From Alphaproteobacteria bacterium (GTDB lineage Bacteria > Pseudomonadota > Alphaproteobacteria > ATCC43930 > CGMCC-115725), in assembly GCA_028871055.1 (NCBI GenBank), contig JAGWON010000001.1:124001-188000 (forward strand): a stretch of 64,000 bases of DNA, given 5' to 3'. Position 1 is the first letter of the stretch. Every line of letters begins with the position of its first letter. The notes below the pieces were generated by a model, which searched no databases, was not told where the DNA came from, and saw only the letters and a list, made by a program, of their open reading frames with translations. The translations under genes and the position numbers were made by a program. Positions 1 through 64,000 of the stretch are shown here, in pieces.

Positions 1-1842
1 GACCACGAAATCGTCGCCGGCGAGCGGCGTGCCGTTCAATCCCAACACCTCGACCGGCATCGCCGGCCCGGCCGACGGCACGGTCTGGCCGTGGTCGTCG
101 TTCAGTGCGCGTACCCGGCCCCACTCGCTACCGGCGACGAAGATGTCGCCGGTCTTGAGCGTGCCGCGCTTGATCAGCACGGTGGCAACCGAGCCGCGGC
201 CGCGCTCGAGCTTGGCCTCGATCACCGTGCCCTCGGCCGGACGATCCGGATTGGCCTTGAGGTCGAGCACTTCGGCCTGCAGGAGGATCGCTTCCTCGAG
301 CTTGTCGAGGTTGATCTTCTTGGTCGCCGAGACCTCGACGTCGAGCACGTCGCCGCCCAGGTGCTCGAGCACGATCTCGTGCTGCAGCAGGTCCTGGCGC
401 ACGCGCTCGGGCTTGGCGTCCGGTTTGTCGATCTTGTTGATGGCGACGATCATCGGCACCTTCGCCTCGCGGGCGTGACGGATGGCCTCGACCGTCTGCT
501 CCTTGATGCCGTCGTCGGCGGCAACCACCAGCACGACGATGTCGGTGATCTGCGCGCCGCGCGCCCGCATCGCGGTGAAGGCCTGGTGGCCCGGCGTATC
601 GATGAAGGTGATGCGCTGGCCGCCCTTGAGCGTCACCTGATAGGCGCCGATGTGCTGGGTGATGCCGCCGGCCTCGCCCGAGACGACGTCGGTCTCGCGC
701 AGCGCGTCGAGTAGCGAGGTCTTGCCGTGGTCGACGTGGCCCATGACGGTGACCACGGGCGGCCGCGGCCTCAGGCTCTCAAGCGTATCGGGCTCGCCGG
801 CGAGGCCGACCTCGACGTCGGCCTCGGAAACGCGGCGCACCTTGTGCCCGAATTCGGTCGCGATGAGCTCGGCGGTATCGGCGTCGACGGTCTGGTTGAT
901 GGTCGCCATCACGCCCATGTCGAAGAGCTTCTTGACCACCTTGCCGCCCTGCTCGGCCATGCGGCTGGCGAGGTCCTGCACGGTGATGGTCTCGGGGATC
1001 ACCACCTCGCGCGCCTGTTTGACCTGGGCATCGTTTTGCTGCGCCTGCTGTAGGCGCTGCTTCTCGCGCTCGCGCTGGCGGCGGAACTGCGAGACGCTGC
1101 GCGTCTTCTCGTCCTCCTCGCTGAGTGCGCGGGTGACGGTGAGCTTCGCGTGGCGCTGGCGCGGCTGGTCACGGCGCGGTGCGATCGCCGGCCGCTTCGG
1201 GCCAGCGCCGGGGCGACGCGCGCGGTCGTCCTCGTCCTCCTCGACGATTTTGACCTTGCCCGCGGCCGTCAGCGCCGCGACCTTGGCGGCGGCAGCCGCG
1301 CCGGCACGCGCGGCGACGGCGATGCGCGAATCCTCGGCGGCCTTGTCGGCCTTGCGCTGCTCGGCGCGACGTTCGTCCTCGGTGCGCGCCTCGACCTTGG
1401 GCGCCTCGACCGGGCGCGGCTGGGGTTCGACGCGGGTCTTGGCCAGCTCCCGCTCGCGTTCGGCCGCGGCGTGCGCCTCGGCAACGGCCTGTTCCTCGGC
1501 CTTGATGGCGCCCTTGAGCGCGCGGGCGCGCCGCGCCGCTTCTTCGGGCGTGAGGCCGTGGGGCAGCACCACGCCACGGCGTGTCGGCGTGGCCGGCGAC
1601 GCCGGTGCAGCGGACTTCGCCGCTTCCTTGAAGACCGCCGGCGTCGCTTCCGCTTTTTCGGCGAAGCCGCCCGTTGCGGGCGTGGCGCGCTTGCGGCGGA
1701 CCTCGACCTGCACGGTCTTCGAGCGGCCATGCGGAAAGCTCTGCCGCACCGAGCCGGTTTCGATCGGTTTGCGCAGTTCGAGCTTGCCGGCGGTGCGTCC
1801 GCCCAGAGTCAACGGGCGTTTTTCGTCGCTGTTGTCAGCCAT
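1..1842 (-). CDS. infB: Translation initiation factor IF-2 (3' end outside window)
   Basis: GTPase that brings initiator tRNA to the 30S subunit. 614 codons are visible from the ATG at 1842; the C-terminal domains run off the left edge. Seen: a basic, Ala/Arg/Glu-rich N-terminal region to about residue 290, then the G domain with G1 GHVDHGKT near residue 366, G3 DTPGH near 414 and G4 NKID near 467. It is the last visible gene of the rimP-nusA-ylxR-infB operon, and its ATG overlaps the ylxR stop by 8 nt, which suggests coupled translation. The family assignment is secure. Confidence 0.97.
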
Positions 1843-2515
1843 TGCGCTCCAAAACCTTAACCTTCGTATCGTCTTTCACGCCATTGCGGAAGCCGGCGAG
1901 CCGCGTCTGCTCCGCGATGAAGCTCTCGGCCAGCCGTCCCTTGAGCAGCGCTGCATGCACCACATGCTCGCGCGTGAACGCCTGACCCAGTTCGGCGGCG
2001 GTCAGCAAATCCGTCACCGGCAAGGCGGGCGCCAGCCGGGTGAGCTTGCCGCGGCCGTCGGGCGAGCCGTCGGCCGCCTCGACCAGCACGGCGACGCCGC
2101 CGTCACGCACCGCCTTCTCGACCTGGGTGAAGCCCGCGACCGCCCGACCGGCGCGCCGCGCCAGACCTAGGCACTCGATCGAACGCCGCACCAACAGAGC
2201 CTCGACGCGGTCGTCGAGGCCGTCCTCCATCACCACGTCCTGCTTCGCCGCCCGCGCGAAAACCCGCTTCGCCACGGCGGTTTTCACTATATCGCGGGTA
2301 GGGGTCAACCACAAACCCCGGCCCGGCAGGCGACCATCCACATCGGGCACGATCCGCCCATCGGGACCGACGACGAAGCGCAGCAGCACGCCGCGATCGC
2401 GGCTTTCGCCGGTGACTAGACAGCGCCGCGACGCCTCGTGCCCATGCTTGCCGCGGCGGGGATGCACGCCACCACCCGGCGTCGTCCTCGAATCACCGGC
2501 GGGCCGTGCCAGCAT
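1835..2515 (-). CDS. YlxR (DUF448) / L7Ae-like RNA-binding fusion protein
   Basis: 226-residue RNA-binding protein. Residues about 28-105 form a YlxR/DUF448 domain with the motif RRCLVTGE; the following 100 residues resemble an L7Ae/L30e-type RNA-binding domain. Two separate genes in Firmicutes (ylxR, ylxQ) are one gene in many alphaproteobacteria, and this is that arrangement. The exact role is not settled; a link to RNA binding and ribosome or RNase P function is known for relatives. It starts 6 nt after the nusA stop and overlaps infB, so it belongs to the operon. Confidence 0.9.
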
Positions 2516-2521
2516 CGTCAG

Positions 2522-4084
2522 CTAGTCCGCCTTGGCAGCGGGCGCCGCCGCCTGGTCGGCAGCGGCCTGGTCCGGGAACCAGTGGGCGCGCGCCTTCATG
2601 ATGATGGCGTTGGCGTCGTCGGCATCGAGCTTGATCCCCGCGCCCTGCGCGATCTCAACCAGCTCGTCGCTGGCGAGATCGGCCAGGTCATCGAGGGTCT
2701 TGACGCCCTTCTCGCCGACCGCCACCAGCAGTGCCGGAATCATGCCCTCGACCTGTGCCACCTCGTCGGCGACACCGAGCTCCTTGCGGCGGGTCTCGTG
2801 CTTTTCGTCGCGCTGCTTGATGAAGGCGAGCGCGCGCTGCTGTAGTTCTTTGGCAACGTCTTCTTCGAAGCCCTCGATGCCAGCGAGCTCATTGACCGGC
2901 ACATAGGCGATGTCCTCGACCGAAGTAAAGCCTTCGGTTACCAGGAGGTGAGCGATGACGTCGTCGACGTCCAGGGCGTCGATGAACAGCGCCGAGCGGG
3001 TGCGGAACTCTTCCTGCCGCCGCTCGCTTTCCTCGGCCTCGGTCAGGATGTCGATGTCCCAGCCGGTCAATTGCGAGGCGAGCCGCACGTTCTGGCCGCG
3101 TCGGCCGATCGCCAGCGACAACTGGTCGTCGGGCACCACGACCTCGATGCGGCGCTGCTCCTCGTCCATCACCACCTTGGCGACCTCGGCCGGCGCGAGC
3201 GCGTTGACCACGAAGGTCGCCGGATCCTGCGACCAGGGAATGATATCGATCTTCTCGCCCTGGAGCTCGGCAACCACCGCCTGGACGCGCGAGCCGCGCA
3301 TGCCGACGCACGCGCCGACCGGGTCGATGCCGCTGTCGTTCGAGATGACCGCGATCTTGGCGCGCGAGCCGGGATCGCGCGCCACCGCGCGAATCTCGAT
3401 GATGTTGTCGTAGATCTCGGGCACTTCCTGGGCGAACAGCTTGGCCATGAATTGCGGATGCGTGCGCGACAGGAAAATCTGCGGTCCGCGAACTTCCTGG
3501 CGCACGTCGTATATATAGGCGCGCACGCGCTCGCCCTGGCGGAAGCTCTCGCGCGGCAGCAGCTCGTCGCGGCGCAGGGTCGCCTCGGCGCGGCCGAGAT
3601 CGACGACGACGTTGCCGAACTCGACGCGCTTGACCAAGCCATTGACGATCTCGCCGACGCGATCCTTGAACTCGTTGTATTGGCGCTGGCGCTCGGCGTC
3701 GCGCACCTTCTGGACGATGACCTGCTTCGCGGTCTGCGCGGCGATGCGGCCGAAATCGATCGGCGGCAGCGGATCGGTGAGGAAGTCGCCGATCTCCGCC
3801 TCGGGATTGATCTTCTTGGCCTCGGTGAGCGGAATCTGAGCCGCCTCGTTGACCACCGGGTCGGCGACCTCGCGGAACCGCATCAGCCGGATTTCGCCGC
3901 TCTTGCGATCGATCTCGGCGCGGATGTCGTATTCCTGCCCGTATTTCGAGCGCCCCGCCTTCTGGATCGCCTGCTCCATCGCCTGGAGCACCTCGTCGCG
4001 ATCGATGCCTTTGTCGCGCGCGACGGTGTCGGCGACCTGGAGCAGTTCGAGACGCGGATAAGCGGTGCTGGTCTGTACGGCCAT
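2522..4084 (-). CDS. nusA: Transcription termination/antitermination factor NusA
   Basis: 520 residues, the usual length for alphaproteobacteria. In order: an N-terminal RNA-polymerase-binding domain (about 1-130), an S1 domain (about 135-200, [15 protein letters not shown]), two KH domains (about 230-345, with [15 protein letters not shown] and [15 protein letters not shown]) and C-terminal helix-hairpin-helix repeats. It modulates pausing, termination and antitermination. It sits 11 nt after rimP. The rimP leader has a terminator-like hairpin, so NusA could feed back on its own operon; that is an inference. Confidence 0.97.
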
Positions 4085-4095
4085 GGTCGATTTCC

Positions 4096-4599
4096 TCAGA
4101 TGGCTTCGCTGCGCGCCTTGGCGCCGGTGGCGGCGATCAGTTCGTCGGTCAGGACAAGCTTGGCGCGCGCGATGGTCGCGAGCGGCAGGTGCACGACGTC
4201 CGCGCCCAGGCTCAGCTTCACGGCGTCGCCGTCGAGCCCGAGCAGCCGGCCACGGAAGCGGCGGCGACCGTCGAGCGGTTGATGCAACTCGAGCTTCGCG
4301 TCGAAACCGGCAAAGCGTTCGTAGTCGGCGCGCGTGAGGAGCGGCCGGTCGATGCCCGGCGAGCTGACCTCGAGCAGGTAGGACGCGGAAATCGGGTCGG
4401 CAACGTCGAGCAGTGCCGATATGGTCTGGCTCACCAGCGAGCAGTCGTCGACCGACATCGCCACGTCGTCCGCGCGCTCGGCCATCACCTGCAGCGTCGG
4501 TCGCCGGCCACTGCCGGTGAACATCGTGCGCAACACGCGATAGCCGATCGCCTCGAGCGAGGGTGCGATCAGGGCCTCGATACTTTTGGCGTCGACCAC
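4096..4599 (-). CDS. rimP: Ribosome maturation factor RimP, GTG start
   Basis: 30S maturation factor, 167 residues from the GTG at 4599. This start is preferred because AGGAG lies 6 nt upstream and the protein then begins VVDAKSIEALI, as in the family. The in-frame ATG at 4644 lies inside the leader hairpin region. The internal segment YLLEVSSPGIDRPL is the RimP signature. It is the first gene of the nusA-infB operon, downstream of a promoter and attenuator-like leader. Confidence 0.93.
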   Translation of the reverse strand: MVDAKSIEALIAPSLEAIGYRVLRTMFTGSGRRPTLQVMAERADDVAMSVDDCSLVSQTISALLDVADPISASYLLEVSSPGIDRPLLTRADYERFAGFDAKLELHQPLDGRRRFRGRLLGLDGDAVKLSLGADVVHLPLATIARAKLVLTDELIAATGAKARSEAI

Positions 4600-4698
4600 G
4601 CCGAACTCCTGCGCCGAAAATAAAAAGTGGGCCGCAGGGCCCACCCTAAAACCAGCTCGGCTTATCAGCCGAGCCTATGGGACTCTTGTTGTTATTGC
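4600..4698 (-). ncRNA. RimP-leader-like attenuator upstream of rimP-nusA-infB
   Basis: Read on the minus strand, the leader has an 8-bp perfect stem with loop GATA (4655-4674) and then a 7-bp perfect GC stem GTGGGCC/GGCCCAC with loop CTGC (4627-4644), followed at once by TTTTTATTTT. The second hairpin has the form of an intrinsic terminator and ends about 13 nt before the rimP Shine-Dalgarno. A rimP leader with a terminal terminator hairpin is a described alphaproteobacterial element. What controls it is unknown. Confidence 0.7.
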
Positions 4699-4704
4699 GC
4701 CCTT

Positions 4705-4732
4705 TATATAGGGAATTCCGGCGTTTGCGCAA
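4705..4732 (-). promoter_or_regulatory. Candidate sigma-70 promoter for the rimP-nusA operon
   Basis: On the minus strand TTGCGC (4727-4732) is followed, 16 bp later, by TATATA (4705-4710), placing transcription start near 4698, just upstream of the leader hairpins. It lies between the trmB stop (4747) and rimP, so the operon need not depend on trmB transcription. Confidence 0.5.
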
Positions 4733-4746
4733 GGCTGGCGGACGGG

Positions 4747-5448
4747 TCAGCGACGCCGCGCCAGGCGAAAAAACCGCGGATTGCGGCCGGCTGCGACCGC
4801 CTTTTGCTCGTAGCGGGTGGACGGCCAGTCGGCCGGCCGTTCCAGCCAGGCACCGTCGCCGCGCGCGAGTTCGGCGAAGGCCGGACGGGCCGCCACCGCG
4901 GCCGCCATCCATTCGGCGTAGTCAGGATCGTCGGTGGCGAGGCGCAGCTCGGCGCCTGGGCGCAGCGTGCGCGCGAGCTCGTCGAGGGTGGTGGCGGCCA
5001 CGATCCGGCGCTTCTTGTGGCGCTCTTTCGGCCATGGGTCGGGAAACAGGATGAAAGCACGGCCGAGGCTGCGCTCCGGCAACCGCGCCAAGAGCAGCCG
5101 CGCGTCGTCGGTGAACAGCCTAATATTGGCCAGACGGTCACGGTCGATCACCGCCAAGAGCCTGGCGATGCCGTTCTCGAAGAACTCGGCACCGATGAAA
5201 GCGACCTGCGGATTGGCGTGCGCCTGCGCCGCCAGATGCTCGCCGGCGCCGAAGCCGATCTCGAGCCAGAGATCGGTCGCGGCGGGGAACAGCGCGCGCG
5301 GATCGAGCGGGCCCGTTTCAGGCAGCACGACGCGAAGCGCCGGCAACAGCGCGTCCATCAGGGCGCGCCGTCCGGCGCGCAATTTGCGTCCGCGGCGCCG
5401 GCCATAGATCCGCCGGCGCGCGCCGTCCGTTCCGGTTCCACGCATCAT
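4747..5448 (-). CDS. trmB: tRNA (guanine-N7)-methyltransferase TrmB
   Basis: 233 residues. SAM-dependent enzyme that makes m7G46 in tRNA. Seen: the SAM-binding segment LWLEIGFGAGEHLAAQA and the family motif ILFPDPWPKERHKKRRI. It lies directly after the XRE regulator gene with only 57 bp between; relatives usually have metK in that gap. The basic N-terminus contains several possible starts; the first ATG is given. Confidence 0.94.
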   Translation of the reverse strand: MMRGTGTDGARRRIYGRRRGRKLRAGRRALMDALLPALRVVLPETGPLDPRALFPAATDLWLEIGFGAGEHLAAQAHANPQVAFIGAEFFENGIARLLAVIDRDRLANIRLFTDDARLLLARLPERSLGRAFILFPDPWPKERHKKRRIVAATTLDELARTLRPGAELRLATDDPDYAEWMAAAVAARPAFAELARGDGAWLERPADWPSTRYEQKAVAAGRNPRFFRLARRR

Positions 5449-5505
5449 GCGGCAATCAGAGTCGTGACGCCGCGCCGGTATGGCAAGTGCCGGACGCCGC
5501 GAGGG

Positions 5506-6000
5506 TCAGCGCGACCGGGAACCCGGCGGGGCATAGGCATTGGCGATCGCCTTGGCGAGCTCGAAGACGCGACGCCGCAGCCGCGGATCGCTGATGCGCA
5601 GATAGGCGCGCACCAGTTCGAGGGTTTCCCGCCGCATGATCGGCTCGTTGCCATCGAAGAGATCGGCGGCTTCGTTCATGCCTTTCGGTCCTGTGGGATC
5701 GACGGCGGCGCCCGCGGATTTATGGCCGGGAGCTTCCAGGTCCTCGAAGAAAAAGGCGACGGGCACGTCGAGCACGCGTGCCAAGACATAGAGCCGGCTG
5801 GCGCCGATGCGGTTGGTGCCGCGTTCGTATTTCTGCACCTGCTGGAAGGTGAGGCCGATGGCCTGGCCCAGCTTTTCCTGGCTCATGCCGAGAAGCGTAC
5901 GGCGAAGCCGTACGCGTGCTCCGACGTGAACGTCGATCGGATTCGGGTGCTCGGATTTGCTGCGGCGACCGCGGCCGCCGGCGGGATTCGGATTCATCAA
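5506..6000 (-). CDS. XRE-family helix-turn-helix regulator
   Basis: 164 residues. An HTH_XRE domain covers about residues 25-85 (MSQEKLGQAIGLTFQQVQKY). The C-terminal half is helical, with the ending typical of the alphaproteobacterial regulator found between lnt and metK. Its target is unknown. The position in the lnt-xre-trmB block fits this family, but metK is missing. The N-terminus MNPNPAGGRGRRSKSE is basic and could start at either of two adjacent ATGs. Confidence 0.88.
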   Translation of the reverse strand: MMNPNPAGGRGRRSKSEHPNPIDVHVGARVRLRRTLLGMSQEKLGQAIGLTFQQVQKYERGTNRIGASRLYVLARVLDVPVAFFFEDLEAPGHKSAGAAVDPTGPKGMNEAADLFDGNEPIMRRETLELVRAYLRISDPRLRRRVFELAKAIANAYAPPGSRSR

Positions 6001-6098
6001 CGCCTGCGTACGGCCTTTGCGTCAATAAAGAGTAATCACATGCAATGGTATACGGTCAACCGGCCCACGCCGCAGGTACCACCGATGTGTTGGCCGGA

Positions 6099-7739
6099 TC
6101 AGTGCGACCGCCGCGGCCGCGGCGGCCGGCGCCGCTCGAGCCCCGTGGCACCGGCAGCGGCGGCCACGCCAATCAGGAGCAGCAGAAAAAATCCAGCGTC
6201 GCCGAAGCGCGCATAAAGTGTCGGCGTCAAGGCGCGCGGCAGCGGCGCATCGAGCACGCCGACATCGTCGAGGCCGAGCCGCGCCACGATACGACCGAGC
6301 GGATCGATCACCGCCGAAATGCCGTTGTTGCCGTCGCGCACCAGCGGCAGGCCCTGCTCGACCGTACGCACCCGCGCGATGGCGAAATGCTGGAACGGGC
6401 CGGAGGTGAAGCCGTACCAGGCATCATTGGTGATGTTGAGCAGCCATTGCGGGCGCGTTCCCGGCTCGACGACCTCTTCCGGAAAGATCGCCTCGTAGCA
6501 GATCAACGGGCTCACCGGCGGCAAGCGGGGCAAGTCGATCGTGCGCGGCCCGGGTCCGGCCGAGAAATCGACCGTACCCGGCGTGATCTTGTTCATCGGC
6601 AAGATGCCTCGAAACGGGACGTACTCCCCGAACGGCACGAGATGATGCTTGTCATAGGTAGCGACGATCTGTGCCGCATGGTCGACGACCGCGAGGCTGT
6701 TCCAATAATGCTCGATCCGCGCCGGTGGCGGATCGCTGCGCAGCGTGCCGGAAATGACGATGCCGCCCGGCGGTGCGGCCTGGGCAAGCGCCGCGCGCGC
6801 GCCGGCATCACGATGGAGAAATGGCGGACCCATGCTCTCGGCCCAGATCACCGCCGACACCTTGTCGAAGCCGGGCGCCAGCGTGAGTCCAAGCAGCCGA
6901 TGGAAATCGGCAACGAGCGTGTTCGGATCGTTGAATAGCGTCTGCGGAATTGACGGCTGCACCAGCCGCAGCGTCACGCCCGGCAGGTCATCGCGCGGGT
7001 TCGCGGCGAGCCGCCCGGCGCCGAATGCCGCCATGCCGGCGATCAGCGCCGCCGCAACGGCGACAGCAGCAACCCGCGCACCCGCGGGCGCGGCGAGCCG
7101 CGCCGGCAAGGCCGCCGCCAGCACGGTGATGAAGCTCAAGCCGTAGATTCCGGTGATCGACGCGATCTGCAGCATCGCGATCGAGCCGGGGAAACCGCCC
7201 GACCAGGCGTAGCCGACGAGGTTCCAGGGAAATCCGGTCAGCACGTGGCCGCGCAAATATTCGAACACGGCCCACGACACAGCCAACGCGCAGACGCGAC
7301 CGCTGCCGGAGAGACGGAAGACGCGCGAGGTCGCGTCGCTGAAGAAAAGCGCCAAGCCGGTGAAGACCGCAAGCCCGGCCGGGATCGCCAGCTCGGCGAT
7401 CGGGAACAACCACCAGAACTGGGCCCAGTCGACGGTGAGCGCGACACCGATCCAGTAAAGCCCGGCGGCGAAGAAACCGAAGCCGAAGCTCCAGCCGAGG
7501 GCGAACGCCTGGCGTCCGTCGCGGTTGCCGTCGGCGAGCCAGACCAAGCCACCGAACGACACCAGCAGCACCGGCGTCAAATCGACCGGCGGCAGCGCCG
7601 CCGCCGCCAACGCGCCGAGCAGCGCCGCCAAGCCGTAACGGCGCCAGCCGGAAAGCGCGACGACGCGCAACGACCAGCGCTGCAGCGTGCCAGCGGCAGC
7701 CGCACCGCGGCGCAGGGCAGGTGCGCGCGTATCAGCCAT
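6099..7739 (-). CDS. lnt: Apolipoprotein N-acyltransferase Lnt
   Basis: Inner-membrane enzyme that adds the third acyl chain to lipoproteins. 546 residues from the ATG at 7739, which overlaps the corC stop by 8 nt; an upstream in-frame ATG lies within corC and is less likely. Seen: about six N-terminal membrane segments, then a nitrilase-like domain with the expected Glu (VIWAESMGPP), Lys (YDKHHLVPFGEYVP) and Cys (LICYEAIFPE), then a final membrane helix. Confidence 0.95.
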   Translation of the reverse strand: MADTRAPALRRGAAAAGTLQRWSLRVVALSGWRRYGLAALLGALAAAALPPVDLTPVLLVSFGGLVWLADGNRDGRQAFALGWSFGFGFFAAGLYWIGVALTVDWAQFWWLFPIAELAIPAGLAVFTGLALFFSDATSRVFRLSGSGRVCALAVSWAVFEYLRGHVLTGFPWNLVGYAWSGGFPGSIAMLQIASITGIYGLSFITVLAAALPARLAAPAGARVAAVAVAAALIAGMAAFGAGRLAANPRDDLPGVTLRLVQPSIPQTLFNDPNTLVADFHRLLGLTLAPGFDKVSAVIWAESMGPPFLHRDAGARAALAQAAPPGGIVISGTLRSDPPPARIEHYWNSLAVVDHAAQIVATYDKHHLVPFGEYVPFRGILPMNKITPGTVDFSAGPGPRTIDLPRLPPVSPLICYEAIFPEEVVEPGTRPQWLLNITNDAWYGFTSGPFQHFAIARVRTVEQGLPLVRDGNNGISAVIDPLGRIVARLGLDDVGVLDAPLPRALTPTLYARFGDAGFFLLLLIGVAAAAGATGLERRRPPRPRRSH

Positions 7740-8592
7740 GGGCGCCAGTTTCGGCTGGCAGCCCCTTGATGCGCAAGCGCTTGACGCGCCGCGGATCAGC
7801 TTCGAGCACCTCAAGCGAGAAGCCGGCGGGATGCTGGATCACCTCGCCGCGCCCGGGCACGCGGCCGGCGAGCGCGAACACCAGGCCGCCGAGCGTGTCG
7901 ATCCCCTCCGCCCGATCGGACGGCAGCAGCGGCGCCTTGACGCGCGCCGCCAGCTCCGACAACGGCGCGCGCGCATCGGCGATCAGCGTGCCGTCCGGCC
8001 GCGCCACGACGCGCGGCCGGTCGAGCTCGTCATGCTCGTCCTCGATCTCGCCGACGATCTCCTCGATGACGTCCTCGATCGTAATCAGGCCGTCGACGCC
8101 ACCGAATTCGTCCACCACCAGTGCCAGATGGATGCGCGAGGCGCGCATCTGCTTGAGCAATTCGAGCACCGGCAGCGTCGGCGCCGCGAACAAGGCCTTG
8201 CGCGCGATCTGCTCCAGCGCCACCGGCGTGCCGGCCGCCACGTGCGGCAGCAGGTCCTTGATGTGCAGCACGCCGACCACGTCGTCGAGCGTCTCGCGAT
8301 AGAGCGGCAGGCGCGAATGGCCGTATTCGGCCATGCGCTTTGCCGCCTCGGCGAAGAGCAGATCGACCGGCAGCGCGACGATGTCGACGCGGGGCACCAT
8401 GATGTCGGCGGCGGTGACCTCGTGCAGCCGCAGGATGTTGGTGAGCAGCGCGCGCTCCTCGGGGTCGATCGGCTCGCCCGCGCCGTGCTCCTCGAACAGC
8501 TCTTCGAGTTCGGCCCGCAGATTCGACGGTGTCTCGTCGCGCTCGCCGCGCAGACGGCGCAGCCAGCCGCGCCAGCTCCCGGCGTCAGCCAC
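7732..8592 (-). CDS. CBS-domain protein, CorC/hemolysin C family
   Basis: 286 residues from the GTG at 8592, which overlaps the ybeY stop by 8 nt. Two CBS domains (IMVPRVDIVALPVD and VHIKDLL-like core, about 55-180) are followed by a CorC_HlyC transporter-associated domain. Relatives are linked to Mg/Co efflux or membrane stress, but the biochemical role is not firmly known. It has no membrane-spanning DUF21 domain, as expected for the ybeY-corC-lnt arrangement. Confidence 0.88.
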   Translation of the reverse strand: MADAGSWRGWLRRLRGERDETPSNLRAELEELFEEHGAGEPIDPEERALLTNILRLHEVTAADIMVPRVDIVALPVDLLFAEAAKRMAEYGHSRLPLYRETLDDVVGVLHIKDLLPHVAAGTPVALEQIARKALFAAPTLPVLELLKQMRASRIHLALVVDEFGGVDGLITIEDVIEEIVGEIEDEHDELDRPRVVARPDGTLIADARAPLSELAARVKAPLLPSDRAEGIDTLGGLVFALAGRVPGRGEVIQHPAGFSLEVLEADPRRVKRLRIKGLPAETGAHG

Positions 8593-9100
8593 CGGCCAAC
8601 TCGCGCGCGCGATAGGGATCGGCGATGCCGAGTCCGGCGAGCGCCTCGACCTCGAGCCGTTCCATGCGCCGCGCCTCGGCGGCGCGCTCGTGATCGAACC
8701 CGAGCAGATGCAGCACGCCGTGGACGACGAGATGCGCCAGATGATCGCCGAGGCTCTTGCGCTGGGCGCGAGCTTCGCGGGCGATCGTCCCGTAGGCGAG
8801 CACGACGTCGCCCAGCAGCCGCGGTCGCGCGCTCGCGCCCGCCGGCTCGGAACAGGAAAAGGACAGCACATTGGTGGGCTTGGCGATGCCGCGATAGGTC
8901 CGGTTGAGATCCGCGACGAGCGCATCGTCGGCGAGCACGATCGACAGCTCCGTCCCCGCACGCTTGCCCCCCGCGCGTTCGAGCGCGGCAGCGGCGGCGG
9001 TGCGGCAAATGGCGGCCGCCTTCGGCAAGGCGCGTCGCCACGCCGCGGCGCGCTCGGTCACGTCGATCGTGACCGAACTCGTCCTAGCCCCCGCGATCAT
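8585..9100 (-). CDS. ybeY: Endoribonuclease YbeY (rRNA maturation)
   Basis: 171 residues from the ATG at 9100. The zinc site [11 protein letters not shown] has the three His of the HxxxHxxxxxH motif. The enzyme acts in 16S rRNA 3' processing and ribosome quality control. Its start overlaps the phoH end by 17 nt. The phoH-ybeY-corC-lnt order is the common proteobacterial one. Confidence 0.93.
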
Positions 9101-10097
9101 GGGTCTTCGGGCGCTTGGCGCGCTGGTCGTGCCGGTCGTAGGCGACGACGATGCGCGACACCAGCGGATGGCGCACCACGTCCGCCTCGGTGAAATGCAC
9201 CATGGCGATGCCGTCGACGCCGGCCAGCGTTTCGACCGCATCGGTCAGGCCGGAGCGCGTGCCTTTCGGCAAGTCGATCTGGGACAGATCGCCGGTGACC
9301 GCCATGCGCGCATTCTCGCCGAGTCGCGTCAGAAACATCTTCATCTGCACCGGCGTGGTGTTCTGCGCCTCGTCGAGGATGACGAAGGCGTTGGACAGGG
9401 TGCGGCCGCGCATGAAGGCGAGCGGCGCAATCTCGATGTCGCCCAGCGACAGGCGCTTCATCACCTGATCGCTAGGCAGCATGTCGTGGAGCGCGTCATA
9501 GAGCGGCCGCAGGTACGGATCGACCTTCTCGCGCAGGTCGCCCGGAAGGAAGCCCAGCCGTTCGCCGGCTTCGACCGCCGGGCGCGACAGGATGATGCGC
9601 TCGACTCGCCCCGTCATCAGCATGTCGACCGCCATGGCGACGGCGAGATAGGTCTTGCCGGTGCCGGCGGGGCCGACGCCGAAAACCAGCTCCTGGGTGC
9701 GGAGGGCCTTGACGTAAGCGGCCTGAGCCGGGCCGCGCGGCGCGACGCGGCGCTTCCGCGTGCGGATTTCCTCGCCTTCGACCCATGGCTCGCCGCGATG
9801 GGCGCCGCGATGCTGTGCCATGCGCAGGGCGGCGTCGACGGCGTGCGCGTCGATCTCCTCGCCGCGCTTGAGCCGGTCATAGAGCGCCGTCAACGCCGCG
9901 CGGGCGACGTCGGCGCCGTGCTCCGGACCCGAGATCGCCAACCGGTTGCCGCGCGACACCAGCGCCACGCCGAGAGCGCGCTCGATGCGCTCGAGATGCT
10001 TGTCGTGCTCGCCGAAGAGCTGCGGCAGAAGAGCGTTGTCGCCGAACTGGAGATGGAAGCGCGCCTCGGAGTCGCGCGCGGCATCGCGCGGCGTCAC
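9084..10097 (-). CDS. phoH: PhoH-like ATPase
   Basis: 337 residues from the GTG at 10097, which shares GTGA with the miaB stop. Walker A is [11 protein letters not shown] and Walker B is VILDEAQN, followed by [10 protein letters not shown], all diagnostic of PhoH. Relatives are RNA-associated ATPases, often paired with YbeY; the precise role is unresolved. Part of a chain of overlapping minus-strand genes. Confidence 0.93.
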
Positions 10098-11428
10098 GCG
10101 CTCGCCTCCGACAACGCGCCGGTTAGGCTGTTGGGCTCGCGCGCGGCGACGCGCACGGCCGCGACCGAACCCAGAAGCGCGTCGGGCGCGGCGACGTGAA
10201 CCGCCTGCAGCCACGGACTGCGACCAGCGAGCTGGCCGAGGTGACGGCCGCGTTTCTCGAACAACACGGCGATGGTGCGACCGGCGAAGCCGGCATTGAA
10301 GCGATCCTGCTGCTCGGTCAGCAGCGTCTGGAGCGCGGCGAGACGCGCGGCCTTGACCGGCTCCGGCACCTGGTCGTCGCGGGTGGCTGCGGGCGTGCCC
10401 GGTCGCGCGCTGTACTTGAACGAGAACGCCTGGGCGAAGCCGACCTCGCGCACCAGCGCCAGCGTGGCGGCGAAATCGTCGTCGCTTTCGCCCGGAAAAC
10501 CGACGATGAAATCCGACGACAATGCCAGATCGGAACGGGCGGTGCGCAGGCGCTCGATCGTGCGGCGATAGTCGTCGGCACGATGACGCCGATTCATCGC
10601 TTGCAGCACCCGATCGGAACCCGATTGCACCGGCAGGTGCAGGAAGGGCATGAGCTTGGGCTCGTCGCGATGCGCGGCAACGAGCTCGTCGTCCATGTCG
10701 GCAGGATGCGAGGTGGTGTAGCGCAGGCGCAGGACTTCGGGAATCTCCGCGAGCGCGCGGATTAGCCGGCCAAGGCCCCAGGTGCCTCCGTCGGGCGCTT
10801 CGCCGTGATAGGCGTTGACGTTCTGGCCCAGAAGCGTGAGCTCGCGCGCGCCCTGGGCAGCGAGGCGGCACGCCTCGTCGATCACCGCGCGCGCCGGGCG
10901 CGAGAACTCGGCGCCGCGGGTATAGGGCACGACGCAGAAGCTGCAGAACCTGTCGCAGCCTTCCTGGATGGAGAGAAAGGCGCTGATGCCGGCGCGGCTG
11001 CGCGTCGGCAGCCGATCGAACTTGGACTCGGCCGGAAATTCGGTCTCGACCGGTCGGGCGCCGCCTTCCGCCGCCGCCACCAGCGCCGGCAGGCGGTGAT
11101 AGCTCTGCGGCCCCACCACGACATCGACGTTCTTGGCGCGGCGCAGGATCTCGGCCCCCTCGGCCTGCGCGACGCAACCGGCGACCGCGACGATCATCGT
11201 TCCGCCGCTGCGCCGCTTGCGCGCCTTGAGCGGCGCCAGCCGGCCGAGATCGGAGAACAGCTTCTCCGCCGCCTTCTCGCGGATATGGCAGGTGTTGAGC
11301 AGGATCATGTCAGCGTCGCTCGCCGAGTTCGCGAGCGCATAGTCCGACGGCGCCAGCGCCTCCGCCATGCGCGCGGAATCGTAGACGTTCATCTGGCAGC
11401 CATAAGTCTTGACGAACAGCTTCTTCAC
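10094..11428 (-). CDS. miaB: tRNA-2-methylthio-N6-dimethylallyladenosine synthase MiaB
   Basis: 444 residues from the GTG at 11428, sharing GTGA with the upstream plsC/olsA stop; the protein then begins [13 protein letters not shown] as in the family. The UPF0004 domain has Cys in GCQMN and NTCHIRE. The radical-SAM domain has CDRFCSFC, and a TRAM domain closes the protein. It methylthiolates A37 of tRNAs that read UNN codons, using two 4Fe-4S clusters. Confidence 0.95.
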
Positions 11429-12285
11429 GCGCCCTCCACGGCGTCGGCGAACGCCAGCGCCTCCGGCGCCGACGGCGGCGATACCGGCCGCTGCGCCATG
11501 CCCTCGCGCCCGGCCAGGGCCGCCGACAGCCCGGCGGCGATCGCCGCCGCGCAATGCTCGGCCAAGGCCTTGCGCGAGGCGAAGCCGGCCGCATTCACCG
11601 CCGGGTGGAAGGTCACGCTGACGCCGAGTCGGCCGAGGCCGAGCATGGTCCAGAGATGAGGCGCCAACGCCATATCGCCATACCAAGCGAAGAACGGGCG
11701 ATAGGATCGCCCGAGCGGCATGCCGTCAAGCGTGAGATAGGCGACCGAGACCGGCTGGACCGTGATGTCGCCGCCGGACGCCGCCTCCATCACGGCGGCG
11801 AAGAGCGCGCTCTTGAACGGCAACAGACGTTGACCGTCGCCGCTGGTGCCTTCGGGGAACAGGATCAGTCGGTCGCCGGCGCGGAGCCGCGCGCTGAGCG
11901 CGTCGCGCTGGTGCGCGACGCTCCGGCGCTTGCGGTCGATGAAGACGGTGCGCTGGAGCCGCGCCAGCCGCCCGAAGAGCGGCCAGCCGTCGACATCCGC
12001 CTTGGAAACGAACGAACCGGGAATCGAGGCGCCGAGAACCTCGATGTCGAGGTAGGACGTATGATTGGCCACGAAGAGCGTCGGCCGCGTCGGCGAGACG
12101 TCGCCGCGCCGCTCGATCATGATGCCGAGAATGTGGCAGACCAGCCGGTGATAGGCGAGCGGCAGGCGGTCGGCCAGCGGGCTGCGCAACAGCAGGAGCA
12201 CGGCTTGAACCGGCATCAGCGGCAAGGTGAGCGCGCAATAAGCCAATGCGCGGACCCAGCGCAGCACGGAACTCTGCGGCGGCAT
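11425..12285 (-). CDS. 1-acyl-glycerol-3-phosphate acyltransferase family (PlsC/OlsA)
   Basis: 286 residues, with a membrane segment near residues 8-30. The acyltransferase motifs are ANHTSYLD (HX4D) and [10 protein letters not shown]. The gene begins in a TGATG overlap with olsB. In ornithine-lipid producers the second enzyme, OlsA, is a PlsC homologue encoded next to olsB, so an O-acyltransferase role in ornithine lipid synthesis is plausible. A general phosphatidic acid role cannot be excluded. Confidence 0.85.
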
Positions 12286-13130
12286 CAGACGGGGGCAACC
12301 GCGCGTACGCGGCGCTCGTAATGGCGATAGTACTTCTCGGTGACGAGATCGGTCTTCACGACGATGCAGACGTCGGTGGTATTGAACTGCCGGTCAACCA
12401 CCGCGCCGTCGCCGACGAAGCCGCCGAGACGCAGATAGCCCTTGAGCAGCGGCGGCAGCTGACTCAGCGCCTCCGCCGGATCGAAAGCCCCAGGCGGCAG
12501 CCGGTTCATCTCGAGATAGCGCTCGCTCAGGGCCCGCGGGCGCAGCACCGGCGGCGCGAGGTGATGGTGATAGAGATAGGACAGCGGCACCACGAGTGCG
12601 TCGGGATCGGTGCCTGGCAGGCTGGCGCAGCCGAACATCAGTTCGATGCCGTACGCGAAGACATAGGCAGCAATGCCGCGCCACAAGAGCTGCATCGTCG
12701 GGCGGTTGCGCCACTGAGCGTCGATGCAGGACCGGCCCAGCTCGAGGACCGCGCCGGGATGTTCGGCGATGCAGCGGATGTCGTATTCGGCGGCGCTGTA
12801 GAAGCGGCCGATGCGCGCCGCCGCCTCGCGGCGGATCAGGCGGTACGTTCCCACCACCGCGTCGTCGCCGGTGCCGCGCGCGTGGTCGATCACCAGCAGG
12901 TGGTCGCAGAAGACGTCGAAATTGTCGAAGTCGCGGCGCGCCAGCGCCGTCTCGACGGTCGGATGCGCGCCCATCTCCTGATAGAAGACGCGGTAGCGCA
13001 GCGCCTGGGCGGCGGCGATCTCCCGCGCATTCCGTGCCAAGCGAACCTCGAGCGTGCCCGCGCGAACGTCGAGCACGGCTGCGGTCTGCGGACGCGCGGA
13101 TTGCACGGAGGCCGGGCGCGGCGCGGTCAC
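12285..13130 (-). CDS. olsB: GNAT-type ornithine N-alpha-acyltransferase OlsB-like
   Basis: 281 residues from the GTG at 13130, which shares GTGA with the fur stop. The sequence matches the OlsB/hemolysin-like acyltransferase family: LRYRVFYQEMGA, DHLLVIDHARG, GTYRLIRREAAA and the ELGRSCID motif. The expected reaction is transfer of a 3-hydroxyacyl chain from ACP to ornithine to give lyso-ornithine lipid. The acyltransferase gene directly downstream supports this. Confidence 0.85.
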   Translation of the reverse strand: MTAPRPASVQSARPQTAAVLDVRAGTLEVRLARNAREIAAAQALRYRVFYQEMGAHPTVETALARRDFDNFDVFCDHLLVIDHARGTGDDAVVGTYRLIRREAAARIGRFYSAAEYDIRCIAEHPGAVLELGRSCIDAQWRNRPTMQLLWRGIAAYVFAYGIELMFGCASLPGTDPDALVVPLSYLYHHHLAPPVLRPRALSERYLEMNRLPPGAFDPAEALSQLPPLLKGYLRLGGFVGDGAVVDRQFNTTDVCIVVKTDLVTEKYYRHYERRVRAVAPV

Positions 13131-13558
13131 TTCTTCGCGGACGCCGCCGCGCTGTCGAGCGGCACGGCAAACAGCTCGAGCCGATGATCGACCAGCTTGT
13201 AGCCGAGGCGTGAGGCAACCTCGCGCTGCAGTTTTTCGATGGCCTCGTTCCGGAATTCGATGACCTTGCCGGTCTGCAGGTCGATCAGGTGATCGTGGTG
13301 CTCCGACGGTGCTTCCTCGTAGCGCGAGCGGCCGTCGCCGAAATCGTGGCGCTCGAGAATGCTGGCCTCCTGGAACAGCCGCACGGTGCGATAGACGGTG
13401 GCGATCGAGATCTTGGGATCGATCGCGGAGGCGCGGCGGTGCACCGCCTCGACATCCGGATGGTCGGCGGCGTCCGACAGCACGCGCGCAATGATGCGGC
13501 GCTGCTCGGTCATCTTGAGACCTTTATCGATGCAGAGTTGCTCGATACGGGACGGCAT
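13127..13558 (-). CDS. fur: Fur-family metalloregulator
   Basis: 143 residues. Winged-helix DNA-binding part (about 1-82) with ISIATVYRTVRLFQEA, then the metal/dimerisation part with HHDHLIDLQTGKVIEF. No CxxC structural zinc motifs are present, as in alphaproteobacterial Fur/Mur proteins. It may sense iron or manganese; sequence alone does not separate the two. First gene of the overlapping fur-olsB-plsC-miaB-phoH run. Confidence 0.9.
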   Translation of the reverse strand: MPSRIEQLCIDKGLKMTEQRRIIARVLSDAADHPDVEAVHRRASAIDPKISIATVYRTVRLFQEASILERHDFGDGRSRYEEAPSEHHDHLIDLQTGKVIEFRNEAIEKLQREVASRLGYKLVDHRLELFAVPLDSAAASAKK

Positions 13559-13691
13559 TCGTGAAGGTACCCGCGCCTATTGGCCGACGCCAAAAGTATA
13601 GCGCAAACGAACAATCGATCCTATAGCGAGCGGGTCACGACCGGCGATGCGGTGGCGACCCAGACAAATTCGGGCGGCGCACGGGATGTGC

Positions 13692-14111
13692 TCAGCCTAC
13701 TTTGGCCTGCCGGCCTCGGGTGCCGAGACCGATGTCCTTGGCGAGCTTGGAGCGCTGCCGCGCATAGTTGGGCGCCACCATCGGATAGTCGGCCGCCAGG
13801 CCCCAGCGCTCGCGATAGGATTCGGGCGTCATGTTGTACGCGGTCTTGAGATGGCGCTTGAGCATCTTGAGCTTTTTGCCGTCCTCGAGACAGATGATGT
13901 AGTCGGGGTGGATCGAGCGCTTGACGTTGACCGCGGGCTTGGGCCGGTCGGTGGCGCCCGCCGAACCTTTGCCGATATTCGCTAGCGACTGATAGACCTG
14001 ATCGATCAGCTGCGGCAGATCGCTGGGCGCGACACTGTTGTTCGAGACGTGCGCTGCTACGATCTCGGTGGTGAGATCGAGCAGGCTGTTGGATGGCGTT
14101 TTGTCAGTCAT
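13692..14111 (-). CDS. mucR: MucR/Ros-family transcriptional regulator
   Basis: 139 residues. The zinc-finger-like core near residues 70-100 reads ICLEDGKKLKMLKRHL and then TAYNMTPESYRERWGL, with YPMVAPNYARQRSKLAKD after it. MucR proteins are nucleoid-associated silencers controlling exopolysaccharide, motility and cell-cycle genes in alphaproteobacteria. Its own upstream region holds AT-rich stretches (around 14140-14156), the type of site MucR binds, so autoregulation is plausible. Confidence 0.93.
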   Translation of the reverse strand: MTDKTPSNSLLDLTTEIVAAHVSNNSVAPSDLPQLIDQVYQSLANIGKGSAGATDRPKPAVNVKRSIHPDYIICLEDGKKLKMLKRHLKTAYNMTPESYRERWGLAADYPMVAPNYARQRSKLAKDIGLGTRGRQAKVG

Positions 14112-14164
14112 TCGATAAAGTTCCTGCGGGTTTCACGGCAGAGATATAAGTATTTTGCGCGAAA

Positions 14165-14184
14165 GGCGCAATGAGGATTGCGCC
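14165..14184 (-). terminator. Hairpin after rimI, probable terminator
   Basis: Perfect 8-bp inverted repeat GGCGCAAT/ATTGCGCC with a 4-nt loop, followed on the minus strand by TTTCGCG. It lies 65 nt beyond the rimI stop. The T-run is short, so termination would be modest. A second overlapping inverted repeat, TTGCGC/GCGCAA (14155-14171), could instead be a regulatory site for mucR. Confidence 0.45.
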
Positions 14185-14248
14185 AGTCTAAGGCTTTTCT
14201 TGGCGTTCGGTACAGGTTTTACGGGTTGCGGCGGCGCGAATACACGGA

Positions 14249-14707
14249 TCAGGCGAGAGGGCGCGCGAGGATCAGCGCATCGACCGCCGGCGCGTCGGGC
14301 CGCCGATAATAGAACGGCCGGCGGCCGATCGCCGCGAAGCCTTCGGCAGCATAGAGAGCGCGACCGATCGCGTTGTCGGCGGCGACTTCGAGCACGACGC
14401 GGGCCGATTGGATGGCACGCGCAGCGGCATAAAGATCGGCGAGCAGCGCCCGCGCGAGGCCGCGCCTGCGCAGCCCGGGATCGACGCACAGGGTCAGGAT
14501 CTCCGCCTCGCCGCCCACCACCAGGGCCAGGATGAAGCCGGCCGGAAACCGGCCGCTCTCCGCGAGGCGGGCGTGCATCTTGGGTAGAACGAGGAGGCGG
14601 GCGAGGGCGCCGCGTTCCCACGGCTCGGCGGGGAAGGACCGTGCATGGAGTTGCGCCAGGGCGTCGACATCGGCAGACGCAGCCGGACGCAGCACCGGCG
14701 CGGTCAC
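14249..14707 (-). CDS. rimI: Ribosomal-protein-alanine N-acetyltransferase RimI
   Basis: 152 residues from the GTG at 14707, sharing GTGA with the tsaB stop. GNAT fold: the acetyl-CoA loop is CVDPGLRRRGLARALL, and the ending contains VLEVAADNAIGRALYAAEGF and a YYRRP-like segment. RimI acetylates ribosomal protein S18 in E. coli. The tsaB-rimI pairing is conserved in proteobacteria. Confidence 0.9.
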   Translation of the reverse strand: MTAPVLRPAASADVDALAQLHARSFPAEPWERGALARLLVLPKMHARLAESGRFPAGFILALVVGGEAEILTLCVDPGLRRRGLARALLADLYAAARAIQSARVVLEVAADNAIGRALYAAEGFAAIGRRPFYYRRPDAPAVDALILARPLA

Positions 14708-15390
14708 GGCGCCGCGGCCCGGCGCGGCACGGTGGTATCGGGCGCGCGCAAATAGAACGGGCGCGGCGGCTCGCCGGCGCCGGAGGCGAGGAGCGCGCGG
14801 CCGAGTTGCGCGACGTGGACCGCATCGACCGCAGCCGTACCGGGCGCAATGGTCGCGTCGCGCGCGGGGATCTGCCGGCGCAGCCGCGCCGCCGCGTCGC
14901 CAGCCAGCAGCAACGGGCCGGACGGCAGCCAGGCGTCGACGTCGCGCGGCAGGACCTGCGCCGCTGGGCCGAGCGCCGATCCGCCTGGTGCAAAAGCCTG
15001 GAGATAGAATTCGTCGCGCTTCGATTCGACCGCGACGACGAGGGCGCGGCCACGCCGCGCGGCCGGCGGCACCGCCGCCGCATAGGCGTCGAAGGCGCGG
15101 ACGCCGACCGCTTGCCGGCCGGTGGCGAGCGCCAGGCCGCGCGCCGTGGCGAGGCCGACGCGGATGCCGGTGAAGCTGCCCGGTCCGGTCGTCGCCGCGA
15201 TCAGCTCGAGTGCGGCGGGCGCGATGCCCGCCGCCGTCAGCGTTTCGGCGATCAGCGGCAGCAGCCGCTCGGCCTGACCGCGCGCCATGGTCTCGGCGTG
15301 CGCCGCGGCGACGCGCTCGCCATCGAGCACCGCAACCGCGCATTGGCCGCCGGTGCTATCGAGGCCCAGGACCTTCATGCGCGCGATCAT
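14704..15390 (-). CDS. tsaB: tRNA threonylcarbamoyladenosine synthesis protein TsaB
   Basis: 228 residues from the ATG at 15390; MKVLGLDST at 15378 is an equally good start. ASKHA-fold protein with LGLDSTGGQCAVAV and the TGPGSFTGIRVGLATARGLA motif. It is the non-catalytic partner of TsaD in the t6A37 pathway. The C-terminus is rich in Ala/Pro/Arg and runs into rimI. Confidence 0.92.
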   Translation of the reverse strand: MIARMKVLGLDSTGGQCAVAVLDGERVAAAHAETMARGQAERLLPLIAETLTAAGIAPAALELIAATTGPGSFTGIRVGLATARGLALATGRQAVGVRAFDAYAAAVPPAARRGRALVVAVESKRDEFYLQAFAPGGSALGPAAQVLPRDVDAWLPSGPLLLAGDAAARLRRQIPARDATIAPGTAAVDAVHVAQLGRALLASGAGEPPRPFYLRAPDTTVPRRAAAP

Positions 15391-15412
15391 AACGTGCTAG
15401 GAGAAGCGGGTC

Positions 15413-15973
15413 ATGGCGCTGCACGAGATCACCGCCGCTTGGCACGATGTCGTGCTCGACATCGCCTATGCGACCGCCGCCAACTTCACCGGCAAGCCGG
15501 TCTATACCCGCCCCGGCTGCTATCTCCACGAAGACGCCGCGGCGGCGCTCCGGCGCGCGGCCGATCTCGCCCGGCCGCTCGGCCTGCGGCTCAAGGTCTT
15601 CGATGCCTTCCGGCCGAGCGAGGCGCAGTGGGTGTTGTGGAATTTCCGGCCCGATCCCGAATTCCTCGCCGACCCGCGCAAAGGCTCGCCGCATTCGCGC
15701 GGCGTCGCCGTCGACTTGACTCTGATCGACGCGCACGGCCGCGAACTCGACATGGGCACCGGCTTCGATGCCTTTACGCCGCTGTCACATCACGGCAGCA
15801 CGGCGATTCCCGAGGCGGCGCAGCGCAACCGGTTCCTGCTCTTGGGACTGATGAGCGCGGCGGGCTGGGACTTCTACCGGAACGAGTGGTGGCACTATCA
15901 GCTGTTCGACGCCAGGCGCTATCCGCTGCTGTCGGACGCCGATCTGCCGGAACCGATGATGGCCTTGGTTTAG
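15413..15973 (+). CDS. ddpX: D-alanyl-D-alanine dipeptidase (VanX/DdpX family)
   Basis: 186 residues. Zinc dipeptidase that cleaves D-Ala-D-Ala. Zinc ligands are visible in SPHSRGVAVD (His, Asp) and EWWHYQ (His, with the catalytic Glu just before). The family segment KVFDAFRPSEAQ is also present. No signal peptide, so probably cytoplasmic and used in D-Ala-D-Ala turnover; no van resistance genes adjoin it. Divergent from tsaB with 22 nt between starts. Confidence 0.9.
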   Translation: MALHEITAAWHDVVLDIAYATAANFTGKPVYTRPGCYLHEDAAAALRRAADLARPLGLRLKVFDAFRPSEAQWVLWNFRPDPEFLADPRKGSPHSRGVAVDLTLIDAHGRELDMGTGFDAFTPLSHHGSTAIPEAAQRNRFLLLGLMSAAGWDFYRNEWWHYQLFDARRYPLLSDADLPEPMMALV

Positions 15974-16042
15974 GTCGCGCGCGCCGGCGAGCGCACGCAG
16001 CGGTTGGCATGGCGGCTGCGTGCGCGAGCCGGAACAGAACGC

Positions 16043-16585
16043 CTATAGCGGCCGGACTTCGACGACTTCCGGGATGTAGTGGCGCAGCATGTTCTCGATG
16101 CCGGCTTTCAGCGTCGCGGTCGATGACGGACAGCCCGAGCACGAGCCCTGCATGTGGAGATAGACCACGCCGTCGGCGTAATGGTCGAAGGTGATGTCGC
16201 CGCCGTCCTGCGCCACCGCGGGGCGGACGCGGGTCTCGATCAGCTCCTTGATCTGGGCGACGACTTCGTCGGTCTCCTCTTCGGCGGCGGCGGTCGGGGC
16301 ATCGAGCACGACCGGCTCGCCCGCGGTGAAGTGCTGCATGATGGCGCCGAGTACCTGTGGCTTGAGCGCCAACCAGTCGACGTCCGCGGCCTTGGCGACG
16401 GTGATGAAATCGCCGCCCAGGAACACGCCGGTCACGCCGGCCAGGCCGAAGAGCCGCCGGGCAAGCGGCGAGCGTTCCGCGCCGTCGGCGCTTGGGAAAT
16501 TTGCCGTGCCGTCGCCCATGACGGCGCGGCCGGGCAGGAACTTGAGCGTCGCCGGATTCGGCGTGGTCTCGGTCTGGATGAACAT
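16043..16585 (-). CDS. Nfu-type iron-sulfur cluster carrier
   Basis: 180 residues from the ATG at 16585. The N-terminal Nfu_N domain starts MFIQTETTPNPATLKFLPG. The C-terminal NifU-like domain carries the cluster-binding CxxC in GSCSGCPSS. It transfers Fe-S clusters to client proteins. The gene stands alone between the dipeptidase and a membrane-protein gene on the same strand. Confidence 0.93.
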   Translation of the reverse strand: MFIQTETTPNPATLKFLPGRAVMGDGTANFPSADGAERSPLARRLFGLAGVTGVFLGGDFITVAKAADVDWLALKPQVLGAIMQHFTAGEPVVLDAPTAAAEEETDEVVAQIKELIETRVRPAVAQDGGDITFDHYADGVVYLHMQGSCSGCPSSTATLKAGIENMLRHYIPEVVEVRPL

Positions 16586-16668
16586 CGGCTCGACTCCAAC
16601 TGTCGCGGCCTTAAAGTTGGGCCTCGGCCGGCCCAAGTCAACCCTTTGCGGCATAAGGGTAATGGACG

Positions 16669-17505
16669 TCAGCGCCGTTTCGCCCGCTTGGCCCGTCGCG
16701 CCAGCCGTTGCGGTGCCGCGACCGCCGGCGGCGAACGACGGCCGCGCCGACGTCGGCGCAGCCAAAGCGCGGCGCCCGCCGCCGCAATCGCTGCTACGGC
16801 GGCGAAGGCGGCGATCGGCAAGGCGCCGCCGCCGGCAGAGTCGACGAGCTTGGTCTTGGCGACGGTCGTGGCGACGGTGAGCGACATGGTCTGGCCGCCG
16901 ACCAGGACCTTGTCGCGCAGCAGCAGCACTTCGACGAAATAGGCTCCGGCCCGCGCATCGGCCGGAAGGCCGAGCGTGGCGCGGAACAGGTGGTCGCCGA
17001 CGAATTGGACCTTGCCGACGGCGTCGACATAGACGCCGGCGCGCTTGCGCTCGGCGATCAGCGCCGCGCGGGACTCCTCGACCAGCGCCGGCGGCTGCTC
17101 GACCGATTGCAGCTGAAAGCCGAGATTGGCGAGGCCGATCTGATGCTGCGCCTGGATCGCCGGCGGCACGATCGCGTCGAGCGGCGCCGAGGCGTAGACG
17201 GCGTAATAGTCCGGCACGCCGGCAAACACGATGCGATGCGCGGTGAGCCAGAAATTGCCGAAGGGACCGCGCGACACCGTCGCGTCGGCCTCGGGACCGC
17301 GCACCACGACGACGATGTCGCCGGGCGCGTCGATCGTGCCGAACAGCGTCACTGCGCCGGCGGCGCCGGCGGCGAGCGTGATCTGGTGCGCCGAGAGGTC
17401 CGCCGCCAGTGTCTCCGCGCGCGCCGCCGGCGCGAGGCCGCAGACGATCGCGAGCGCGGCGATCACGTGCCTCATCGGAGCCGGCCGGCGGGATCGGGCG
17501 CGCAT
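16669..17505 (-). CDS. TIGR02186-type membrane-anchored protein of unknown function
   Basis: About 278 residues if started at the ATG at 17505 (or 268 from 17475). A signal peptide (HVIAALAIVCGLAPAARA), a long extracytoplasmic beta-rich region, one C-terminal membrane helix near residues 228-250 and a very basic tail (many Arg/Lys) are seen. The layout and segments such as GNFWLTAHRIVFAGVPDYYAV match an alphaproteobacterial family often near sulfite-exporter genes; no such gene is next to it here. Function unknown. Confidence 0.75.
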   Translation of the reverse strand: MRARSRRPAPMRHVIAALAIVCGLAPAARAETLAADLSAHQITLAAGAAGAVTLFGTIDAPGDIVVVVRGPEADATVSRGPFGNFWLTAHRIVFAGVPDYYAVYASAPLDAIVPPAIQAQHQIGLANLGFQLQSVEQPPALVEESRAALIAERKRAGVYVDAVGKVQFVGDHLFRATLGLPADARAGAYFVEVLLLRDKVLVGGQTMSLTVATTVAKTKLVDSAGGGALPIAAFAAVAAIAAAGAALWLRRRRRGRRSPPAVAAPQRLARRAKRAKRR

Positions 17506-17627
17506 GGTGCGCCACTCTATAATCGCGACTCGCGGACGATAAAGCGCCTTGCCCGGCCACCGCGCAAACCTGTCGCGCCGGCCGGCGCGCCGGCTATGAT
17601 CGCGGCCCGCCCTCAACGGAGACCGGC

Positions 17628-18041
17628 ATGTCCAATCTCGCCGACAAGAAGGCCCTGACGCTGACCGCCGCGCGCGCCATCGTCGCCGCCGCCGAGACCG
17701 AGGCGCGCAACCACAACCTCGCCGTCACCATGTCGGTGGTCGACGAAGGCGGGCATCTATTGCATTTGGCGCGCATGGACGAGACCGGCCTCGCCAGCGT
17801 CGAGGTCTCGATCGCCAAAGCGCGTGCCGCGGTGATGTTCAAGCGCCCGACCAAGTTCTGGGAGGACGCCTATGCCAGCGGCCGGACGCATCTCGCCAAT
17901 CTTCCGGGCGTGCTGCCCATCGAAGGCGGCGTTCCGCTCATGGCGGACGGCAAGGTGATCGGCGCGCTCGGCGTCTCGGGCGCAAGCTCGGCACAAGACG
18001 GGCAGGTCGCGGCGGCCGGCGCCGCGGCGCTCGGCGGCTGA
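17628..18041 (+). CDS. GlcG/HbpS-family (DUF336) protein
   Basis: 137 residues covering the whole domain: TLTAARAIVAAAETEA at the start, MSVVDEGGHLLHLARMD in the middle, and GGVPLMADGKVIGALGVSG near the end. Relatives include haem-binding HbpS and GlcG of glycolate loci; the role in this organism is not evident. It is a single gene between convergent and divergent neighbours. Confidence 0.85.
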   Translation: MSNLADKKALTLTAARAIVAAAETEARNHNLAVTMSVVDEGGHLLHLARMDETGLASVEVSIAKARAAVMFKRPTKFWEDAYASGRTHLANLPGVLPIEGGVPLMADGKVIGALGVSGASSAQDGQVAAAGAAALGG

Positions 18042-18048
18042 CTGCGGC

Positions 18049-19047
18049 TCAGGGCCGCAGCAGACCCATGAGGTCGAAGACGTCGCGCAGTACCGGCGCG
18101 GCGATGGCGTTGGCGCGCTCGGCGCCGCGCTTCAAGACGCCGTCGATATAGCCGGGATCGGCCATCAGCCGCTTCATCTCGACGGCGATGCGGCCGCAGA
18201 CATCGGCCGCCAGATCGGCGAGCTCGGCCTTGAAGTCGGAGAAGTTCCAGCCGGCGAAGCGCTGGATCACCTCGGCGAACGACACGCCCGCCAGCGCCGC
18301 GTAGATGCCGAGCAAGTTCGTCGCCTCGGGCCGCGCCTCGGCCTCTTTCTCGGTCGCCGGCAGCGGTTGCGGATCGGTCTTGGCCTTGCGGATCTTGAGC
18401 GCGATCGCCGCCGCGTCGTCGGTCATGTTGAGGCGCGAATAGTCCGAGGTGTCGGATTTCGACATCTTCTTGGTGCCATCGCGCAAGCTCATCACCCGCG
18501 TGCAGGCGCCGAAAATCTGCGGCTCGGGCAGCGGGAAGAATTCGACGCCGAAGCGCCGGTTGAAGGCGCCGGCGATGTCGCGCGCGAGCTCCAAGTGCTG
18601 CTTCTGGTCTTCGCCCACCGGCACGTGCGTCGCCTTGTAGAGAAGGATGTCGGCGGCCATCAGAACCGGATAGGCATAGAGGCCGAGACCGGCTTCTTCG
18701 CGGTGCTTGCCCGCCTTCTCCTTGAACTGGGTCATACGGTTAAGCCAGCCGAGCGGCGTGAGACACCCCAGGAGCCAGGCGAGCTCGGCGTGGCCGGGCA
18801 CGGTCGACTGGTTGAAGATGATGCAGCGCTCGGGATCGATGCCGGCGGCGATATAGGCGGCGGTGACCTCACGCGTCTGGCCGGTGAGCTCCTTTGGGTC
18901 CTGCGGCAATGTCAGCGCGTGCAGGTCGACGATGCAGAAGATGCAGTCGAAATCCTTCTGCAGCTGGACCCAGTTGCGGATCGCGCCGAGATAGTTGCCG
19001 AGGTGGAGGTTGCCGGTGGGCTGGACGCCCGAGAAGATCCGTTTCAT
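18049..19047 (-). CDS. trpS: Tryptophanyl-tRNA synthetase
   Basis: 332 residues, standard length. Class I signatures: [13 protein letters not shown] (HIGH-type) at the start and KMSKS near residue 195. Charges tRNA-Trp. It follows murJ on the same strand with 35 nt between, so the two are probably co-transcribed. Confidence 0.96.
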
Positions 19048-19082
19048 GCCATCGTCGCTGATGGAGGGCGCGGGCGCCGCTG

Positions 19083-20645
19083 TTATCGCTGCCGGCGGGC
19101 GGCAACGTCAAGTCCGAGGCGGCCGCCGAGCTCGTTCCATTCGGCGGCACCCAGCGCCAGCGCGAAACCGGCGAAGGCGGTGAGGCCGGCGGCGATCAGC
19201 GCCGCCAGCGCGGCGAGGCGGAAGACTAGCGCCTTGCCGAAAAACGGCGCCAGCGGAATTCCGAGCCCGACCAGCACCGCGCCCATCAGCAAGGCCGCCG
19301 CGAGGATGCGCGGGATGCGCGACTTGGAGCGCGCGTCGAGCCGGAAATGCGCCCGCCGGTGCAGCAGCCAGAGCAGCAACAAGGCATTGATCCAGCCCGC
19401 CGCCGAGGTGGCGCAGGCGATGCCGACCTGGGCGAAGGGCAGCGCCACGCCGAGAATCAGCGTCAGCGCGAAATTGGCAGCGACGGCAACGACCGCGATC
19501 TTGACCGGCGTTGCGGTGTCGTGGCGGGCGAAGAAGGCGGGCGCCAGCACCTTGACCAGGACGAAGGCGGGCAGGCCGGCGGCATAGGCGGCGAGCGCAC
19601 CCGCCGTCGCCGTGACCTCGTGAGGCCTGAAGGCGCCGCGTTCGAACAGAGCCGCGAGCAGCGGCTGCGCCAGCAGTCCCAACGCCACCGCCGCCGGCAC
19701 GGTCAGCAGCAGCGCCAGCTCGAGGCCGCGATTCTGCGTCGCGACCGCGCCGGCCAGGTCGCCGGTGCGCACCTGGCGCGACAGCGGCGGCAGGATGGCG
19801 ATGCCGACGGCGGTGCCAACGACGGCCAAGGGCAGTTGGTTCAGCCGGTCGGCGTAATAAAGATACGACACCGCACCGGTCGGCAGCAGCGAGGCCACCG
19901 CGGTCGAGACCACGAGGTTGAGCTGCATCACGCCGGCGCCGACGATGCCCGGACCCATCAGCCCGACCAAGCGCTTCAGAGCCGGTGTCCAGCGCGGCCG
20001 CGGAAAGCGTAGCGGCAGGCCGGCGCGGTGACACGACGCCATCAGCCAGACGAACTGGGCAAAACCGGCCGACGTCACCGCCCAACTCAGTGCCACGCCG
20101 TTGACCGGCCGCACCAGAAGCAGCGTGCCGATCAGGAATATGTTGAGCAGCACCGGCGCCACCGCCGTCGCCGCGAAGCGCTCGAGCGAATTGAGCACAC
20201 CGCCCTGAAGCGCCACCAGCGAGATGAACAGCAAATAGGGAAACGTGATGCGCGTGAAGGTGACGGCAATGGCAAACTTTTCCGGCTCGACGGCAAAGCC
20301 CGGCGCCAGCACGTGTAGCAAGGCGGGCGTCGCGATCTCACAGACCAGGACGAAGACAAACAGCACCGTGGTCAGCGCCGCCAGCGCGTCCTCGGCGAAG
20401 AGCCGCGCCGGCTGGCGGCCGTCCTTCGCCACCATACCGGCGAAAATCGGCACGAAGGCGGCGCTGAAGGCGCCCTCGGCGAAGAGGCTGCGAAACAGAT
20501 TGGGCAGGCGCAGCGCGACGAAGAATGCGTCGGCCACCGGCCCGGCGCCGAGGAACTGTGCCATGAGGATGTCGCGCACGAAGCCCAGGACGCGGCTCAT
20601 CATGGTGTAGCCGCCGACCGTCGCGACCGAGCGCAGGAGGGCCAT
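19083..20645 (-). CDS. murJ: Lipid II flippase MurJ (MviN)
   Basis: 520 residues from the ATG at 20645, where the protein begins [20 protein letters not shown] as in the family; the open frame extends much further upstream without coding character. About 14 hydrophobic segments. Family motifs [20 protein letters not shown] and [15 protein letters not shown] are seen. It translocates lipid-linked peptidoglycan precursor. Confidence 0.95.
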
Positions 20646-20870
20646 GAAGCCGATGGTGTAGAGGATGCCGGCGGCAGTGGGAAGAGGGCGCGGAACCGCC
20701 CGCCGCATCGGCGCGCTGACACGATCGCACGCGCTGCGGAGCGCACGCCATCGCCGGGAGCTCGCGAGGAAGCCGTTCGTTGGTCTGCCGGAGACACGAC
20801 CCGATGAGGAGGCAACGACGGACGGACCCCTCGCGCCCGAGCCGGTGACGGCCGCTACTTCCTGGTCGGC

Positions 20871-21005
20871 ATGCTGGCGGTGGCGATCGTCATGCTCGGC
20901 ATTACCGTCGTCGATCGCCAACCCGATGGCGCCGCCGGCATGCTCGAAGCCATGCTCGGCCACGCGCCGGCAGCGGCTGCGGCGGCTCCCGCAACACGGC
21001 CCTAG
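20871..21005 (+). CDS. Possible small single-span membrane protein
   Basis: 44 codons from ATG: a hydrophobic stretch MLAVAIVMLGITVV, then charged DRQPDG and an Ala/Pro-rich end. The reading frame stays open upstream to 20808 and continues a sensible sequence (GDGRYFLVG before the Met), with GGAGG at 20808-20812 but no standard start near it; a CTG at 20862 is possible. It lies alone in the 420-bp gap between murJ and dapB. Unrecognised; only suggestive. Confidence 0.3.
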   Translation: MLAVAIVMLGITVVDRQPDGAAGMLEAMLGHAPAAAAAAPATRP

Positions 21006-21065
21006 GCCCGCGCCGCGCTTGCATTTGCATCGCCCTTCGCGGAGCTTCAGGCGAAGGGGAGAGAT

Positions 21066-21875
21066 ATGGCCGAGCTCAAGATCGGGGTTTCCGGCTGCGG
21101 CGGACGGATGGGCCGCATGGTCGCGCTCGAGTTGCTGGAGACCAAGGGGATCCGCCTGGTGGGCGGCATCGACGCGCCGGACAGTCCCTATCTCGGCCGC
21201 GACCTGGGCGAGCTCGCCGGCGTGGGAGCACTCAAGCTCAAGGCCGGCAGCGACGCGCTCGGCCTGTTCCGCGTCGCCGATGCGGTGATCGACTTCTCGG
21301 CGCCGGCGGCGAGCGTCGGTCATGCGAAAATCGCGGCGGCGACCGGCAAGGCGCTGGTGATCGGTACCACCGGCCTCGACGCCGCGCAGGAGAGCGCGCT
21401 CAAACAGGCCGCGCGCAAGGCGCCGATCCTGTGGGCGCCTAACATGAGCGTCGGCGTCAATCTGCTGCTCGAACTGGTGCGCGAGGCGGCGGCGCAGCTC
21501 GGACCCGATTACGACATCGAGGTCCTCGAGATGCACCACCGCTACAAGGTCGATGCGCCGTCGGGCACGGCGCTGGCGTTGGGCCGCGCGGCGGCGGCGG
21601 GTCGTGGCGTCGATCTCGGCAGGAAGCGCGTCGGCGCGCGCGACGGCGTCAGCGGTCCGCGCAAGGCGGGCGATATCGGCTTCGCCGTGCTGCGCGGCGG
21701 CGACGAGGTGGGGTTGCACACGGTGTTGTTCGCGGGACCGGGCGAGGTCGTCGAGCTCGCCCACCGCGCTACGTCGCGCCGGGTGTTCGCGCGCGGCGCG
21801 GTGCGCGCCGCCCTGTGGCTGGCGAAGAAGAAGCCCGGCCTCTATTCGATGGCCGACGTGCTGGCGAAACCTTAG
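21066..21875 (+). CDS. dapB: 4-hydroxy-tetrahydrodipicolinate reductase DapB
   Basis: 269 residues. The NAD(P)-binding motif GVSGCGGRMGRMV opens the protein; the catalytic/substrate segment EMHHRYKVDAPSGTAL is intact. It carries out the second step of the lysine/diaminopimelate branch. The last 107 nt overlap the antisense end of nth. Confidence 0.96.
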   Translation: MAELKIGVSGCGGRMGRMVALELLETKGIRLVGGIDAPDSPYLGRDLGELAGVGALKLKAGSDALGLFRVADAVIDFSAPAASVGHAKIAAATGKALVIGTTGLDAAQESALKQAARKAPILWAPNMSVGVNLLLELVREAAAQLGPDYDIEVLEMHHRYKVDAPSGTALALGRAAAAGRGVDLGRKRVGARDGVSGPRKAGDIGFAVLRGGDEVGLHTVLFAGPGEVVELAHRATSRRVFARGAVRAALWLAKKKPGLYSMADVLAKP

Positions 21876-22533
21876 CCTTCACCGGTTCGGCCAGCGTCGT
21901 CTTTCCTTCGTAGAGACAGAGTTCGTTCACGACGCAGGCTGTGCATTTCGGATTGCGCGCGGTGCAGACGTAGCGGCCGTGCAGGATCAGCCAGTGATGC
22001 GCGTGGCGCAGATACTTCTCCGGCACGACCTGCTCCAGCGCGTGCTCGACTGCGCGCGGATCCTTGCCCGGCGCCAGCCTGGTGCGATTGGCCAGGCGAA
22101 AGATGTGCGTGTCGACGGCGATGGTCGGCTGACCGAAGGCGACGTTGAGCACGACGTTGGCGGTCTTGCGGCCGACGCCGGGCAGCGCCTCGAGCGCCTC
22201 GCGGTTCGCCGGCACCGTGCCGCCGTGTTTCTCGATCAGAATCTGCGACAGCCGGATGACGTTTGCTGCCTTGGTGCGATAGAGGCCGATGGTCCTTATG
22301 GTGTCGCGCAGTTTCGCTTCGCCGAGCGCCACCATCTTTTCCGGCGTGTCGACAACCTTGAACAGCTCGACGGTCGCTTTGTTGACGCTGACATCGGTCG
22401 CCTGGGCGGACAACACCACGGCGACCAAAAGCGTGTAGGGGTTGATGTAGTCGAGTTCGGTCGTGGGGTCGGGCCGCTCGGCCGCGAGCAACGCGAAGAA
22501 GCGGGCGGCGTTCTCTTTTGACATGCGGGCCAT
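21769..22533 (-). CDS. nth: Endonuclease III (base excision repair)
   Basis: 254 residues. The helix-hairpin-helix LPGVGRKTANVVLN contains the catalytic Lys; the Asp is in TIAVDTHIFRLANR. The 4Fe-4S cluster ligands are in CTARNPKCTACVVNELC. It removes oxidised pyrimidines. After the cluster there is a basic, low-complexity tail of about 40 residues, most of it encoded antisense to dapB; the enzyme fold is complete before it. Start at 22533 or 22524. Confidence 0.95.
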   Translation of the reverse strand: MARMSKENAARFFALLAAERPDPTTELDYINPYTLLVAVVLSAQATDVSVNKATVELFKVVDTPEKMVALGEAKLRDTIRTIGLYRTKAANVIRLSQILIEKHGGTVPANREALEALPGVGRKTANVVLNVAFGQPTIAVDTHIFRLANRTRLAPGKDPRAVEHALEQVVPEKYLRHAHHWLILHGRYVCTARNPKCTACVVNELCLYEGKTTLAEPVKAKVSPARRPSNRGRASSSPATGRRAPRRARTPGAT

Positions 22534-22558
22534 ATCCGGACCCTAATATGACCGAGCC

Positions 22559-23053
22559 ATGAGCGCCACCGACGCCGCTCCTCCGGTGTTTTTCGACGCG
22601 CGGTTGCAGCCTTATCGCAGCCTGTCGCCTCGGGGCTTCGGCGCGGTCATGGCGGTGCTTGGCGGGGGGTCGTTGGTACTGTCGGTCGGCTGCGTCCTGC
22701 TCGGCGCGTGGCCGGTCACCGGCTTCTTCGGCCTCGACGCGGCGCTGGTCTATCTCGCCTTCCGCGCCAGCTATCGCAGCGCACGCAAGATCGAGCGTGT
22801 GCGGCTCACATCGTCCGAGCTCACCGTCGAGCGCGTCGGCGTGCGCGGCGAGCGGCACCATTGGCGTTTCGAGCCGGCGTGGGCGCGGCTCGTCTTCGAG
22901 GAGATCGACGAGAACGAAAACCGCCTCCTCGTCGCCTCGCACGGACGGCGGCTCTCGCTCGGCGCCTTCCTCGGGCCAGCCGAGCGGCGGCGGCTCTACC
23001 GCGAGCTTGCCGACGCGCTGGCGCGCTGGCGTCAGTCGCTCACCGGGCGCTGA
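22559..23053 (+). CDS. DUF2244 family membrane protein
   Basis: 164 residues with two membrane helices (about 28-50 and 55-70) and a cytoplasmic C-terminal domain (RLTSSELTVERVGVRGERHH, WARLVFEEI). It matches the alphaproteobacterial DUF2244 family often beside nth. Function unknown. Divergent from nth with 25 nt between starts, so the two share a promoter region. Confidence 0.85.
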   Translation: MSATDAAPPVFFDARLQPYRSLSPRGFGAVMAVLGGGSLVLSVGCVLLGAWPVTGFFGLDAALVYLAFRASYRSARKIERVRLTSSELTVERVGVRGERHHWRFEPAWARLVFEEIDENENRLLVASHGRRLSLGAFLGPAERRRLYRELADALARWRQSLTGR

Positions 23054-23255
23054 CCGTACGGCGCGCGCTTTTCTTGCGGCTTCGCGGCCGCTTTTTCCAC
23101 GAGACGCCGGCTTCCGACAGGGCAATGGCGATGGCCTGTTTGCGGCTCTTCACCTTGCCGCGGCGGCCGCGGCCGCCCTTGAGTTCGCCTTCCTTGAATT
23201 CCCGCATCACGCGCGTGACCGTGCTGCGTCGACCGCGTTTGGTTCGAGGCGCCAT
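23040..23255 (-). CDS. Small basic DUF6496-type protein
   Basis: 71 residues from the ATG at 23255, preceded by GGAGG. Very rich in Lys/Arg; segments VTRVMREFKEGELKGGRG and KSRKQAIAIALSEAG are those of a small conserved family. Its size and charge suggest nucleic acid binding, but no role is known. It overlaps the end of the DUF2244 gene by 14 nt. Confidence 0.7.
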   Translation of the reverse strand: MAPRTKRGRRSTVTRVMREFKEGELKGGRGRRGKVKSRKQAIAIALSEAGVSWKKRPRSRKKSARRTVSAR

Positions 23256-23377
23256 GGGGTTCCTCCGTCGCGATGGAATCCGGAGCAAAACGATAGCACG
23301 GCGCGGCGGTTTCACGATGCGGCTTTCGCCGCGTCCAGGCGCGCGATAGGCTCGGAGCGAGCGCACGAGGGGGAAAC

Positions 23378-24913
23378 ATGGTCGCGCGCGTCCGTACCGT
23401 CGCCTTCCAGGGGATCGAGGCGGTGCCGGTCGAGGCCCAGGTGACCATCGCCGGGGGCTTGCCGGCCTTCACGGTGGTGGGATTGCCCGACAAGGCGGTC
23501 GGCGAATCACGCGAGCGCGTGCGCGCCGCGCTCGCCGCCATGGGCCTGGCGCTGCCGGCCAAGCGCATCACCGTCAACCTCGCGCCCGCCGATCTCGTGA
23601 AAGAGGGCAGCCATTTCGATCTGCCGATCGCGCTGGGACTGCTGGCGGCGATGGGCGTGTTGCCCGGCGAGGAACTCGAGCGCTTTGTCGCGCTGGGCGA
23701 ACTCGCGCTCGACGGCTCGCTGTTGCCGGTGGCCGGCGTGCTGCCGGCGGCGTTGGGCGCGTCGGCGGCGGGGCGCGGCCTCATCTGTCCGCGCGAGACC
23801 GGCGGCGAGGCGGCGTGGGCCGGCAGGATCGAGGTCCTGGCGGCGCCATCGCTGCTGGCACTGGTCAATCACTTCAAGGGCGCGCAGCTCCTGCCGACGC
23901 CCGAGCCGAAAATTGCCGAAGGCCGGGCGGCACCGCTCGACCTCAAGGAGATCAAGGGTCAGGAAACCGCCAAGCGGGCGCTCGAGGTCGCCGCCGCTGG
24001 CGGCCACAATCTGCTGATGATTGGCCCGCCGGGCGCCGGCAAATCGATGCTGGCGCAACGGCTGCCCGGCTTGCTGCCGCCGCTGGCGCCGGACGAGGCG
24101 CTCGAAGTCAGCATGATCCATTCGGTCGCCAACTTGCTGCGCGACGGCAAGCTGATGCGCGCGCGGCCGTTCCGCGATCCGCATCATTCGGCTTCGCTTC
24201 CGGCGCTGGTCGGCGGCGGGTTGCGTGGCAAGCCGGGAGAAATTTCATTGGCGCACCTTGGCGTCCTTTTTCTCGACGAGCTTCCAGAGTTCCAGCGTGC
24301 GGCGCTCGAAGCCTTGCGTCAGCCGCTCGAATCGGGCCGCGTCAGCGTCGCGCGCGTCAACGCGCACGTCACCTATCCGGCCCGTGTCCAATTGGTGGCG
24401 GCGATGAATCCATGCCGCTGCGGACACCTTGATGATCCGTCCCTGGCTTGCGGCAAGGCGCCGAAATGCGCGCTCGATTATCAATCACGCATTTCGGGTC
24501 CGCTGTTCGATCGCATCGATCTGCATATCGACGTGCCGGCGGTGAAGGCGGCCGATCTGTCGCTGCCGCCGCCGGCCGAAGGCAGCGCCGAGGTCGCGGC
24601 GCGGGTGACGGCGGCGCGCGCCCGCCAAGCGGCGCGCTATGGGACGCTTCCGGCGGAGAAACGCATCCGCAGCAACGCCGAGCTCGACGGCCGGCTCCTG
24701 GACGAGCTGGCAACGCCCGATGCGGAAGGAACCCGACTGCTCAACGACGCGGCCGAGCGGCTCAAGCTGTCGGCGCGCGGCTATCACCGCGTGTTGCGCG
24801 TCGCCCGCACGCTCGCCGATCTCGAAGCGAGCGACGCCGTCCGCCGCGTCCATCTCGCCGAGGCGCTCAGCTATCGCCGCATCGCTTTCGGCTGGGACGC
24901 CTTGGCGCGCTGA
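23378..24913 (+). CDS. comM: YifB/ComM-family Mg-chelatase-like AAA+ ATPase
   Basis: 511 residues. N-terminal ChlI-like domain (PAFTVVGLPDKAVGESRERV), Walker A GPPGAGKSMLAQRL, Walker B VLFLDELPEF, and a C-terminal domain with zinc-like Cys in MNPCRCGHLDDPSLACGKAPKC (a stretch spanning about residues 343-365). In naturally competent bacteria ComM is a branch-migration helicase aiding recombination. No competence genes adjoin it. Confidence 0.93.
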   Translation: MVARVRTVAFQGIEAVPVEAQVTIAGGLPAFTVVGLPDKAVGESRERVRAALAAMGLALPAKRITVNLAPADLVKEGSHFDLPIALGLLAAMGVLPGEELERFVALGELALDGSLLPVAGVLPAALGASAAGRGLICPRETGGEAAWAGRIEVLAAPSLLALVNHFKGAQLLPTPEPKIAEGRAAPLDLKEIKGQETAKRALEVAAAGGHNLLMIGPPGAGKSMLAQRLPGLLPPLAPDEALEVSMIHSVANLLRDGKLMRARPFRDPHHSASLPALVGGGLRGKPGEISLAHLGVLFLDELPEFQRAALEALRQPLESGRVSVARVNAHVTYPARVQLVAAMNPCRCGHLDDPSLACGKAPKCALDYQSRISGPLFDRIDLHIDVPAVKAADLSLPPPAEGSAEVAARVTAARARQAARYGTLPAEKRIRSNAELDGRLLDELATPDAEGTRLLNDAAERLKLSARGYHRVLRVARTLADLEASDAVRRVHLAEALSYRRIAFGWDALAR

Positions 24914-24920
24914 ACCGCCG

Positions 24921-25334
24921 TCAGGCCGATGGCGGTGCGGCGCGGTCGTTGAGGACCGTGCGCAGCGCCATCGCGAGCGCGGCGGGCCGGAGCGGTTTTT
25001 GCACCGCCGCGTGGTTCGACCAGCGGCGGCGGATACCGTCGCGGCCGTAGCCGGTGACGAAAACGAATGGGATTTCCGCTGCCCGCAGCCGCTCGGCGAC
25101 CGGATAGGCCGGCTCGCCCGCGAGGCTGATATCGACGACCGCGACGCCGGGCCGGTGATCGCGCAGCAAATTCAGCGCGGCGTCGACATCGGCCGCATGC
25201 CATACCGTCGCCGCGCCCAGGTCAAACAGCATGTCCTCGACGACAAACGCGGCGACGCTCTCGTGCTCGACCAGGAGAACCTCGAGGCCGGCAAGCGGCG
25301 CGGACGATTTATCGGTGGCCGGACTCGCAACCAT
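24921..25334 (-). CDS. Single-domain response regulator (receiver only)
   Basis: About 137 residues from the ATG at 25334. The receiver fold is complete: phosphoacceptor Asp68 in VAVVDISLAG, Thr in FVFVTGYGRD, Lys in AAVQKPLRP. The acidic pocket reads LLVEHE rather than the usual DD, so metal binding may differ. No output domain and no neighbouring kinase. Convergent with comM. Confidence 0.82.
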   Translation of the reverse strand: MVASPATDKSSAPLAGLEVLLVEHESVAAFVVEDMLFDLGAATVWHAADVDAALNLLRDHRPGVAVVDISLAGEPAYPVAERLRAAEIPFVFVTGYGRDGIRRRWSNHAAVQKPLRPAALAMALRTVLNDRAAPPSA

Positions 25335-25554
25335 CACGCGCAACAGCAACACCTCGGGACCGCGACCGACACACGAGAAATCTGGAATCTTTTTAAGGCG
25401 ATTTTTGGGCGCTGCCGGACGCGGCGGCTTGTGCGTCAAATGGCCCTCCGCGAGCAATCCGGACAAGCTTTGGCAGCGGGCCGATGCGTGTTAGAAATGT
25501 GAGACGCCGATCCGGCCGTCGAAGCCGGACGCGCGATATGGGGGAGGATCCGCA

Positions 25555-26799
25555 ATGTTCCGCAGCTTGAGACTTACGCTTGCCGCCGCCGCGGCAATGC
25601 TGCTGGCCGCTCACGGCGCGCTCGCCGCACAGCCGATCAAGATCGGCTTTGCGATGGGCTTGACCGGCGCCAATGCGCCGAACGGCAAGCAACTGCTTCA
25701 GGCGCTCGAGATCTGGCGCGACGATGTCAACGCCAAGGGCGGCCTGCTCGGCCGGAAGATCGAGCTTGTCTATTACGACGACCAGACTCTGCCGACGAAC
25801 GACCCGAGCATCTACACGAAGCTGATCGACGTCGACAAAGTCGACCTGCTCTTGGGCCCTTACGGCACCAACCTGATGGCCGCGGCCATGCCGACCATCA
25901 TCCAGCACAAGCTGACGACGATCAGCATGATGGCCGTCGCGGTCAATCGCCAATTTCATTACAACCAATATTTTTCGATGCTCCCGCTCGGTCCCGATCC
26001 GCTGCACGCCTTCTCGTCGGGCTTCTTCGACATCGCCGCGTCCTTTAAGCCCAAGGTGAAGACCGTGGCGCTCGTCGGCGCCGATGCCGAATTCGGCAAG
26101 AATGCGACCGACGGCGCCCGCGACAACGCCAAGAAGGCGGGCTTCACCATCGTCTACGACAAGCTCTATCCGCCGCCAACCACCGACTTCACGCCGATCC
26201 TGCGCGCGGTGCAGGCGACCCATCCGGACATCGTGTTCGTCGGCGCCTACCCGCCCGACACCGTCGGCATCGTTCATGCCGCGCACGAGATCGAGCTCAA
26301 GACCAAGATCTTCGGCGGCACGATGATCGGTCTGCTCGCAACGCCGCTCAAGGTGCAGATGGGGCCGCTGATGAACGGCCTCCTCTTCCACGAAGATTTC
26401 GTGCCGGCGTTCAACTTCCCCGGTTCGCGCGATCTCTTGAAGCGCTATCAGGCGATCGCCCGGCAAAAAGGCGGCATCGACCCGCTGGGCTACGGTTTCG
26501 TGCCGTTCGGCTACGCCGCCGGTCAAGTACTGGCACAAGCGGTCGAGGGCACCAAGAGTCTCGATCACCAGAAGCTCGCCCAGTACGTGCACAGCCACAC
26601 GTTCTCGACCGTGGTCGGCAAGGTCGCGTTCAACGCCGACGGCGAATGGGTCAAGCCGCGCTACGTCTTCAGCCAGTGGCAGCATTTGACCGGCAACGAC
26701 CTGGCCCAACTCCAGGATCCGAAGCACGACGTCGTGGTGTGGCCGAAAGAGTACGCGACCGGCAAGCTGATCTTCCCGTACACCGCGGCGCTGAAATAG
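25555..26799 (+). CDS. Periplasmic substrate-binding protein, Leu/Ile/Val ABC family
   Basis: 414 residues. Signal peptide of about 24 residues with cleavage after HGALA. The body is a type I periplasmic binding fold (IKIGFAMGLTGANAPNG; AVQATHPDIVFVGAYPPDT). It probably binds a branched-chain amino acid, amide or similar compound. No permease or ATPase genes lie nearby, so it is an orphan here. The stop is followed by a 10-bp inverted repeat. Confidence 0.88.
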   Translation: MFRSLRLTLAAAAAMLLAAHGALAAQPIKIGFAMGLTGANAPNGKQLLQALEIWRDDVNAKGGLLGRKIELVYYDDQTLPTNDPSIYTKLIDVDKVDLLLGPYGTNLMAAAMPTIIQHKLTTISMMAVAVNRQFHYNQYFSMLPLGPDPLHAFSSGFFDIAASFKPKVKTVALVGADAEFGKNATDGARDNAKKAGFTIVYDKLYPPPTTDFTPILRAVQATHPDIVFVGAYPPDTVGIVHAAHEIELKTKIFGGTMIGLLATPLKVQMGPLMNGLLFHEDFVPAFNFPGSRDLLKRYQAIARQKGGIDPLGYGFVPFGYAAGQVLAQAVEGTKSLDHQKLAQYVHSHTFSTVVGKVAFNADGEWVKPRYVFSQWQHLTGNDLAQLQDPKHDVVVWPKEYATGKLIFPYTAALK

Positions 26800-26854
26800 C
26801 GAGCGGAGCACGGCGGTCCGGGATCGGGATCCGCGACGGCGGAGTCCGCTCGCT
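26798..26854 (+). terminator. Long inverted repeat after the binding-protein gene
   Basis: AGCGAGCGGA at 26798-26807 pairs perfectly with TCCGCTCGCT at 26845-26854; the stem begins inside the stop codon. No T-run follows, so it may stabilise or weakly terminate the transcript rather than act as a strong terminator. Confidence 0.4.
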
Positions 26855-27009
26855 GTTGCGTCGGCGTCGTCTCTCTTAAGCGATTAAAGAAAGCGGTCTA
26901 TGTCATTGGAATAAAATGACGAGCGCCGACTCCCTTGCGGCCGCGCGGGGGACAGGCTAAACACGGCGCCTTCCGCACACGTCCTACTTCGGCTCTGGAC
27001 ATCGTCTCG

Positions 27010-28902
27010 ATGGCTCAAACGGCCGCGCTGAACGGAAATCGGCGACAGACGCACCAGAATCTGTACCTGGGCGCGCTCGGCGTGGTCTACGGCGACATCG
27101 GCACCTCGCCGCTCTACACCGTCAAGCTGTGCTTCGTCGAGCTCGGCAGCGTCATCACGCCGTTCAACGTCTATGGCGTGCTGTCGCTCCTCACCTGGGC
27201 GCTGATCGTCGTCGTCACGTTCAAATACGTCACGCTCATCATGCGTGCCGACAACCGCGGCGAGGGCGGTATCCTCGCGCTGACGGCGCTCGCGCTGCGC
27301 GCCTCCACCGGCCGGCGGCGGCTCCATTGGTGGATTCTTGCCGCCGGTCTCCTCGGTGCGTCATTGTTCTACGGTGACGGCGTCATCACGCCGGCGATTT
27401 CGCTGCTCGGCTCCATCGAGGGCCTGAAGGTCGCGACGCCGCTGTTCGAGCCCTATGTGATCCCGATTACGCTCATGCTGCTGGTCGTGCTGTTCGCGAT
27501 GCAGCGGCACGGTACCGCGCGGATCGGCAGCGCCTTCGGTCCGATCATTTTCGTCTGGTTCATCGTTATCGGGCTGCTGGGCGTCGTGCAGATTCTTCGC
27601 CAGCCGAGAATCCTTCTCGCGCTCAATCCGATCTACGGCATCAATCTCCTGCTCGATAATCCGACGACCGGCCTGTTTCTACTCGGCGCGGTCGTCCTGG
27701 TGTTCACCGGCTGCGAAACGCTCTATGCCGACATGGGCCATTTCGGCCGGCGCCCGATCCGGGCCGATTGGCTATTCTTCGTGTTTCCGGCGCTGATGCT
27801 CAACTATCTCGGGCAGGGTGCGCTGCTGCTGGCGAACCCGACCGCACTGGCCAACCCGTTCTATCTGCTGGCGCCCAAATGGGCGCTCTACCCGATGGTG
27901 GTGCTGGCGGCCGCTGCGACCGTGATCGCTTCCCAGGCGGTGATCTCCGGTGCCTTCTCAATGACGCAGCAAGCCGTGCAGCTCGGCTATTTGCCGCGCT
28001 TGCAAGTCCGCCATACGTCGGAGGAGGAAATCGGCCAGATCTACGTGCCGCGCGTGAACCTGTTCCTCTTCGTCGCAGTCGCGGCACTCGTCATCGGGTT
28101 CAAGAGCGCCGACAATCTCGGCACCGCCTATGGTATCGCGGTGACCGGAACCATGACCCTCACCACCGTCTTGGCGCTGGTCTATTCGGTCGGCGTCGCC
28201 CGCTGGAATCCGCTCTATGCAACGCTGGTCTTCGGTTTTTTCCTGTTCGTCGATCTGCTGTTCTTCGGCGCCAACATGCTGAAATTCGTCGAGGGCGGCT
28301 GGTTTCCCGTCGCCGTCGGTGTAGTGGTGTTCATCACCATGTCGACCTGGATGGAGGGCCGCGACCGGCTCGCGGCACAGCGCGCCAAGGGCGCTCTGCC
28401 GCTCTCCACGTTCCTCAATACGGTGAAGCCCGGCCATCCCGAGCGTGTCGACGGCACGGCCGTATTCATGACCGCCAATCCCGACCTGGTGCCGGCGGCG
28501 CTGCTGCACAATCTCAAGCACAACAAAGTGCTGCACGAGCGCGTCGTACTGATGAAGATCGAGACCTGCGACATCCCGCACGTGCCCGACGACCAGCGCA
28601 TCGAGGTCAAGAACCTCGAACACAACTTCCACACCGTGACGGTGCGCTACGGCTTCATAGACGAGCCCAACATCCCGCGCACGCTGGCGCAGCTCCGGCT
28701 GATGCGGCTCAAGTTCAACCTGATGGAGACATCATTTTTCATCGGCCGCGAGAAGGTGGTGATCAGTGCTTCGACGTCGCGCCTTTGGCGTTGGCGCAAG
28801 CGGTTGTTCATTTTCCTGCAAGCCACCATGGTCAATGCCACAGAGTTCTTCCGCATTCCGTCGAACCGCGTGGTCGAGCTTGGCGGTCAGATTGAGATTT
28901 AG
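27010..28902 (+). CDS. kup: KUP-type potassium uptake transporter
   Basis: 630 residues from the ATG at 27010 (MAQTAALNGNRRQT). About 12 membrane helices followed by a cytoplasmic C-terminal domain. The family signature GALGVVYGDIGTSPLYT is at the start; also GDGVITPAISLLGS. Low-affinity K+/H+ uptake. Stands alone; its upstream region (26860-27009) is AT-richer and probably holds the promoter. Confidence 0.95.
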   Translation: MAQTAALNGNRRQTHQNLYLGALGVVYGDIGTSPLYTVKLCFVELGSVITPFNVYGVLSLLTWALIVVVTFKYVTLIMRADNRGEGGILALTALALRASTGRRRLHWWILAAGLLGASLFYGDGVITPAISLLGSIEGLKVATPLFEPYVIPITLMLLVVLFAMQRHGTARIGSAFGPIIFVWFIVIGLLGVVQILRQPRILLALNPIYGINLLLDNPTTGLFLLGAVVLVFTGCETLYADMGHFGRRPIRADWLFFVFPALMLNYLGQGALLLANPTALANPFYLLAPKWALYPMVVLAAAATVIASQAVISGAFSMTQQAVQLGYLPRLQVRHTSEEEIGQIYVPRVNLFLFVAVAALVIGFKSADNLGTAYGIAVTGTMTLTTVLALVYSVGVARWNPLYATLVFGFFLFVDLLFFGANMLKFVEGGWFPVAVGVVVFITMSTWMEGRDRLAAQRAKGALPLSTFLNTVKPGHPERVDGTAVFMTANPDLVPAALLHNLKHNKVLHERVVLMKIETCDIPHVPDDQRIEVKNLEHNFHTVTVRYGFIDEPNIPRTLAQLRLMRLKFNLMETSFFIGREKVVISASTSRLWRWRKRLFIFLQATMVNATEFFRIPSNRVVELGGQIEI

Positions 28903-28948
28903 CACCGGCTGTATCAGCCTGAAAACTCCAAGGCTGGAGGCGGATTTC

Positions 28949-29092
28949 ATGAATGGCGCACACGGAAAGGGGGTCGCGCCGGTGCTCAAGGCGGCACGGG
29001 AACAGGCCTTGGCCAATTGTCGCGCCACCGCGGGCACCAGTCGGCAGCATTTCTGCACCGTGTCGGATTCGACCTGCGACAAACGGAACTGA
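28949..29092 (+). CDS. Possible small Cys-containing protein
   Basis: 47 codons from an ATG with GGAGG 9 nt upstream. Contains NCRATAGTSRQHFCTV and a third Cys near the end; no signal peptide or known motif. It fills the gap between kup and the PAS gene. Support is limited to a good ribosome site and codon-like composition; could be chance. Confidence 0.35.
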   Translation: MNGAHGKGVAPVLKAAREQALANCRATAGTSRQHFCTVSDSTCDKRN

Positions 29093-29107
29093 GATGGCCG
29101 CGGCGCG

Positions 29108-29680
29108 CTAAGCGACGTTGCGGCCAACAAGCCCGGCGCGGCGCTCGATCTCCTCGGGCAGATCGACAATCGAGCGATAGCGCTCCTCGAAGCGCGCGAC
29201 GCCGTTCAGGTTCCTAATCTGCGGCGGAAAGACCTCGTCCGAGCGGAAAGCGATGGCGGCCAGCGCGATCGCCGGCTCGAAGCCGCCCTTGGTCAGCGGC
29301 AGCAGCAAATGGTGCGCTTCGAGCTCGCGGTTGACGCCCCAGTGGAACGCGCTCACCGAATAGATCGGCGCGCGTTCGGCGAAGCAGGCGTTATGCAGCT
29401 CGCCCAGCGTCGCGAAATAGGGACCGAGGTCTTCGTCAAGATATTTCGCCGTCGGCTCAAAGCCCCAGCGTCGCACGATGTTGGTCCCGACGACGCGAAA
29501 ACGGACGCGGTTGCCGCGCTCGAAGAGATCGCACAGCAGCAAGTGCGGCAGCAGCCGTGCGCCCATCTCGAGCGGATCGATATCCTTGCGCTCGGGCATG
29601 ATGCGCTCGGCGCCGCGCTTCTCGTTCCAGTAGCGCAGCAGCGGACCCAGCACCGGATGGGTCAAGGCATCGGGCAACAT
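29108..29680 (-). CDS. PAS-domain protein (PAS_5 family)
   Basis: 190 residues. The sequence LLRYWNEKRGAERIMPERKD and the following DPLEMGARLLPHLLLCDLF are those of the alphaproteobacterial stand-alone PAS_5 family; RVVGTNIVRRWGFE lies in the core. No output domain. Ligand and role unknown; such genes are often present in many copies per genome. Confidence 0.82.
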   Translation of the reverse strand: MLPDALTHPVLGPLLRYWNEKRGAERIMPERKDIDPLEMGARLLPHLLLCDLFERGNRVRFRVVGTNIVRRWGFEPTAKYLDEDLGPYFATLGELHNACFAERAPIYSVSAFHWGVNRELEAHHLLLPLTKGGFEPAIALAAIAFRSDEVFPPQIRNLNGVARFEERYRSIVDLPEEIERRAGLVGRNVA

Positions 29681-29862
29681 AGACTCCTTGGTTTTACCCT
29701 CGCGCGATTAGGCGCCTTTTATGGTTAATTTTCTGCTAAAGCACCTAAAACTGTATCCGATTGAGCGCCGAAAGGCCGCAGTTTTCCTTGGTAAACGGCA
29801 CGAATTTTATGGTTAACGAAAGCCGAATGCTGGCGGGACCGGACGGTCGCGTGGCCGACGGT

Positions 29863-30225
29863 CTACTCGCGCGGCAGCATGCGACCGAGGCGTTTGCCGC
29901 CGAAGATATGGACGTGGAAGTGCAGCACTTCCTGACTGGCGTCGGGGCCGTGATTGGCCAAAATGCGATACCCGCTTTCGGCGACACCCGACTCCCGCGC
30001 CACCCTGGCCACCGCCTTGAGGAACGCCGTCTGCTCGGCAGCCGAGGCCTCGGCGGCGAAATCGTCGAACGAGACGTATTCGCCCTTGGGGATCACCAGC
30101 ACATGGACGGGCGCCTGTGGCCGGATGTCGTTGAAGGCAAGGACGTGCTCGTCCTCGTAGACTTTCTGGCACGGAATCTCGCCGCGCACGATCCGGGCGA
30201 AAACATTGTTGCGGTCGTAGGCCAT
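29863..30225 (-). CDS. HIT-family nucleotide-binding protein
   Basis: 120 residues from the ATG at 30225. Histidine triad HFHVHIFGGKRLG near residue 100 and the family start FARIVRGEIPCQKVYEDEH. Probably a purine nucleoside phosphoramidase or related hydrolase. It follows hisE by one nucleotide, a common alphaproteobacterial arrangement. Confidence 0.93.
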   Translation of the reverse strand: MAYDRNNVFARIVRGEIPCQKVYEDEHVLAFNDIRPQAPVHVLVIPKGEYVSFDDFAAEASAAEQTAFLKAVARVARESGVAESGYRILANHGPDASQEVLHFHVHIFGGKRLGRMLPRE

Positions 30226-30226
30226 G

Positions 30227-30559
30227 TTAGCCACCGGCGCGCGATTGCTTTTCGGCGATGCCGGATCGGCCTTGGCGCGCCTCGAGCGCGCGCCAGATTT
30301 CGGCCGGAGCGATGCCGGCATCGGCCCAGGCGACCAGCAAATGATAGAGCAGGTCGGCGCTTTCCGCCGCCAGCCCCACCCGGTCGCCCTTGATGACCTC
30401 GATGCCGGCCTCGATCGCCTCCTCGCCGAGCTTCTTGGCGATGGCGGCCTTGCCGTCGCGCAGCAGCTTGGCGGTATAGGACGTCGCCGGATCGGCGCCG
30501 CGTCGCGCCGCAATCACCGCGAAAAGCCGGTCGAGTGTGCTGCCATCGATGTCGCTCAT
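30227..30559 (-). CDS. hisE: Phosphoribosyl-ATP diphosphatase HisE
   Basis: 110 residues from the ATG at 30559. The MazG-like fold has KLGEEAIEAGIEVIKGDR and ESADLLYHLLVAWAD. Second step of histidine synthesis. Normally directly after hisF; here a padR gene on the other strand lies between, so hisE must use its own promoter in the 30560-30714 gap. Confidence 0.94.
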   Translation of the reverse strand: MSDIDGSTLDRLFAVIAARRGADPATSYTAKLLRDGKAAIAKKLGEEAIEAGIEVIKGDRVGLAAESADLLYHLLVAWADAGIAPAEIWRALEARQGRSGIAEKQSRAGG

Positions 30560-30673
30560 CGCTCGCCTCGCGCGTTCTCGCCGATTCCTGACAGGTTTCG
30601 GTGGCATTGCAAGCCAGCAGCGCCGATTACGCTGTCACCAGCTTTCATCGGGATTGACATCTGTGTCCGTACG

Positions 30674-30691
30674 ACATATCTTACGATATGT
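30674..30691. promoter_or_regulatory. 18-bp palindrome, probable PadR operator
   Basis: ACATATC-ttac-GATATGT is a perfect 7-bp inverted repeat ending 23 bp before the padR start codon at 30715. It is markedly AT-rich against the surrounding sequence. It lies between the divergent padR and hisE starts, so binding could affect both. That PadR binds here is an inference from position. Confidence 0.55.
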
Positions 30692-30714
30692 TTTATGCTA
30701 ACAGGAGTTTAAGA

Positions 30715-31335
30715 ATGCGTGGTGGATGTATGGGTTTTGGCCCTGGCGGACGGCGATTCATGCGCCATCGCCGCGGCTACGGCCGGTTTGGCTGGTGGAT
30801 GGAAGAAGGCGTGGGCTTCGGCCCGCGCGGCGTCAGCGCCGGGCGCAAGCTCGGCAGCGGCGAGTTGCAACTGCTCATCCTGGCCTTGCTCGAGGAGCAG
30901 CCGCGCCACGGCTACGATCTCATCAAGGAACTGACCGAGCGCAGTGGCGGCTTTTACGCGCCGAGTCCTGGCATGGTCTATCCGGCGCTGACCTATCTCG
31001 AGGAGCTGGGTCACGCCGCGGTCGAAAGCGAAGGAGCCAAAAAGCTCTATCGCATTACCGAGTCCGGCAAGGCCGAACTCGGCAAGAATCGCGAAGCGGT
31101 CCAGGCGATGCTCGACCAGTTCGAGCGCATCGCCCGCAAGATGGAGCGCATGCGCCGCTTCTTTGCCGGCGACGCGATCGAGAACGAGGACGACCGGTCC
31201 GAATTCCGCGCCGCGCGCCATGCGCTCCGGACGGCGCTGCGCGAGGCGCGCGAAGCCTCCCCCGAGGCGCAACAGCGCGTGCTCGAGATCGTCACGCGCG
31301 CCGTCCAGGACATTCGCGGCGCGCTGACGCCATAA
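30715..31335 (+). CDS. PadR-family transcriptional regulator
   Basis: 206 residues from the ATG at 30715 (AGGAG at 30703); an earlier in-frame ATG at 30688 overlaps the palindrome and is less likely. A Gly/Arg/Trp-rich N-terminus (RRGYGRFGWW) precedes the winged helix (about 45-125: LLEEQPRHGYDLIKEL, GMVYPALTYLEELG), then a helical C-terminus. It resembles YqjI-like metal-responsive members. It is inserted between hisF and hisE on the opposite strand. Confidence 0.88.
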   Translation: MRGGCMGFGPGGRRFMRHRRGYGRFGWWMEEGVGFGPRGVSAGRKLGSGELQLLILALLEEQPRHGYDLIKELTERSGGFYAPSPGMVYPALTYLEELGHAAVESEGAKKLYRITESGKAELGKNREAVQAMLDQFERIARKMERMRRFFAGDAIENEDDRSEFRAARHALRTALREAREASPEAQQRVLEIVTRAVQDIRGALTP

Positions 31336-31364
31336 AGATCGCGGCGCCGGCAGCGGCCGTGGGA

Positions 31365-32123
31365 CTAAAGCCGGACCGGAATGCCGGCGGCCTTGAGCGC
31401 CGCCTTGGCCTGTGCCACGCGGAAGGTGCCGAAGTGGAAGATCGAGGCGGCGAGCACCGCGCTGGCGTGGCCGTCGCGCACACCCTCGACCAGGTGCTCG
31501 AGCGCGCCGACGCCGCCCGAGGCGATCACCGGAATCGTCACGCCGTCGGCGATAGCGCGGGTCAGCGGGATGTCGAAGCCGCGCTGCGTGCCGTCGCGAT
31601 CCATTGAGGTGAGCAGGATCTCGCCGGCACCCGCGGCCGCCATCCGCTTCGCCCATTTGATGGCGTCGAGGCCGGTCGCGCGGCGACCGCCGTGAGTGAA
31701 GACCTCCCATTGGCTGGGCCGTACCGCCTTGGCGTCGATGGCGACGACGATGCACTGGCTGCCGAACTTCTCGGCCGCCTCGCCCACCAACTCGGGCCGC
31801 GCCACCGCGGCGGTGTTGATCGACGCCTTGTCGGCGCCGGCCAGCAGCAGCTTGCGGATGTCGTCGACCGAGCGCACGCCGCCGCCCACGGTCAAGGGCA
31901 TGAAGCATTGCTCGGCGGTGCGGCGGACGACGTCGTAGAGCGTATCGCGGTTCTCGGCCGACGCGGTGATGTCGAGGAAGGTGAGTTCGTCGGCGCCTTC
32001 GGCGTCGTAGACCTTCGCTTGCTCGACCGGATCGCCGGCATCGACCAGGTCGACGAAATTGACGCCCTTGACGACGCGGCCGTCCTTGACGTCAAGGCAG
32101 GGAATGACGCGGACCTTGAGCAT
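31365..32123 (-). CDS. hisF: Imidazole glycerol phosphate synthase cyclase subunit HisF
   Basis: 252 residues, TIM barrel. Catalytic Asp11 in [15 protein letters not shown] and the second Asp in [14 protein letters not shown]; phosphate-binding [13 protein letters not shown]. Works with HisH. Starts one nucleotide after the hisA stop. Confidence 0.97.
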
Positions 32124-32861
32124 CTAAGCCGCCATCAGCGCCAGCGCCGATTTGAGATCGATGCGCCCGTCATAGAGCGCGCGGCCGATGATGGCGCCGG
32201 CGACGCCGTCCTTTTCATGCGCGCGCAGGGCGGCAAGGTCGTCGAGCGACGATATCCCGCCCGAGGCGATGACCGGCGTCTTGAGCGCGCGGGCGAGCGC
32301 TGCCGTCGCCTCGACATTGACGCCTTCGAGCGCGCCATCGCGGTCGATGTCGGTGAAAACGATGGCGGCGGCGCCAGCGTCCTCGAAGCGCCGCGCCAGA
32401 TCGAGTGCCGCGACCGCCGCGGCCCTGCCCCAGCCTTCGATCCGCACCAAGCCATCGCGTGCGTCGATGCCGAGCGCGACCCTGCCGGGCCAGCGGCGGC
32501 ACGCCGCGCGCACCAAATTCGGATTCTTCACCGCCGCCGTGCCGAGCACGACCCTAGCGACACCTTTTTCCAGCCAGTTATTGATCACCCTTTCGTCGCG
32601 GATGCCGCCGCCGAGTTGGATCTTGAGCGCTGGCACCGCCGCGACGATCGTCTCGACCGCGGCCGCATTCTTGGGCTTGCCGGCGAAGGCGCCGTCGAGG
32701 TCGACGACATGGATCCATTGCGCGCCGGCGGCGGCGAAGTCGCGCGCCTGCGCCGCCGGATCGTCGTTGAACACGGTGGCGCTTTTCATCTCGCCGCGCA
32801 CCAGACGCACGCAGCGCCCGTCCTTGAGGTCGATCGCCGGATAAACGATCACGGCCGCCAC
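32124..32861 (-). CDS. hisA: ProFAR isomerase HisA
   Basis: 245 residues, TIM barrel homologous to HisF. Catalytic Asp in [17 protein letters not shown] and in [12 protein letters not shown]; phosphate site [13 protein letters not shown]. Overlaps the hisH end by 13 nt. Confidence 0.97.
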
Positions 32862-33490
32862 CGCAGGAAATTGGCTATGAGCCTGAGGCCGGTCGCCTGG
32901 CTCTTCTCCGGATGGAACTGGACGCCGATCAGGTTGTCGCGGCCGACCGCGGCGGTGATCGCGCCGCCGTAATCGACCGTCGCCAGGACATGGCGCGGCT
33001 CCTTCGCCTTGAGCTGGTACGAATGCACGAAATAGGCGTGGTCGCCGTCCTCGAGGCCGGCGAGCACCGGATGCGACGTCCTAATCCTGAGCTCGTTCCA
33101 GCCCATGTGCGGGATCTTGAGCGCCGGGTCGGCGGGCGCGATCGCCACCACCTCGCCCGGAATCCAGCCAAGGCCGTCGACCGTCTCGAATTCGCGCCCG
33201 ACCGTCGCCATCAGCTGCATGCCGACGCAGATGCCGAGGAACGGCCGGCGGCGAACGACCACGGCCTCGGTCAGCGCCTCGATCATGCCGGGTACCGCGG
33301 CTAGGCCGCGCTTGCAGTCGGCGAAGGCGCCGACGCCGGGCAGCACGACGCGGTCGGCCGCAGCGAGGGCACGGGCGTCGCCGGTGACGGCGACGCTTGC
33401 GTCGAGGCCGTGCTCGCGCGCCGCGCGTTCGAACGCCTTCGCGGCCGAGCGCAGATTGCCCGAGCCGTAATCGATCAACACCGTCGACAT
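32849..33490 (-). CDS. hisH: Imidazole glycerol phosphate synthase glutaminase subunit HisH
   Basis: 213 residues from the ATG at 33490, in a TGATG overlap with hisB. Class I amidotransferase: nucleophile Cys in [11 protein letters not shown], His and Glu in [10 protein letters not shown], and the start [16 protein letters not shown]. Supplies ammonia to HisF. Confidence 0.96.
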
Positions 33491-34143
33491 CAGAGACTTC
33501 CGCCGAGCACGCCCTTGGTCGAAGGCACCGCTCCGGCGCGGCGCGGATCGATCGCGACCGCCTGGCGCAACGCGCGCGCCAGACCCTTGAAGCAGGATTC
33601 GATGATGTGGTGGTTGTTCTCGCCGTAGAGATTCTCGACGTGCAGCGTCACGCCCGCCGACTGGACGAAGGCCTGGAACCACTCCTTGAAGAGCTCCGAG
33701 TCCATCTCGCCGAGCTTGGGCTTCGAGAATTTCACCTTCCAGATCAGGTAGGGCCGGTTCGAGGCGTCGAGCGCGACGCGCGTCAGCGTCTCGTCCATCG
33801 GCACCATCGCCTCGCCCCAGCGGCCGATGCCGGCGCGGTCGCCCAGCGCCTTGGCGATCGCCTCGCCGATGACGTAGCCCGAATCCTCGGTGGTGTGGTG
33901 CTGGTCGATGTGCAGGTCGCCTTGAGCCTCGAGCTCGATGTCGATCAGGCTGTGACGCGCGAGCTGGTCGAGCATGTGGTCGAGGAAGCCAATGCCGGTA
34001 TGGATGTTCGCGCGCCCGGCGCCGTCGAGATCGACGCGCGCGCGAATGCGGGTCTCGCGCGTGTTGCGCTCGACCGATGCGACGCGGCCGGTGCGCTTCG
34101 CGCGACCGGCCTTGGCCTTCGCTTTGGCCCCGGTTTTCGCCAT
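33490..34143 (-). CDS. hisB: Imidazoleglycerol-phosphate dehydratase HisB
   Basis: 217 residues from the ATG at 34143. A Lys/Ala-rich N-terminal lead of about 25 residues precedes the IGPD domain ([62 protein letters not shown]), which has the manganese-binding His clusters. It is a monofunctional form without the phosphatase domain. First gene of hisBHAF. Confidence 0.95.
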
Positions 34144-34272
34144 CGAAATCAACTCCTTGCCGCGGTCTTGTAGCAGGGGCAAAGCATCCGCACCAGCGCG
34201 CCGGGCGCTTCGCCTTGATTAACGCGGCCTGCTGCCTACATTTAGGGCCATTTCTTGCCCCGAAAGGATTTC

Positions 34273-34830
34273 ATGCAAGACCACAATTCGGCGTCCTGGC
34301 ACGGCACCACCATCCTGTCCGTGCGCAAGGGCGGCAAGGTCGTGATCGCCGGCGACGGCCAGGTCACGATGGGCAATACCATCATCAAGTCGAACGCCAA
34401 GAAGCTGCGCCGCTTGGGCGGCGACACTGTGCTCGCCGGCTTCGCCGGCGCCACCGCCGACGCCTTCGCGCTGTTCGAGCGGCTCGAGGCCAAGCTCGAA
34501 CAGTACCCGCGCCAGCTCACCCGCGCCTGCGTCGAGCTGGCCAAGGATTGGCGCACCGACCGGCTGCTGCGCCGGCTCGAGGCGATGATGGCGGTGGTCG
34601 ACAAGGAGGTGTCGCTGGTGCTGTCGGGTACCGGCGACGTGCTTGAGCCCGAGAACGGCGTCATCGGCATCGGCTCGGGGGGGCCCTACGCGCTTGCGGC
34701 CGCACGCGCATTGATCGATCGGCCCGACCTCGACGCCGAGGCCGTCGTCCGCAGGTCGATGGCGATCGCCGCCGAGATCTGCGTCTTCACCAACAGCAAC
34801 GTCACGCTCGAATCGCTCGATATAAAATGA
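34273..34830 (+). CDS. hslV: ATP-dependent protease subunit HslV
   Basis: 185 residues from the ATG at 34273 with AGGA upstream. The mature catalytic threonine lies in [15 protein letters not shown]. Proteasome-like fold with [14 protein letters not shown] and [15 protein letters not shown]. Forms the proteolytic core with HslU. Divergent from hisB. Confidence 0.95.
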
Positions 34831-36143
34831 CCGCATCCTTCAGCCCGCGCGAGATCGTCTCCGAGCTCGACCGTCACATCGTCGGCCAGCACGACGCCAA
34901 GCGCGCCGTCGCCATCGCGCTCCGCAACCGCTGGCGCCGCCAGCAGCTGTCGCCCGAGTTGCGCGACGAAGTGCTGCCCAAGAACATCCTGATGATCGGT
35001 CCGACCGGCATCGGCAAGACCGAGATCGCGCGGCGGCTCGCCAAGCTGGCGCAGGCGCCGTTCATCAAGGTCGAGGCGACCAAGTTCACCGAGGTCGGCT
35101 ATGTCGGGCGCGACGTCGAGCAGATCGTGCGCGACCTGCTGGAAATCTCGATGGCGCTGACGCGCGAGCGGCTGCGCAAGGAAGTGACCAGCAAGGCCGA
35201 GCTCGCAGCCGAGGACCGCGTTCTCGACGTGCTGGTGGGGCCGGGTGCCGGTCCCGACACGCGCACCAAGTTCCGCCGCATGCTGCGGGCCGGCGAGCTC
35301 GACGACAAGGAAATCGAGATCCAGGTGCAGGACACGGGCGGCGGGATGCCGACCGTCGATATCCCGGGTATGCCCGGAGCGCAGGTCGGCATGGTCAATC
35401 TCGGCGACATCTTCGGCAAGCTCACCGGCGGCCGCACCAAGCCGCGGCGCATGACCATTGCCGAGGCGCAGCCGGTGTTGCTGCGCGAGGAAAGCGACAA
35501 GCTGCTCGATCAGGAAAAGGTGGTGAAAGAGGCGGTGGACGCGGCCGAGCAGAACGGCATCGTCTTCATCGACGAGATCGACAAGATCGCCGGCCGCGGC
35601 GGCGAGCGCATCGTCGGCGACGTCAGCCGCGAGGGCGTGCAGCGCGACCTCCTGCCGCTGATCGAGGGCACGACGGTCGCGACCAAGCACGGGCCGGTGA
35701 AAACCGACCACATCCTGTTCATCGCTTCGGGCGCGTTCCATCTGGCGAAGCCGTCGGACCTGCTGCCCGAATTGCAGGGCCGGCTGCCGATCCGGGTCGA
35801 GCTCAAGCCGCTGACGCGCGACGATTTACGCCGCATCCTGACGGAGCCGGAGGCGAGCCTGATCCGCCAATACGTCGCGCTGCTCGCGACCGAGAACGTG
35901 ACGCTCGCGTTCAAGTCCGAAGCGATCGACGAGATCGCGGCATTGGCCGAGGAGATCAACACCAGCGTCGAGAACATCGGCGCCCGACGATTGTATACCG
36001 TGCTCGAACGGCTCCTCGAGGAGACGAGCTTCACCGCCGCCGACCAGAAGCCCGGCACCGTCCTGACCATCGACCGCGACTACGTGCGCACGCGCGTCGG
36101 CGCGCTCGCCAAGAACGCCGACCTGTCGAAGTTCATCCTGTAG
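34827..36143 (+). CDS. hslU: ATP-dependent protease ATPase subunit HslU
   Basis: 438 residues, starting in an ATGA overlap with hslV. AAA+ unfoldase: Walker [13 protein letters not shown], Walker [13 protein letters not shown], pore motif GYVGRD, and the C-terminal ending LSKFIL that docks into HslV. The I-domain is in the middle. Confidence 0.97.
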
Positions 36144-36196
36144 TTCGCCGTCGCCTCACGTCATGGCCGCGCATGACGGTATCGTGCCAAAAGAAA

Positions 36197-36225
36197 AAGG
36201 GCGCCCGGGGGAGCGGAACGCCCTT
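36197..36225 (-). terminator. Intrinsic terminator of the cold-shock gene
   Basis: On the minus strand a 7-bp stem AAGGGCG/CGCCCTT with a 15-nt loop is followed by TTTTCTTTT. It lies 42 nt beyond the cold-shock gene stop. Confidence 0.75.
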
Positions 36226-36267
36226 AAAGGTCCGGCCTAATATCGGGGGTGGCCGGTCCAGAGTGAC

Positions 36268-36474
36268 TTAGTCGGCGGGCGCAAGGTTGGCCGCCGCGTC
36301 CTTGCCGCGATCGCGCGCGATCTCGTAGCGGATCTTCTGCCCTTCATTGAGCGTGCCTAGGCCGGCGCGCTCGACGGCGGAGATGTGGACGAAGACGTCC
36401 TTGCCGCCGTCCTGCGGACGGATGAAGCCGTAGCCTTTCTGAGAGTTGAACCATTTGACGGTGCCAGTAGCCAA
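36268..36474 (-). CDS. Cold-shock protein (CspA family)
   Basis: 68 residues, a single cold-shock domain: RNP1 KGYGFIRP and RNP2 VFVHIS, with start [15 protein letters not shown] chaperone; CspA-type paralogues are usually several per genome. The region upstream (36475-36681) has no gene and probably holds its promoter and cold-sensitive leader. Confidence 0.95.
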
Positions 36475-36681
36475 GCGAGGTCTCCCAAGCGTTTGGTGCC
36501 GTGCGAGCCCACGGCGGCTGCGTCAATCGGGGGGTCGGGAGCGGGATCGGTGACGATCGAAGGCGCGCGAACCGGTGATTGGGCGACAAATCGTGCGGTG
36601 CGGCGCGCCCCGAAAACAACCGATTTCCGCGGTTCTCCCGATTCTCCGGTCGCGTTTTAGGGGAAACCCGGAGCGATTAGG

Positions 36682-37080
36682 TCAGAGCGCGTTCACCGTC
36701 CGCCGGCGCCGCGTCGGCGGCCCGGGCGGCGCGGTCTTGAGCAGGTCGAGGAGCCGGGCGACGCGGTCGGGCGGCAGCTTGCGGATGCGCTCGGCGAGCA
36801 GATTGGCGAGCTCGGTCGCCTCGGCCGAGAGACCGGCGGTGTCGACGGTGATGCGCGGATGCGAGATACGCGCGAGCCGCATCAGCTCGTCGGCGTCGTC
36901 CCAGATGATGCCGAGCTGGGCGCAGATCGCCACCACCATCGCGTGCGTCGGCCGGCCGCGCCTTCCATGCTCCAGCGCCGAGAGATAGGCGCCGGAAACG
37001 CCGAGCGAATCGGCCATGTCCTTGAGGCGAATGCCGCGCTCGGCGCGCAGCTGGCGGAGCTTGACGCCGAAGGGCGTCAT
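36682..37080 (-). CDS. XRE-family helix-turn-helix regulator
   Basis: 132 residues. HTH_XRE near residues 5-65 (LRQLRAERGIRLKDMADSLG, GAYLSALEHGRRGRP). The C-terminal part has two helices and a basic end. It shares ATGA with the smr stop, and this smr-xre pair is common near hslVU in alphaproteobacteria. Target unknown. Confidence 0.85.
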   Translation of the reverse strand: MTPFGVKLRQLRAERGIRLKDMADSLGVSGAYLSALEHGRRGRPTHAMVVAICAQLGIIWDDADELMRLARISHPRITVDTAGLSAEATELANLLAERIRKLPPDRVARLLDLLKTAPPGPPTRRRRTVNAL

Positions 37081-37610
37081 GGGCCCGCCGTCCGCTCGCG
37101 CCGGCGGCGCAACAGGACGCAGAGCGCGCCGCCGCCGCCCAGCTTCAGCGGCGCTTCCGCCACCGCCAGGATGTGCGCGCGGATCGCCGGCTCGGCCAGC
37201 CAGCGCGGCGCCGCTTCGCGCAACACCCCTTCGCCGCCGCGGCCCTTGCCGGTGATCACCAGCGCCAGCCGCGCGCCGTCGGCCGCGGCCTCGGCGATGA
37301 AGCGGACAAGCGCGCGGTGCGCCGCCGCCTGCGTCAGGCCATGAAGATCGAGCCGCGCCTCGACCGGCATCTCGCCGCGCTTGAGGCGCGCGACGGTGCG
37401 CCGGTCGAGGCTCGGCGCGGCGCGGTTTTTCGCGTCGTCCCCGCGCAAGCAGGGACCTAGGGGCAACGGTGCGTCGCTCGCCCCGGATTCCCGCTGATGC
37501 GGGAATGGCGGCAATACTTCTGAATCCTGTCCGCCGCGTTGCAGCGGTTTGACGCCGCGCATCGCGGCGCGCCAGAGCACGCGATCCTCGTCCCTAAGAT
37601 GCTTCGCCAT
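37077..37610 (-). CDS. Smr-domain protein carrying an in-frame palindromic repeat
   Basis: 177 residues. C-terminal Smr domain with LDLHGLTQAAAHRALVRF and VITGKGRGGEGVLREA, a nuclease/nucleic acid-binding fold. The N-terminus KHLRDEDRVLWRAAMRGVKPL is also family-like. Residues about 35-61 are encoded by a copy of a dispersed palindromic element (37434-37512), inserted in the variable linker without breaking the frame. Overlaps lutC by 17 nt. Confidence 0.85.
   Translation of the reverse strand: MAKHLRDEDRVLWRAAMRGVKPLQRGGQDSEVLPPFPHQRESGASDAPLPLGPCLRGDDAKNRAAPSLDRRTVARLKRGEMPVEARLDLHGLTQAAAHRALVRFIAEAAADGARLALVITGKGRGGEGVLREAAPRWLAEPAIRAHILAVAEAPLKLGGGGALCVLLRRRRERTAGP
37434..37512. repeat. 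Palindromic repeat family A, copy 1 (inside smr)
   Basis: Two short GC hairpins, CCCCGC/GCaGGG at one end and TTCCCGC/GCGGGAA at the other, separated by about 30 nt, with GTCGT and ATGGCGGC edges. The same layout recurs at 48141-48221, 52828-52908 and 58057-58137. This copy is diverged but has no in-frame stop on the smr strand. Confidence 0.75.
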
Positions 37611-38298
37611 CTTCGACCAGCACGATATGGAGCCGGCGCGGTCCGTGCGCGCCGAGCTCGATTTTCTGCTCGATGTCGGCGGTGCGCGACGGGCCGGTGA
37701 TGAAGTTGACGGTGCGTGGCATGGCGACGCCGCCGTCGGCGCCGCCGCGCGCGGCGCGCAGCCGGTCCCAGCCGTCCTCGTAGGCCGCCACCACCTGGTC
37801 GCCGCGAACGACGGCGATATGCGTGTCGGGCAGGAAGTTGTTGCGCGTCGGTCCGGCCGCGCCCGAATGCAGCATCAGCGTGCCGGTCTCGGCGATCGCG
37901 GCGAAGCAGGCGGTGACGCCGACCAGATCGGAGTCTTCGGCAACGCCGCGCCGGGTCTCGAGCAGCGGCCGGCCGGACCACGGCAGTTCATCGAGCACGG
38001 GATCGGGCGCGCGCACCAGCCGTTGCGGCAGATTGAAGCGCGCGAGATACTCGGCGATCGCCGCCGGCACGTCGCGCGCGTCTTTCACCCGCGTCACGGT
38101 GGCGTTCACCGCTTCGGCCATCGTGACGAAGAGCTCGACCTGGCCGCGCGGCGGTAGGGTGCGGGCGCGTTCCGGAATCAAATTGCGCCGATGCGTGACG
38201 AGGCGCGTCTCGCAGGCGGCGAGCGCCTCGGGCGCGAGCGGTCCGCGCCGGAACGAACGCCGGATCGAGCCCAGGATCTGGTCGCGCGACGGGTTCAT
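37594..38298 (-). CDS. lutC: Lactate utilization protein LutC (LUD domain)
   Basis: 234 residues from the ATG at 38298. LUD/YkgG domain with GVTACFAAIAETGTLML, FLPDTHIAVVRGDQVV and the ending GPSRTADIEQKIELGAHGPR. Third subunit of the LutABC L-lactate oxidation system. ATG overlaps the lutB stop (ATGA-type spacing). Followed by smr. Confidence 0.92.
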   Translation of the reverse strand: MNPSRDQILGSIRRSFRRGPLAPEALAACETRLVTHRRNLIPERARTLPPRGQVELFVTMAEAVNATVTRVKDARDVPAAIAEYLARFNLPQRLVRAPDPVLDELPWSGRPLLETRRGVAEDSDLVGVTACFAAIAETGTLMLHSGAAGPTRNNFLPDTHIAVVRGDQVVAAYEDGWDRLRAARGGADGGVAMPRTVNFITGPSRTADIEQKIELGAHGPRRLHIVLVEDGEAS

Positions 38299-39728
38299 TG
38301 GGCCGACCGGCTTGCGGATTGGCGCGCGGCCCACAGACTCATGAAACTGCGCCCTTCGGGTGCGGGCAGGTCGCGGGTCCGCGTCCAGCCGGCAGCCAAG
38401 GGCAGCGCGCGGAAGCGACCTCGGGCGCGGCCCACATACCCCAGCATGCGCGCCGCCCAATCGGCGGCGACGCGATAGAGCGCCGGCCGCCGCGCGAAAA
38501 AGGCCCAGGCGGCGAGGCCGAGCCGGTAGGCGCGCGGCGGCAGGTGGCGCTGGAACTCGCGCTCGCGCCAATGCCGCATCATCCGCGGCAGCGGGATCTT
38601 CATCGGACAGACCTCCTCGCAGCGGCCGCAGAAGGTCGAAGCGTTGGGCAGGTCGCCGGCCTGGTCGACGCCGATCAGCGACGGCGTCAGCACCGAGCCC
38701 ATCGGTCCGGGATAGACCCAGCCGTAGCTCTGGCCGCCGATCGCCTGGTAGACCGGGCAGTGGTTGAGGCAGGCGGCGCAGCGGATGCAGCGCAGCATGT
38801 CCTCGAACTCGCCGCCCAAGAGCGCGCTGCGGCCGTTGTCGAGCAGCACGACGTGGTATTCGCCCGGCCCGTCGGGATCGTCGGGCCGGCGCGGTCCGGT
38901 CGACACCGTGGTGTAGGTCGAGAACTCCTGGCCGGTGGCCGAGCGCGCCAGCAACCGCAGAATGGTCGCGGCGTCTTCCAGGGTCGGGACGACTTTTTCA
39001 AGGGACGCGAGCACGACATGCGCCTTGGGCAGGGTCTGGGTCAGGTCGCCGTTGCCCTCGTTGGTGACGATGATGCTCGAGCCGGTCTCGGCGACGAGGA
39101 AGTTGGCGCCGGTAATGCCGACGTCGGCGGCGAGGAAGCGCGGCCGCAGCACCGCGCGCGCCTCGTCGCACATCTGGCGCGAGTCCTTGAGTTGCCGCGC
39201 AGGATCGAGGTCGCGGTGGGTTTCGCGGAAGGACTGCGCGATCTGCTCCTTCACCAGGTGGATCGCCGGCGCGATGATGTGGCTCGGCGGCTCGTGCCGG
39301 ATCTGGATGATGTATTCGCCGAGATCGGTCTCGACCGGCGTGACGCCGTTGGCTTCGAGATAGTCGTTGACGCCCATCTCCTCGCCGATCATCGACTTGC
39401 CCTTGGTGACGGTGCGGGCGCCGAGGCCGCGGCAGATCGCCAGCACCGCCGCGTTGGCCTCGGCGGCGTCGCGGCACCAATGGACCTTGCCGCCGTTGGC
39501 GACGACCCGCCGCTCGAATTCCTCGAGATAGAAATCGAGCTGGGCGAGCGTGTGCTTTTTGATCGCGACCGCTTCGTCGCGCAGCGCCTCCCATTCCGGC
39601 AGTTGCGACACCGCGTGGGCGCGGCGCTCGACGAAGCCCGAGCGCAGGTTGGTCATCGCCTTCTGCAGGTTGGGATCGCCGAGCGCGTGCCGGGCGTTGG
39701 CCTTGAAGGCCTGGCTGGTTACCTTCAC
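38295..39728 (-). CDS. lutB: Lactate utilization iron-sulfur protein LutB
   Basis: 477 residues from the GTG at 39728, sharing GTGA with the lutA stop. LUD domain (TVTKGKSMIGEEMGVNDYLE, ETGSSIIVTNEGNGDL) followed by ferredoxin-type clusters CIRCAACLNHCPVY and CGRCEEVCPMKIPLPRMM, then a C-terminal LutB tail. Electron-transferring subunit of cytoplasmic lactate oxidation. Confidence 0.94.
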   Translation of the reverse strand: MKVTSQAFKANARHALGDPNLQKAMTNLRSGFVERRAHAVSQLPEWEALRDEAVAIKKHTLAQLDFYLEEFERRVVANGGKVHWCRDAAEANAAVLAICRGLGARTVTKGKSMIGEEMGVNDYLEANGVTPVETDLGEYIIQIRHEPPSHIIAPAIHLVKEQIAQSFRETHRDLDPARQLKDSRQMCDEARAVLRPRFLAADVGITGANFLVAETGSSIIVTNEGNGDLTQTLPKAHVVLASLEKVVPTLEDAATILRLLARSATGQEFSTYTTVSTGPRRPDDPDGPGEYHVVLLDNGRSALLGGEFEDMLRCIRCAACLNHCPVYQAIGGQSYGWVYPGPMGSVLTPSLIGVDQAGDLPNASTFCGRCEEVCPMKIPLPRMMRHWREREFQRHLPPRAYRLGLAAWAFFARRPALYRVAADWAARMLGYVGRARGRFRALPLAAGWTRTRDLPAPEGRSFMSLWAARQSASRSAQ

Positions 39729-40492
39729 GAATCGTCTCCCGGCTCGCCCAGCGCCGGCCCGGTGAATCCGGCCAACACCTCGGCGATGTGCCGCACCTTG
39801 GTCGGGTCGCCGGCGCGCTCGAGCTTGCCGGCCATGTTGAGCAGGCAGCCCATGTCGCCGGCGAGCAGCGTGTCGGCGCCCGAGGCGCGGATGTTCTCGG
39901 TCTTCTCGCCGACGATCTTGTCGGAAATGTCGCCGTACTTGATCGCAAAGGTGCCGCCGAAGCCGCAGCACACCTCGCAATCGCGCATCTCCTTCACGGT
40001 CAGGCCGGCGACGCTGGCGAGGAGCCGGCGCGGCTGCGCCTTGACGCCGAGCTCGCGCAGGCCGGAGCACGAATCGTGGTAGGTGGCGACGCCGTCGTAG
40101 CGCGATGCCACGCGCTCGACCTTCATCACGTCGACCAGGAACGAAATCAGTTCATAGGTGCGGCCGGCTAGGTCGCGCGCCTTCTCCGCCATGATCGGAT
40201 CGTCGGCAAAGAGCGCCGGGTAATGGACCTTGATCATGCCGGCGCACGAGCCCGACGGCGCCACGACGTAGTCGAAGCCGGCGAAGGCGGCGATCACGGT
40301 GCGCGCGATCGCCTGCGCCGATTTGCGGTCACCGGAATTGTAAGCCGGCTGGCCGCAGCAGCTCTGATCGCGCGGCACCTCGACCGTGCAGCCGGCGTCC
40401 TCGAGCAGCTTCACCGCGGCGAAGCCGACCGACGGGCGGAACAGATCGACCAGACAGGTGACGAACAGCGCGACGCGCGGCTTCTCGGCCAT
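39725..40492 (-). CDS. lutA: Lactate utilization (Fe-S)oxidoreductase LutA
   Basis: 255 residues from the ATG at 40492. Two CCG domains: QSCCGQPAYNSGD with SGSCAGMIK, and EVCCGFGGTFAIKYGDIS, typical of LutA/GlpC-like heterodisulfide-reductase modules. First gene of lutABC. No regulator or lactate permease gene adjoins. A terminator-like hairpin (40558-40586) lies upstream. Confidence 0.94.
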   Translation of the reverse strand: MAEKPRVALFVTCLVDLFRPSVGFAAVKLLEDAGCTVEVPRDQSCCGQPAYNSGDRKSAQAIARTVIAAFAGFDYVVAPSGSCAGMIKVHYPALFADDPIMAEKARDLAGRTYELISFLVDVMKVERVASRYDGVATYHDSCSGLRELGVKAQPRRLLASVAGLTVKEMRDCEVCCGFGGTFAIKYGDISDKIVGEKTENIRASGADTLLAGDMGCLLNMAGKLERAGDPTKVRHIAEVLAGFTGPALGEPGDDS

Positions 40493-40557
40493 CGGGTTTC
40501 CCGGCGTTTCGTCGCGCAGGATGGCGGCGCGGCGCGGCGAAAGCAACCCGCACAAAA

Positions 40558-40586
40558 AACCCGCCGGGCGGATGCCGCGGCGGGTT
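40558..40586 (-). terminator. Terminator-like hairpin upstream of lutA (copy 1)
   Basis: Minus-strand stem AACCCGCCG/CGGCGGGTT with T-run TTTTGTG after it; the loop and flanks are nearly identical to the hairpin at 44235-44263. No minus-strand gene precedes it, so it would act as a leader terminator of lutABC or is a relic. Confidence 0.5.
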
Positions 40587-40728
40587 TGGCGCGAGACCGG
40601 CCGCCCCGGTTTGCAAAGCCAAAGGCCACGCAACCGATTGCTGCGGCCGAAAAGAGTATGCTTGGCGCCGCATCATGGTTCGGCACTGCAAATTGGCAGC
40701 GGCGCCGCAAATCGGCGAAGCAAGCAAG

Positions 40729-43251
40729 ATGATCATGCCGGAAACGACTCAAGGCCTTAGCGCAGCGGAAGCGGCCAGGCGCCTCGCGACCTACGGCTAC
40801 AACGAACTGCCCCATCCGGACCGCCGTAACTTCGTCCGCATTGCCTTCGAGGTCGTGCGCCAGCCGATGTTCGCGCTGCTGCTTGGCGGCGGCGTCATCT
40901 ATCTCCTGCTGGGCGAAGCGATTGACGCGGTCGTCCTGCTGATTTTCGCGACGCTCTCGGTTTCGATCAGCATCGTGCAGGAATCGCGCAGCGAGCGGGT
41001 CCTGGAGGCGTTGCGCAATCTGGCGAGTCCGCGCGCCATCGTCCTGCGCGACGGTCGGCGCATCCGCATTCCCGGTCGCGAGGTCGTGCCGGGCGACGTC
41101 ATTGTTCTCGCCGAGGGCGACCGCGTGCCCGCCGACGCGATCCTCACGGACGGCCACGACCTGCTCGTCGACGAGTCGCTGCTGACGGGCGAATCGGTGC
41201 CCGTGCGCAAACGCCCTGCGCCCGAGCCGGCGCCGCCCCGGGCGCCGCCGGGCGGCGATGATTTGCCGTTTGTCTTCGCTGGAACGCTGGTTTCGCGGGG
41301 CAGCGGAACGGCCTGCGTCACCGCGACCGGCCTGCGCTCGGAGATGGGAAAGATCGGCCAGGCGCTGCGGACCATTACGCTGGAGCAGCCCCGGCTTCAG
41401 ACGCAGCTGGGCTGGCTGGTGCGCGATTTTGCCCTTCTGGGACTGGCCGTGAGCGCCCTTGCCGTCCTTCTGTTCGGTATCCTGCGCGGCTCGTGGCTCA
41501 AGGCGGCGCTGGGCGGCATCGCGATCGGCATGTCGGTGATGCCGGAAGAGGTTCCGCTCGTGCTGGCCGTGTTCATGGCGATGGGCGCGTGGCGGATATC
41601 GCGCGCCCGGGTGCTGACGCGACGCGCTGCGGCGATCGAGACGCTGGGCTCGGCCACTGTGCTGTGCACCGACAAGACCGGCACGCTCACCGAGAACCGC
41701 ATGCGGGTCGAGCTTGTCGCGACCGATCGCGGAATCTGGCGCCGGAACGACGCCGAACCGCCGCCAAATATCCAGAACGTCCTGTCCGCGGCCCTCGGTG
41801 CCAGCGCGGCTCTACCCACCGATCCCATGGACCGCGCCATCCACGAAGCCGCGGCCGCAGGCGAAACCGCCGCGCCGCGTCGCCTGTTACAGAGCTACGG
41901 CATTCGTCCCGATCTTTTCGCCACCACCAACATCTGGAGCGAAAAAGACGGCGTCGCCGTTACGGCCTATGCCAAGGGCGCGCCGGAAACGATCGCGGAA
42001 TTGTGTCGGCTGCCGGAAGAGGGCCGCGCGGCGCTGCTCCGGCAGGTCGACAAATTTGCGGCACAGGGCGTCCGGCTGCTTGCCGTGGCCAAAACGGCAT
42101 TCGTGCCCGCCGCCGACGGGCTTCCATCCTCTCCACGCGACATTCCATTCGCCTATATGGGGTTGGTCGGATTTGCCGATCCGCTGCGCGCCAATGTGCC
42201 GGCGGCGGTGCGCGAGTGCGGCACGGCGGGCATCCGTGTCGTCATGATCACGGGCGATTATCCGGCGACCGCCCGCGCCATTGCTGCGCAGGCCGGGATA
42301 GACGGCAGCGAGGTTCTCTCCGGCGACGATCTGGACGCGCTGTCGGACGCGGATCTCGCCGAAAAGATGAAATCGATTTCGGTGTTTGCGCGCATCCGCC
42401 CGCGACAGAAGCTTCGCATCGTCGAAGCGCTCAAAACGGATGGCGAGATCGTCGCGATGACCGGCGACGGCGTCAACGATGCGCCGGCGATGAAGGCCGC
42501 GCATATCGGTATCGCCATGGGCGGCCGCGGCACCGACGTGGCACGCGAAGCCGCCGCGCTCGTTCTCCTGGATGACGACTTTGCCTCGATCGTAACCACG
42601 ATCAGGCTCGGCCGGCGCATCTATGACAATCTCCGCAAGGCCATCCAGTACATCGTGGCGGTGCACGTTCCGATCGCGGGATTGGCGCTGCTGCCTTTCC
42701 TGTTCGGTCTTCCGCTGATGCTGATGCCGGTTCAGATCGCGCTGCTCGAGATGGTCATCGATCCGGCCTGCTCGGTCGTATTCGAATCGGAAACCGAGGA
42801 GACCGCCGTGATGCGCCGCCCGCCGCGCAACCCCGCTACGCCGGCGCTGCCGGGCGCAACCGCATTGTGGGCGGCCCTGCAGGGGTTGGCGGCGCTCGCG
42901 GCGGTGGGGCTGGCGCTTTTCCTGGGTGCGCGCGTCGGTATGGCCGAGGCCGATCTGCGCGCTTTCGTCTTCACCACCCTGGTCCTGATGAATATCGGTC
43001 TGATCCTCGTGAACCGCTCGTTTAAATCGTCGCTCGCCGACGCATTTTTGCGCCCCAATCGCGCGCTCTGGGCGCTGGTCTCCGCCGTGCTTCTGGTGCT
43101 GGCGGTGGCGCTTTACTGGACGCCGGCACAGAACCTCTTCCATTTCGGCCCTCTCCACCTCGACGACCTGTCGGTCTGCCTCGCCGCCGGCGCCGCCTTG
43201 ATCGGATTTTTGGAAATCGGCAAGCGTTTGCGCAGAGGCCCGGACGGGTGA
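40729..43251 (+). CDS. P-type cation-transporting ATPase
   Basis: 840 residues from the ATG at 40729 (another at 40735; the frame opens at 40675). N-terminal cation-ATPase domain (GLSAAEAARRLATYGYNELP), TGES actuator loop, phosphorylation DKTGTLTENRM, hinge GDGVNDAPAMKAAH, and 8-10 membrane segments. The M4 motif reads VMPEEVPLVLAVF rather than PEGL, as in a less studied P2-like group; the ion (Ca, Mn, Mg or other) cannot be assigned. Stand-alone. Confidence 0.9.
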   Translation: MIMPETTQGLSAAEAARRLATYGYNELPHPDRRNFVRIAFEVVRQPMFALLLGGGVIYLLLGEAIDAVVLLIFATLSVSISIVQESRSERVLEALRNLASPRAIVLRDGRRIRIPGREVVPGDVIVLAEGDRVPADAILTDGHDLLVDESLLTGESVPVRKRPAPEPAPPRAPPGGDDLPFVFAGTLVSRGSGTACVTATGLRSEMGKIGQALRTITLEQPRLQTQLGWLVRDFALLGLAVSALAVLLFGILRGSWLKAALGGIAIGMSVMPEEVPLVLAVFMAMGAWRISRARVLTRRAAAIETLGSATVLCTDKTGTLTENRMRVELVATDRGIWRRNDAEPPPNIQNVLSAALGASAALPTDPMDRAIHEAAAAGETAAPRRLLQSYGIRPDLFATTNIWSEKDGVAVTAYAKGAPETIAELCRLPEEGRAALLRQVDKFAAQGVRLLAVAKTAFVPAADGLPSSPRDIPFAYMGLVGFADPLRANVPAAVRECGTAGIRVVMITGDYPATARAIAAQAGIDGSEVLSGDDLDALSDADLAEKMKSISVFARIRPRQKLRIVEALKTDGEIVAMTGDGVNDAPAMKAAHIGIAMGGRGTDVAREAAALVLLDDDFASIVTTIRLGRRIYDNLRKAIQYIVAVHVPIAGLALLPFLFGLPLMLMPVQIALLEMVIDPACSVVFESETEETAVMRRPPRNPATPALPGATALWAALQGLAALAAVGLALFLGARVGMAEADLRAFVFTTLVLMNIGLILVNRSFKSSLADAFLRPNRALWALVSAVLLVLAVALYWTPAQNLFHFGPLHLDDLSVCLAAGAALIGFLEIGKRLRRGPDG

Positions 43252-43472
43252 ACCGATTTTCGCCCGATTGAACGAAGGTCCGCCGTTGGCACGAAAGGAA
43301 CGGCGCTGCGTTCGCGAATTTGGGCCGCTTTTGACCCGAAGCGGTCCACCGTTTCCACTCACGGTCCGCCTGCGGCGGCCCGCTCACGCCGCTGGCGGGC
43401 GACTCTGAGCGCGGAATCGAGGGTGAAAATGCCGGATGCCGGCCCCTGGCGCGAGCCGTTGCATCGGAGCGG

Positions 43473-43997
43473 TCAATTCTTGACCTTCTGCCATGCCTGT
43501 TCCGCGGCGGGCGGAAGCTTGTCCATGTGCTTCAGGAACAGAGCGAGGGTCCAGATCTGCTGGTCGGTCAGGGCCCCCTTCCACGAGGGCATGCCCGTCC
43601 AGCGGATGCCGTGCTCTATTTTCCAGAAGGAGACGCCTTCGCGATCGTCCTCGACGCCGTCCGTCGCCAATTGCGGAGCCTGGGGATAGAGGCCTTTCGC
43701 CACCGGCGAGGCCGACGCGGCTCCTTTTGCCGTGCCGTGGCAGATCGCACAGTGCTGCCCGTACAGCTCGACGCCGGCGATCAGATTGTCGTCCGTCAGC
43801 GCGACGGGATTCGACCCCTTGGGCGCCTCGCGATCGAGGGTCGCATCCAGCGATGTTCGCGCTGCCCATGTTTCCAGCCAAGGCGGTGTGGCATCGGCAT
43901 TGGCGGGAACGAAGCCGCTACGTAGGACGATGTAGCCGCCTAGCAGACCGACGACGATTGTCGCCAAGATGCCGGACACGAAGCCTCTGGACATCAT
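43473..43997 (-). CDS. Membrane-anchored monohaem cytochrome c
   Basis: 174 residues from the ATG at 43997 (MMSRGF). An N-terminal membrane helix (ILATIVVGLLGGYIVL) without clear cleavage, a haem-binding CAICH near residue 84, and a possible axial Met in RWTGMPSWKG. Class I cytochrome c fold. Its partner is not evident; the neighbouring genes are an ATPase and envelope proteins. Convergent with the ATPase. Confidence 0.88.
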   Translation of the reverse strand: MMSRGFVSGILATIVVGLLGGYIVLRSGFVPANADATPPWLETWAARTSLDATLDREAPKGSNPVALTDDNLIAGVELYGQHCAICHGTAKGAASASPVAKGLYPQAPQLATDGVEDDREGVSFWKIEHGIRWTGMPSWKGALTDQQIWTLALFLKHMDKLPPAAEQAWQKVKN

Positions 43998-44234
43998 GAT
44001 ACCTCTATACCTCTCGGTGGTCGCTCCGCCCGATTCGGAGCACAGGTCGACCGGGTCTCGGTTACGCATCAGGCCGCGCAATTCGCCAGCTTCCGGGAAG
44101 GGCCGGCAATGCCGCGCGAACCCGATCCAGAAGCGCGGAGGATTATGGTCGGTCAAGCTGACGGCAAGCTGACGGTTTGACGCATGAGCCACCCGCGTCT
44201 GACGGTGTTGGGGCGGCGAAATCAACCCGACAAA

Positions 44235-44263
44235 AACCCGCCGGGCGGATGCCGCGGCGGGTT
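44235..44263 (-). terminator. Intrinsic terminator after the glycine-zipper gene (copy 2)
   Basis: Minus-strand stem AACCCGCCG/CGGCGGGTT followed by TTTGTCGGG, 18 nt past the stop at 44281. Nearly identical in stem, loop and flanks to 40558-40586. Confidence 0.7.
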
Positions 44264-44280
44264 CTGCGCGAGGCCGTCGC

Positions 44281-44775
44281 TCACTGCGGCGGCGGGGGAG
44301 GCGGATAGTTGGGCGGCGGCGGCGCGTAGCCCGGCGGCTGGGCGGTGGGCGACGGCGCCTGGGCATAGCCCGGCACCTGGTTGCCGCGGGAATACATGCA
44401 CTGCTCGTAGGCGACGTCGTAGCGCTGCTGGATCGTCATGTTGGCCTGGTTCGACTGGCTCGTGCCGTAGAGCGTGCCGCCGCCGGCGCCCGCCGCCGCG
44501 CCGATCGCCGCACCGCGGCCGCCGCCGATCGCCGCGCCGAGGCCGGCGCCGAGCACCGTGCCGATGGCGGCGGCGCCGAGCGCCGAGTTGTTCGCCGATT
44601 GCGCCGCGCCGGCGACCTGCTGGTCGGCGAAGTTCTTGCAGATCGCCTGATCGTCCTGGAACGCCGAGAACGGCTTGTTGGGCGCCGGCATGACCGCGAC
44701 CGAAGGCCCGATCGGATGCGAGGCGCAGGCCGAAAGCGCGGTCAGCGCCGCAATGCTGACGGCGGTCTTTTTCAT
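44281..44775 (-). CDS. Glycine-zipper lipoprotein
   Basis: 164 residues from the ATG at 44775. Lipoprotein signal KKTAVSIAALTALSACAS with lipobox LSAC. A glycine-zipper (YMGG-like) hydrophobic stretch around residues 66-100 (AAAIGTVLGAGLGAAIGGGRG) and a Pro/Tyr-rich C-terminus. Probably an outer-membrane-associated envelope protein of unknown role. Confidence 0.85.
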   Translation of the reverse strand: MKKTAVSIAALTALSACASHPIGPSVAVMPAPNKPFSAFQDDQAICKNFADQQVAGAAQSANNSALGAAAIGTVLGAGLGAAIGGGRGAAIGAAAGAGGGTLYGTSQSNQANMTIQQRYDVAYEQCMYSRGNQVPGYAQAPSPTAQPPGYAPPPPNYPPPPPPQ

Positions 44776-44823
44776 GGTTCGCACGGAAGTTCTCCTCTGG
44801 ATCTCAAGCGTTATTGTCGTTGC

Positions 44824-45180
44824 TTACGGACGCGCCGGAACCTGACGCCAACCGCTCGCGCAGTTGGAAACATAGGGATAATAGCCCTGGGGGTTGTCGC
44901 AGTAGTACCAGGTCTGCGCCTGGGGTGCGATCGGCGTCGGCGGCGGGGGCGGCGGCGCATAGACCACCGGCGGCGGCGCGTAGTAGACCGGCGGCGGCGG
45001 ATAATACACCACCGGCGGGGGATAGTAGTAATAGGGACCGCAGCAGCCCCACCACGGCTCGCCGATGCCGACATGGACGAAGACCCGCGCCGACGCGGGC
45101 GCCGGCGCCAGGGCCAGCCCGAAGCCGAGCGCCAGCGCGCCCAGCGCCAGGGCGGATTTGAGCCAGATTCGCCTCAACAT
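44824..45180 (-). CDS. Secreted Pro/Tyr-rich small protein
   Basis: 118 residues. Signal peptide to about residue 31 (ALAPAPASA). A middle run of repeated Pro/Tyr/Val units (YYYPPP, VVYAPPP), then a two-Cys end WYYCDNPQGYYPYVSNCASG that recurs in proteobacterial envelope proteins. Role unknown. Same strand as the neighbouring glycine-zipper gene. Confidence 0.82.
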   Translation of the reverse strand: MLRRIWLKSALALGALALGFGLALAPAPASARVFVHVGIGEPWWGCCGPYYYYPPPVVYYPPPPVYYAPPPVVYAPPPPPPTPIAPQAQTWYYCDNPQGYYPYVSNCASGWRQVPARP

Positions 45181-45291
45181 GCCAAATTCTCCTCACGCGC
45201 CTCGGTCGCGGTGAGTCCCCGTATACAACGGATCACTTCACCACATTAGTTCGGCTTTTCAATAGGTAGTTCTACGCCGCGAACCGGCCGC

Positions 45292-46587
45292 TCATCCCTT
45301 GGTAAGGGCCAATTTGGGCAAAAGCAGGAAGGTGCGGCCGAAGGCCCGCATCGGCCCGGCCTGCGCCGCGGCCGCCGGTCCGGCGCCCCAGAACAAGTCG
45401 CCGCGCAGCGGCCCGCTGATCGCGCCGCCGGTGTCCTGCGCCACCACCAGCCGGCGCGTGATTTTGTCGCCCTGCGCCACGTCGAGCCACAGCGGCACGC
45501 CCAGCGGCACGAAGCGCGGATCGACGGCGAGGCTGCGGCCGGCGGTGAGCGCGACGCCTTCGGCGCCGCGCGGCGCATCGCCGGCAATCTCGCGGAAGAA
45601 GACATAGGACGGGTTCTCGTCCATGAGCGTCTTCGCCGCGGCCGGATGGGCGCGCAGCCAGGCTTCGATCGATTGCATCGACGCTTGGTCGAGCGTCATC
45701 GCGCCGCGCGCCACCAGCAGGCGGCCGATGGCGACATAGCGCCGGCCGTTCTCGCCGTCATAGCCGATCTCGACCTTGCGGCCGTCGGGCAGCTCGACGC
45801 AACCCGAGCCCTGGATCTGGAGAAAGAACAGCTCGATCGGATCGGCGACGTAGTAGAGCGCGAGACGGAAGCGGTCGAGCGCGCCGGCCTCGATCTGCGC
45901 CCGCGTCCAATAGGGCACGAGCGCGCCGTCGGCAACGCGGCCGGCGATGCGCTGGCCGCGCCAGTCCGGCCGGAAGGCGCCGAGATCGACGCTCACCAGG
46001 TCGGGCGGGCGCTTGAGAATCGGCACGGCGAAGCGCGCGCTCTTGCGGCGCGTGCCGGCGAGCTCGGGCTCGTAATAGCCGGTGATCAGCGCGTCGGTCT
46101 TGCCGTTGTCCGACGCGGCGAAGGGCGCGAACACGGTCTCGAAGAACTGCCGCGCCTGCGCGTCGCCGGCGGGGCCGAGCGCGGCGGCTTGCGCGCACGG
46201 ACCGCGCCAGTCGCCGGCGGTTCCGGCCGGGCCCAGCCGCGCATCGTCCGGCAGCTGGGCGAGCGCGGCGCAGGAACGCAGCAGCGCCGGCAACGCCGCG
46301 GCTTGATGGCCGTCGCGCCAGCCGGGCAGGTCGGCGAACGAGACCGGTGTCAGGTCGAGATGCGGCGGCGGCGGCTTGGCGACGCAGCCGGCGAGCAGGC
46401 CCATGGCCAGAAACGCGGCGACAGCGAGGGGCGGCGCGGTTACACCACGGAGACACGAAGGACACGGAGAACCATTCCTTCTCCTCCGTGCCCTCCGCGT
46501 CTCCGTGGTGAGAATTTTCGTGTCCTGGATTGCCGCTTGCGCGCGAAAGACGGTGAATTGCGGTCGCGGCTCAGCCTCGTCCGTCAT
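45292..46587 (-). CDS. mltA: Membrane-bound lytic murein transglycosylase A; 5' end altered by repeats
   Basis: The MltA fold is intact: DALITGYYEPELAGTRRKS, FLQIQGSGCVELPDG, and a 3D domain with VAQDTGGAISGPLRGDLFWG containing the catalytic Asp. The lipobox is LAMGLLAGC (Cys near 46386). Upstream of the short hydrophobic core, the reading frame runs through two palindromic repeats; the first possible start upstream is ATG 46587, while ATG 46404 is too close to the lipobox. The true start is unclear. Confidence 0.85.
   Translation of the reverse strand: MTDEAEPRPQFTVFRAQAAIQDTKILTTETRRARRRRNGSPCPSCLRGVTAPPLAVAAFLAMGLLAGCVAKPPPPHLDLTPVSFADLPGWRDGHQAAALPALLRSCAALAQLPDDARLGPAGTAGDWRGPCAQAAALGPAGDAQARQFFETVFAPFAASDNGKTDALITGYYEPELAGTRRKSARFAVPILKRPPDLVSVDLGAFRPDWRGQRIAGRVADGALVPYWTRAQIEAGALDRFRLALYYVADPIELFFLQIQGSGCVELPDGRKVEIGYDGENGRRYVAIGRLLVARGAMTLDQASMQSIEAWLRAHPAAAKTLMDENPSYVFFREIAGDAPRGAEGVALTAGRSLAVDPRFVPLGVPLWLDVAQGDKITRRLVVAQDTGGAISGPLRGDLFWGAGPAAAAQAGPMRAFGRTFLLLPKLALTKG
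46443..46510. repeat. Palindromic repeat family D, copy 1
   Basis: CACCACGGAGAC at one end and its near complement TCTCCGTGGTG at the other, with CACGGAG/CTCCGTG inside. A second copy is at 61178-61244. This copy lies in the reading frame that leads into mltA and supplies an Arg-rich stretch. Confidence 0.75.
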
Positions 46588-46661
46588 GCGCGGGCTTGCC
46601 CCGCGCATCCACGGCGCGGCTACCAAAGACATGAATGGCCGGGACGGGCCCGGCCATGACG
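46582..46661. repeat. Palindromic repeat family B, copy 1
   Basis: Two perfect-looking GC hairpins, ATGCGCGGGcttgCCCCGCGCAT and ATGGCCGGGacggGCCCGGCCAT, in inverted arrangement with CGTCATG...CATGACG edges. It sits between the Tim44-like gene and mltA and includes the only ATG codons upstream of mltA. Confidence 0.75.
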
Positions 46662-46680
46662 CGATCCTCGCAAAATCGGC

Positions 46681-47340
46681 TCAGGCCGCATCCGGTGTTT
46701 TGGTCGCGATCAGCGTCCAGTTGGGATCGCGCGCCTTGAGGCGGCGCGAGAACGTCCAATGATCGACGTGCTCTTCGACCGTGTGGTTTTCGCCGTTCTG
46801 GTCCGAGACGATCTTGACGGTGACCAGCGCGGTCATGCCCTCGACCGCGCTTTCGACGATCTCGGCGCGCTTGATGGTGACCAGCGGACTCGGCAGCTTG
46901 GCGCCGCCGCGCGCCTTGATCGCGCCGGCGAAGCTGTCGAGCACGTCGGGCGCCAACAGCGGCCGCAGCGCCGCGACGTCGCTGGCGGCGAAGGCGTTGA
47001 CCACGATCTCGAACGCGCCGCGCGCGCCCTTGAGGAACGCCGCCTCGTCGAACGCCGGATCGACTGCCTTGATCGCGCCTGCGCCCGGCGTCTTGCTCGG
47101 CGCGGGCGGCGGCGCCTCGGTCACCGGCGTCGCCTGGCCCTCGATCACCGGGCCCGGAGCCGCGCCGGGCGCGGTGAAGGGCGACGGCCGCGGCGGCGGC
47201 GAAGGGCGCGGCGCGAACGGATCGATGCGCTTTTCCGTGCCGGTGCGGCGGCCGAGCACGCTCCTGAGGCGCAGCAGCAGGAATCCCGCGATCGCCGCGA
47301 ACAGGATGATGTCGAAGAGCTGGAGGGTGCCACCGCTCAT
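46681..47340 (-). CDS. Tim44/TimA-family protein
   Basis: 219 residues. N-terminal membrane helix (QLFDIILFAAIAGFLLLRL), a Pro-rich linker (about 38-80), and a C-terminal Tim44-like domain (AFLKGARGAFEIVVNAFAAS, HVDHWTFSRRLKARDPNW). Bacterial relatives are inner-membrane proteins of uncertain function; this place beside secB is usual for alphaproteobacteria. Divergent from secB. Confidence 0.9.
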   Translation of the reverse strand: MSGGTLQLFDIILFAAIAGFLLLRLRSVLGRRTGTEKRIDPFAPRPSPPPRPSPFTAPGAAPGPVIEGQATPVTEAPPPAPSKTPGAGAIKAVDPAFDEAAFLKGARGAFEIVVNAFAASDVAALRPLLAPDVLDSFAGAIKARGGAKLPSPLVTIKRAEIVESAVEGMTALVTVKIVSDQNGENHTVEEHVDHWTFSRRLKARDPNWTLIATKTPDAA

Positions 47341-47455
47341 GGGTGCTAGATAGGCTTACCCCCGCAAAAGGGCAAGGTGGCGGTTGTGCGGCCCGGTGAT
47401 CCATGGTAGCGAGCCGCACGATGGCGAACGGCCAATCAAGCAGGCGGAGCTGACG

Positions 47456-47956
47456 ATGGCGGACAAGGAAAACGGCGCGGACGCAACCGCCGCCGGCACG
47501 ACCGGCGAGGCCGAGCCGCGCCGCTCGCTGATCGTCAATGCGCAGTACATCAAGGACCTGTCGTTCGAGAATCCGCGCGCGCCGGCCAGCCTGATGCAGC
47601 CGCAGGCGCCCGAGCTCCAGGTCAACGTCGACGTCGGCGCCGGCACGCTCGGCAACGATCGCTACGAGGTGGTGCTCACCATCCACGCGCGCGCCACCGC
47701 CAAGGGCGAGACGCTGTTCGTGGTCGAGCTCGCCTATGGCGCGACGGTGACGCTGACCAACATGCGGCAGGAGGACGTGCCGCAGGCGCTGCTGGTCGAG
47801 ACGCCGCGGCTGCTGTTCCCGTTCGCGCGCGGCATCGTCGCCGACGTGACGCGCGACGGCGGCTTCCCGCCGGTGTTCATGCAGCCGATCGACTTCAACG
47901 AGCTGCTGCGACGCCAGACCGCGGCGCAGGCGCAAGCGCCCGCCGCCAACGCCTGA
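47456..47956 (+). CDS. secB: Protein-export chaperone SecB
   Basis: 166 residues from the ATG at 47456; upstream in-frame codons look non-coding. Family segments: NAQYIKDLSFENPRAP, LQVNVDVGAGTLG, YEVVLTIHARA and LFPFARGIVADVTRDGGFPP. Keeps preproteins unfolded for SecA. Its downstream side is the start of the repeat pile. Confidence 0.95.
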   Translation: MADKENGADATAAGTTGEAEPRRSLIVNAQYIKDLSFENPRAPASLMQPQAPELQVNVDVGAGTLGNDRYEVVLTIHARATAKGETLFVVELAYGATVTLTNMRQEDVPQALLVETPRLLFPFARGIVADVTRDGGFPPVFMQPIDFNELLRRQTAAQAQAPAANA

Positions 47957-47979
47957 GAGTCATCCGCTAGCAAGCGTCG

Positions 47980-48070
47980 CCCCCTCACCCCGCTTTGGGT
48001 AAGGCTCGCTACGCTCGCCGACCCAAAGCAACCCTCTCCCCCAATTGGGGGAGAGGGAAGGGTGAGGGGG
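47980..48070. repeat. Palindromic repeat family C
   Basis: CCCCTCACCC opens and GGGTGAGGGG closes the element; inside is CTCTCCCCC-aatt-GGGGGAGAG. A generic type of intergenic repeat in proteobacteria. First of several repeats between secB and the transposase. Confidence 0.75.
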
Positions 48071-48097
48071 AATCCGCCGCGTCCGCGCTTGACCATC

Positions 48098-48256
48098 ATT
48101 GCCGGGCTCGTCCCGGCAATCCATCGCTTCTCTTTTCTTTCGCCATTCCCGCGAAAGCGGGAATCCAGGACGTCTGTGCTTGTGGCCCTGGACCTCTGCT
48201 TTCGCGGGGGGGTGACGACGGACGAAGGTGTGGATGCCCGGACCAAGTCCGGGCAT
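48098..48256. repeat. Family B repeat split by a family A repeat
   Basis: The left hairpin ATTGCCGGGctcgtCCCGGCAAT (48098-48120) and right hairpin ATGCCCGGaccaagtCCGGGCAT (48234-48256) look like the two halves of a family B element, with the family A element 48141-48221 where the B spacer should be. This suggests one repeat landed in another. Confidence 0.55.
48141..48221. repeat. Palindromic repeat family A, copy 2
   Basis: CGCCATTCCCGCgaaaGCGGGAATCC at one end, CTGCTTTCGCGGGGGGGTGACGACGG at the other, about 80 bp, same layout as 52828-52908 and 58057-58137. Confidence 0.8.
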
Positions 48257-48289
48257 GACGCCGGAGCGAAATTTATGGCGACGTTACAC

Positions 48290-48318
48290 TTGACAGTACC
48301 ATCCGCTATGGGTAGAGT
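48290..48318 (+). promoter_or_regulatory. Promoter of the transposase gene
   Basis: TTGACA (48290-48295), 17-bp spacer, TAGAGT (48313-48318), 23 bp before the ATG at 48342, which has AAGGAG upstream. Confidence 0.6.
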
Positions 48319-48341
48319 TTGGGCCATAAGGAGAAATCGTT

Positions 48342-49283
48342 ATGGCCAAGCCCGTTTTGTCTGATCCGATCTTTCACAACGAAGAAGTGGCGTTCGCCTA
48401 CGTCGAGCGGCACCTGTGGCCGGAAGGCCCGGTTTGCCCCTTCTGTGGCGCGCCGCATGAGAAGATTGGCACCGTTCCATCCGGTCGCACCGGCCTCCGC
48501 AAGTGCTACGGCTGCCGTAAGACCTTCACGGTGCGGCATGGCTCGATCTTCGAGGACAGCCATTTCCCGCTGCACCTGTGGCTCCAAGCGATCCATCTGC
48601 TATCGAGCAGCAAGAAGGGTATTTCCACGCGCCAGCTACAGCGTACGTTCCAATGCAGCATGAAAACCGCGTGGTTCCTGACGCACCGTATCCGCGAGAT
48701 CATGAAGCGTGGTGATGGCCTGCCGCCGCTTGGCGACGAGAACAAATTCCTTGAGGCAGACGAAACATTCGTGGGTCGGAAGCCGGGCACCAAGGTCGGA
48801 CGCGGTCACGGCCACATGAACGCCGTCCTGGCGCTGGTGGAGCGTGACGGGAGGGCCCGCTCGTTCCATGTGCCTGACGTGAAGGCCGCGACCCTCGCGG
48901 ACGTGATCGCGCGTCACGCCGACCCGCTGTCGCACTTCCGCACCGACGAGTTGCCCGGCTACGCGGGCGTCGGCAAGCGTTTCACCACCCATCGCAGGGT
49001 GCGCCACTCCCTCAACGAGTATGTGAAGGGCAACGCTCACACCAACACCGTCGAGGGTTTCTTCTCGATCCTGAAACGCGGTGTCTACGGCACCTACCAG
49101 CACATCAGCGAGGCACACCTGCATCGCTATTTGAGCGAATTTGATTTTCGATATTCCAACCGCGAAGCGCTCGGCGTTGATGATGTTGAACGCGCCAGCA
49201 TTGCACTACGCGGTGCGAAGGGTCGGCAACTCACTTACGGGACAGTTGGTCGCGGACGGCGAGCGGAAGCGTGGCCGACCTAG
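48342..49283 (+). CDS. IS1595-family transposase
   Basis: 313 residues. N-terminal zinc ribbon (CPFCGAPHEKI, CYGCRKTF), then an ISXO2/IS1595 DDE domain: FLEADETFVGRKPG, FRTDELPGYAGVGK and HTNTVEGFFSILKRGVYG, ending FDFRYSNREALGV. All acidic catalytic positions look intact, so the protein may be active. The last 15 residues differ from the usual ending; another frame runs on to 49368 with a basic sequence, so a late frameshift is possible. Confidence 0.93.
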   Translation: MAKPVLSDPIFHNEEVAFAYVERHLWPEGPVCPFCGAPHEKIGTVPSGRTGLRKCYGCRKTFTVRHGSIFEDSHFPLHLWLQAIHLLSSSKKGISTRQLQRTFQCSMKTAWFLTHRIREIMKRGDGLPPLGDENKFLEADETFVGRKPGTKVGRGHGHMNAVLALVERDGRARSFHVPDVKAATLADVIARHADPLSHFRTDELPGYAGVGKRFTTHRRVRHSLNEYVKGNAHTNTVEGFFSILKRGVYGTYQHISEAHLHRYLSEFDFRYSNREALGVDDVERASIALRGAKGRQLTYGTVGRGRRAEAWPT

Positions 49284-49531
49284 CCGATACCGCAAACGGC
49301 ATTGGCGCGGCCCAGAACCCGGCGACCCGCGCCAACTGAAGCTTCCGTTTGGCAAACTACGGCGCTGAACAGGAAGCGCTGGGCAAAACTAGGATTGTGG
49401 GGAGAAATCTGGGGCGGCTCACTTAAGACGTTGACCCCCCCGATGGAGGACTCCATACTAGTTATGGGCCAATTCGCTGTACGAAAAAAGAACAGCGTCT
49501 ACATATAGTTATCAGGGGAAGAGGAAGTTCC

Positions 49532-49834
49532 ATGGCAAGCTTCGCTGCAGGCGATTCGGTACAGATTCCGTGCGAAGTGCAGGTGGGTGCTTTCCCTACC
49601 GAATGTCTTATTACGTTTGAAACGCTTGAAGGGCGAGTTTCTGGATTCGTGCGTCGAGAAGCCCTGAGGGACATTTCTGGATCAAAGGGTTTTCTTCCTG
49701 CTACGGTTGTAGACGTGAAGAAGGATACAATTACAGTAAGAGTACAGGGTTCTTTTTTCACCACGACTGGATTGGCTTATCTGAAGCGCGATTGGGCGGA
49801 CTCGAACGTGCGCCCGTTAAGAGCGGTGGCATAG
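49532..49834 (+). CDS. Unknown small beta-rich protein
   Basis: 100 residues, with GGGGAAGAGGAAG upstream as ribosome site. Predicted largely beta-strand with alternating hydrophobics (GDSVQIPCEVQVGAF, ATVVDVKKDTITVRVQGSFF), which could be an OB or SH3-like barrel. I do not recognise it. Lower GC and codon use than the chromosome around it suggest transfer. Probably co-transcribed with the dCTP-deaminase-like gene 37 nt downstream. Confidence 0.65.
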   Translation: MASFAAGDSVQIPCEVQVGAFPTECLITFETLEGRVSGFVRREALRDISGSKGFLPATVVDVKKDTITVRVQGSFFTTTGLAYLKRDWADSNVRPLRAVA

Positions 49835-49838
49835 GACT

Positions 49839-49866
49839 CTCCTAGCCGTCGCGTCGCGGCTAGGAG
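49839..49866 (+). promoter_or_regulatory. Hairpin that sequesters the next gene's ribosome site
   Basis: CTCCTAGCCG and CGGCTAGGAG form a perfect 10-bp stem with an 8-nt loop. The 3' arm contains most of the Shine-Dalgarno TAGGAGGGG of the gene starting TTG at 49872. No T-run follows, so it looks like a translational switch or coupling element rather than a terminator. Confidence 0.6.
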
Positions 49867-49871
49867 GGGCA

Positions 49872-50471
49872 TTGATACTTTCGCAGGTTGACCTACGGCG
49901 CGCGGCCAAAGCCGGTAAAATCGCATTCGATCCACCCCTTGAAGAACGTCAGTGGGGAGAAGCTTCGGTTGATCTGAGGCTAGGATTTAGCTTCACGAAA
50001 TTCATTCCGGTTCCGGGCGTCACCCTTGACGTTTCGCAAGGGCTGGAAGCGGTCGGACATTCGAATTTCTACCAAACGAAGATTCTGAAAGCCCAAGATG
50101 AACTCGGAGAACGGGAAAGTTTCGTTCTGCGCCCACATAATTTTGTTCTTGCGATGACATATGAGAGCATCAAGGTGCCGCTGAATATGATCGCCCTTGT
50201 AGAGGGGCGCAGTACGTATGCTCGCGTTGGTTTGAGCATGCATCAAACGGCACCATGGATTCAGCCCGGCTGGAGCGGTCAGATCATTTTGGAAATTATG
50301 AACAACGGCGAGCTCGATATAAAACTCACCCCTCTCGTCGATCGGCCCTGCCAAATTACATTTTTTGAACTTAAAACTGCGGTCCCCAAAAAGAAGGGGT
50401 ACGGCACTCGGTCAACAGACGCCTATCAAGATCAACAGCACCCACTTAGGCACGCGAAGACAAAGCGGTAA
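49872..50471 (+). CDS. dCTP deaminase/dUTPase-family protein
   Basis: 199 residues from a TTG with a strong AGGAGGGG site. Family features: ASVDLRLG, FVLRPHNFVLAMTYESI, VEGRSTYARVGLSMHQTAPW, GWSGQIILEIMNNG (with the catalytic Glu) and an ending AYQDQQHPLRH. The usual Asp in the (H/W)IDxG(W/F) segment is Gln (WIQPGW), so activity may be altered. Low-GC coding like its neighbour; likely acquired, as such enzymes are often phage or plasmid borne. Confidence 0.8.
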   Translation: MILSQVDLRRAAKAGKIAFDPPLEERQWGEASVDLRLGFSFTKFIPVPGVTLDVSQGLEAVGHSNFYQTKILKAQDELGERESFVLRPHNFVLAMTYESIKVPLNMIALVEGRSTYARVGLSMHQTAPWIQPGWSGQIILEIMNNGELDIKLTPLVDRPCQITFFELKTAVPKKKGYGTRSTDAYQDQQHPLRHAKTKR

Positions 50472-50475
50472 CGCC

Positions 50476-50670
50476 CTATCGCGGCGGCAGCCCGCGTAAC
50501 CTCACTAAGCCCTCCGCATGAAGGCGCTTCAGCATGTCGTGAATTAGCGACCGCGCTATTTCGGCGCGGTTGTTGCCATAAATTTTCGTCGGCTTCAGAT
50601 CCATCATCGTCTCGATAACTTCGTCAGCGAGCGTGATGGTGAAGGACGTATTTCCGTCGGCCGTGGCCAT
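50476..50670 (-). CDS. Small ribbon-helix-helix-like DNA-binding protein
   Basis: 64 residues from the ATG at 50670. The start TSFTITLADEVIETMMDLKP and the following NNRAEIARSLIHDMLKRL fit a ribbon-helix-helix: one beta strand and two helices. Four spaced heptamers cover its start and upstream region, suggesting autoregulation. No toxin gene adjoins it. Convergent with the deaminase-like gene with 4 nt between stops. Confidence 0.6.
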   Translation of the reverse strand: MATADGNTSFTITLADEVIETMMDLKPTKIYGNNRAEIARSLIHDMLKRLHAEGLVRLRGLPPR

Positions 50671-50707
50671 TGTCCGAACATTGTCTTGGCAATGTCGAGA
50701 CATTGTC
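50668..50707. promoter_or_regulatory. Four heptamers CAWTGTC at exact 11-bp spacing
   Basis: CATTGTC at 50668, CATTGTC at 50679, CAATGTC at 50690 and CATTGTC at 50701 lie on one face of the helix. The middle two also form ACATTG-N6-CAATGT. The first overlaps the start codon of the ribbon-helix-helix gene. This resembles tandem operators of small RHH repressors. Confidence 0.6.
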
Positions 50708-50782
50708 GTACATTTCGAGTCGCAATACGAGTCGAGTCGCGTTAGGACTCGCGAGTAGTGGTCGGTTTGTGAGGGTTAAAGG

Positions 50783-50857
50783 TGGAGCGGGCGACGGGAT
50801 TCGAACCCGCATCCGGCAGTTGGGAAACTACTTGCTCTACCGTTGAGCTACACCCGC
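50783..50857 (-). tRNA. tRNA-Gly (CCC), atypical anticodon arm
   Basis: 75 nt with encoded CCA. Acceptor stem GCGGGTG/CGCCCGC, D arm GCTC-AACGGTA-GAGC and T arm GCGGG-TTCGAAT-CCCGT are normal. The anticodon arm fits poorly: either a 4-bp stem with an 8-nt loop TTTCCCAA, or a 5-bp stem GTAGT/ACTGC with a 6-nt loop TTCCCA. Standard tRNA-Gly(CCC) is one nucleotide shorter with loop TTCCCAA. It may be a divergent copy, a frameshift-suppressor form or a pseudogene. Confidence 0.75.
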
Positions 50858-51053
50858 CGACCGTCTGACAGCGCCCCGCCCCCGTCACAGCGGGGCGTTC
50901 GTCTGTCTAGGCCAGTCGGCCGCATAACGCGGCTCCAACGGCAGTAAACAACATTTGGGGGTGCGTTGCCAAGTGAACGCGCCGATTCGTAGCCTGTGAG
51001 TCTATGTATTGTGCCGCGTGTACCGCCCCTATGTTTGCGGTAAACTGATTGAC

Positions 51054-51218
51054 ATGTCGGGCAGCCATAGGCCGAAGCCGGACGATCCGGCACAGTCCAA
51101 ACGCTTCATCGAGATGGCGCGTCAGGTCGAGGCCGAGGGATCGAAAGCGGACCTTGATCGTGCGCTTACAAAAATCGCGAAGGCGAAGCCAAGGGATGCG
51201 GAAAAGAACCGTAAATGA
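51054..51218 (+). CDS. Small conserved hypothetical protein
   Basis: 54 residues from the ATG at 51054. The sequence RPKPDDPAQSKRFIEMARQV followed by an acidic-basic end is of a type seen as small stand-alone proteins in alphaproteobacteria. No known function. Its stop shares ATGA with the next frame, so the two were probably translated together. Confidence 0.55.
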   Translation: MSGSHRPKPDDPAQSKRFIEMARQVEAEGSKADLDRALTKIAKAKPRDAEKNRK

Positions 51219-51433
51219 CCTTGCGCCGAGCATTTCATTGAATTGGTATCGCCGCCGCATTTATTCCAATCCCATTCGCCATAAACGACGCTATCCACCT
51301 GAGACTATGGCGAGCTGATTGGTACTTTCTGCCATTTGCAGTCATTTACACATTGGCGCTATCGCTCGTCGCCTATTGGATAGTCCGCGCCGTTGGCTAC
51401 GTGATCGCCCGGCTACTTGGCCATACGTATTGA
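51215..51433 (+). pseudogene. Two-helix membrane protein gene interrupted by TGA
   Basis: ATG at 51215 gives MTLRRAFH, then TGA at 51239-51241, then 63 uninterrupted codons in the same frame: IGIAAAFIPIPF, NDAIHLRLWRADWYFLP and FAVIYTLALSLVAYWIVRAV. The second part has convincing membrane-protein character. A single change of TGG (Trp) to TGA would explain it. Recoding or a sequencing error are alternatives. Confidence 0.5.
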
Positions 51434-51493
51434 TGGATCGGTACCAAGTTTTGTGGCTGGTATCTCCAAGTGTAACGTCGCCAAATTTATCGC

Positions 51494-52162
51494 CTACGCC
51501 TGCCAGATCGGCGCCTTGAGCTTGGCGACCAGCGCGGCGTGGCTGGCGAGCTCGTCGGCGCTCGGCTCGAAGAGCCGCGGCGGGCGCGCCGGCCGATCGG
51601 CCGCGGCGCGGCCCGCGGCATTCGCCGCCAGCGTGCCGAGGTCGAGCGCCGATTGCCGGCCGCCGACCAGCTCGAGATAGACCTGGGCGAGCAGCTCGCA
51701 GTCGAGCTTGGCGCTGTGTTTGTCGCGCGCCGACAGGTCGATGGCGAAGCGGCGGCAGAGCGCGTCGAGGCTGGCCGGCGCGCCGGGAAAGCGCTTGCGC
51801 GCGATCTCGAGCGTGTCGACCACGGCGACGGCAAGCGGCGCCAGGCCGAGGCGCTTTAATTCGGCGTTGACGAAGCCGAGATCGAAGCTGGCGTTGTGCG
51901 CCACCACCGCCGCCTCGGCGACGAAGTCGAGGAACTCGGTCGCGATGGCGGCAAACGGCGCGTGGCGCTTGAGGAAATCGTCGCCCAGGCCGTGCACCGC
52001 CTCGGCCGCGGCGCTCATCTCGCGCTCGGGATTGACGTAGCGGTGGAAGACCTTGCCGGTCGGCAGGTGGTTATGAAGCTCGATGCAGGCGATCTCGACG
52101 ATGCGATCACCGTCGGCCGGATCGAGGCCGGTGGTCTCGGTGTCGAGGACGATCTCGCGCAT
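51494..52162 (-). CDS. dnaQ: DNA polymerase III epsilon subunit (3'-5' exonuclease)
   Basis: 222 residues. DEDD exonuclease: ExoI VLDTETTGLDP, ExoII VVAHNASFDLGF, ExoIII in HSAKLDCELLAQVY (His/Asp). Proofreading subunit of the replicase. Follows coaE by 6 nt; last of the leftward coaE-dnaQ pair. Confidence 0.96.
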   Translation of the reverse strand: MREIVLDTETTGLDPADGDRIVEIACIELHNHLPTGKVFHRYVNPEREMSAAAEAVHGLGDDFLKRHAPFAAIATEFLDFVAEAAVVAHNASFDLGFVNAELKRLGLAPLAVAVVDTLEIARKRFPGAPASLDALCRRFAIDLSARDKHSAKLDCELLAQVYLELVGGRQSALDLGTLAANAAGRAAADRPARPPRLFEPSADELASHAALVAKLKAPIWQA

Positions 52163-52168
52163 CGTCGC

Positions 52169-52786
52169 TCAGTCTGCCGCTTCGGATTCGTCGCGGCAAG
52201 GCGGATCGAGCGCCGCCAGGGCACGCTGCAACGCGCGGCGCGTCACCGCGCGGCCCAGGCCCGACGGCACGGCGAAGTCGGCGCGCACGCGCTTGGCGCG
52301 ATCCGGCATTTGCTGCGCCAGGATGGCGCGCAGGCGCTTCGCGTCCATGCCGGGCCGGCGCAGCACGCGGTCGCGCTGCAGCGCCGCCGGCGCCCACACC
52401 ACCGCCACCGCGTCGCAGCGATTTTCACCGCCAGTCTCATACAAAAGCGGGATGTCGAGGACGACGAGCCGGGCGCGGCGGGCGCGCATCCGGCGGAGGA
52501 ACCGCTTCTCCTGTTGCCGCACCAGCGGATGGAGGATCGCCTCGAGCCGCCTGAGCGCCGTGGGCTTGCCGAAGACGAGCTTGCCGAGCTTCGGCCGCGA
52601 GATGCCCGTGCCGGATTTCGCCGCCGGAAAGGCGCGCGCGACGGCCTTCACCGCCGCGCCGCCCGGCGCCAGCAGCGCATGCACCGCGCGGTCGGCGTCA
52701 TAGATTGGCACGCCGAGCCGCGTGAGCAGCGCCGAAGCGGTGCTCTTGCCCATGCCGATCCCGCCGGTGAGACCGAGAATCTTCAT
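52169..52786 (-). CDS. coaE: Dephospho-CoA kinase
   Basis: 205 residues. P-loop LTGGIGMGKSTASAL and family segment VVLDIPLLYETGGENRCD. Last step of coenzyme A synthesis. The gap upstream to aroE holds a family A palindromic repeat. Confidence 0.95.
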   Translation of the reverse strand: MKILGLTGGIGMGKSTASALLTRLGVPIYDADRAVHALLAPGGAAVKAVARAFPAAKSGTGISRPKLGKLVFGKPTALRRLEAILHPLVRQQEKRFLRRMRARRARLVVLDIPLLYETGGENRCDAVAVVWAPAALQRDRVLRRPGMDAKRLRAILAQQMPDRAKRVRADFAVPSGLGRAVTRRALQRALAALDPPCRDESEAAD

Positions 52787-52827
52787 CGCGCTTGAACACG
52801 CGTCGTTGACGTGGACTCACGCCCCTT

Positions 52828-52908
52828 CGTCGTTCCCGCGCCAGCGGGAACCCAGGGCCACAAACCGAGCGCCGCCTCCTCGGCCCCCGCTTTCGCGGGG
52901 GCGGCGGC
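52828..52908. repeat. Palindromic repeat family A, copy 3
   Basis: TCGTCGTTCCCGCgccaGCGGGAAC at one end and GGCCCCCGCtttcGCGGGGGC at the other with CCAGGGCC inside; fills most of the aroE-coaE gap. Confidence 0.8.
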
Positions 52909-52922
52909 CGGGTTATTCAACA

Positions 52923-53765
52923 TCACGGATGCTCGCACGAACCCATCGCCGCCAGCACGGCTTCGCGCAGCGCGGGCGTGACCTCGGGCATGACGCCGAA
53001 CCACAGCCGGAAGCCGGGCCGGCCCTGGTGCAGCAGCATGCCGAGTCCGTCGACCGTCGGATTGCCGCGCGCCTTCGCCGCCTTGAGCAGCGCGGTTTCC
53101 AAAGGCGCATAGACGATGTCGTCGACCACGGCGGTTTTCGGCAGCCGCGCCAGATCGATTTCGAGCGGCGGATTTTTCTCCATGCCCAGGCTGGTGGCGT
53201 TGACCAGCAGCGCGGCGCCGGCGAGCGCGGCGGTGCGCTCCGCCCACGGCTGAATCCGCGCCACGCCCGGCGCCAGCTCGTCGCCGAGCCGCGTGGCGCG
53301 CGCGCGCGCGCGGTTGACGATGCGGATCTCGGGCGCGCCCGCGCCGGCCAGCGCGTCGACGATGGCGCGCGCCGCGCCGCCGGCGCCGAGCACCACCGCC
53401 GGTCCGGCCTTGGCATCGAAGCCCGGCACCGCCGCGCGCAGGTTCTCGAGAAAACCGAAGCCGTCGGTGTTGAAGCCCGCAAGCTTGCCGTTCTCGACCG
53501 CGACGGTATTGACTGCGCCGATGCGGCGGGCGCCGGCGGCGACCCGGTCGAGCAGCGGCAGCGCCGCCTCCTTGTGCGGGACGGTCAGGTTGCAGCCGCG
53601 CCAGCCTTCGGCGGCGAGCGAGCCGAGCGTCGCCGGCAGGTCTGCGGGCCGCACCGCGCGCTTCACATATTCGCCGGCAATGCCGTACTGCCTGAGCCAC
53701 GTGCCATGCAGCGCCGGCGACAGCGAATGCTCGACCGGCCAGCCGATGACGCAGGCCTTCATCAT
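52923..53765 (-). CDS. aroE: Shikimate dehydrogenase
   Basis: 280 residues. N-terminal substrate domain begins KACVIGWPVEHSLSPALHG with LTVPHKEAAL (catalytic Lys); NADP domain has VVLGAGGAARAIVDALAG; ending DGLGMLLHQGRPGFRLWFG. Aromatic amino acid pathway. ATGA-type overlap with maf. Confidence 0.96.
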   Translation of the reverse strand: MMKACVIGWPVEHSLSPALHGTWLRQYGIAGEYVKRAVRPADLPATLGSLAAEGWRGCNLTVPHKEAALPLLDRVAAGARRIGAVNTVAVENGKLAGFNTDGFGFLENLRAAVPGFDAKAGPAVVLGAGGAARAIVDALAGAGAPEIRIVNRARARATRLGDELAPGVARIQPWAERTAALAGAALLVNATSLGMEKNPPLEIDLARLPKTAVVDDIVYAPLETALLKAAKARGNPTVDGLGMLLHQGRPGFRLWFGVMPEVTPALREAVLAAMGSCEHP

Positions 53766-54364
53766 GCCTTGAGCACGCCGCTGTCGCGCAGGAATTCGAG
53801 CAGCGGCAGCAGCGGCAGGCCGAGGATGGCGAAATGATCGCCCGCGACCTCGGCCATCAGCTGGATGCCGCTGCCTTCGAGCCGATAAGCACCGACCGAG
53901 GCCAGCGCGGCGTCGCCGGCGGTGGCGAGATAGTCGTCGAGGAAGGCGTCGCTGAACGGCCGCATGGTCAGCGCCGGCTGCTCGAGCGCGTGCCAGATCG
54001 CGGCGCCGTTCTTGACCAGCGCCGCCGCCGTCGGCAGCACGTGGCGCTTGCCGCGCAGCGCCAGGAGCTGGGTCCGCGCCGCGTCGCGGTCGGCCGGCTT
54101 ATCGAACCATTGGCCGTCGCACACCAAGAGCTGATCGGCGCCGAGCACCAGCGCACCCGGCATCCGTGCGGCGACGCGCTTGGCCTTGGCTTCGGCGAGC
54201 GCCAGCGCGCAATCGCCGGCATTGCGGCCGTCGGCCTTGAACGCCGCCTTGAACGCCGCCTCGTCGAGCTGGGCGGGCTCGATCGTCGGCTTGAGGCCGG
54301 CGGCGTCGAGCAGGCGCGCCCGGGTCGCGCTCGCCGAGGCGAGCACCAGCTCGGGCGGGCTCAT
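53762..54364 (-). CDS. maf: Maf-like nucleoside triphosphate pyrophosphatase
   Basis: 200 residues from the ATG at 54364, sharing ATGA with ppsR. Motifs LVLASASATRARLLDAAGL and LVLGADQLLVCDGQWFDKP. Hydrolyses dTTP/UTP or modified nucleotides to monophosphates. Usual place between ppsR and aroE. Confidence 0.92.
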   Translation of the reverse strand: MSPPELVLASASATRARLLDAAGLKPTIEPAQLDEAAFKAAFKADGRNAGDCALALAEAKAKRVAARMPGALVLGADQLLVCDGQWFDKPADRDAARTQLLALRGKRHVLPTAAALVKNGAAIWHALEQPALTMRPFSDAFLDDYLATAGDAALASVGAYRLEGSGIQLMAEVAGDHFAILGLPLLPLLEFLRDSGVLKA

Positions 54365-55179
54365 GCTTCCTCGCCGCGGCGCCGCGCCAGCAGCTTGAGC
54401 ACCGCCGCCGCCGTCTCCTCGATCGAGCGGCGGGTGACGTCGATCACCGGCCATTGATGCTCGGTGAAGAGCCGCCGCGCCGTGGCGACCTCCTGACGCA
54501 CCGCGTCGATGTCGGTGTAGTCGGTGCGCTCGTCGTGCTTGAGCTGGGTCAGGCGGTTGCGCCGCACCTGGATCAGGCGCTCGGGGTCGTTGGTCAGGCC
54601 GACGACCAGCGGCCGGACCAGCGCGAACAGCTCGATCGGCGGCTCGGCGCCCGGCACCAGCGGCACGTTTGCCGCCTTGATGCCGCGATTGGCGAGATAG
54701 ATGCAGGTCGGCGTCTTCGACGTGCGCGACACGCCGACCAGGATGACGTCGGCCTCGCTCCAGCCCCAGGCCGATTGACCGTCGTCATGCGTGAGGGCGA
54801 AGGTCATGGCGTCGATGCGCTGGAAATATTCGCTGTCGAGCATGTGTTGCTGGCCGGGCAGGCCGCGACTCGGCCGGCTGAGATAAGCGCCAAGCGCACC
54901 GATCACCGGATCGAGCACCGGGATCACCGGCACCTGGAGCTTGCGACAACCGTCGACCAGCGGCGCGCGCAGGCTCTCGTCGACCAGGGTGTAGAGCACG
55001 ACGCCGGGATTGGCGGCGACGCCGCCGACCACGCGCTCGATCTGCGCTTTGGTCCGCACCATAGACCAGATGTGCTCGATCGCCTCGCTGTTCTCGAACT
55101 GCACGAGACAGGCGCGCGCTACCGAGTGAACCGTATCGCCGGTCGAATCCGAGACAAGATGGAGATGAAAGCGCGTCAT
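54361..55179 (-). CDS. ppsR: PEP synthase/PPDK regulatory kinase-phosphorylase (DUF299)
   Basis: 272 residues. DUF299: start FHLHLVSDSTGDTVHSVARA and P-loop-like VILVGVSRTSKTPTCIYLAN. Controls pyruvate phosphate dikinase or PEP synthase by ADP-dependent phosphorylation and Pi-dependent dephosphorylation. In Caulobacter and Rickettsia this gene and hemE flank the replication origin. Confidence 0.95.
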   Translation of the reverse strand: MTRFHLHLVSDSTGDTVHSVARACLVQFENSEAIEHIWSMVRTKAQIERVVGGVAANPGVVLYTLVDESLRAPLVDGCRKLQVPVIPVLDPVIGALGAYLSRPSRGLPGQQHMLDSEYFQRIDAMTFALTHDDGQSAWGWSEADVILVGVSRTSKTPTCIYLANRGIKAANVPLVPGAEPPIELFALVRPLVVGLTNDPERLIQVRRNRLTQLKHDERTDYTDIDAVRQEVATARRLFTEHQWPVIDVTRRSIEETAAAVLKLLARRRGEEA

Positions 55180-55568
55180 CGGTGCAAATCACGGGAATGA
55201 ATTGCCGCGCGCTCGATCGCGACTCGGCCATGCCGTCGATCATGCCCGCTGTACCGGTTTCGATGCACAACCTCGTTGCCTGCGGATAATTCGCCGCACC
55301 AGTCGGCGACCCGGGAGAAACAATCAGCGACGATCACGCTTTCCTTCCTTTCCTCCTTATTAGTATCGGCGTCATCAACAGGATCCGCGCTGCTCGGCGC
55401 TTCGGATTTCGCTGTTATGCAGCCGTTATACATGGTTTGTGACGCTGGCGAGGAAGACACGGTCGGTAGCTGAGGATGCTCTTATAACGTCTTTTAATCC
55501 CCGCGCCTCCACCCACCAACTACCTTCACAACCTTTAGATTCTAAGATGGAAAAGGTAAGAGCAAGGG
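55180..55568. other. Candidate chromosomal replication origin (ppsR-hemE gap)
   Basis: 389 bp without a convincing gene, less GC-rich than the flanks (notably 55340-55380 and 55480-55565). It lies between divergent DUF299 and hemE genes, where oriC is placed in Caulobacter, Rickettsia and some Rhizobiales. One near-consensus DnaA box TGCGGATAA (55281-55289, one mismatch to TGTGGATAA) is seen, with weaker ones such as ATGCACA at 55263. No CtrA-type TTAA-N7-TTAA site. Also holds both promoters. Evidence is mainly synteny. Confidence 0.5.
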
Positions 55569-56591
55569 ATGAACGAGCCTAAGCCATTGCTCGGCACCCT
55601 TTGCGGCAAGGTGATCGAGCCGCCGCCGTTGTGGCTGATGCGACAGGCTGGACGCTATCTGCCGGAATATCGCGCGTTACGACAAAAAGCGGGAAGTTTT
55701 CTCGAGCTGTGCCTGACGCCCGAATTCGCCACCGAAGCGACATTGCAACCGGTCCGTCGTTTTGGCTTCGACGGTGCGATCCTGTTCTCGGATATTTTGG
55801 TGATCGCGATGGCGCTCGGTCGCACGGTCGAGTTCCGAGACGGCGACGGTCCAAACCTGTTGCCGTTGAGCGATAAAACCGGTCTAACGGCGCAAGCCGA
55901 TGCGGAGACGCTAGCACCGGTCTACGAAGCGCTGCGCCGCGTCAAGGCAGCCTTGCCGGCGCGCACGACGCTGCTCGGCTTTGCCGGCGGACCATGGACA
56001 GTTGCCGCTTACATCATTGACGGTGGCGGCCGGACGCAATTTGCCAAGGCGCGGCAGTGGGCGGCGGAGAAACCCGATGTGCTCGATGGCGTCGTCGCGC
56101 GTCTCGCCGCGGCGACAGCCGATCACCTCGCGGCGCAGCTCGACGCCGGCGCCGAGGCGGTGCAGCTCTTCGACAGCTGGGCCGGACTGCTGGCACCGGA
56201 TCAGTTCCGGCGCTTCGTCATCGCGCCGACACGGCGGATCGTAGCGGCGCTCCATGCCCGCCATCCGCGGGCGCCAATCATCGGCTTTCCGCGCAACGCC
56301 GGCGCGCTTTACGGGGATTATTTCGTCGAAACCGGCGTCGACGCGCTGTGCCTCGATCCGAGCGTGCCGCTCGACCAGGCGCGCGCGTTGCAGGCCCACG
56401 GACCGGTCCAGGGCAATCTCGATCCGGCGCTGCTGCTGGCGGGCGGCGCGGCGCTTGACCGCGCCGTCGGCGACATCCTCGCGGCGCTGCACCGCCGGCC
56501 TTTCGTCTTCAACCTCGGCCATGGCATCCTGCCGGAAACCCCGCTCGAGCACGTCGAGCGGCTGGTGCAGTTGGTGCGCGGGGGGCTATGA
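55569..56591 (+). CDS. hemE: Uroporphyrinogen decarboxylase
   Basis: 340 residues. Signature PPLWLMRQAGRYLPEYR at the start and GFAGGPWTVAAYIIDGG in the middle. Converts uroporphyrinogen III to coproporphyrinogen III. Followed by hemH in an ATGA-type overlap, giving a hemE-hemH-hemJ operon. Confidence 0.97.
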   Translation: MNEPKPLLGTLCGKVIEPPPLWLMRQAGRYLPEYRALRQKAGSFLELCLTPEFATEATLQPVRRFGFDGAILFSDILVIAMALGRTVEFRDGDGPNLLPLSDKTGLTAQADAETLAPVYEALRRVKAALPARTTLLGFAGGPWTVAAYIIDGGGRTQFAKARQWAAEKPDVLDGVVARLAAATADHLAAQLDAGAEAVQLFDSWAGLLAPDQFRRFVIAPTRRIVAALHARHPRAPIIGFPRNAGALYGDYFVETGVDALCLDPSVPLDQARALQAHGPVQGNLDPALLLAGGAALDRAVGDILAALHRRPFVFNLGHGILPETPLEHVERLVQLVRGGL

Positions 56592-57601
56592 CGCGAACGG
56601 CGGTGGTGCTGTTCAACCTGGGCGGACCGGATTCCTCGGCCGCGGTCAAGCCGTTCCTCTTCAACCTGTTCTACGACCGCGCCATCATCGACCTGGCCAA
56701 TCCGCTGCGCTGGGCGCTGGCACGGATCATCGCCGGGCGGCGCGCGCCGGTGACGCGCCAGATCTACGCCCAGATCGGCAATGCCTCGCCGCTCCGGGCG
56801 AACACCAGGGCCCAGGCCGAAGCGTTGCGCGCCGCGCTCGGCGACGGCTATCGCGTGTTCATCGCCATGCGCTACTGGCATCCGCGCGCCGGCGCCACGG
56901 CGGCCGAGGTCAAGGCCTGGCAGCCGGATGAGATCGTGCTGTTGCCGCTCTATCCGCAATTCTCCGGCACCACGTCGGCATCGTCGATCGCCGACTGGCG
57001 CGCGGCCGCGGCCAGGATCGGGCTCAAGGCGAAGGAGCGCATAGCGTGCTGCTATCCGACCGGGCGCGGCTTCGTCGCTGCCCTGGCGCGCGGCGTCGCC
57101 GACGAGCTCGCGCGCGTGCCGGCGGGCGCGCAGGTGCGGGTGCTGCTGTCGGCGCACGGCTTGCCCTTGCGCGCACTGGCCCGCGGCGACCCCTATCAAT
57201 GGCAGATCGAGGCGACCGCGGCGGCGGTGCGTGCGGCGGTGGGGCAACCGGCGCTCGACATGCGCGTCTGCTATCAGAGCCGGGTCGGGCCGCTCAAATG
57301 GCTCAGTCCGTCGACCGAGCACGAGATCCGTCAGGCGGGTAGCGAGGGCGCCGGCGTGGTCGTCGTGCCGATCGCCTTCGTGTCGGAGCATTCGGAGACC
57401 CTGGTCGAACTCGATCGCGACTACCGCAAGCTGGCGCGCGAAGCGGGCGTGCCGTTCTATCGGCGGGCGCCGACCGTGGGCACGGCACCCGAGTTTATCG
57501 CCGGCCTCGCCGATCTGGTGCGCGCGGCGCCGCTTCCCGGCGCCGGCCGCCGCGCCTGTCCCGAGGGCTTCCGGCAATGTCCGGCGATGGCGGCGCCATG
57601 A
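56588..57601 (+). CDS. hemH: Ferrochelatase
   Basis: 337 residues. Catalytic His in LLSAHGLPL and Glu/His in AFVSEHSETLVELD. The C-terminus carries CPEGFRQCPA, reminiscent of the 2Fe-2S-binding cysteines in Caulobacter ferrochelatase, but other ligands are not obvious. Inserts iron into protoporphyrin IX. Confidence 0.95.
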   Translation: MTRTAVVLFNLGGPDSSAAVKPFLFNLFYDRAIIDLANPLRWALARIIAGRRAPVTRQIYAQIGNASPLRANTRAQAEALRAALGDGYRVFIAMRYWHPRAGATAAEVKAWQPDEIVLLPLYPQFSGTTSASSIADWRAAAARIGLKAKERIACCYPTGRGFVAALARGVADELARVPAGAQVRVLLSAHGLPLRALARGDPYQWQIEATAAAVRAAVGQPALDMRVCYQSRVGPLKWLSPSTEHEIRQAGSEGAGVVVVPIAFVSEHSETLVELDRDYRKLAREAGVPFYRRAPTVGTAPEFIAGLADLVRAAPLPGAGRRACPEGFRQCPAMAAP

Positions 57602-58041
57602 ACGTGCTCGCGCCCTATTACCCGTGGCTCAAGGCGCTCCATATCCTGAGCGTCATCGCCTGGATGGCGGGCATGCTCTACCTGCCCCGGCTGTTCGTCT
57701 ATCACGCGGGCACCGAGCCCGGCTCGCCGACCTCGGAGACGTTCAAGACCATGGAGCGCCGGCTCTATCGCGCCATCATGACCCCGGCGATGGTCGCGAC
57801 CTGGTTCTTCGGCCTGAGCCTGACGCTCACCGGCGTCGTCCAGTGGACGGAGTTCTGGCTCTACGCCAAGCTCGTGCTGGTGGCGGGAATGACCTGGTTG
57901 CATTTCGGCCTGGGCCGCTGGCGTCGCGACTTCGCCGCCGACCGGCGGCCGCACGGCGCCGCCTTCTACCGCGCGATCAACGAGGCGCCGACGCTGCTGC
58001 TGATCGGCATTGTCGTCCTGGCGGTAGTGCGGCCGTTCTAG
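57598..58041 (+). CDS. hemJ: Protoporphyrinogen oxidase HemJ
   Basis: 147 residues from the ATG at 57598 in an ATGA overlap with hemH. Four membrane helices; conserved His in WLKALHILSVIAWMAGMLYL and LFVYHAG, and the end INEAPTLLLIGIVVLAVVRPF. Performs the step before HemH. Same operon. Confidence 0.93.
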   Translation: MNVLAPYYPWLKALHILSVIAWMAGMLYLPRLFVYHAGTEPGSPTSETFKTMERRLYRAIMTPAMVATWFFGLSLTLTGVVQWTEFWLYAKLVLVAGMTWLHFGLGRWRRDFAADRRPHGAAFYRAINEAPTLLLIGIVVLAVVRPF

Positions 58042-58056
58042 CCGCCGCGCGCGAGC

Positions 58057-58137
58057 TCGTCGCCCCCGCGAAAGCGGGGGCCAGGGCAACCACTCGGGCG
58101 ATGGCCCTGGATTCCCGCTTGCGCGGGAATGACGACG
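58057..58137. repeat. Palindromic repeat family A, copy 4
   Basis: CGTCGCCCCCGCgaaaGCGGGGGC, then CCAGGGC, a 15-nt centre, GGCCCTGG and ATTCCCGCttgcGCGGGAAT, ending GACGACG. The CCAGGGC/GCCCTGG pair joins the two terminal hairpins into a cruciform. It begins 16 bp after hemJ. Confidence 0.85.
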
Positions 58138-58389
58138 CTTGATTTTCGAAGCGATGAGTCTCGGCGACCCGGAATCGTCACGCAAAGCGGGTTTGACTCG
58201 GACGCCGGTTTTGGCTAAGGGTTTAACAGAAGACCGGCTCGCCTCCGGCTTTCGTTTCTTCAACCGTATCGATACCGCTCCGCGCACGGCCCTTGCCAGG
58301 ACCGCCCGCTCTTCCGGCAAACCAATCCATCCGGCCAGCCGGCCGCACCCCTCTCCCCCGTCGTTTTTCTCGCGAAAGCCGCAACGCCA
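58138..58389 (+). promoter_or_regulatory. rho leader region without a gene
   Basis: 252 bp between the family A repeat and the rho ATG. Pyrimidine-rich near its end (58340-58375: CCCCTCTCCCC and runs of T). rho mRNAs commonly have long autoregulated leaders with C-rich, G-poor sites; this fits that pattern, but no specific site is defined. Confidence 0.4.
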
Positions 58390-59646
<1,257 letters not shown>

Positions 59647-59668
59647 ACCGCGGGGACGGGGGAACGCG

Positions 59669-61171
59669 GTGGCACGCAATCGCGGCGCGCTCCTCGTTCT
59701 GCCGGCGGCCTTCCTCGCCGCTGTGCTGGTGCTGCGCTTGCACGGCTTGCCGTACTGGCTGTGGTTCAATCTCGACCCGAGTTATCTCTATCTCATCGGC
59801 GGCCTGAACATCCTCCAGCACGCGCCGCCGGCGATGTTCCAGCATCCCGGCGTGCCGGTGCAGCTGCTGGTCGCGGCCGCGGCGTGGCTCGCGCCCGGCG
59901 ACCGGCTCGCGGCGGCCGAAGCGATCCTCACCCGCGCCAGCGACGCGATGCTGGCGCTCGACGCGCTGGCGCTGTGGCTCCTGGGCTGGCGCGTCTGGCG
60001 CCGCACCGATGCGCTGCTGCCGGCGCTCTTCGCCCAGCTCGCGCCGTTCATTACCATGCTCACGTTGAAGCACGGTATCGAGGTCGAGCCCGAGCCGCTG
60101 CTGCTGTTCGCGGTCGCGCTGCTCGCCGCGGCGATGGTCGAGGAGGCGGTGCTGCCGCGGCGGCTGAGCGTCTTGGGCATGGCGTTCGCCGTCGGCTTCG
60201 GCGCGGCGTGCAAGATCACCTTTGCGCCCTTGGGCCTGGCGCCGCTGGTGCTGATTCCGACGTGGCGGCGGCGGTCCCTCTATATCGTGCTGACCGCGAT
60301 CGTCTTCGCGGTGTGGATGATTCCGGAGATTCCCAATCTCGGGCCGATGGCGGCGTGGTTCGCCGCGCTCGCGAAGGGCAGCGGCGCCTATGGCGGCGGA
60401 CCGCAGACCGTCGTCGCCTGGGCGAACTATCCGCACCAATTCGCCAAGCTGTTCTTCGCCCGGCCGCTGTTCCTCATCGCCTTCGCCGCCGGCGTCATCG
60501 CGCTGCTGATCGGCCGGCGCGGCGCGGTGGGCCAGCGCCTGCTGCTCGCGCTTCTGACCGCGCAGCTCGTCCAGATCGCGCTGGTCGCCAAGCATGCGAG
60601 CGGCCATTACATCCTGCCGGCGCTCGAGCTTGCCGGGCCGGTGCTCGGCGTGGCGTGGTTCCTCGTCGTCGAGAGCGGGCATGTTTCGCCGCGCCGGATT
60701 CGCCGCGTCGGCGCGCTGGCGCTGGCGGCGATCGTGGCGGCGCAGGGCGTCGCCGTCTGGCGCCAGGATGCCGAGACCCGGCGCCGGGCCGACGGCGCCC
60801 GTGCCATCGATCTGGCGCGCGACCTGCCGCGCTGCGCCCACGTCTACGACTTCATGGCGTCGGCGCCGTCGGCGGCGTGGTTCTACAACGACAGCTATTC
60901 CGGCCAGCGCTATGCCGCGCGGCTCAAGGCGCAGATGCCGGCCAACGACTATTTCGTCGAGCCGTGGCGCCAGGGCATCGAGAATTGGGACGGAGCGGTG
61001 ACACCAGCGGCGCTCGCCGCGCGCTATCCCTGCATCGCGCTCAGGAGCGCCGAGCCCAACGCGGTCGAGGGCCTGGCCGCGCGGTTCGGCCACGTCTTCG
61101 ACCACGCCGCGCGCTGTCGCGCCGGCAGCGAGGACATCCTCGTCGCCGGCGCCGCGTGTCCGACGAAGTAG
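59669..61171 (+). CDS. Polytopic membrane protein, possible GT39/PMT-like
   Basis: 500 residues from a GTG at 59669 with GGGGGAA upstream. About 9-11 membrane helices to residue 360 and an extracytoplasmic C-terminal part of about 130 residues with several Cys. The early Asp-containing loop (WFNLDPSYLYLIGGLNIL) recalls C-type glycosyltransferases such as ArnT/PMT. Function not known. Confidence 0.72.
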   Translation: MARNRGALLVLPAAFLAAVLVLRLHGLPYWLWFNLDPSYLYLIGGLNILQHAPPAMFQHPGVPVQLLVAAAAWLAPGDRLAAAEAILTRASDAMLALDALALWLLGWRVWRRTDALLPALFAQLAPFITMLTLKHGIEVEPEPLLLFAVALLAAAMVEEAVLPRRLSVLGMAFAVGFGAACKITFAPLGLAPLVLIPTWRRRSLYIVLTAIVFAVWMIPEIPNLGPMAAWFAALAKGSGAYGGGPQTVVAWANYPHQFAKLFFARPLFLIAFAAGVIALLIGRRGAVGQRLLLALLTAQLVQIALVAKHASGHYILPALELAGPVLGVAWFLVVESGHVSPRRIRRVGALALAAIVAAQGVAVWRQDAETRRRADGARAIDLARDLPRCAHVYDFMASAPSAAWFYNDSYSGQRYAARLKAQMPANDYFVEPWRQGIENWDGAVTPAALAARYPCIALRSAEPNAVEGLAARFGHVFDHAARCRAGSEDILVAGAACPTK

Positions 61172-61177
61172 AAAAGT

Positions 61178-61244
61178 CACCACGAAGGCACGGAGAGCAC
61201 GGAGGCGCGTGGAATATCGACTTCTTCTCCGTGTCTCCGTGGTG
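61178..61244. repeat. Palindromic repeat family D, copy 2
   Basis: CACCACGAAGGCACGGAGAGCACGGAG at the left, CTCCGTGTCTCCGTGGTG at the right. Same type as 46443-46510. Lies between the membrane-protein and oxidoreductase genes, where it could form a bidirectional hairpin. Confidence 0.75.
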
Positions 61245-61263
61245 AATCTGGTTTAACGGCGGA

Positions 61264-62238
61264 TCAGACCGTCAGCACCGTCGAGCCGGTGGTCTTGCGC
61301 GCGGCGAGGTCGACCTGGGCCTTGGCCGCGTCCTTCAGCGGATAGGTCTGGTTGACCTCGATCTTGACCGCGCCTTTGAGCACGACGTCGAACAGCTCCT
61401 TGGCGCCGGCGATCATGTCCGCGCGCTTGGCGCCGTAGGTGTTGAGCGTCGGCCGGGTGATGTAGAGCGAGCCCTTCGCCGCCAAGAGGCCGAGATTGAA
61501 CGGCTCGGGCGCGCCCGAGCTGGCGCCGAACAGCGCCAGCAGCCCCAACGGCGCCAGGCAGTCGAGCGACTTCATGAAGGTGTCCTTGCCAACCGAGTCG
61601 TAGACCACCGGCACCTTCTTGCCGCCGGTGATCTCGACCACGCGCTTCTGGAAGTCCTCCTTGGTGTAGTTGATGACGTGGTCGTAGCCGTGCGCCTTGG
61701 CGAGTTTTGCCTTTTCGTCGCTCGACACCGTGCCGATCACGGTGGCGCCCAGGTGCTTGGCCCACTGGCCGGCGATCGTGCCGACGCCGCCGGCCGCGGC
61801 GTGGAACAGGATGGTGTCGCCCGGCTTCACCCGATAGGTGCGGCGCAGCAGGTACTGCGCGGTGAGGCCCTTGAGCATCATCGCCGCCGCGGTCTTGTCG
61901 TCGATGCCCTTGGGCAGCACCACCAGCCGCTCGGCCGGCATGACGCGGATTTCGGAATAGGCGCCCAAGGGCGAGCTGCCGTAGGCGACGCGGTCGCCCG
62001 GCTTGAGGTCGCTGACGCCGGGGCCGACCTCCTCGACCACGCCCGCGGCCTCGGCGCCGAGGCCGCTCGGCAAGGTCGCGGGGTACATGCCCATGCGGTT
62101 GTAGATGTCGACAAAGTTCAAGCCGACGGCGGTGTGGCGCACGCGCGCCTCGCCCGGTCCGGGCTTGCCGACTTGGACCTCTTCCCATTTCAGCACTTCG
62201 GGTCCGCCGGTCTGATGGAAGCGGATGGCATGCGGCAT
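61264..62238 (-). CDS. NADPH:quinone oxidoreductase, MDR family
   Basis: 324 residues. GroES-like N-terminal part (GLNFVDIYNRMGMYPATLPSGLGAEAAG) and Rossmann part with AAAGGVGTIAGQWAKHLGATVIG. No structural zinc Cys set, as in quinone reductases (Qor-like). Probably a one- or two-electron quinone reductase. Same strand as the DLH gene upstream with 40 nt between. Confidence 0.9.
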   Translation of the reverse strand: MPHAIRFHQTGGPEVLKWEEVQVGKPGPGEARVRHTAVGLNFVDIYNRMGMYPATLPSGLGAEAAGVVEEVGPGVSDLKPGDRVAYGSSPLGAYSEIRVMPAERLVVLPKGIDDKTAAAMMLKGLTAQYLLRRTYRVKPGDTILFHAAAGGVGTIAGQWAKHLGATVIGTVSSDEKAKLAKAHGYDHVINYTKEDFQKRVVEITGGKKVPVVYDSVGKDTFMKSLDCLAPLGLLALFGASSGAPEPFNLGLLAAKGSLYITRPTLNTYGAKRADMIAGAKELFDVVLKGAVKIEVNQTYPLKDAAKAQVDLAARKTTGSTVLTV

Positions 62239-62278
62239 CGGGGTCTCCTCGTTATCGGTTATCGCTTGGGGTTATGGC

Positions 62279-62977
62279 TCAGCCGCCGAGATGGCGACGG
62301 AAGAATTCGAGGCTGCGTTTGCCGGCCTGGTCGGCGGCGGCCTGGTCGAAATGCGCGCCGCCCGGCCGGGCGAAGGCGTGGCCGCAATTGGGATAGTCGT
62401 ACAGCGTGACGTGCGGATTGCCCTTGAGGCCGGCATGGATTTTCTCCTGCGCCGGCGGCGGCACGAACTCGTCCTTGCCGGCGATGTGCAGCAGCAGCGG
62501 CTGCTTGATGCTCTTCGCCTCGCCGAGCGCGTCCTGGATGCCGACGCCGTAATAGCCGACGCTGCAATCGGCGTCGCTGCGCGTCGCCATGAGATAGGCG
62601 AGCTTGCCGCCGAGACAGAAGCCGACCGTGCCGACCTTGCCGGAACAGGCCGGGTGCTTGCGCAGAACGGAGAGCGCCGCCTTCGAATCCTCGACGCCCT
62701 TGTCGACGTCGAAGCGCTGGAAATAGCCGATGGCCTGCTTCCACTCGGCCTCGGTCTGGTCGGTGATCTGGATGCCGGGCTTGAAGCGCCAGAACAGGTC
62801 GGGGCAGAACGCGGCGTAGCCCCGGCCGGCGAGGCCGTCGGCGATCTCGCGCATGACCGCGTTGACGCCGAAGATCTCCTGGATGACGACGATGCCCGGG
62901 CCCTTGCCGGATTTGGGCACCGCGAGATAGCCCGAAAAGCTGCCGCCGTCCGCGGCGCGAACCGTCACCTCGGCCAT
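62279..62977 (-). CDS. Dienelactone hydrolase family protein
   Basis: 232 residues from the ATG at 62977. Alpha/beta hydrolase with catalytic triad Cys in TVGFCLGGKLAY, Asp in IAGKDEFVPP and His in CGHAFARPGG. The natural ester or lactone is not known; no aromatic degradation genes are nearby. Probably co-transcribed with the oxidoreductase. Confidence 0.9.
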   Translation of the reverse strand: MAEVTVRAADGGSFSGYLAVPKSGKGPGIVVIQEIFGVNAVMREIADGLAGRGYAAFCPDLFWRFKPGIQITDQTEAEWKQAIGYFQRFDVDKGVEDSKAALSVLRKHPACSGKVGTVGFCLGGKLAYLMATRSDADCSVGYYGVGIQDALGEAKSIKQPLLLHIAGKDEFVPPPAQEKIHAGLKGNPHVTLYDYPNCGHAFARPGGAHFDQAAADQAGKRSLEFFRRHLGG

Positions 62978-63053
62978 GGTGGCTCTCCCTCTATTGTTTG
63001 TTGGCGGCAAGCCTAGCGGCGCGGGCGGCGGTTGTCACCGGCGCCGGGCGCGC

Positions 63054-63647
63054 TCAGGGCAGCCATGCGCGCCACGGCGGCCAACGTTCGATCAGGTCTG
63101 CCAGCGCCTGATAACCGCCCCTTCCGGGGTGAGCACCGTCACCGGCGGCGATTTCGCCCATCCACACGCCCGACGATTTCAGCGGGCCGAAAACGTCGAG
63201 GAACGGCACCGCAAGTTCGCTGCAGAGGCCGCTCAACACCGGAATCAGGCTTTGCACCCGCTCGTTCACATCCGCTTCGGCAATGGGCGGCGGCCCGACC
63301 ATCAAGGTCGGTGCCAGCGCCCGAGCGCCCGCGAGGATGTGCCGCGCGTTGCCGACCGACGCCGCCGGTTCAAGCTGGAGCCGTCCGTCCGCGCGCAGGC
63401 AGTCGTTCACGCCGAACGAGAATACCAGCGCGCGCCCATGGTCCGCCGGCAACCGGCGCACGGCTTCGTCGCGCCAGCGGTCGCGGACATCGGCGCTGGT
63501 GTTGCGGCGGATGCCGGCGTTGTAACACGTCACCACGTGACCGCGCGCGATGGCGGCCGCGCACACGCGACCGATCCAGCCGAGGCCATCGGGGTCGCCG
63601 AAGCCGTTGACGAAACTGTCGCCGAAAAAGCCGATGCGCAGATCCAT
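63054..63647 (-). CDS. SGNH/GDSL-type hydrolase
   Basis: 197 residues. Block I FFGDSFVNGFGD, the Gly-Ile/Ala block NAGIRRNTS, block III SFGVNDCLRADG and the end DGAHPGRGGYQAL. Probably an esterase/lipase of cytoplasmic location (no signal peptide). Followed by the DLH gene on the same strand. Confidence 0.88.
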   Translation of the reverse strand: MDLRIGFFGDSFVNGFGDPDGLGWIGRVCAAAIARGHVVTCYNAGIRRNTSADVRDRWRDEAVRRLPADHGRALVFSFGVNDCLRADGRLQLEPAASVGNARHILAGARALAPTLMVGPPPIAEADVNERVQSLIPVLSGLCSELAVPFLDVFGPLKSSGVWMGEIAAGDGAHPGRGGYQALADLIERWPPWRAWLP

Positions 63648-63699
63648 TGCCGTTCGCCGCGCAATAGCGCGGACGGTTTATAGCAGCAGCGCGCCGAAT

Positions 63700-63990
63700 T
63701 CAGGCGGGTTCGTTCGGCGGCCAGGCTTGCGCACCGTGGAGCAGGCGCAAGACGGTCACGACCGCGCCCTCCACGGCGTAGATGGCAACCCACGGCAGGC
63801 CCGGCAACGGCAATTCGTGGATGCCTTCGACCCGACCCGCGCGGCCGCGATAGGGAAATCGGTCCAACGCGCCGACGCGCCGTTCGATTTCACGGGCGAT
63901 GGCAATGGCACGATCGAGATCGTCGCGCGCGATCGCGTCGCATTGGGCGATAAGCTCGGCCCGGGCGAGTCGGGTCCATCGGATCGTCAC
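63700..63990 (-). CDS. ParE/RelE-family toxin
   Basis: 96 residues from the GTG at 63990. ParE-like fold: RWTRLARAELIAQCDAIA, RVGALDRFPYRGRAGRVEG, ELPLPGLPWVAIYAVEG and VTVLRLLHGAQ. It begins in a GTGA overlap with an upstream frame that would encode its antitoxin beyond the window edge. Probably acts on DNA gyrase or translation; not determinable here. Confidence 0.88.
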   Translation of the reverse strand: MTIRWTRLARAELIAQCDAIARDDLDRAIAIAREIERRVGALDRFPYRGRAGRVEGIHELPLPGLPWVAIYAVEGAVVTVLRLLHGAQAWPPNEPA

Positions 63991-64000
63991 TTACGCGCGC
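63987..64000 (-). CDS. Last codons of a probable antitoxin gene (partial)
   Basis: The final codons read Ala-Arg-Lys-stop, with TGA overlapping the toxin GTG. Only the overlap and the expected antitoxin-toxin order support this. Confidence 0.3.

Follow-up and report, generated by a model that had tools for sequence, protein, structure and literature searches.

We place the chromosomal replication origin (oriC) of this alphaproteobacterium, with high confidence, in a 389-bp intergenic gap between the divergently oriented genes ppsR and hemE, i.e., at a site of the hemE/COG1806 type. The gap lies in the window analysed here, a stretch of 64,000 nucleotides that corresponds to bases 124001-188000 of contig C19 (371,420 bp) in an assembly of 3.07 Mb and 33 contigs. 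An earlier note on this DNA had proposed an origin at exactly these coordinates, and the proposal is supported by synteny, by the positions of parS and dif, by skew change points in relatives and by a conserved architecture of DnaA boxes and W-boxes. The reading of the gap as an ordinary alphaproteobacterial hemE-type oriC, a class of site that is already known, is well supported. The origins of Caulobacter and Rickettsia, to which the earlier note had likened the gap, are indeed located between hemE and COG1806 according to PMC1914354.

Both boundary genes were confirmed by Pfam (Table 1), and all the neighbours that the earlier note had named were found. To the left of the gap Pfam identifies maf, aroE, coaE and an RNase_T/dnaQ-type exonuclease, with secB (47396-47956) farther left, and to the right ferrochelatase (hemH), a hemJ-type UPF0093 protein and rho. 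An insertion at 48342-50471, with an IS1595-type transposase (PF12762) and a dCTP-deaminase-like gene (PF22769), parts secB from dnaQ, and the DNA here is gene-poor and AT-richer to about 51490. The two genes are adjacent in four relatives (G001, G010, G012 and G037), and neither the deaminase-like gene nor a small ORF at 49532-49834 had a match in the stretches of these genomes that were searched; relatives of the transposase are present elsewhere on the G001 contig. The gap is AT-richer, as had also been stated, with a GC content of 0.548 compared to about 0.68 for the locus, and 1.8% of the 389-bp segments of the contig have a GC content as low. An Rfam search of window positions 54000-57000 gave no match.

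Table 1. Coordinates of the putative origin, its boundary genes and the sites discussed in the text (window positions).
Feature	Position	Strand	Basis or remark
Putative oriC, ppsR/hemE gap	55180-55568	.	Synteny, gene strand, parS, composition
ppsR (Kinase-PPPase, DUF299/COG1806), left boundary gene	54361-55179	-	PF03618, E 7.7e-94
hemE (uroporphyrinogen decarboxylase), right boundary gene	55569-56591	+	PF01208, E 1.2e-109
Putative degenerate weak site, ppsR-proximal, CGGGAATGA on +	55192-55200	-	Lines up with TGGGGACAA-type sites in two sister genomes
Near-consensus DnaA box TTATCCGCA	55281-55289	-	Same sequence and position in sister L013; altered in L014 (TGCGGATCG on +)
TTATGCAGC, two mismatches to TTATNCACA	55415-55423	+	TTATGC kept in three of three same-genus gaps
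TTATACATG, two mismatches	55426-55434	+	Aligned with TTATACAC(G/T/C) boxes of L013, L015, L016, L019 and L021
CTGAGGATGC on +, eroded counterpart of CTGGGGATAG / CTGGGGACAG (W-box TCCCCA) of two sister gaps	55470-55479	-	Alignment
TTAATCCCCG, sole W-box-like TCCCC(A/G) site of the gap	55494-55503	+	Block ttaATCCCCg kept in family consensus
GCCTCCACC, putative weak second site of the hemE-proximal tandem	55505-55513	+	Four mismatches to TTATCCACA; placed by alignment; family consensus ..t.Cac..c
CAACTACCTTCACAA, CTA-repeat tract resembling DnaA-trios	55517-55531	+	9/15 matches to (CTA)5; any trios would be on the opposite strand
AT-rich hemE-proximal stretch CAACCTTTAGATTCTAAGAT, candidate unwinding region	55529-55548	.	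Same-genus alignment, composition

For the comparison with relatives, ppsR was found in 49 of the 61 genomes searched, the other 12 giving no match, and two ppsR-positive genomes (G024 and G059) are not in the locus set. Of 57 loci looked at, L001-L010 were dropped as duplicates of L012-L015, L017-L020, L022 and L070, which left 47. ppsR and hemE are divergent, with a gap of 321-724 bp, in 43 of these. The set of 43 gaps leaves aside L012 and L018, where the contig ends 39 and 462 bp from ppsR, and L076 and L077 (genomes G044 and G050), where hemE was not matched within about 1.9-2.2 kb of ppsR; in these last two genomes the neighbourhood of the origin seems to have been rearranged, or hemE to have moved. 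Thirty-five gaps (f1/f2, the window's own included) belong to two families of the window's order, its own and one more, and the remaining eight represent eight further families of the class. The ends of the gaps were set by protein alignment, and some gaps include a few dozen hemE bases. The 35 gaps are mutually related, and the site counts given for them below are not independent events.

If this genome is taken alone, the box and the AT content of the gap are unremarkable, and the box evidence is weak. The gap holds a single match to TTATNCACA with at most one mismatch, the one near-consensus DnaA box of the earlier note, and such boxes are scarce, as the note had also said: there are three in the whole window, compared to 7.5 in shuffled sequence (about 0.05 expected per 389 bp). 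At least one of them is found in eight of the 87 intergenic regions of the contig (minimum 150 bp, defined by our own gene prediction), the ppsR/hemE gap included. TCCGCA, the core of the box, is not enriched in the gaps of the family (12 against 10.1 in shuffles). The exact pattern TTATNCACA is absent from the gap in a genome-wide count, which gave nine occurrences against ten for the reversed control pattern. The ppsR-proximal site at 55192-55200 is no box match by itself, and an alignment of the three same-genus gaps points to it as a possible weak site. One match to the IHF consensus has one mismatch (55529-55541, minus strand), and four have at most two mismatches where 0.59 are expected. 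Neither a CtrA site (TTAA-N7-TTAA, both strands) nor a G-box (TGATCCACA) was found in the gap.

Across the 35 gaps of the order, DnaA boxes are enriched tenfold and W-boxes (TCCCCA/G) fourfold over shuffles. With at most one mismatch, 76 TTATNCACA boxes lie in 33 of the 35 gaps, while shuffled gaps hold 7.3 (the largest of 15 shuffles being 11); TCCCC(A/G) occurs 130 times and in every one of the 35 gaps (shuffles 30.2, largest 41). The same word is found 29 times in the gaps of the other families, in eight out of eight (shuffles 6.9, largest 14). TCCACA occurs 38 times in gaps compared to 6.0 in shuffles, and counts of the look-alike words TCGCCA, GCCCCA and TCCTCA in the gaps showed no enrichment over shuffles. 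A de novo motif search by expectation maximisation returned low-information motifs only, and word counts and alignment were used instead. Ranked among the intergenic regions of each of five contigs, the gap stands out less cleanly. By W-box-like sites, of which the window's gap has one, it ranks seventh of 87 regions on C19, second of 63 in G037, first of 78 in G010, fourth of 50 in G012 and third of 24 in G001; by DnaA boxes it ranks first on C19 (in a tie with seven others), in G037, in G012 (tied with two) and in G001, and second in G010.

Among the variants of TTATCCACA that differ by a single change, TTATCCCCA is the most frequent, with 11 occurrences in eight of the 35 gaps against 0.15. 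At gap position 31, one of the two same-genus loci L020 and L021 has TTATCCCCA and the other TTATCCACA, a naturally occurring exchange of A and C within a DnaA box, which suggests that one protein may read both forms. A literature search for TTATCCCCA together with DnaA found no report. An altered recognition helix of DnaA was rejected as the cause of the TTATCCCCA sites, since domain IV has the signature GGRDHTTV in the window's genome and three same-genus relatives, and likewise in the order-mate G037; we take this, from E. coli DnaA and also from the DnaA of other relatives, to be the usual form. A GGRDAT motif in the DnaA of the window's genus proved a false lead, as it sits in the AAA domain. 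What is fresh here is a set of weak DnaA sites that the relatives seem to have in common.

The most conserved part of the three same-genus gaps is the hemE-proximal block, for which the family consensus reads ttaATCCCCg, followed by a second CAC-type site and then by C.aCta.CcACcaCtaccttt. The CTA tract of the family gaps looks like DnaA-trios (consensus 3'-GAT-5', PMC8287927), with CCA in many places, and the alignment predicts such a trio-like tract in the window's gap. On the strand reading towards hemE, the mean best match to a (CTA)5 template is 9.80 of 15, where shuffles give 8.47 and at most 8.74 (40 shuffles), and on the opposite strand it is 8.29, with no excess; the match of the window's own tract is about chance, the significance lying at the level of the family and not in this sequence alone. 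We also re-coded the published rule for the basal unwinding system (BUS) as described in PMC8287927, i.e., a DnaA box (at most two mismatches), a spacer of 0-16 and at least three NAN trios. It found no match in the window's gap and selected eight of the 35 family gaps on the hemE strand and three on the other (shuffles, mean 2.4, largest 5). The gaps of L061 and L075 clearly show a DnaA-like box, then CTA/CCA repeats and then AT-rich DNA. The tree of the BUS survey marks classes of Proteobacteria, and trio predictions for Alphaproteobacteria may already be contained in that survey (PMC8287927).

The earlier note had described the flanking genes as running outward, and on C19, 58-59% of the coding bases on each side are directed away from the gap, the cumulative gene-strand minimum falling at its ppsR edge, one of 345 gene junctions. 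In four tiled relatives this minimum is found elsewhere, at 53 kb (G037), 197 kb (G010), 130 kb (G012) and 13 kb (G001) from the gap. Origins usually mark the lowest point of the cumulative GC skew, and it was from such a minimum that the earlier note had expected the proof. This expectation failed on C19, where the raw cumulative skew has its maximum, at 176,334, 2.8 kb from the gap. The codon-corrected GC skew is inverted as well and peaks 25 kb to the right of the gap, on the parS side; the firmness of the inversion varies with the test, gene-order shuffling giving a p of 0.001 (codon-corrected range) and circular shifts no significance, since 53 of 346 yield a left-right difference as large. 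At four-fold sites, outward genes are richer than inward ones in C over G and in T over A on both sides of the gap, and the minimum of the TA skew lies 21 kb to its right. Around the origin of C19, GC skew is wrong-signed (C-rich outward genes) and T-over-A skew normal-signed.

Skew was read contig by contig in this assembly of 33 contigs, rather than as one whole-genome curve. The inversion on C19 may be local or may extend through the genus. For the genus-wide case the sampled contigs C22, C23, C25 and C30 gave no clear support, being mixed in sign and mostly within error: GC and TA skew residuals are of equal sign in C23, C25 and C30 and opposite in two short pieces of C22, nearly all of them within about one or two standard errors. 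No clear turn of the skew was seen on C22 around dif. KOPS-like words were also rejected as markers of replication direction on C19, giving either no signal or the wrong direction: among the 13 tried, GGGNAGGG (14 of 26 diverging) shows no switch, and GGGCAG, the only word with a nominal result (99 of 236 diverging, p 0.016), is biased against the expected direction and tracks the local GC skew. GC skew is a poor judge of the origin in this genome, and the case for the origin therefore rests on comparison.

The codon-corrected (four-fold-site) GC skew, a method that resolves change points at gene ends only, has its minimum 198 bp from the gap centre in G010 (0 of 1000 gene-order shuffles as large) and 225 bp from it in G012 (p 0.003), both of the window's family, and 9.7 kb off the gap in G037 (p 0.026), a genome of the same order in one contig. 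TA-skew minima lie 2.7 kb (G010), 21 kb (G037) and 32 kb (G012) from the gap. In G037, the raw GC-skew minimum within the tile is 39 kb to the left of the gap. Sampled skew in this genome is positive in nine of ten stretches to the right, the tenth being -0.0002 (pooled +0.0215), and negative in eight of ten to the left (pooled -0.0231), and the sign flips across dif; its outward genes show a surplus of T over A on either side, and a surplus of G over C that is clear to the left and marginal to the right. In the same-genus relative G001, which has a short contig here, both skew measures miss significance (p 0.139 and 0.729), and the extreme of TA skew beside the gap is wrong-signed. A GC-skew minimum lying elsewhere had been named in the earlier note as the result that would speak against an origin at the gap. 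Formally C19 gives this result, to which we attach little weight. In the relatives skew favours the origin, the minimum coinciding with the gap or lying close to it in G010, G012 and G037.

A dif-like site (one mismatch to the consensus) is present once per genome in seven of eight genomes scanned, G052 being the one with none, and the reversed control gave 0. In the window's genome dif is not on C19 but on C22, and in G010 it is likewise on another contig than the gap. In the five relatives that have both on one contig, the distance from gap to dif, in % of the contig and with positions rounded by hand, is 48.5 (G037), 42.4 (G038), 48.8 (G039), 44.7 (G049) and 47.9 (G054), and the distance from dnaA to dif is 46.9, 46.2, 46.9, 41.1 and 42.8, respectively; the gap is thus nearer to the dif antipode than dnaA in four of the five, with the reverse in G038. 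Pairs or triplets of parS (scan with two mismatches allowed) lie on the hemE side, 8-21 kb from the gap, in all of the eight genomes scanned (G000, i.e., the window's own, G001, G010, G012, G037, G038, G039 and G054), with one further weak match elsewhere in G010 and in G012. Such a distance to one side is usual for origin-proximal centromeres. The gene dnaA is about 77 kb from the gap in G000, 93 kb in G010, 91 kb in G012 and 137-250 kb in the five relatives compared for dif.

The origin could instead lie elsewhere on C19, either at dnaA on the left of the gap or, 15-17 kb to its right, at the cluster of parS sites, with the gap being no more than a conserved divergent promoter region. We regard this as unlikely. 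dnaA does share the contig with the gap, and the skew change points of C19 are spread over tens of kb on the parS side (the TA minimum and the four-fold-site GC extreme), where the skew is compatible with a place near parAB; in addition, gene-strand minima are off the gap in four relatives, and in G038 dnaA is the closer of the two to the dif antipode. However, the 700 bp preceding the predicted start of dnaA contain no near-consensus DnaA box, and whereas dnaA drifts between 77 and 250 kb from the gap, the four-fold-site GC minimum of G010 and G012 remains with the gap. The antipode of dif favours the gap in the four other relatives, and it is at the ppsR-hemE gap that DnaA boxes and W-boxes are enriched.

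Even less probable is that the gap serves merely as divergent promoter and leader of ppsR and hemE and that the origin is on another contig, a reading we hold to be very unlikely. Divergent pairs need promoters, and both the conservation of the hemE-proximal block and the weak box evidence in this genome would agree with it, but promoter and origin functions can coexist in one gap, and a promoter would leave unexplained the enrichment of DnaA boxes and W-boxes in the gaps of ten families, as well as the skew switches of the relatives and the geometry of parS and dif. The switch at the gap might finally be read as a replication terminus, which is what a cumulative GC-skew maximum would usually mean and with which the convergence of GGGCAG on the gap would agree; this we consider hardly credible, as dif is on C22 and parS close to the gap, the genes run outward, on either side T-over-A skew is higher in the outward genes, and G010, G012 and G037 show the opposite GC sign.

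With the gap as origin, initiation could proceed as follows. DnaA would nucleate on its best one or two boxes, at 55281 and 55426, and, as the conservation in the family suggests, would spread cooperatively over weak TCCCC-type sites towards hemE as far as the tandem at 55494-55513. By analogy with BUS, the filament might then bind a single strand of the AT-richer tract with CTA repeats (55517-55548) and open the duplex there. Two forks would depart, one via hemE and one via ppsR, in keeping with the switches of gene strand and TA skew here and of GC skew in relatives, and ParB bound to parS, 15-17 kb beyond hemE, would segregate the new origins, judging from the position of these sites.

W-box arrays look general in hemE-type origins rather than special to Caulobacter. 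We tentatively go further, though with somewhat less than even confidence, and propose that arrays of weak W-boxes (TCCCCA/G) are ancestral and general in alphaproteobacterial hemE-type origins and terminate near hemE in a trio-like opening tract (CTA/CCA) with tolerance for a middle C, and that in the window's genus the stronger boxes are largely eroded, the origin being run almost wholly on weak sites. Titles and abstract beginnings of the papers listed on W-boxes with DnaA, Caulobacter or Alphaproteobacteria and on hemE-type Rhodospirillales origins contained no report of W-boxes outside Caulobacter. If W-boxes are general, weak cooperative DnaA sites would represent an old design and nothing peculiar to the dimorphic life of Caulobacter. 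Several independent lines place an origin in a family represented here mainly by metagenome assemblies, and in genomes of this kind comparison resolves what GC skew leaves undecided.

Among known systems, BUS (Bacillus subtilis and others) shares with the family gaps tandem DnaA-like sites, a short spacer, CTA repeats (3'-GAT-5' on the other strand) and an AT-rich neighbour (PMC8287927); the gaps differ in their many CCA repeats, which lack the conserved adenine in the middle of the trio, and in that the window's gap escapes the published search rule. The origins of Rickettsia prowazekii and other Rickettsia have the same boundary genes and a similar size (383-396 bp), in genomes described as AT-rich (PMC1914354), whereas the gap here has a GC content of 0.55. 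CtrA and IHF sites have been described for R. prowazekii, which is mentioned as a possible exception regarding CtrA sites (PMC4468827), and the gap here lacks CtrA sites. A further close likeness is with Cori of Caulobacter crescentus, the activity of which has been shown in vivo, while the gap is known from its sequence. Unlike Cori, it has neither the TTAA-N7-TTAA CtrA site nor the G-box, which a review gives as TGATCCACA (PMC4285127), its one box (TTATCCGCA) is of a different type, and it has a single W-box-like site. Both are located between hemE and COG1806/DUF299 and measure about 0.4 kb (404 bp in Cori, PMC1914354), and both are AT-richer than their genome and combine a few better with several weak DnaA sites and the W-box, TCCCCA in Caulobacter (PMC4285127).
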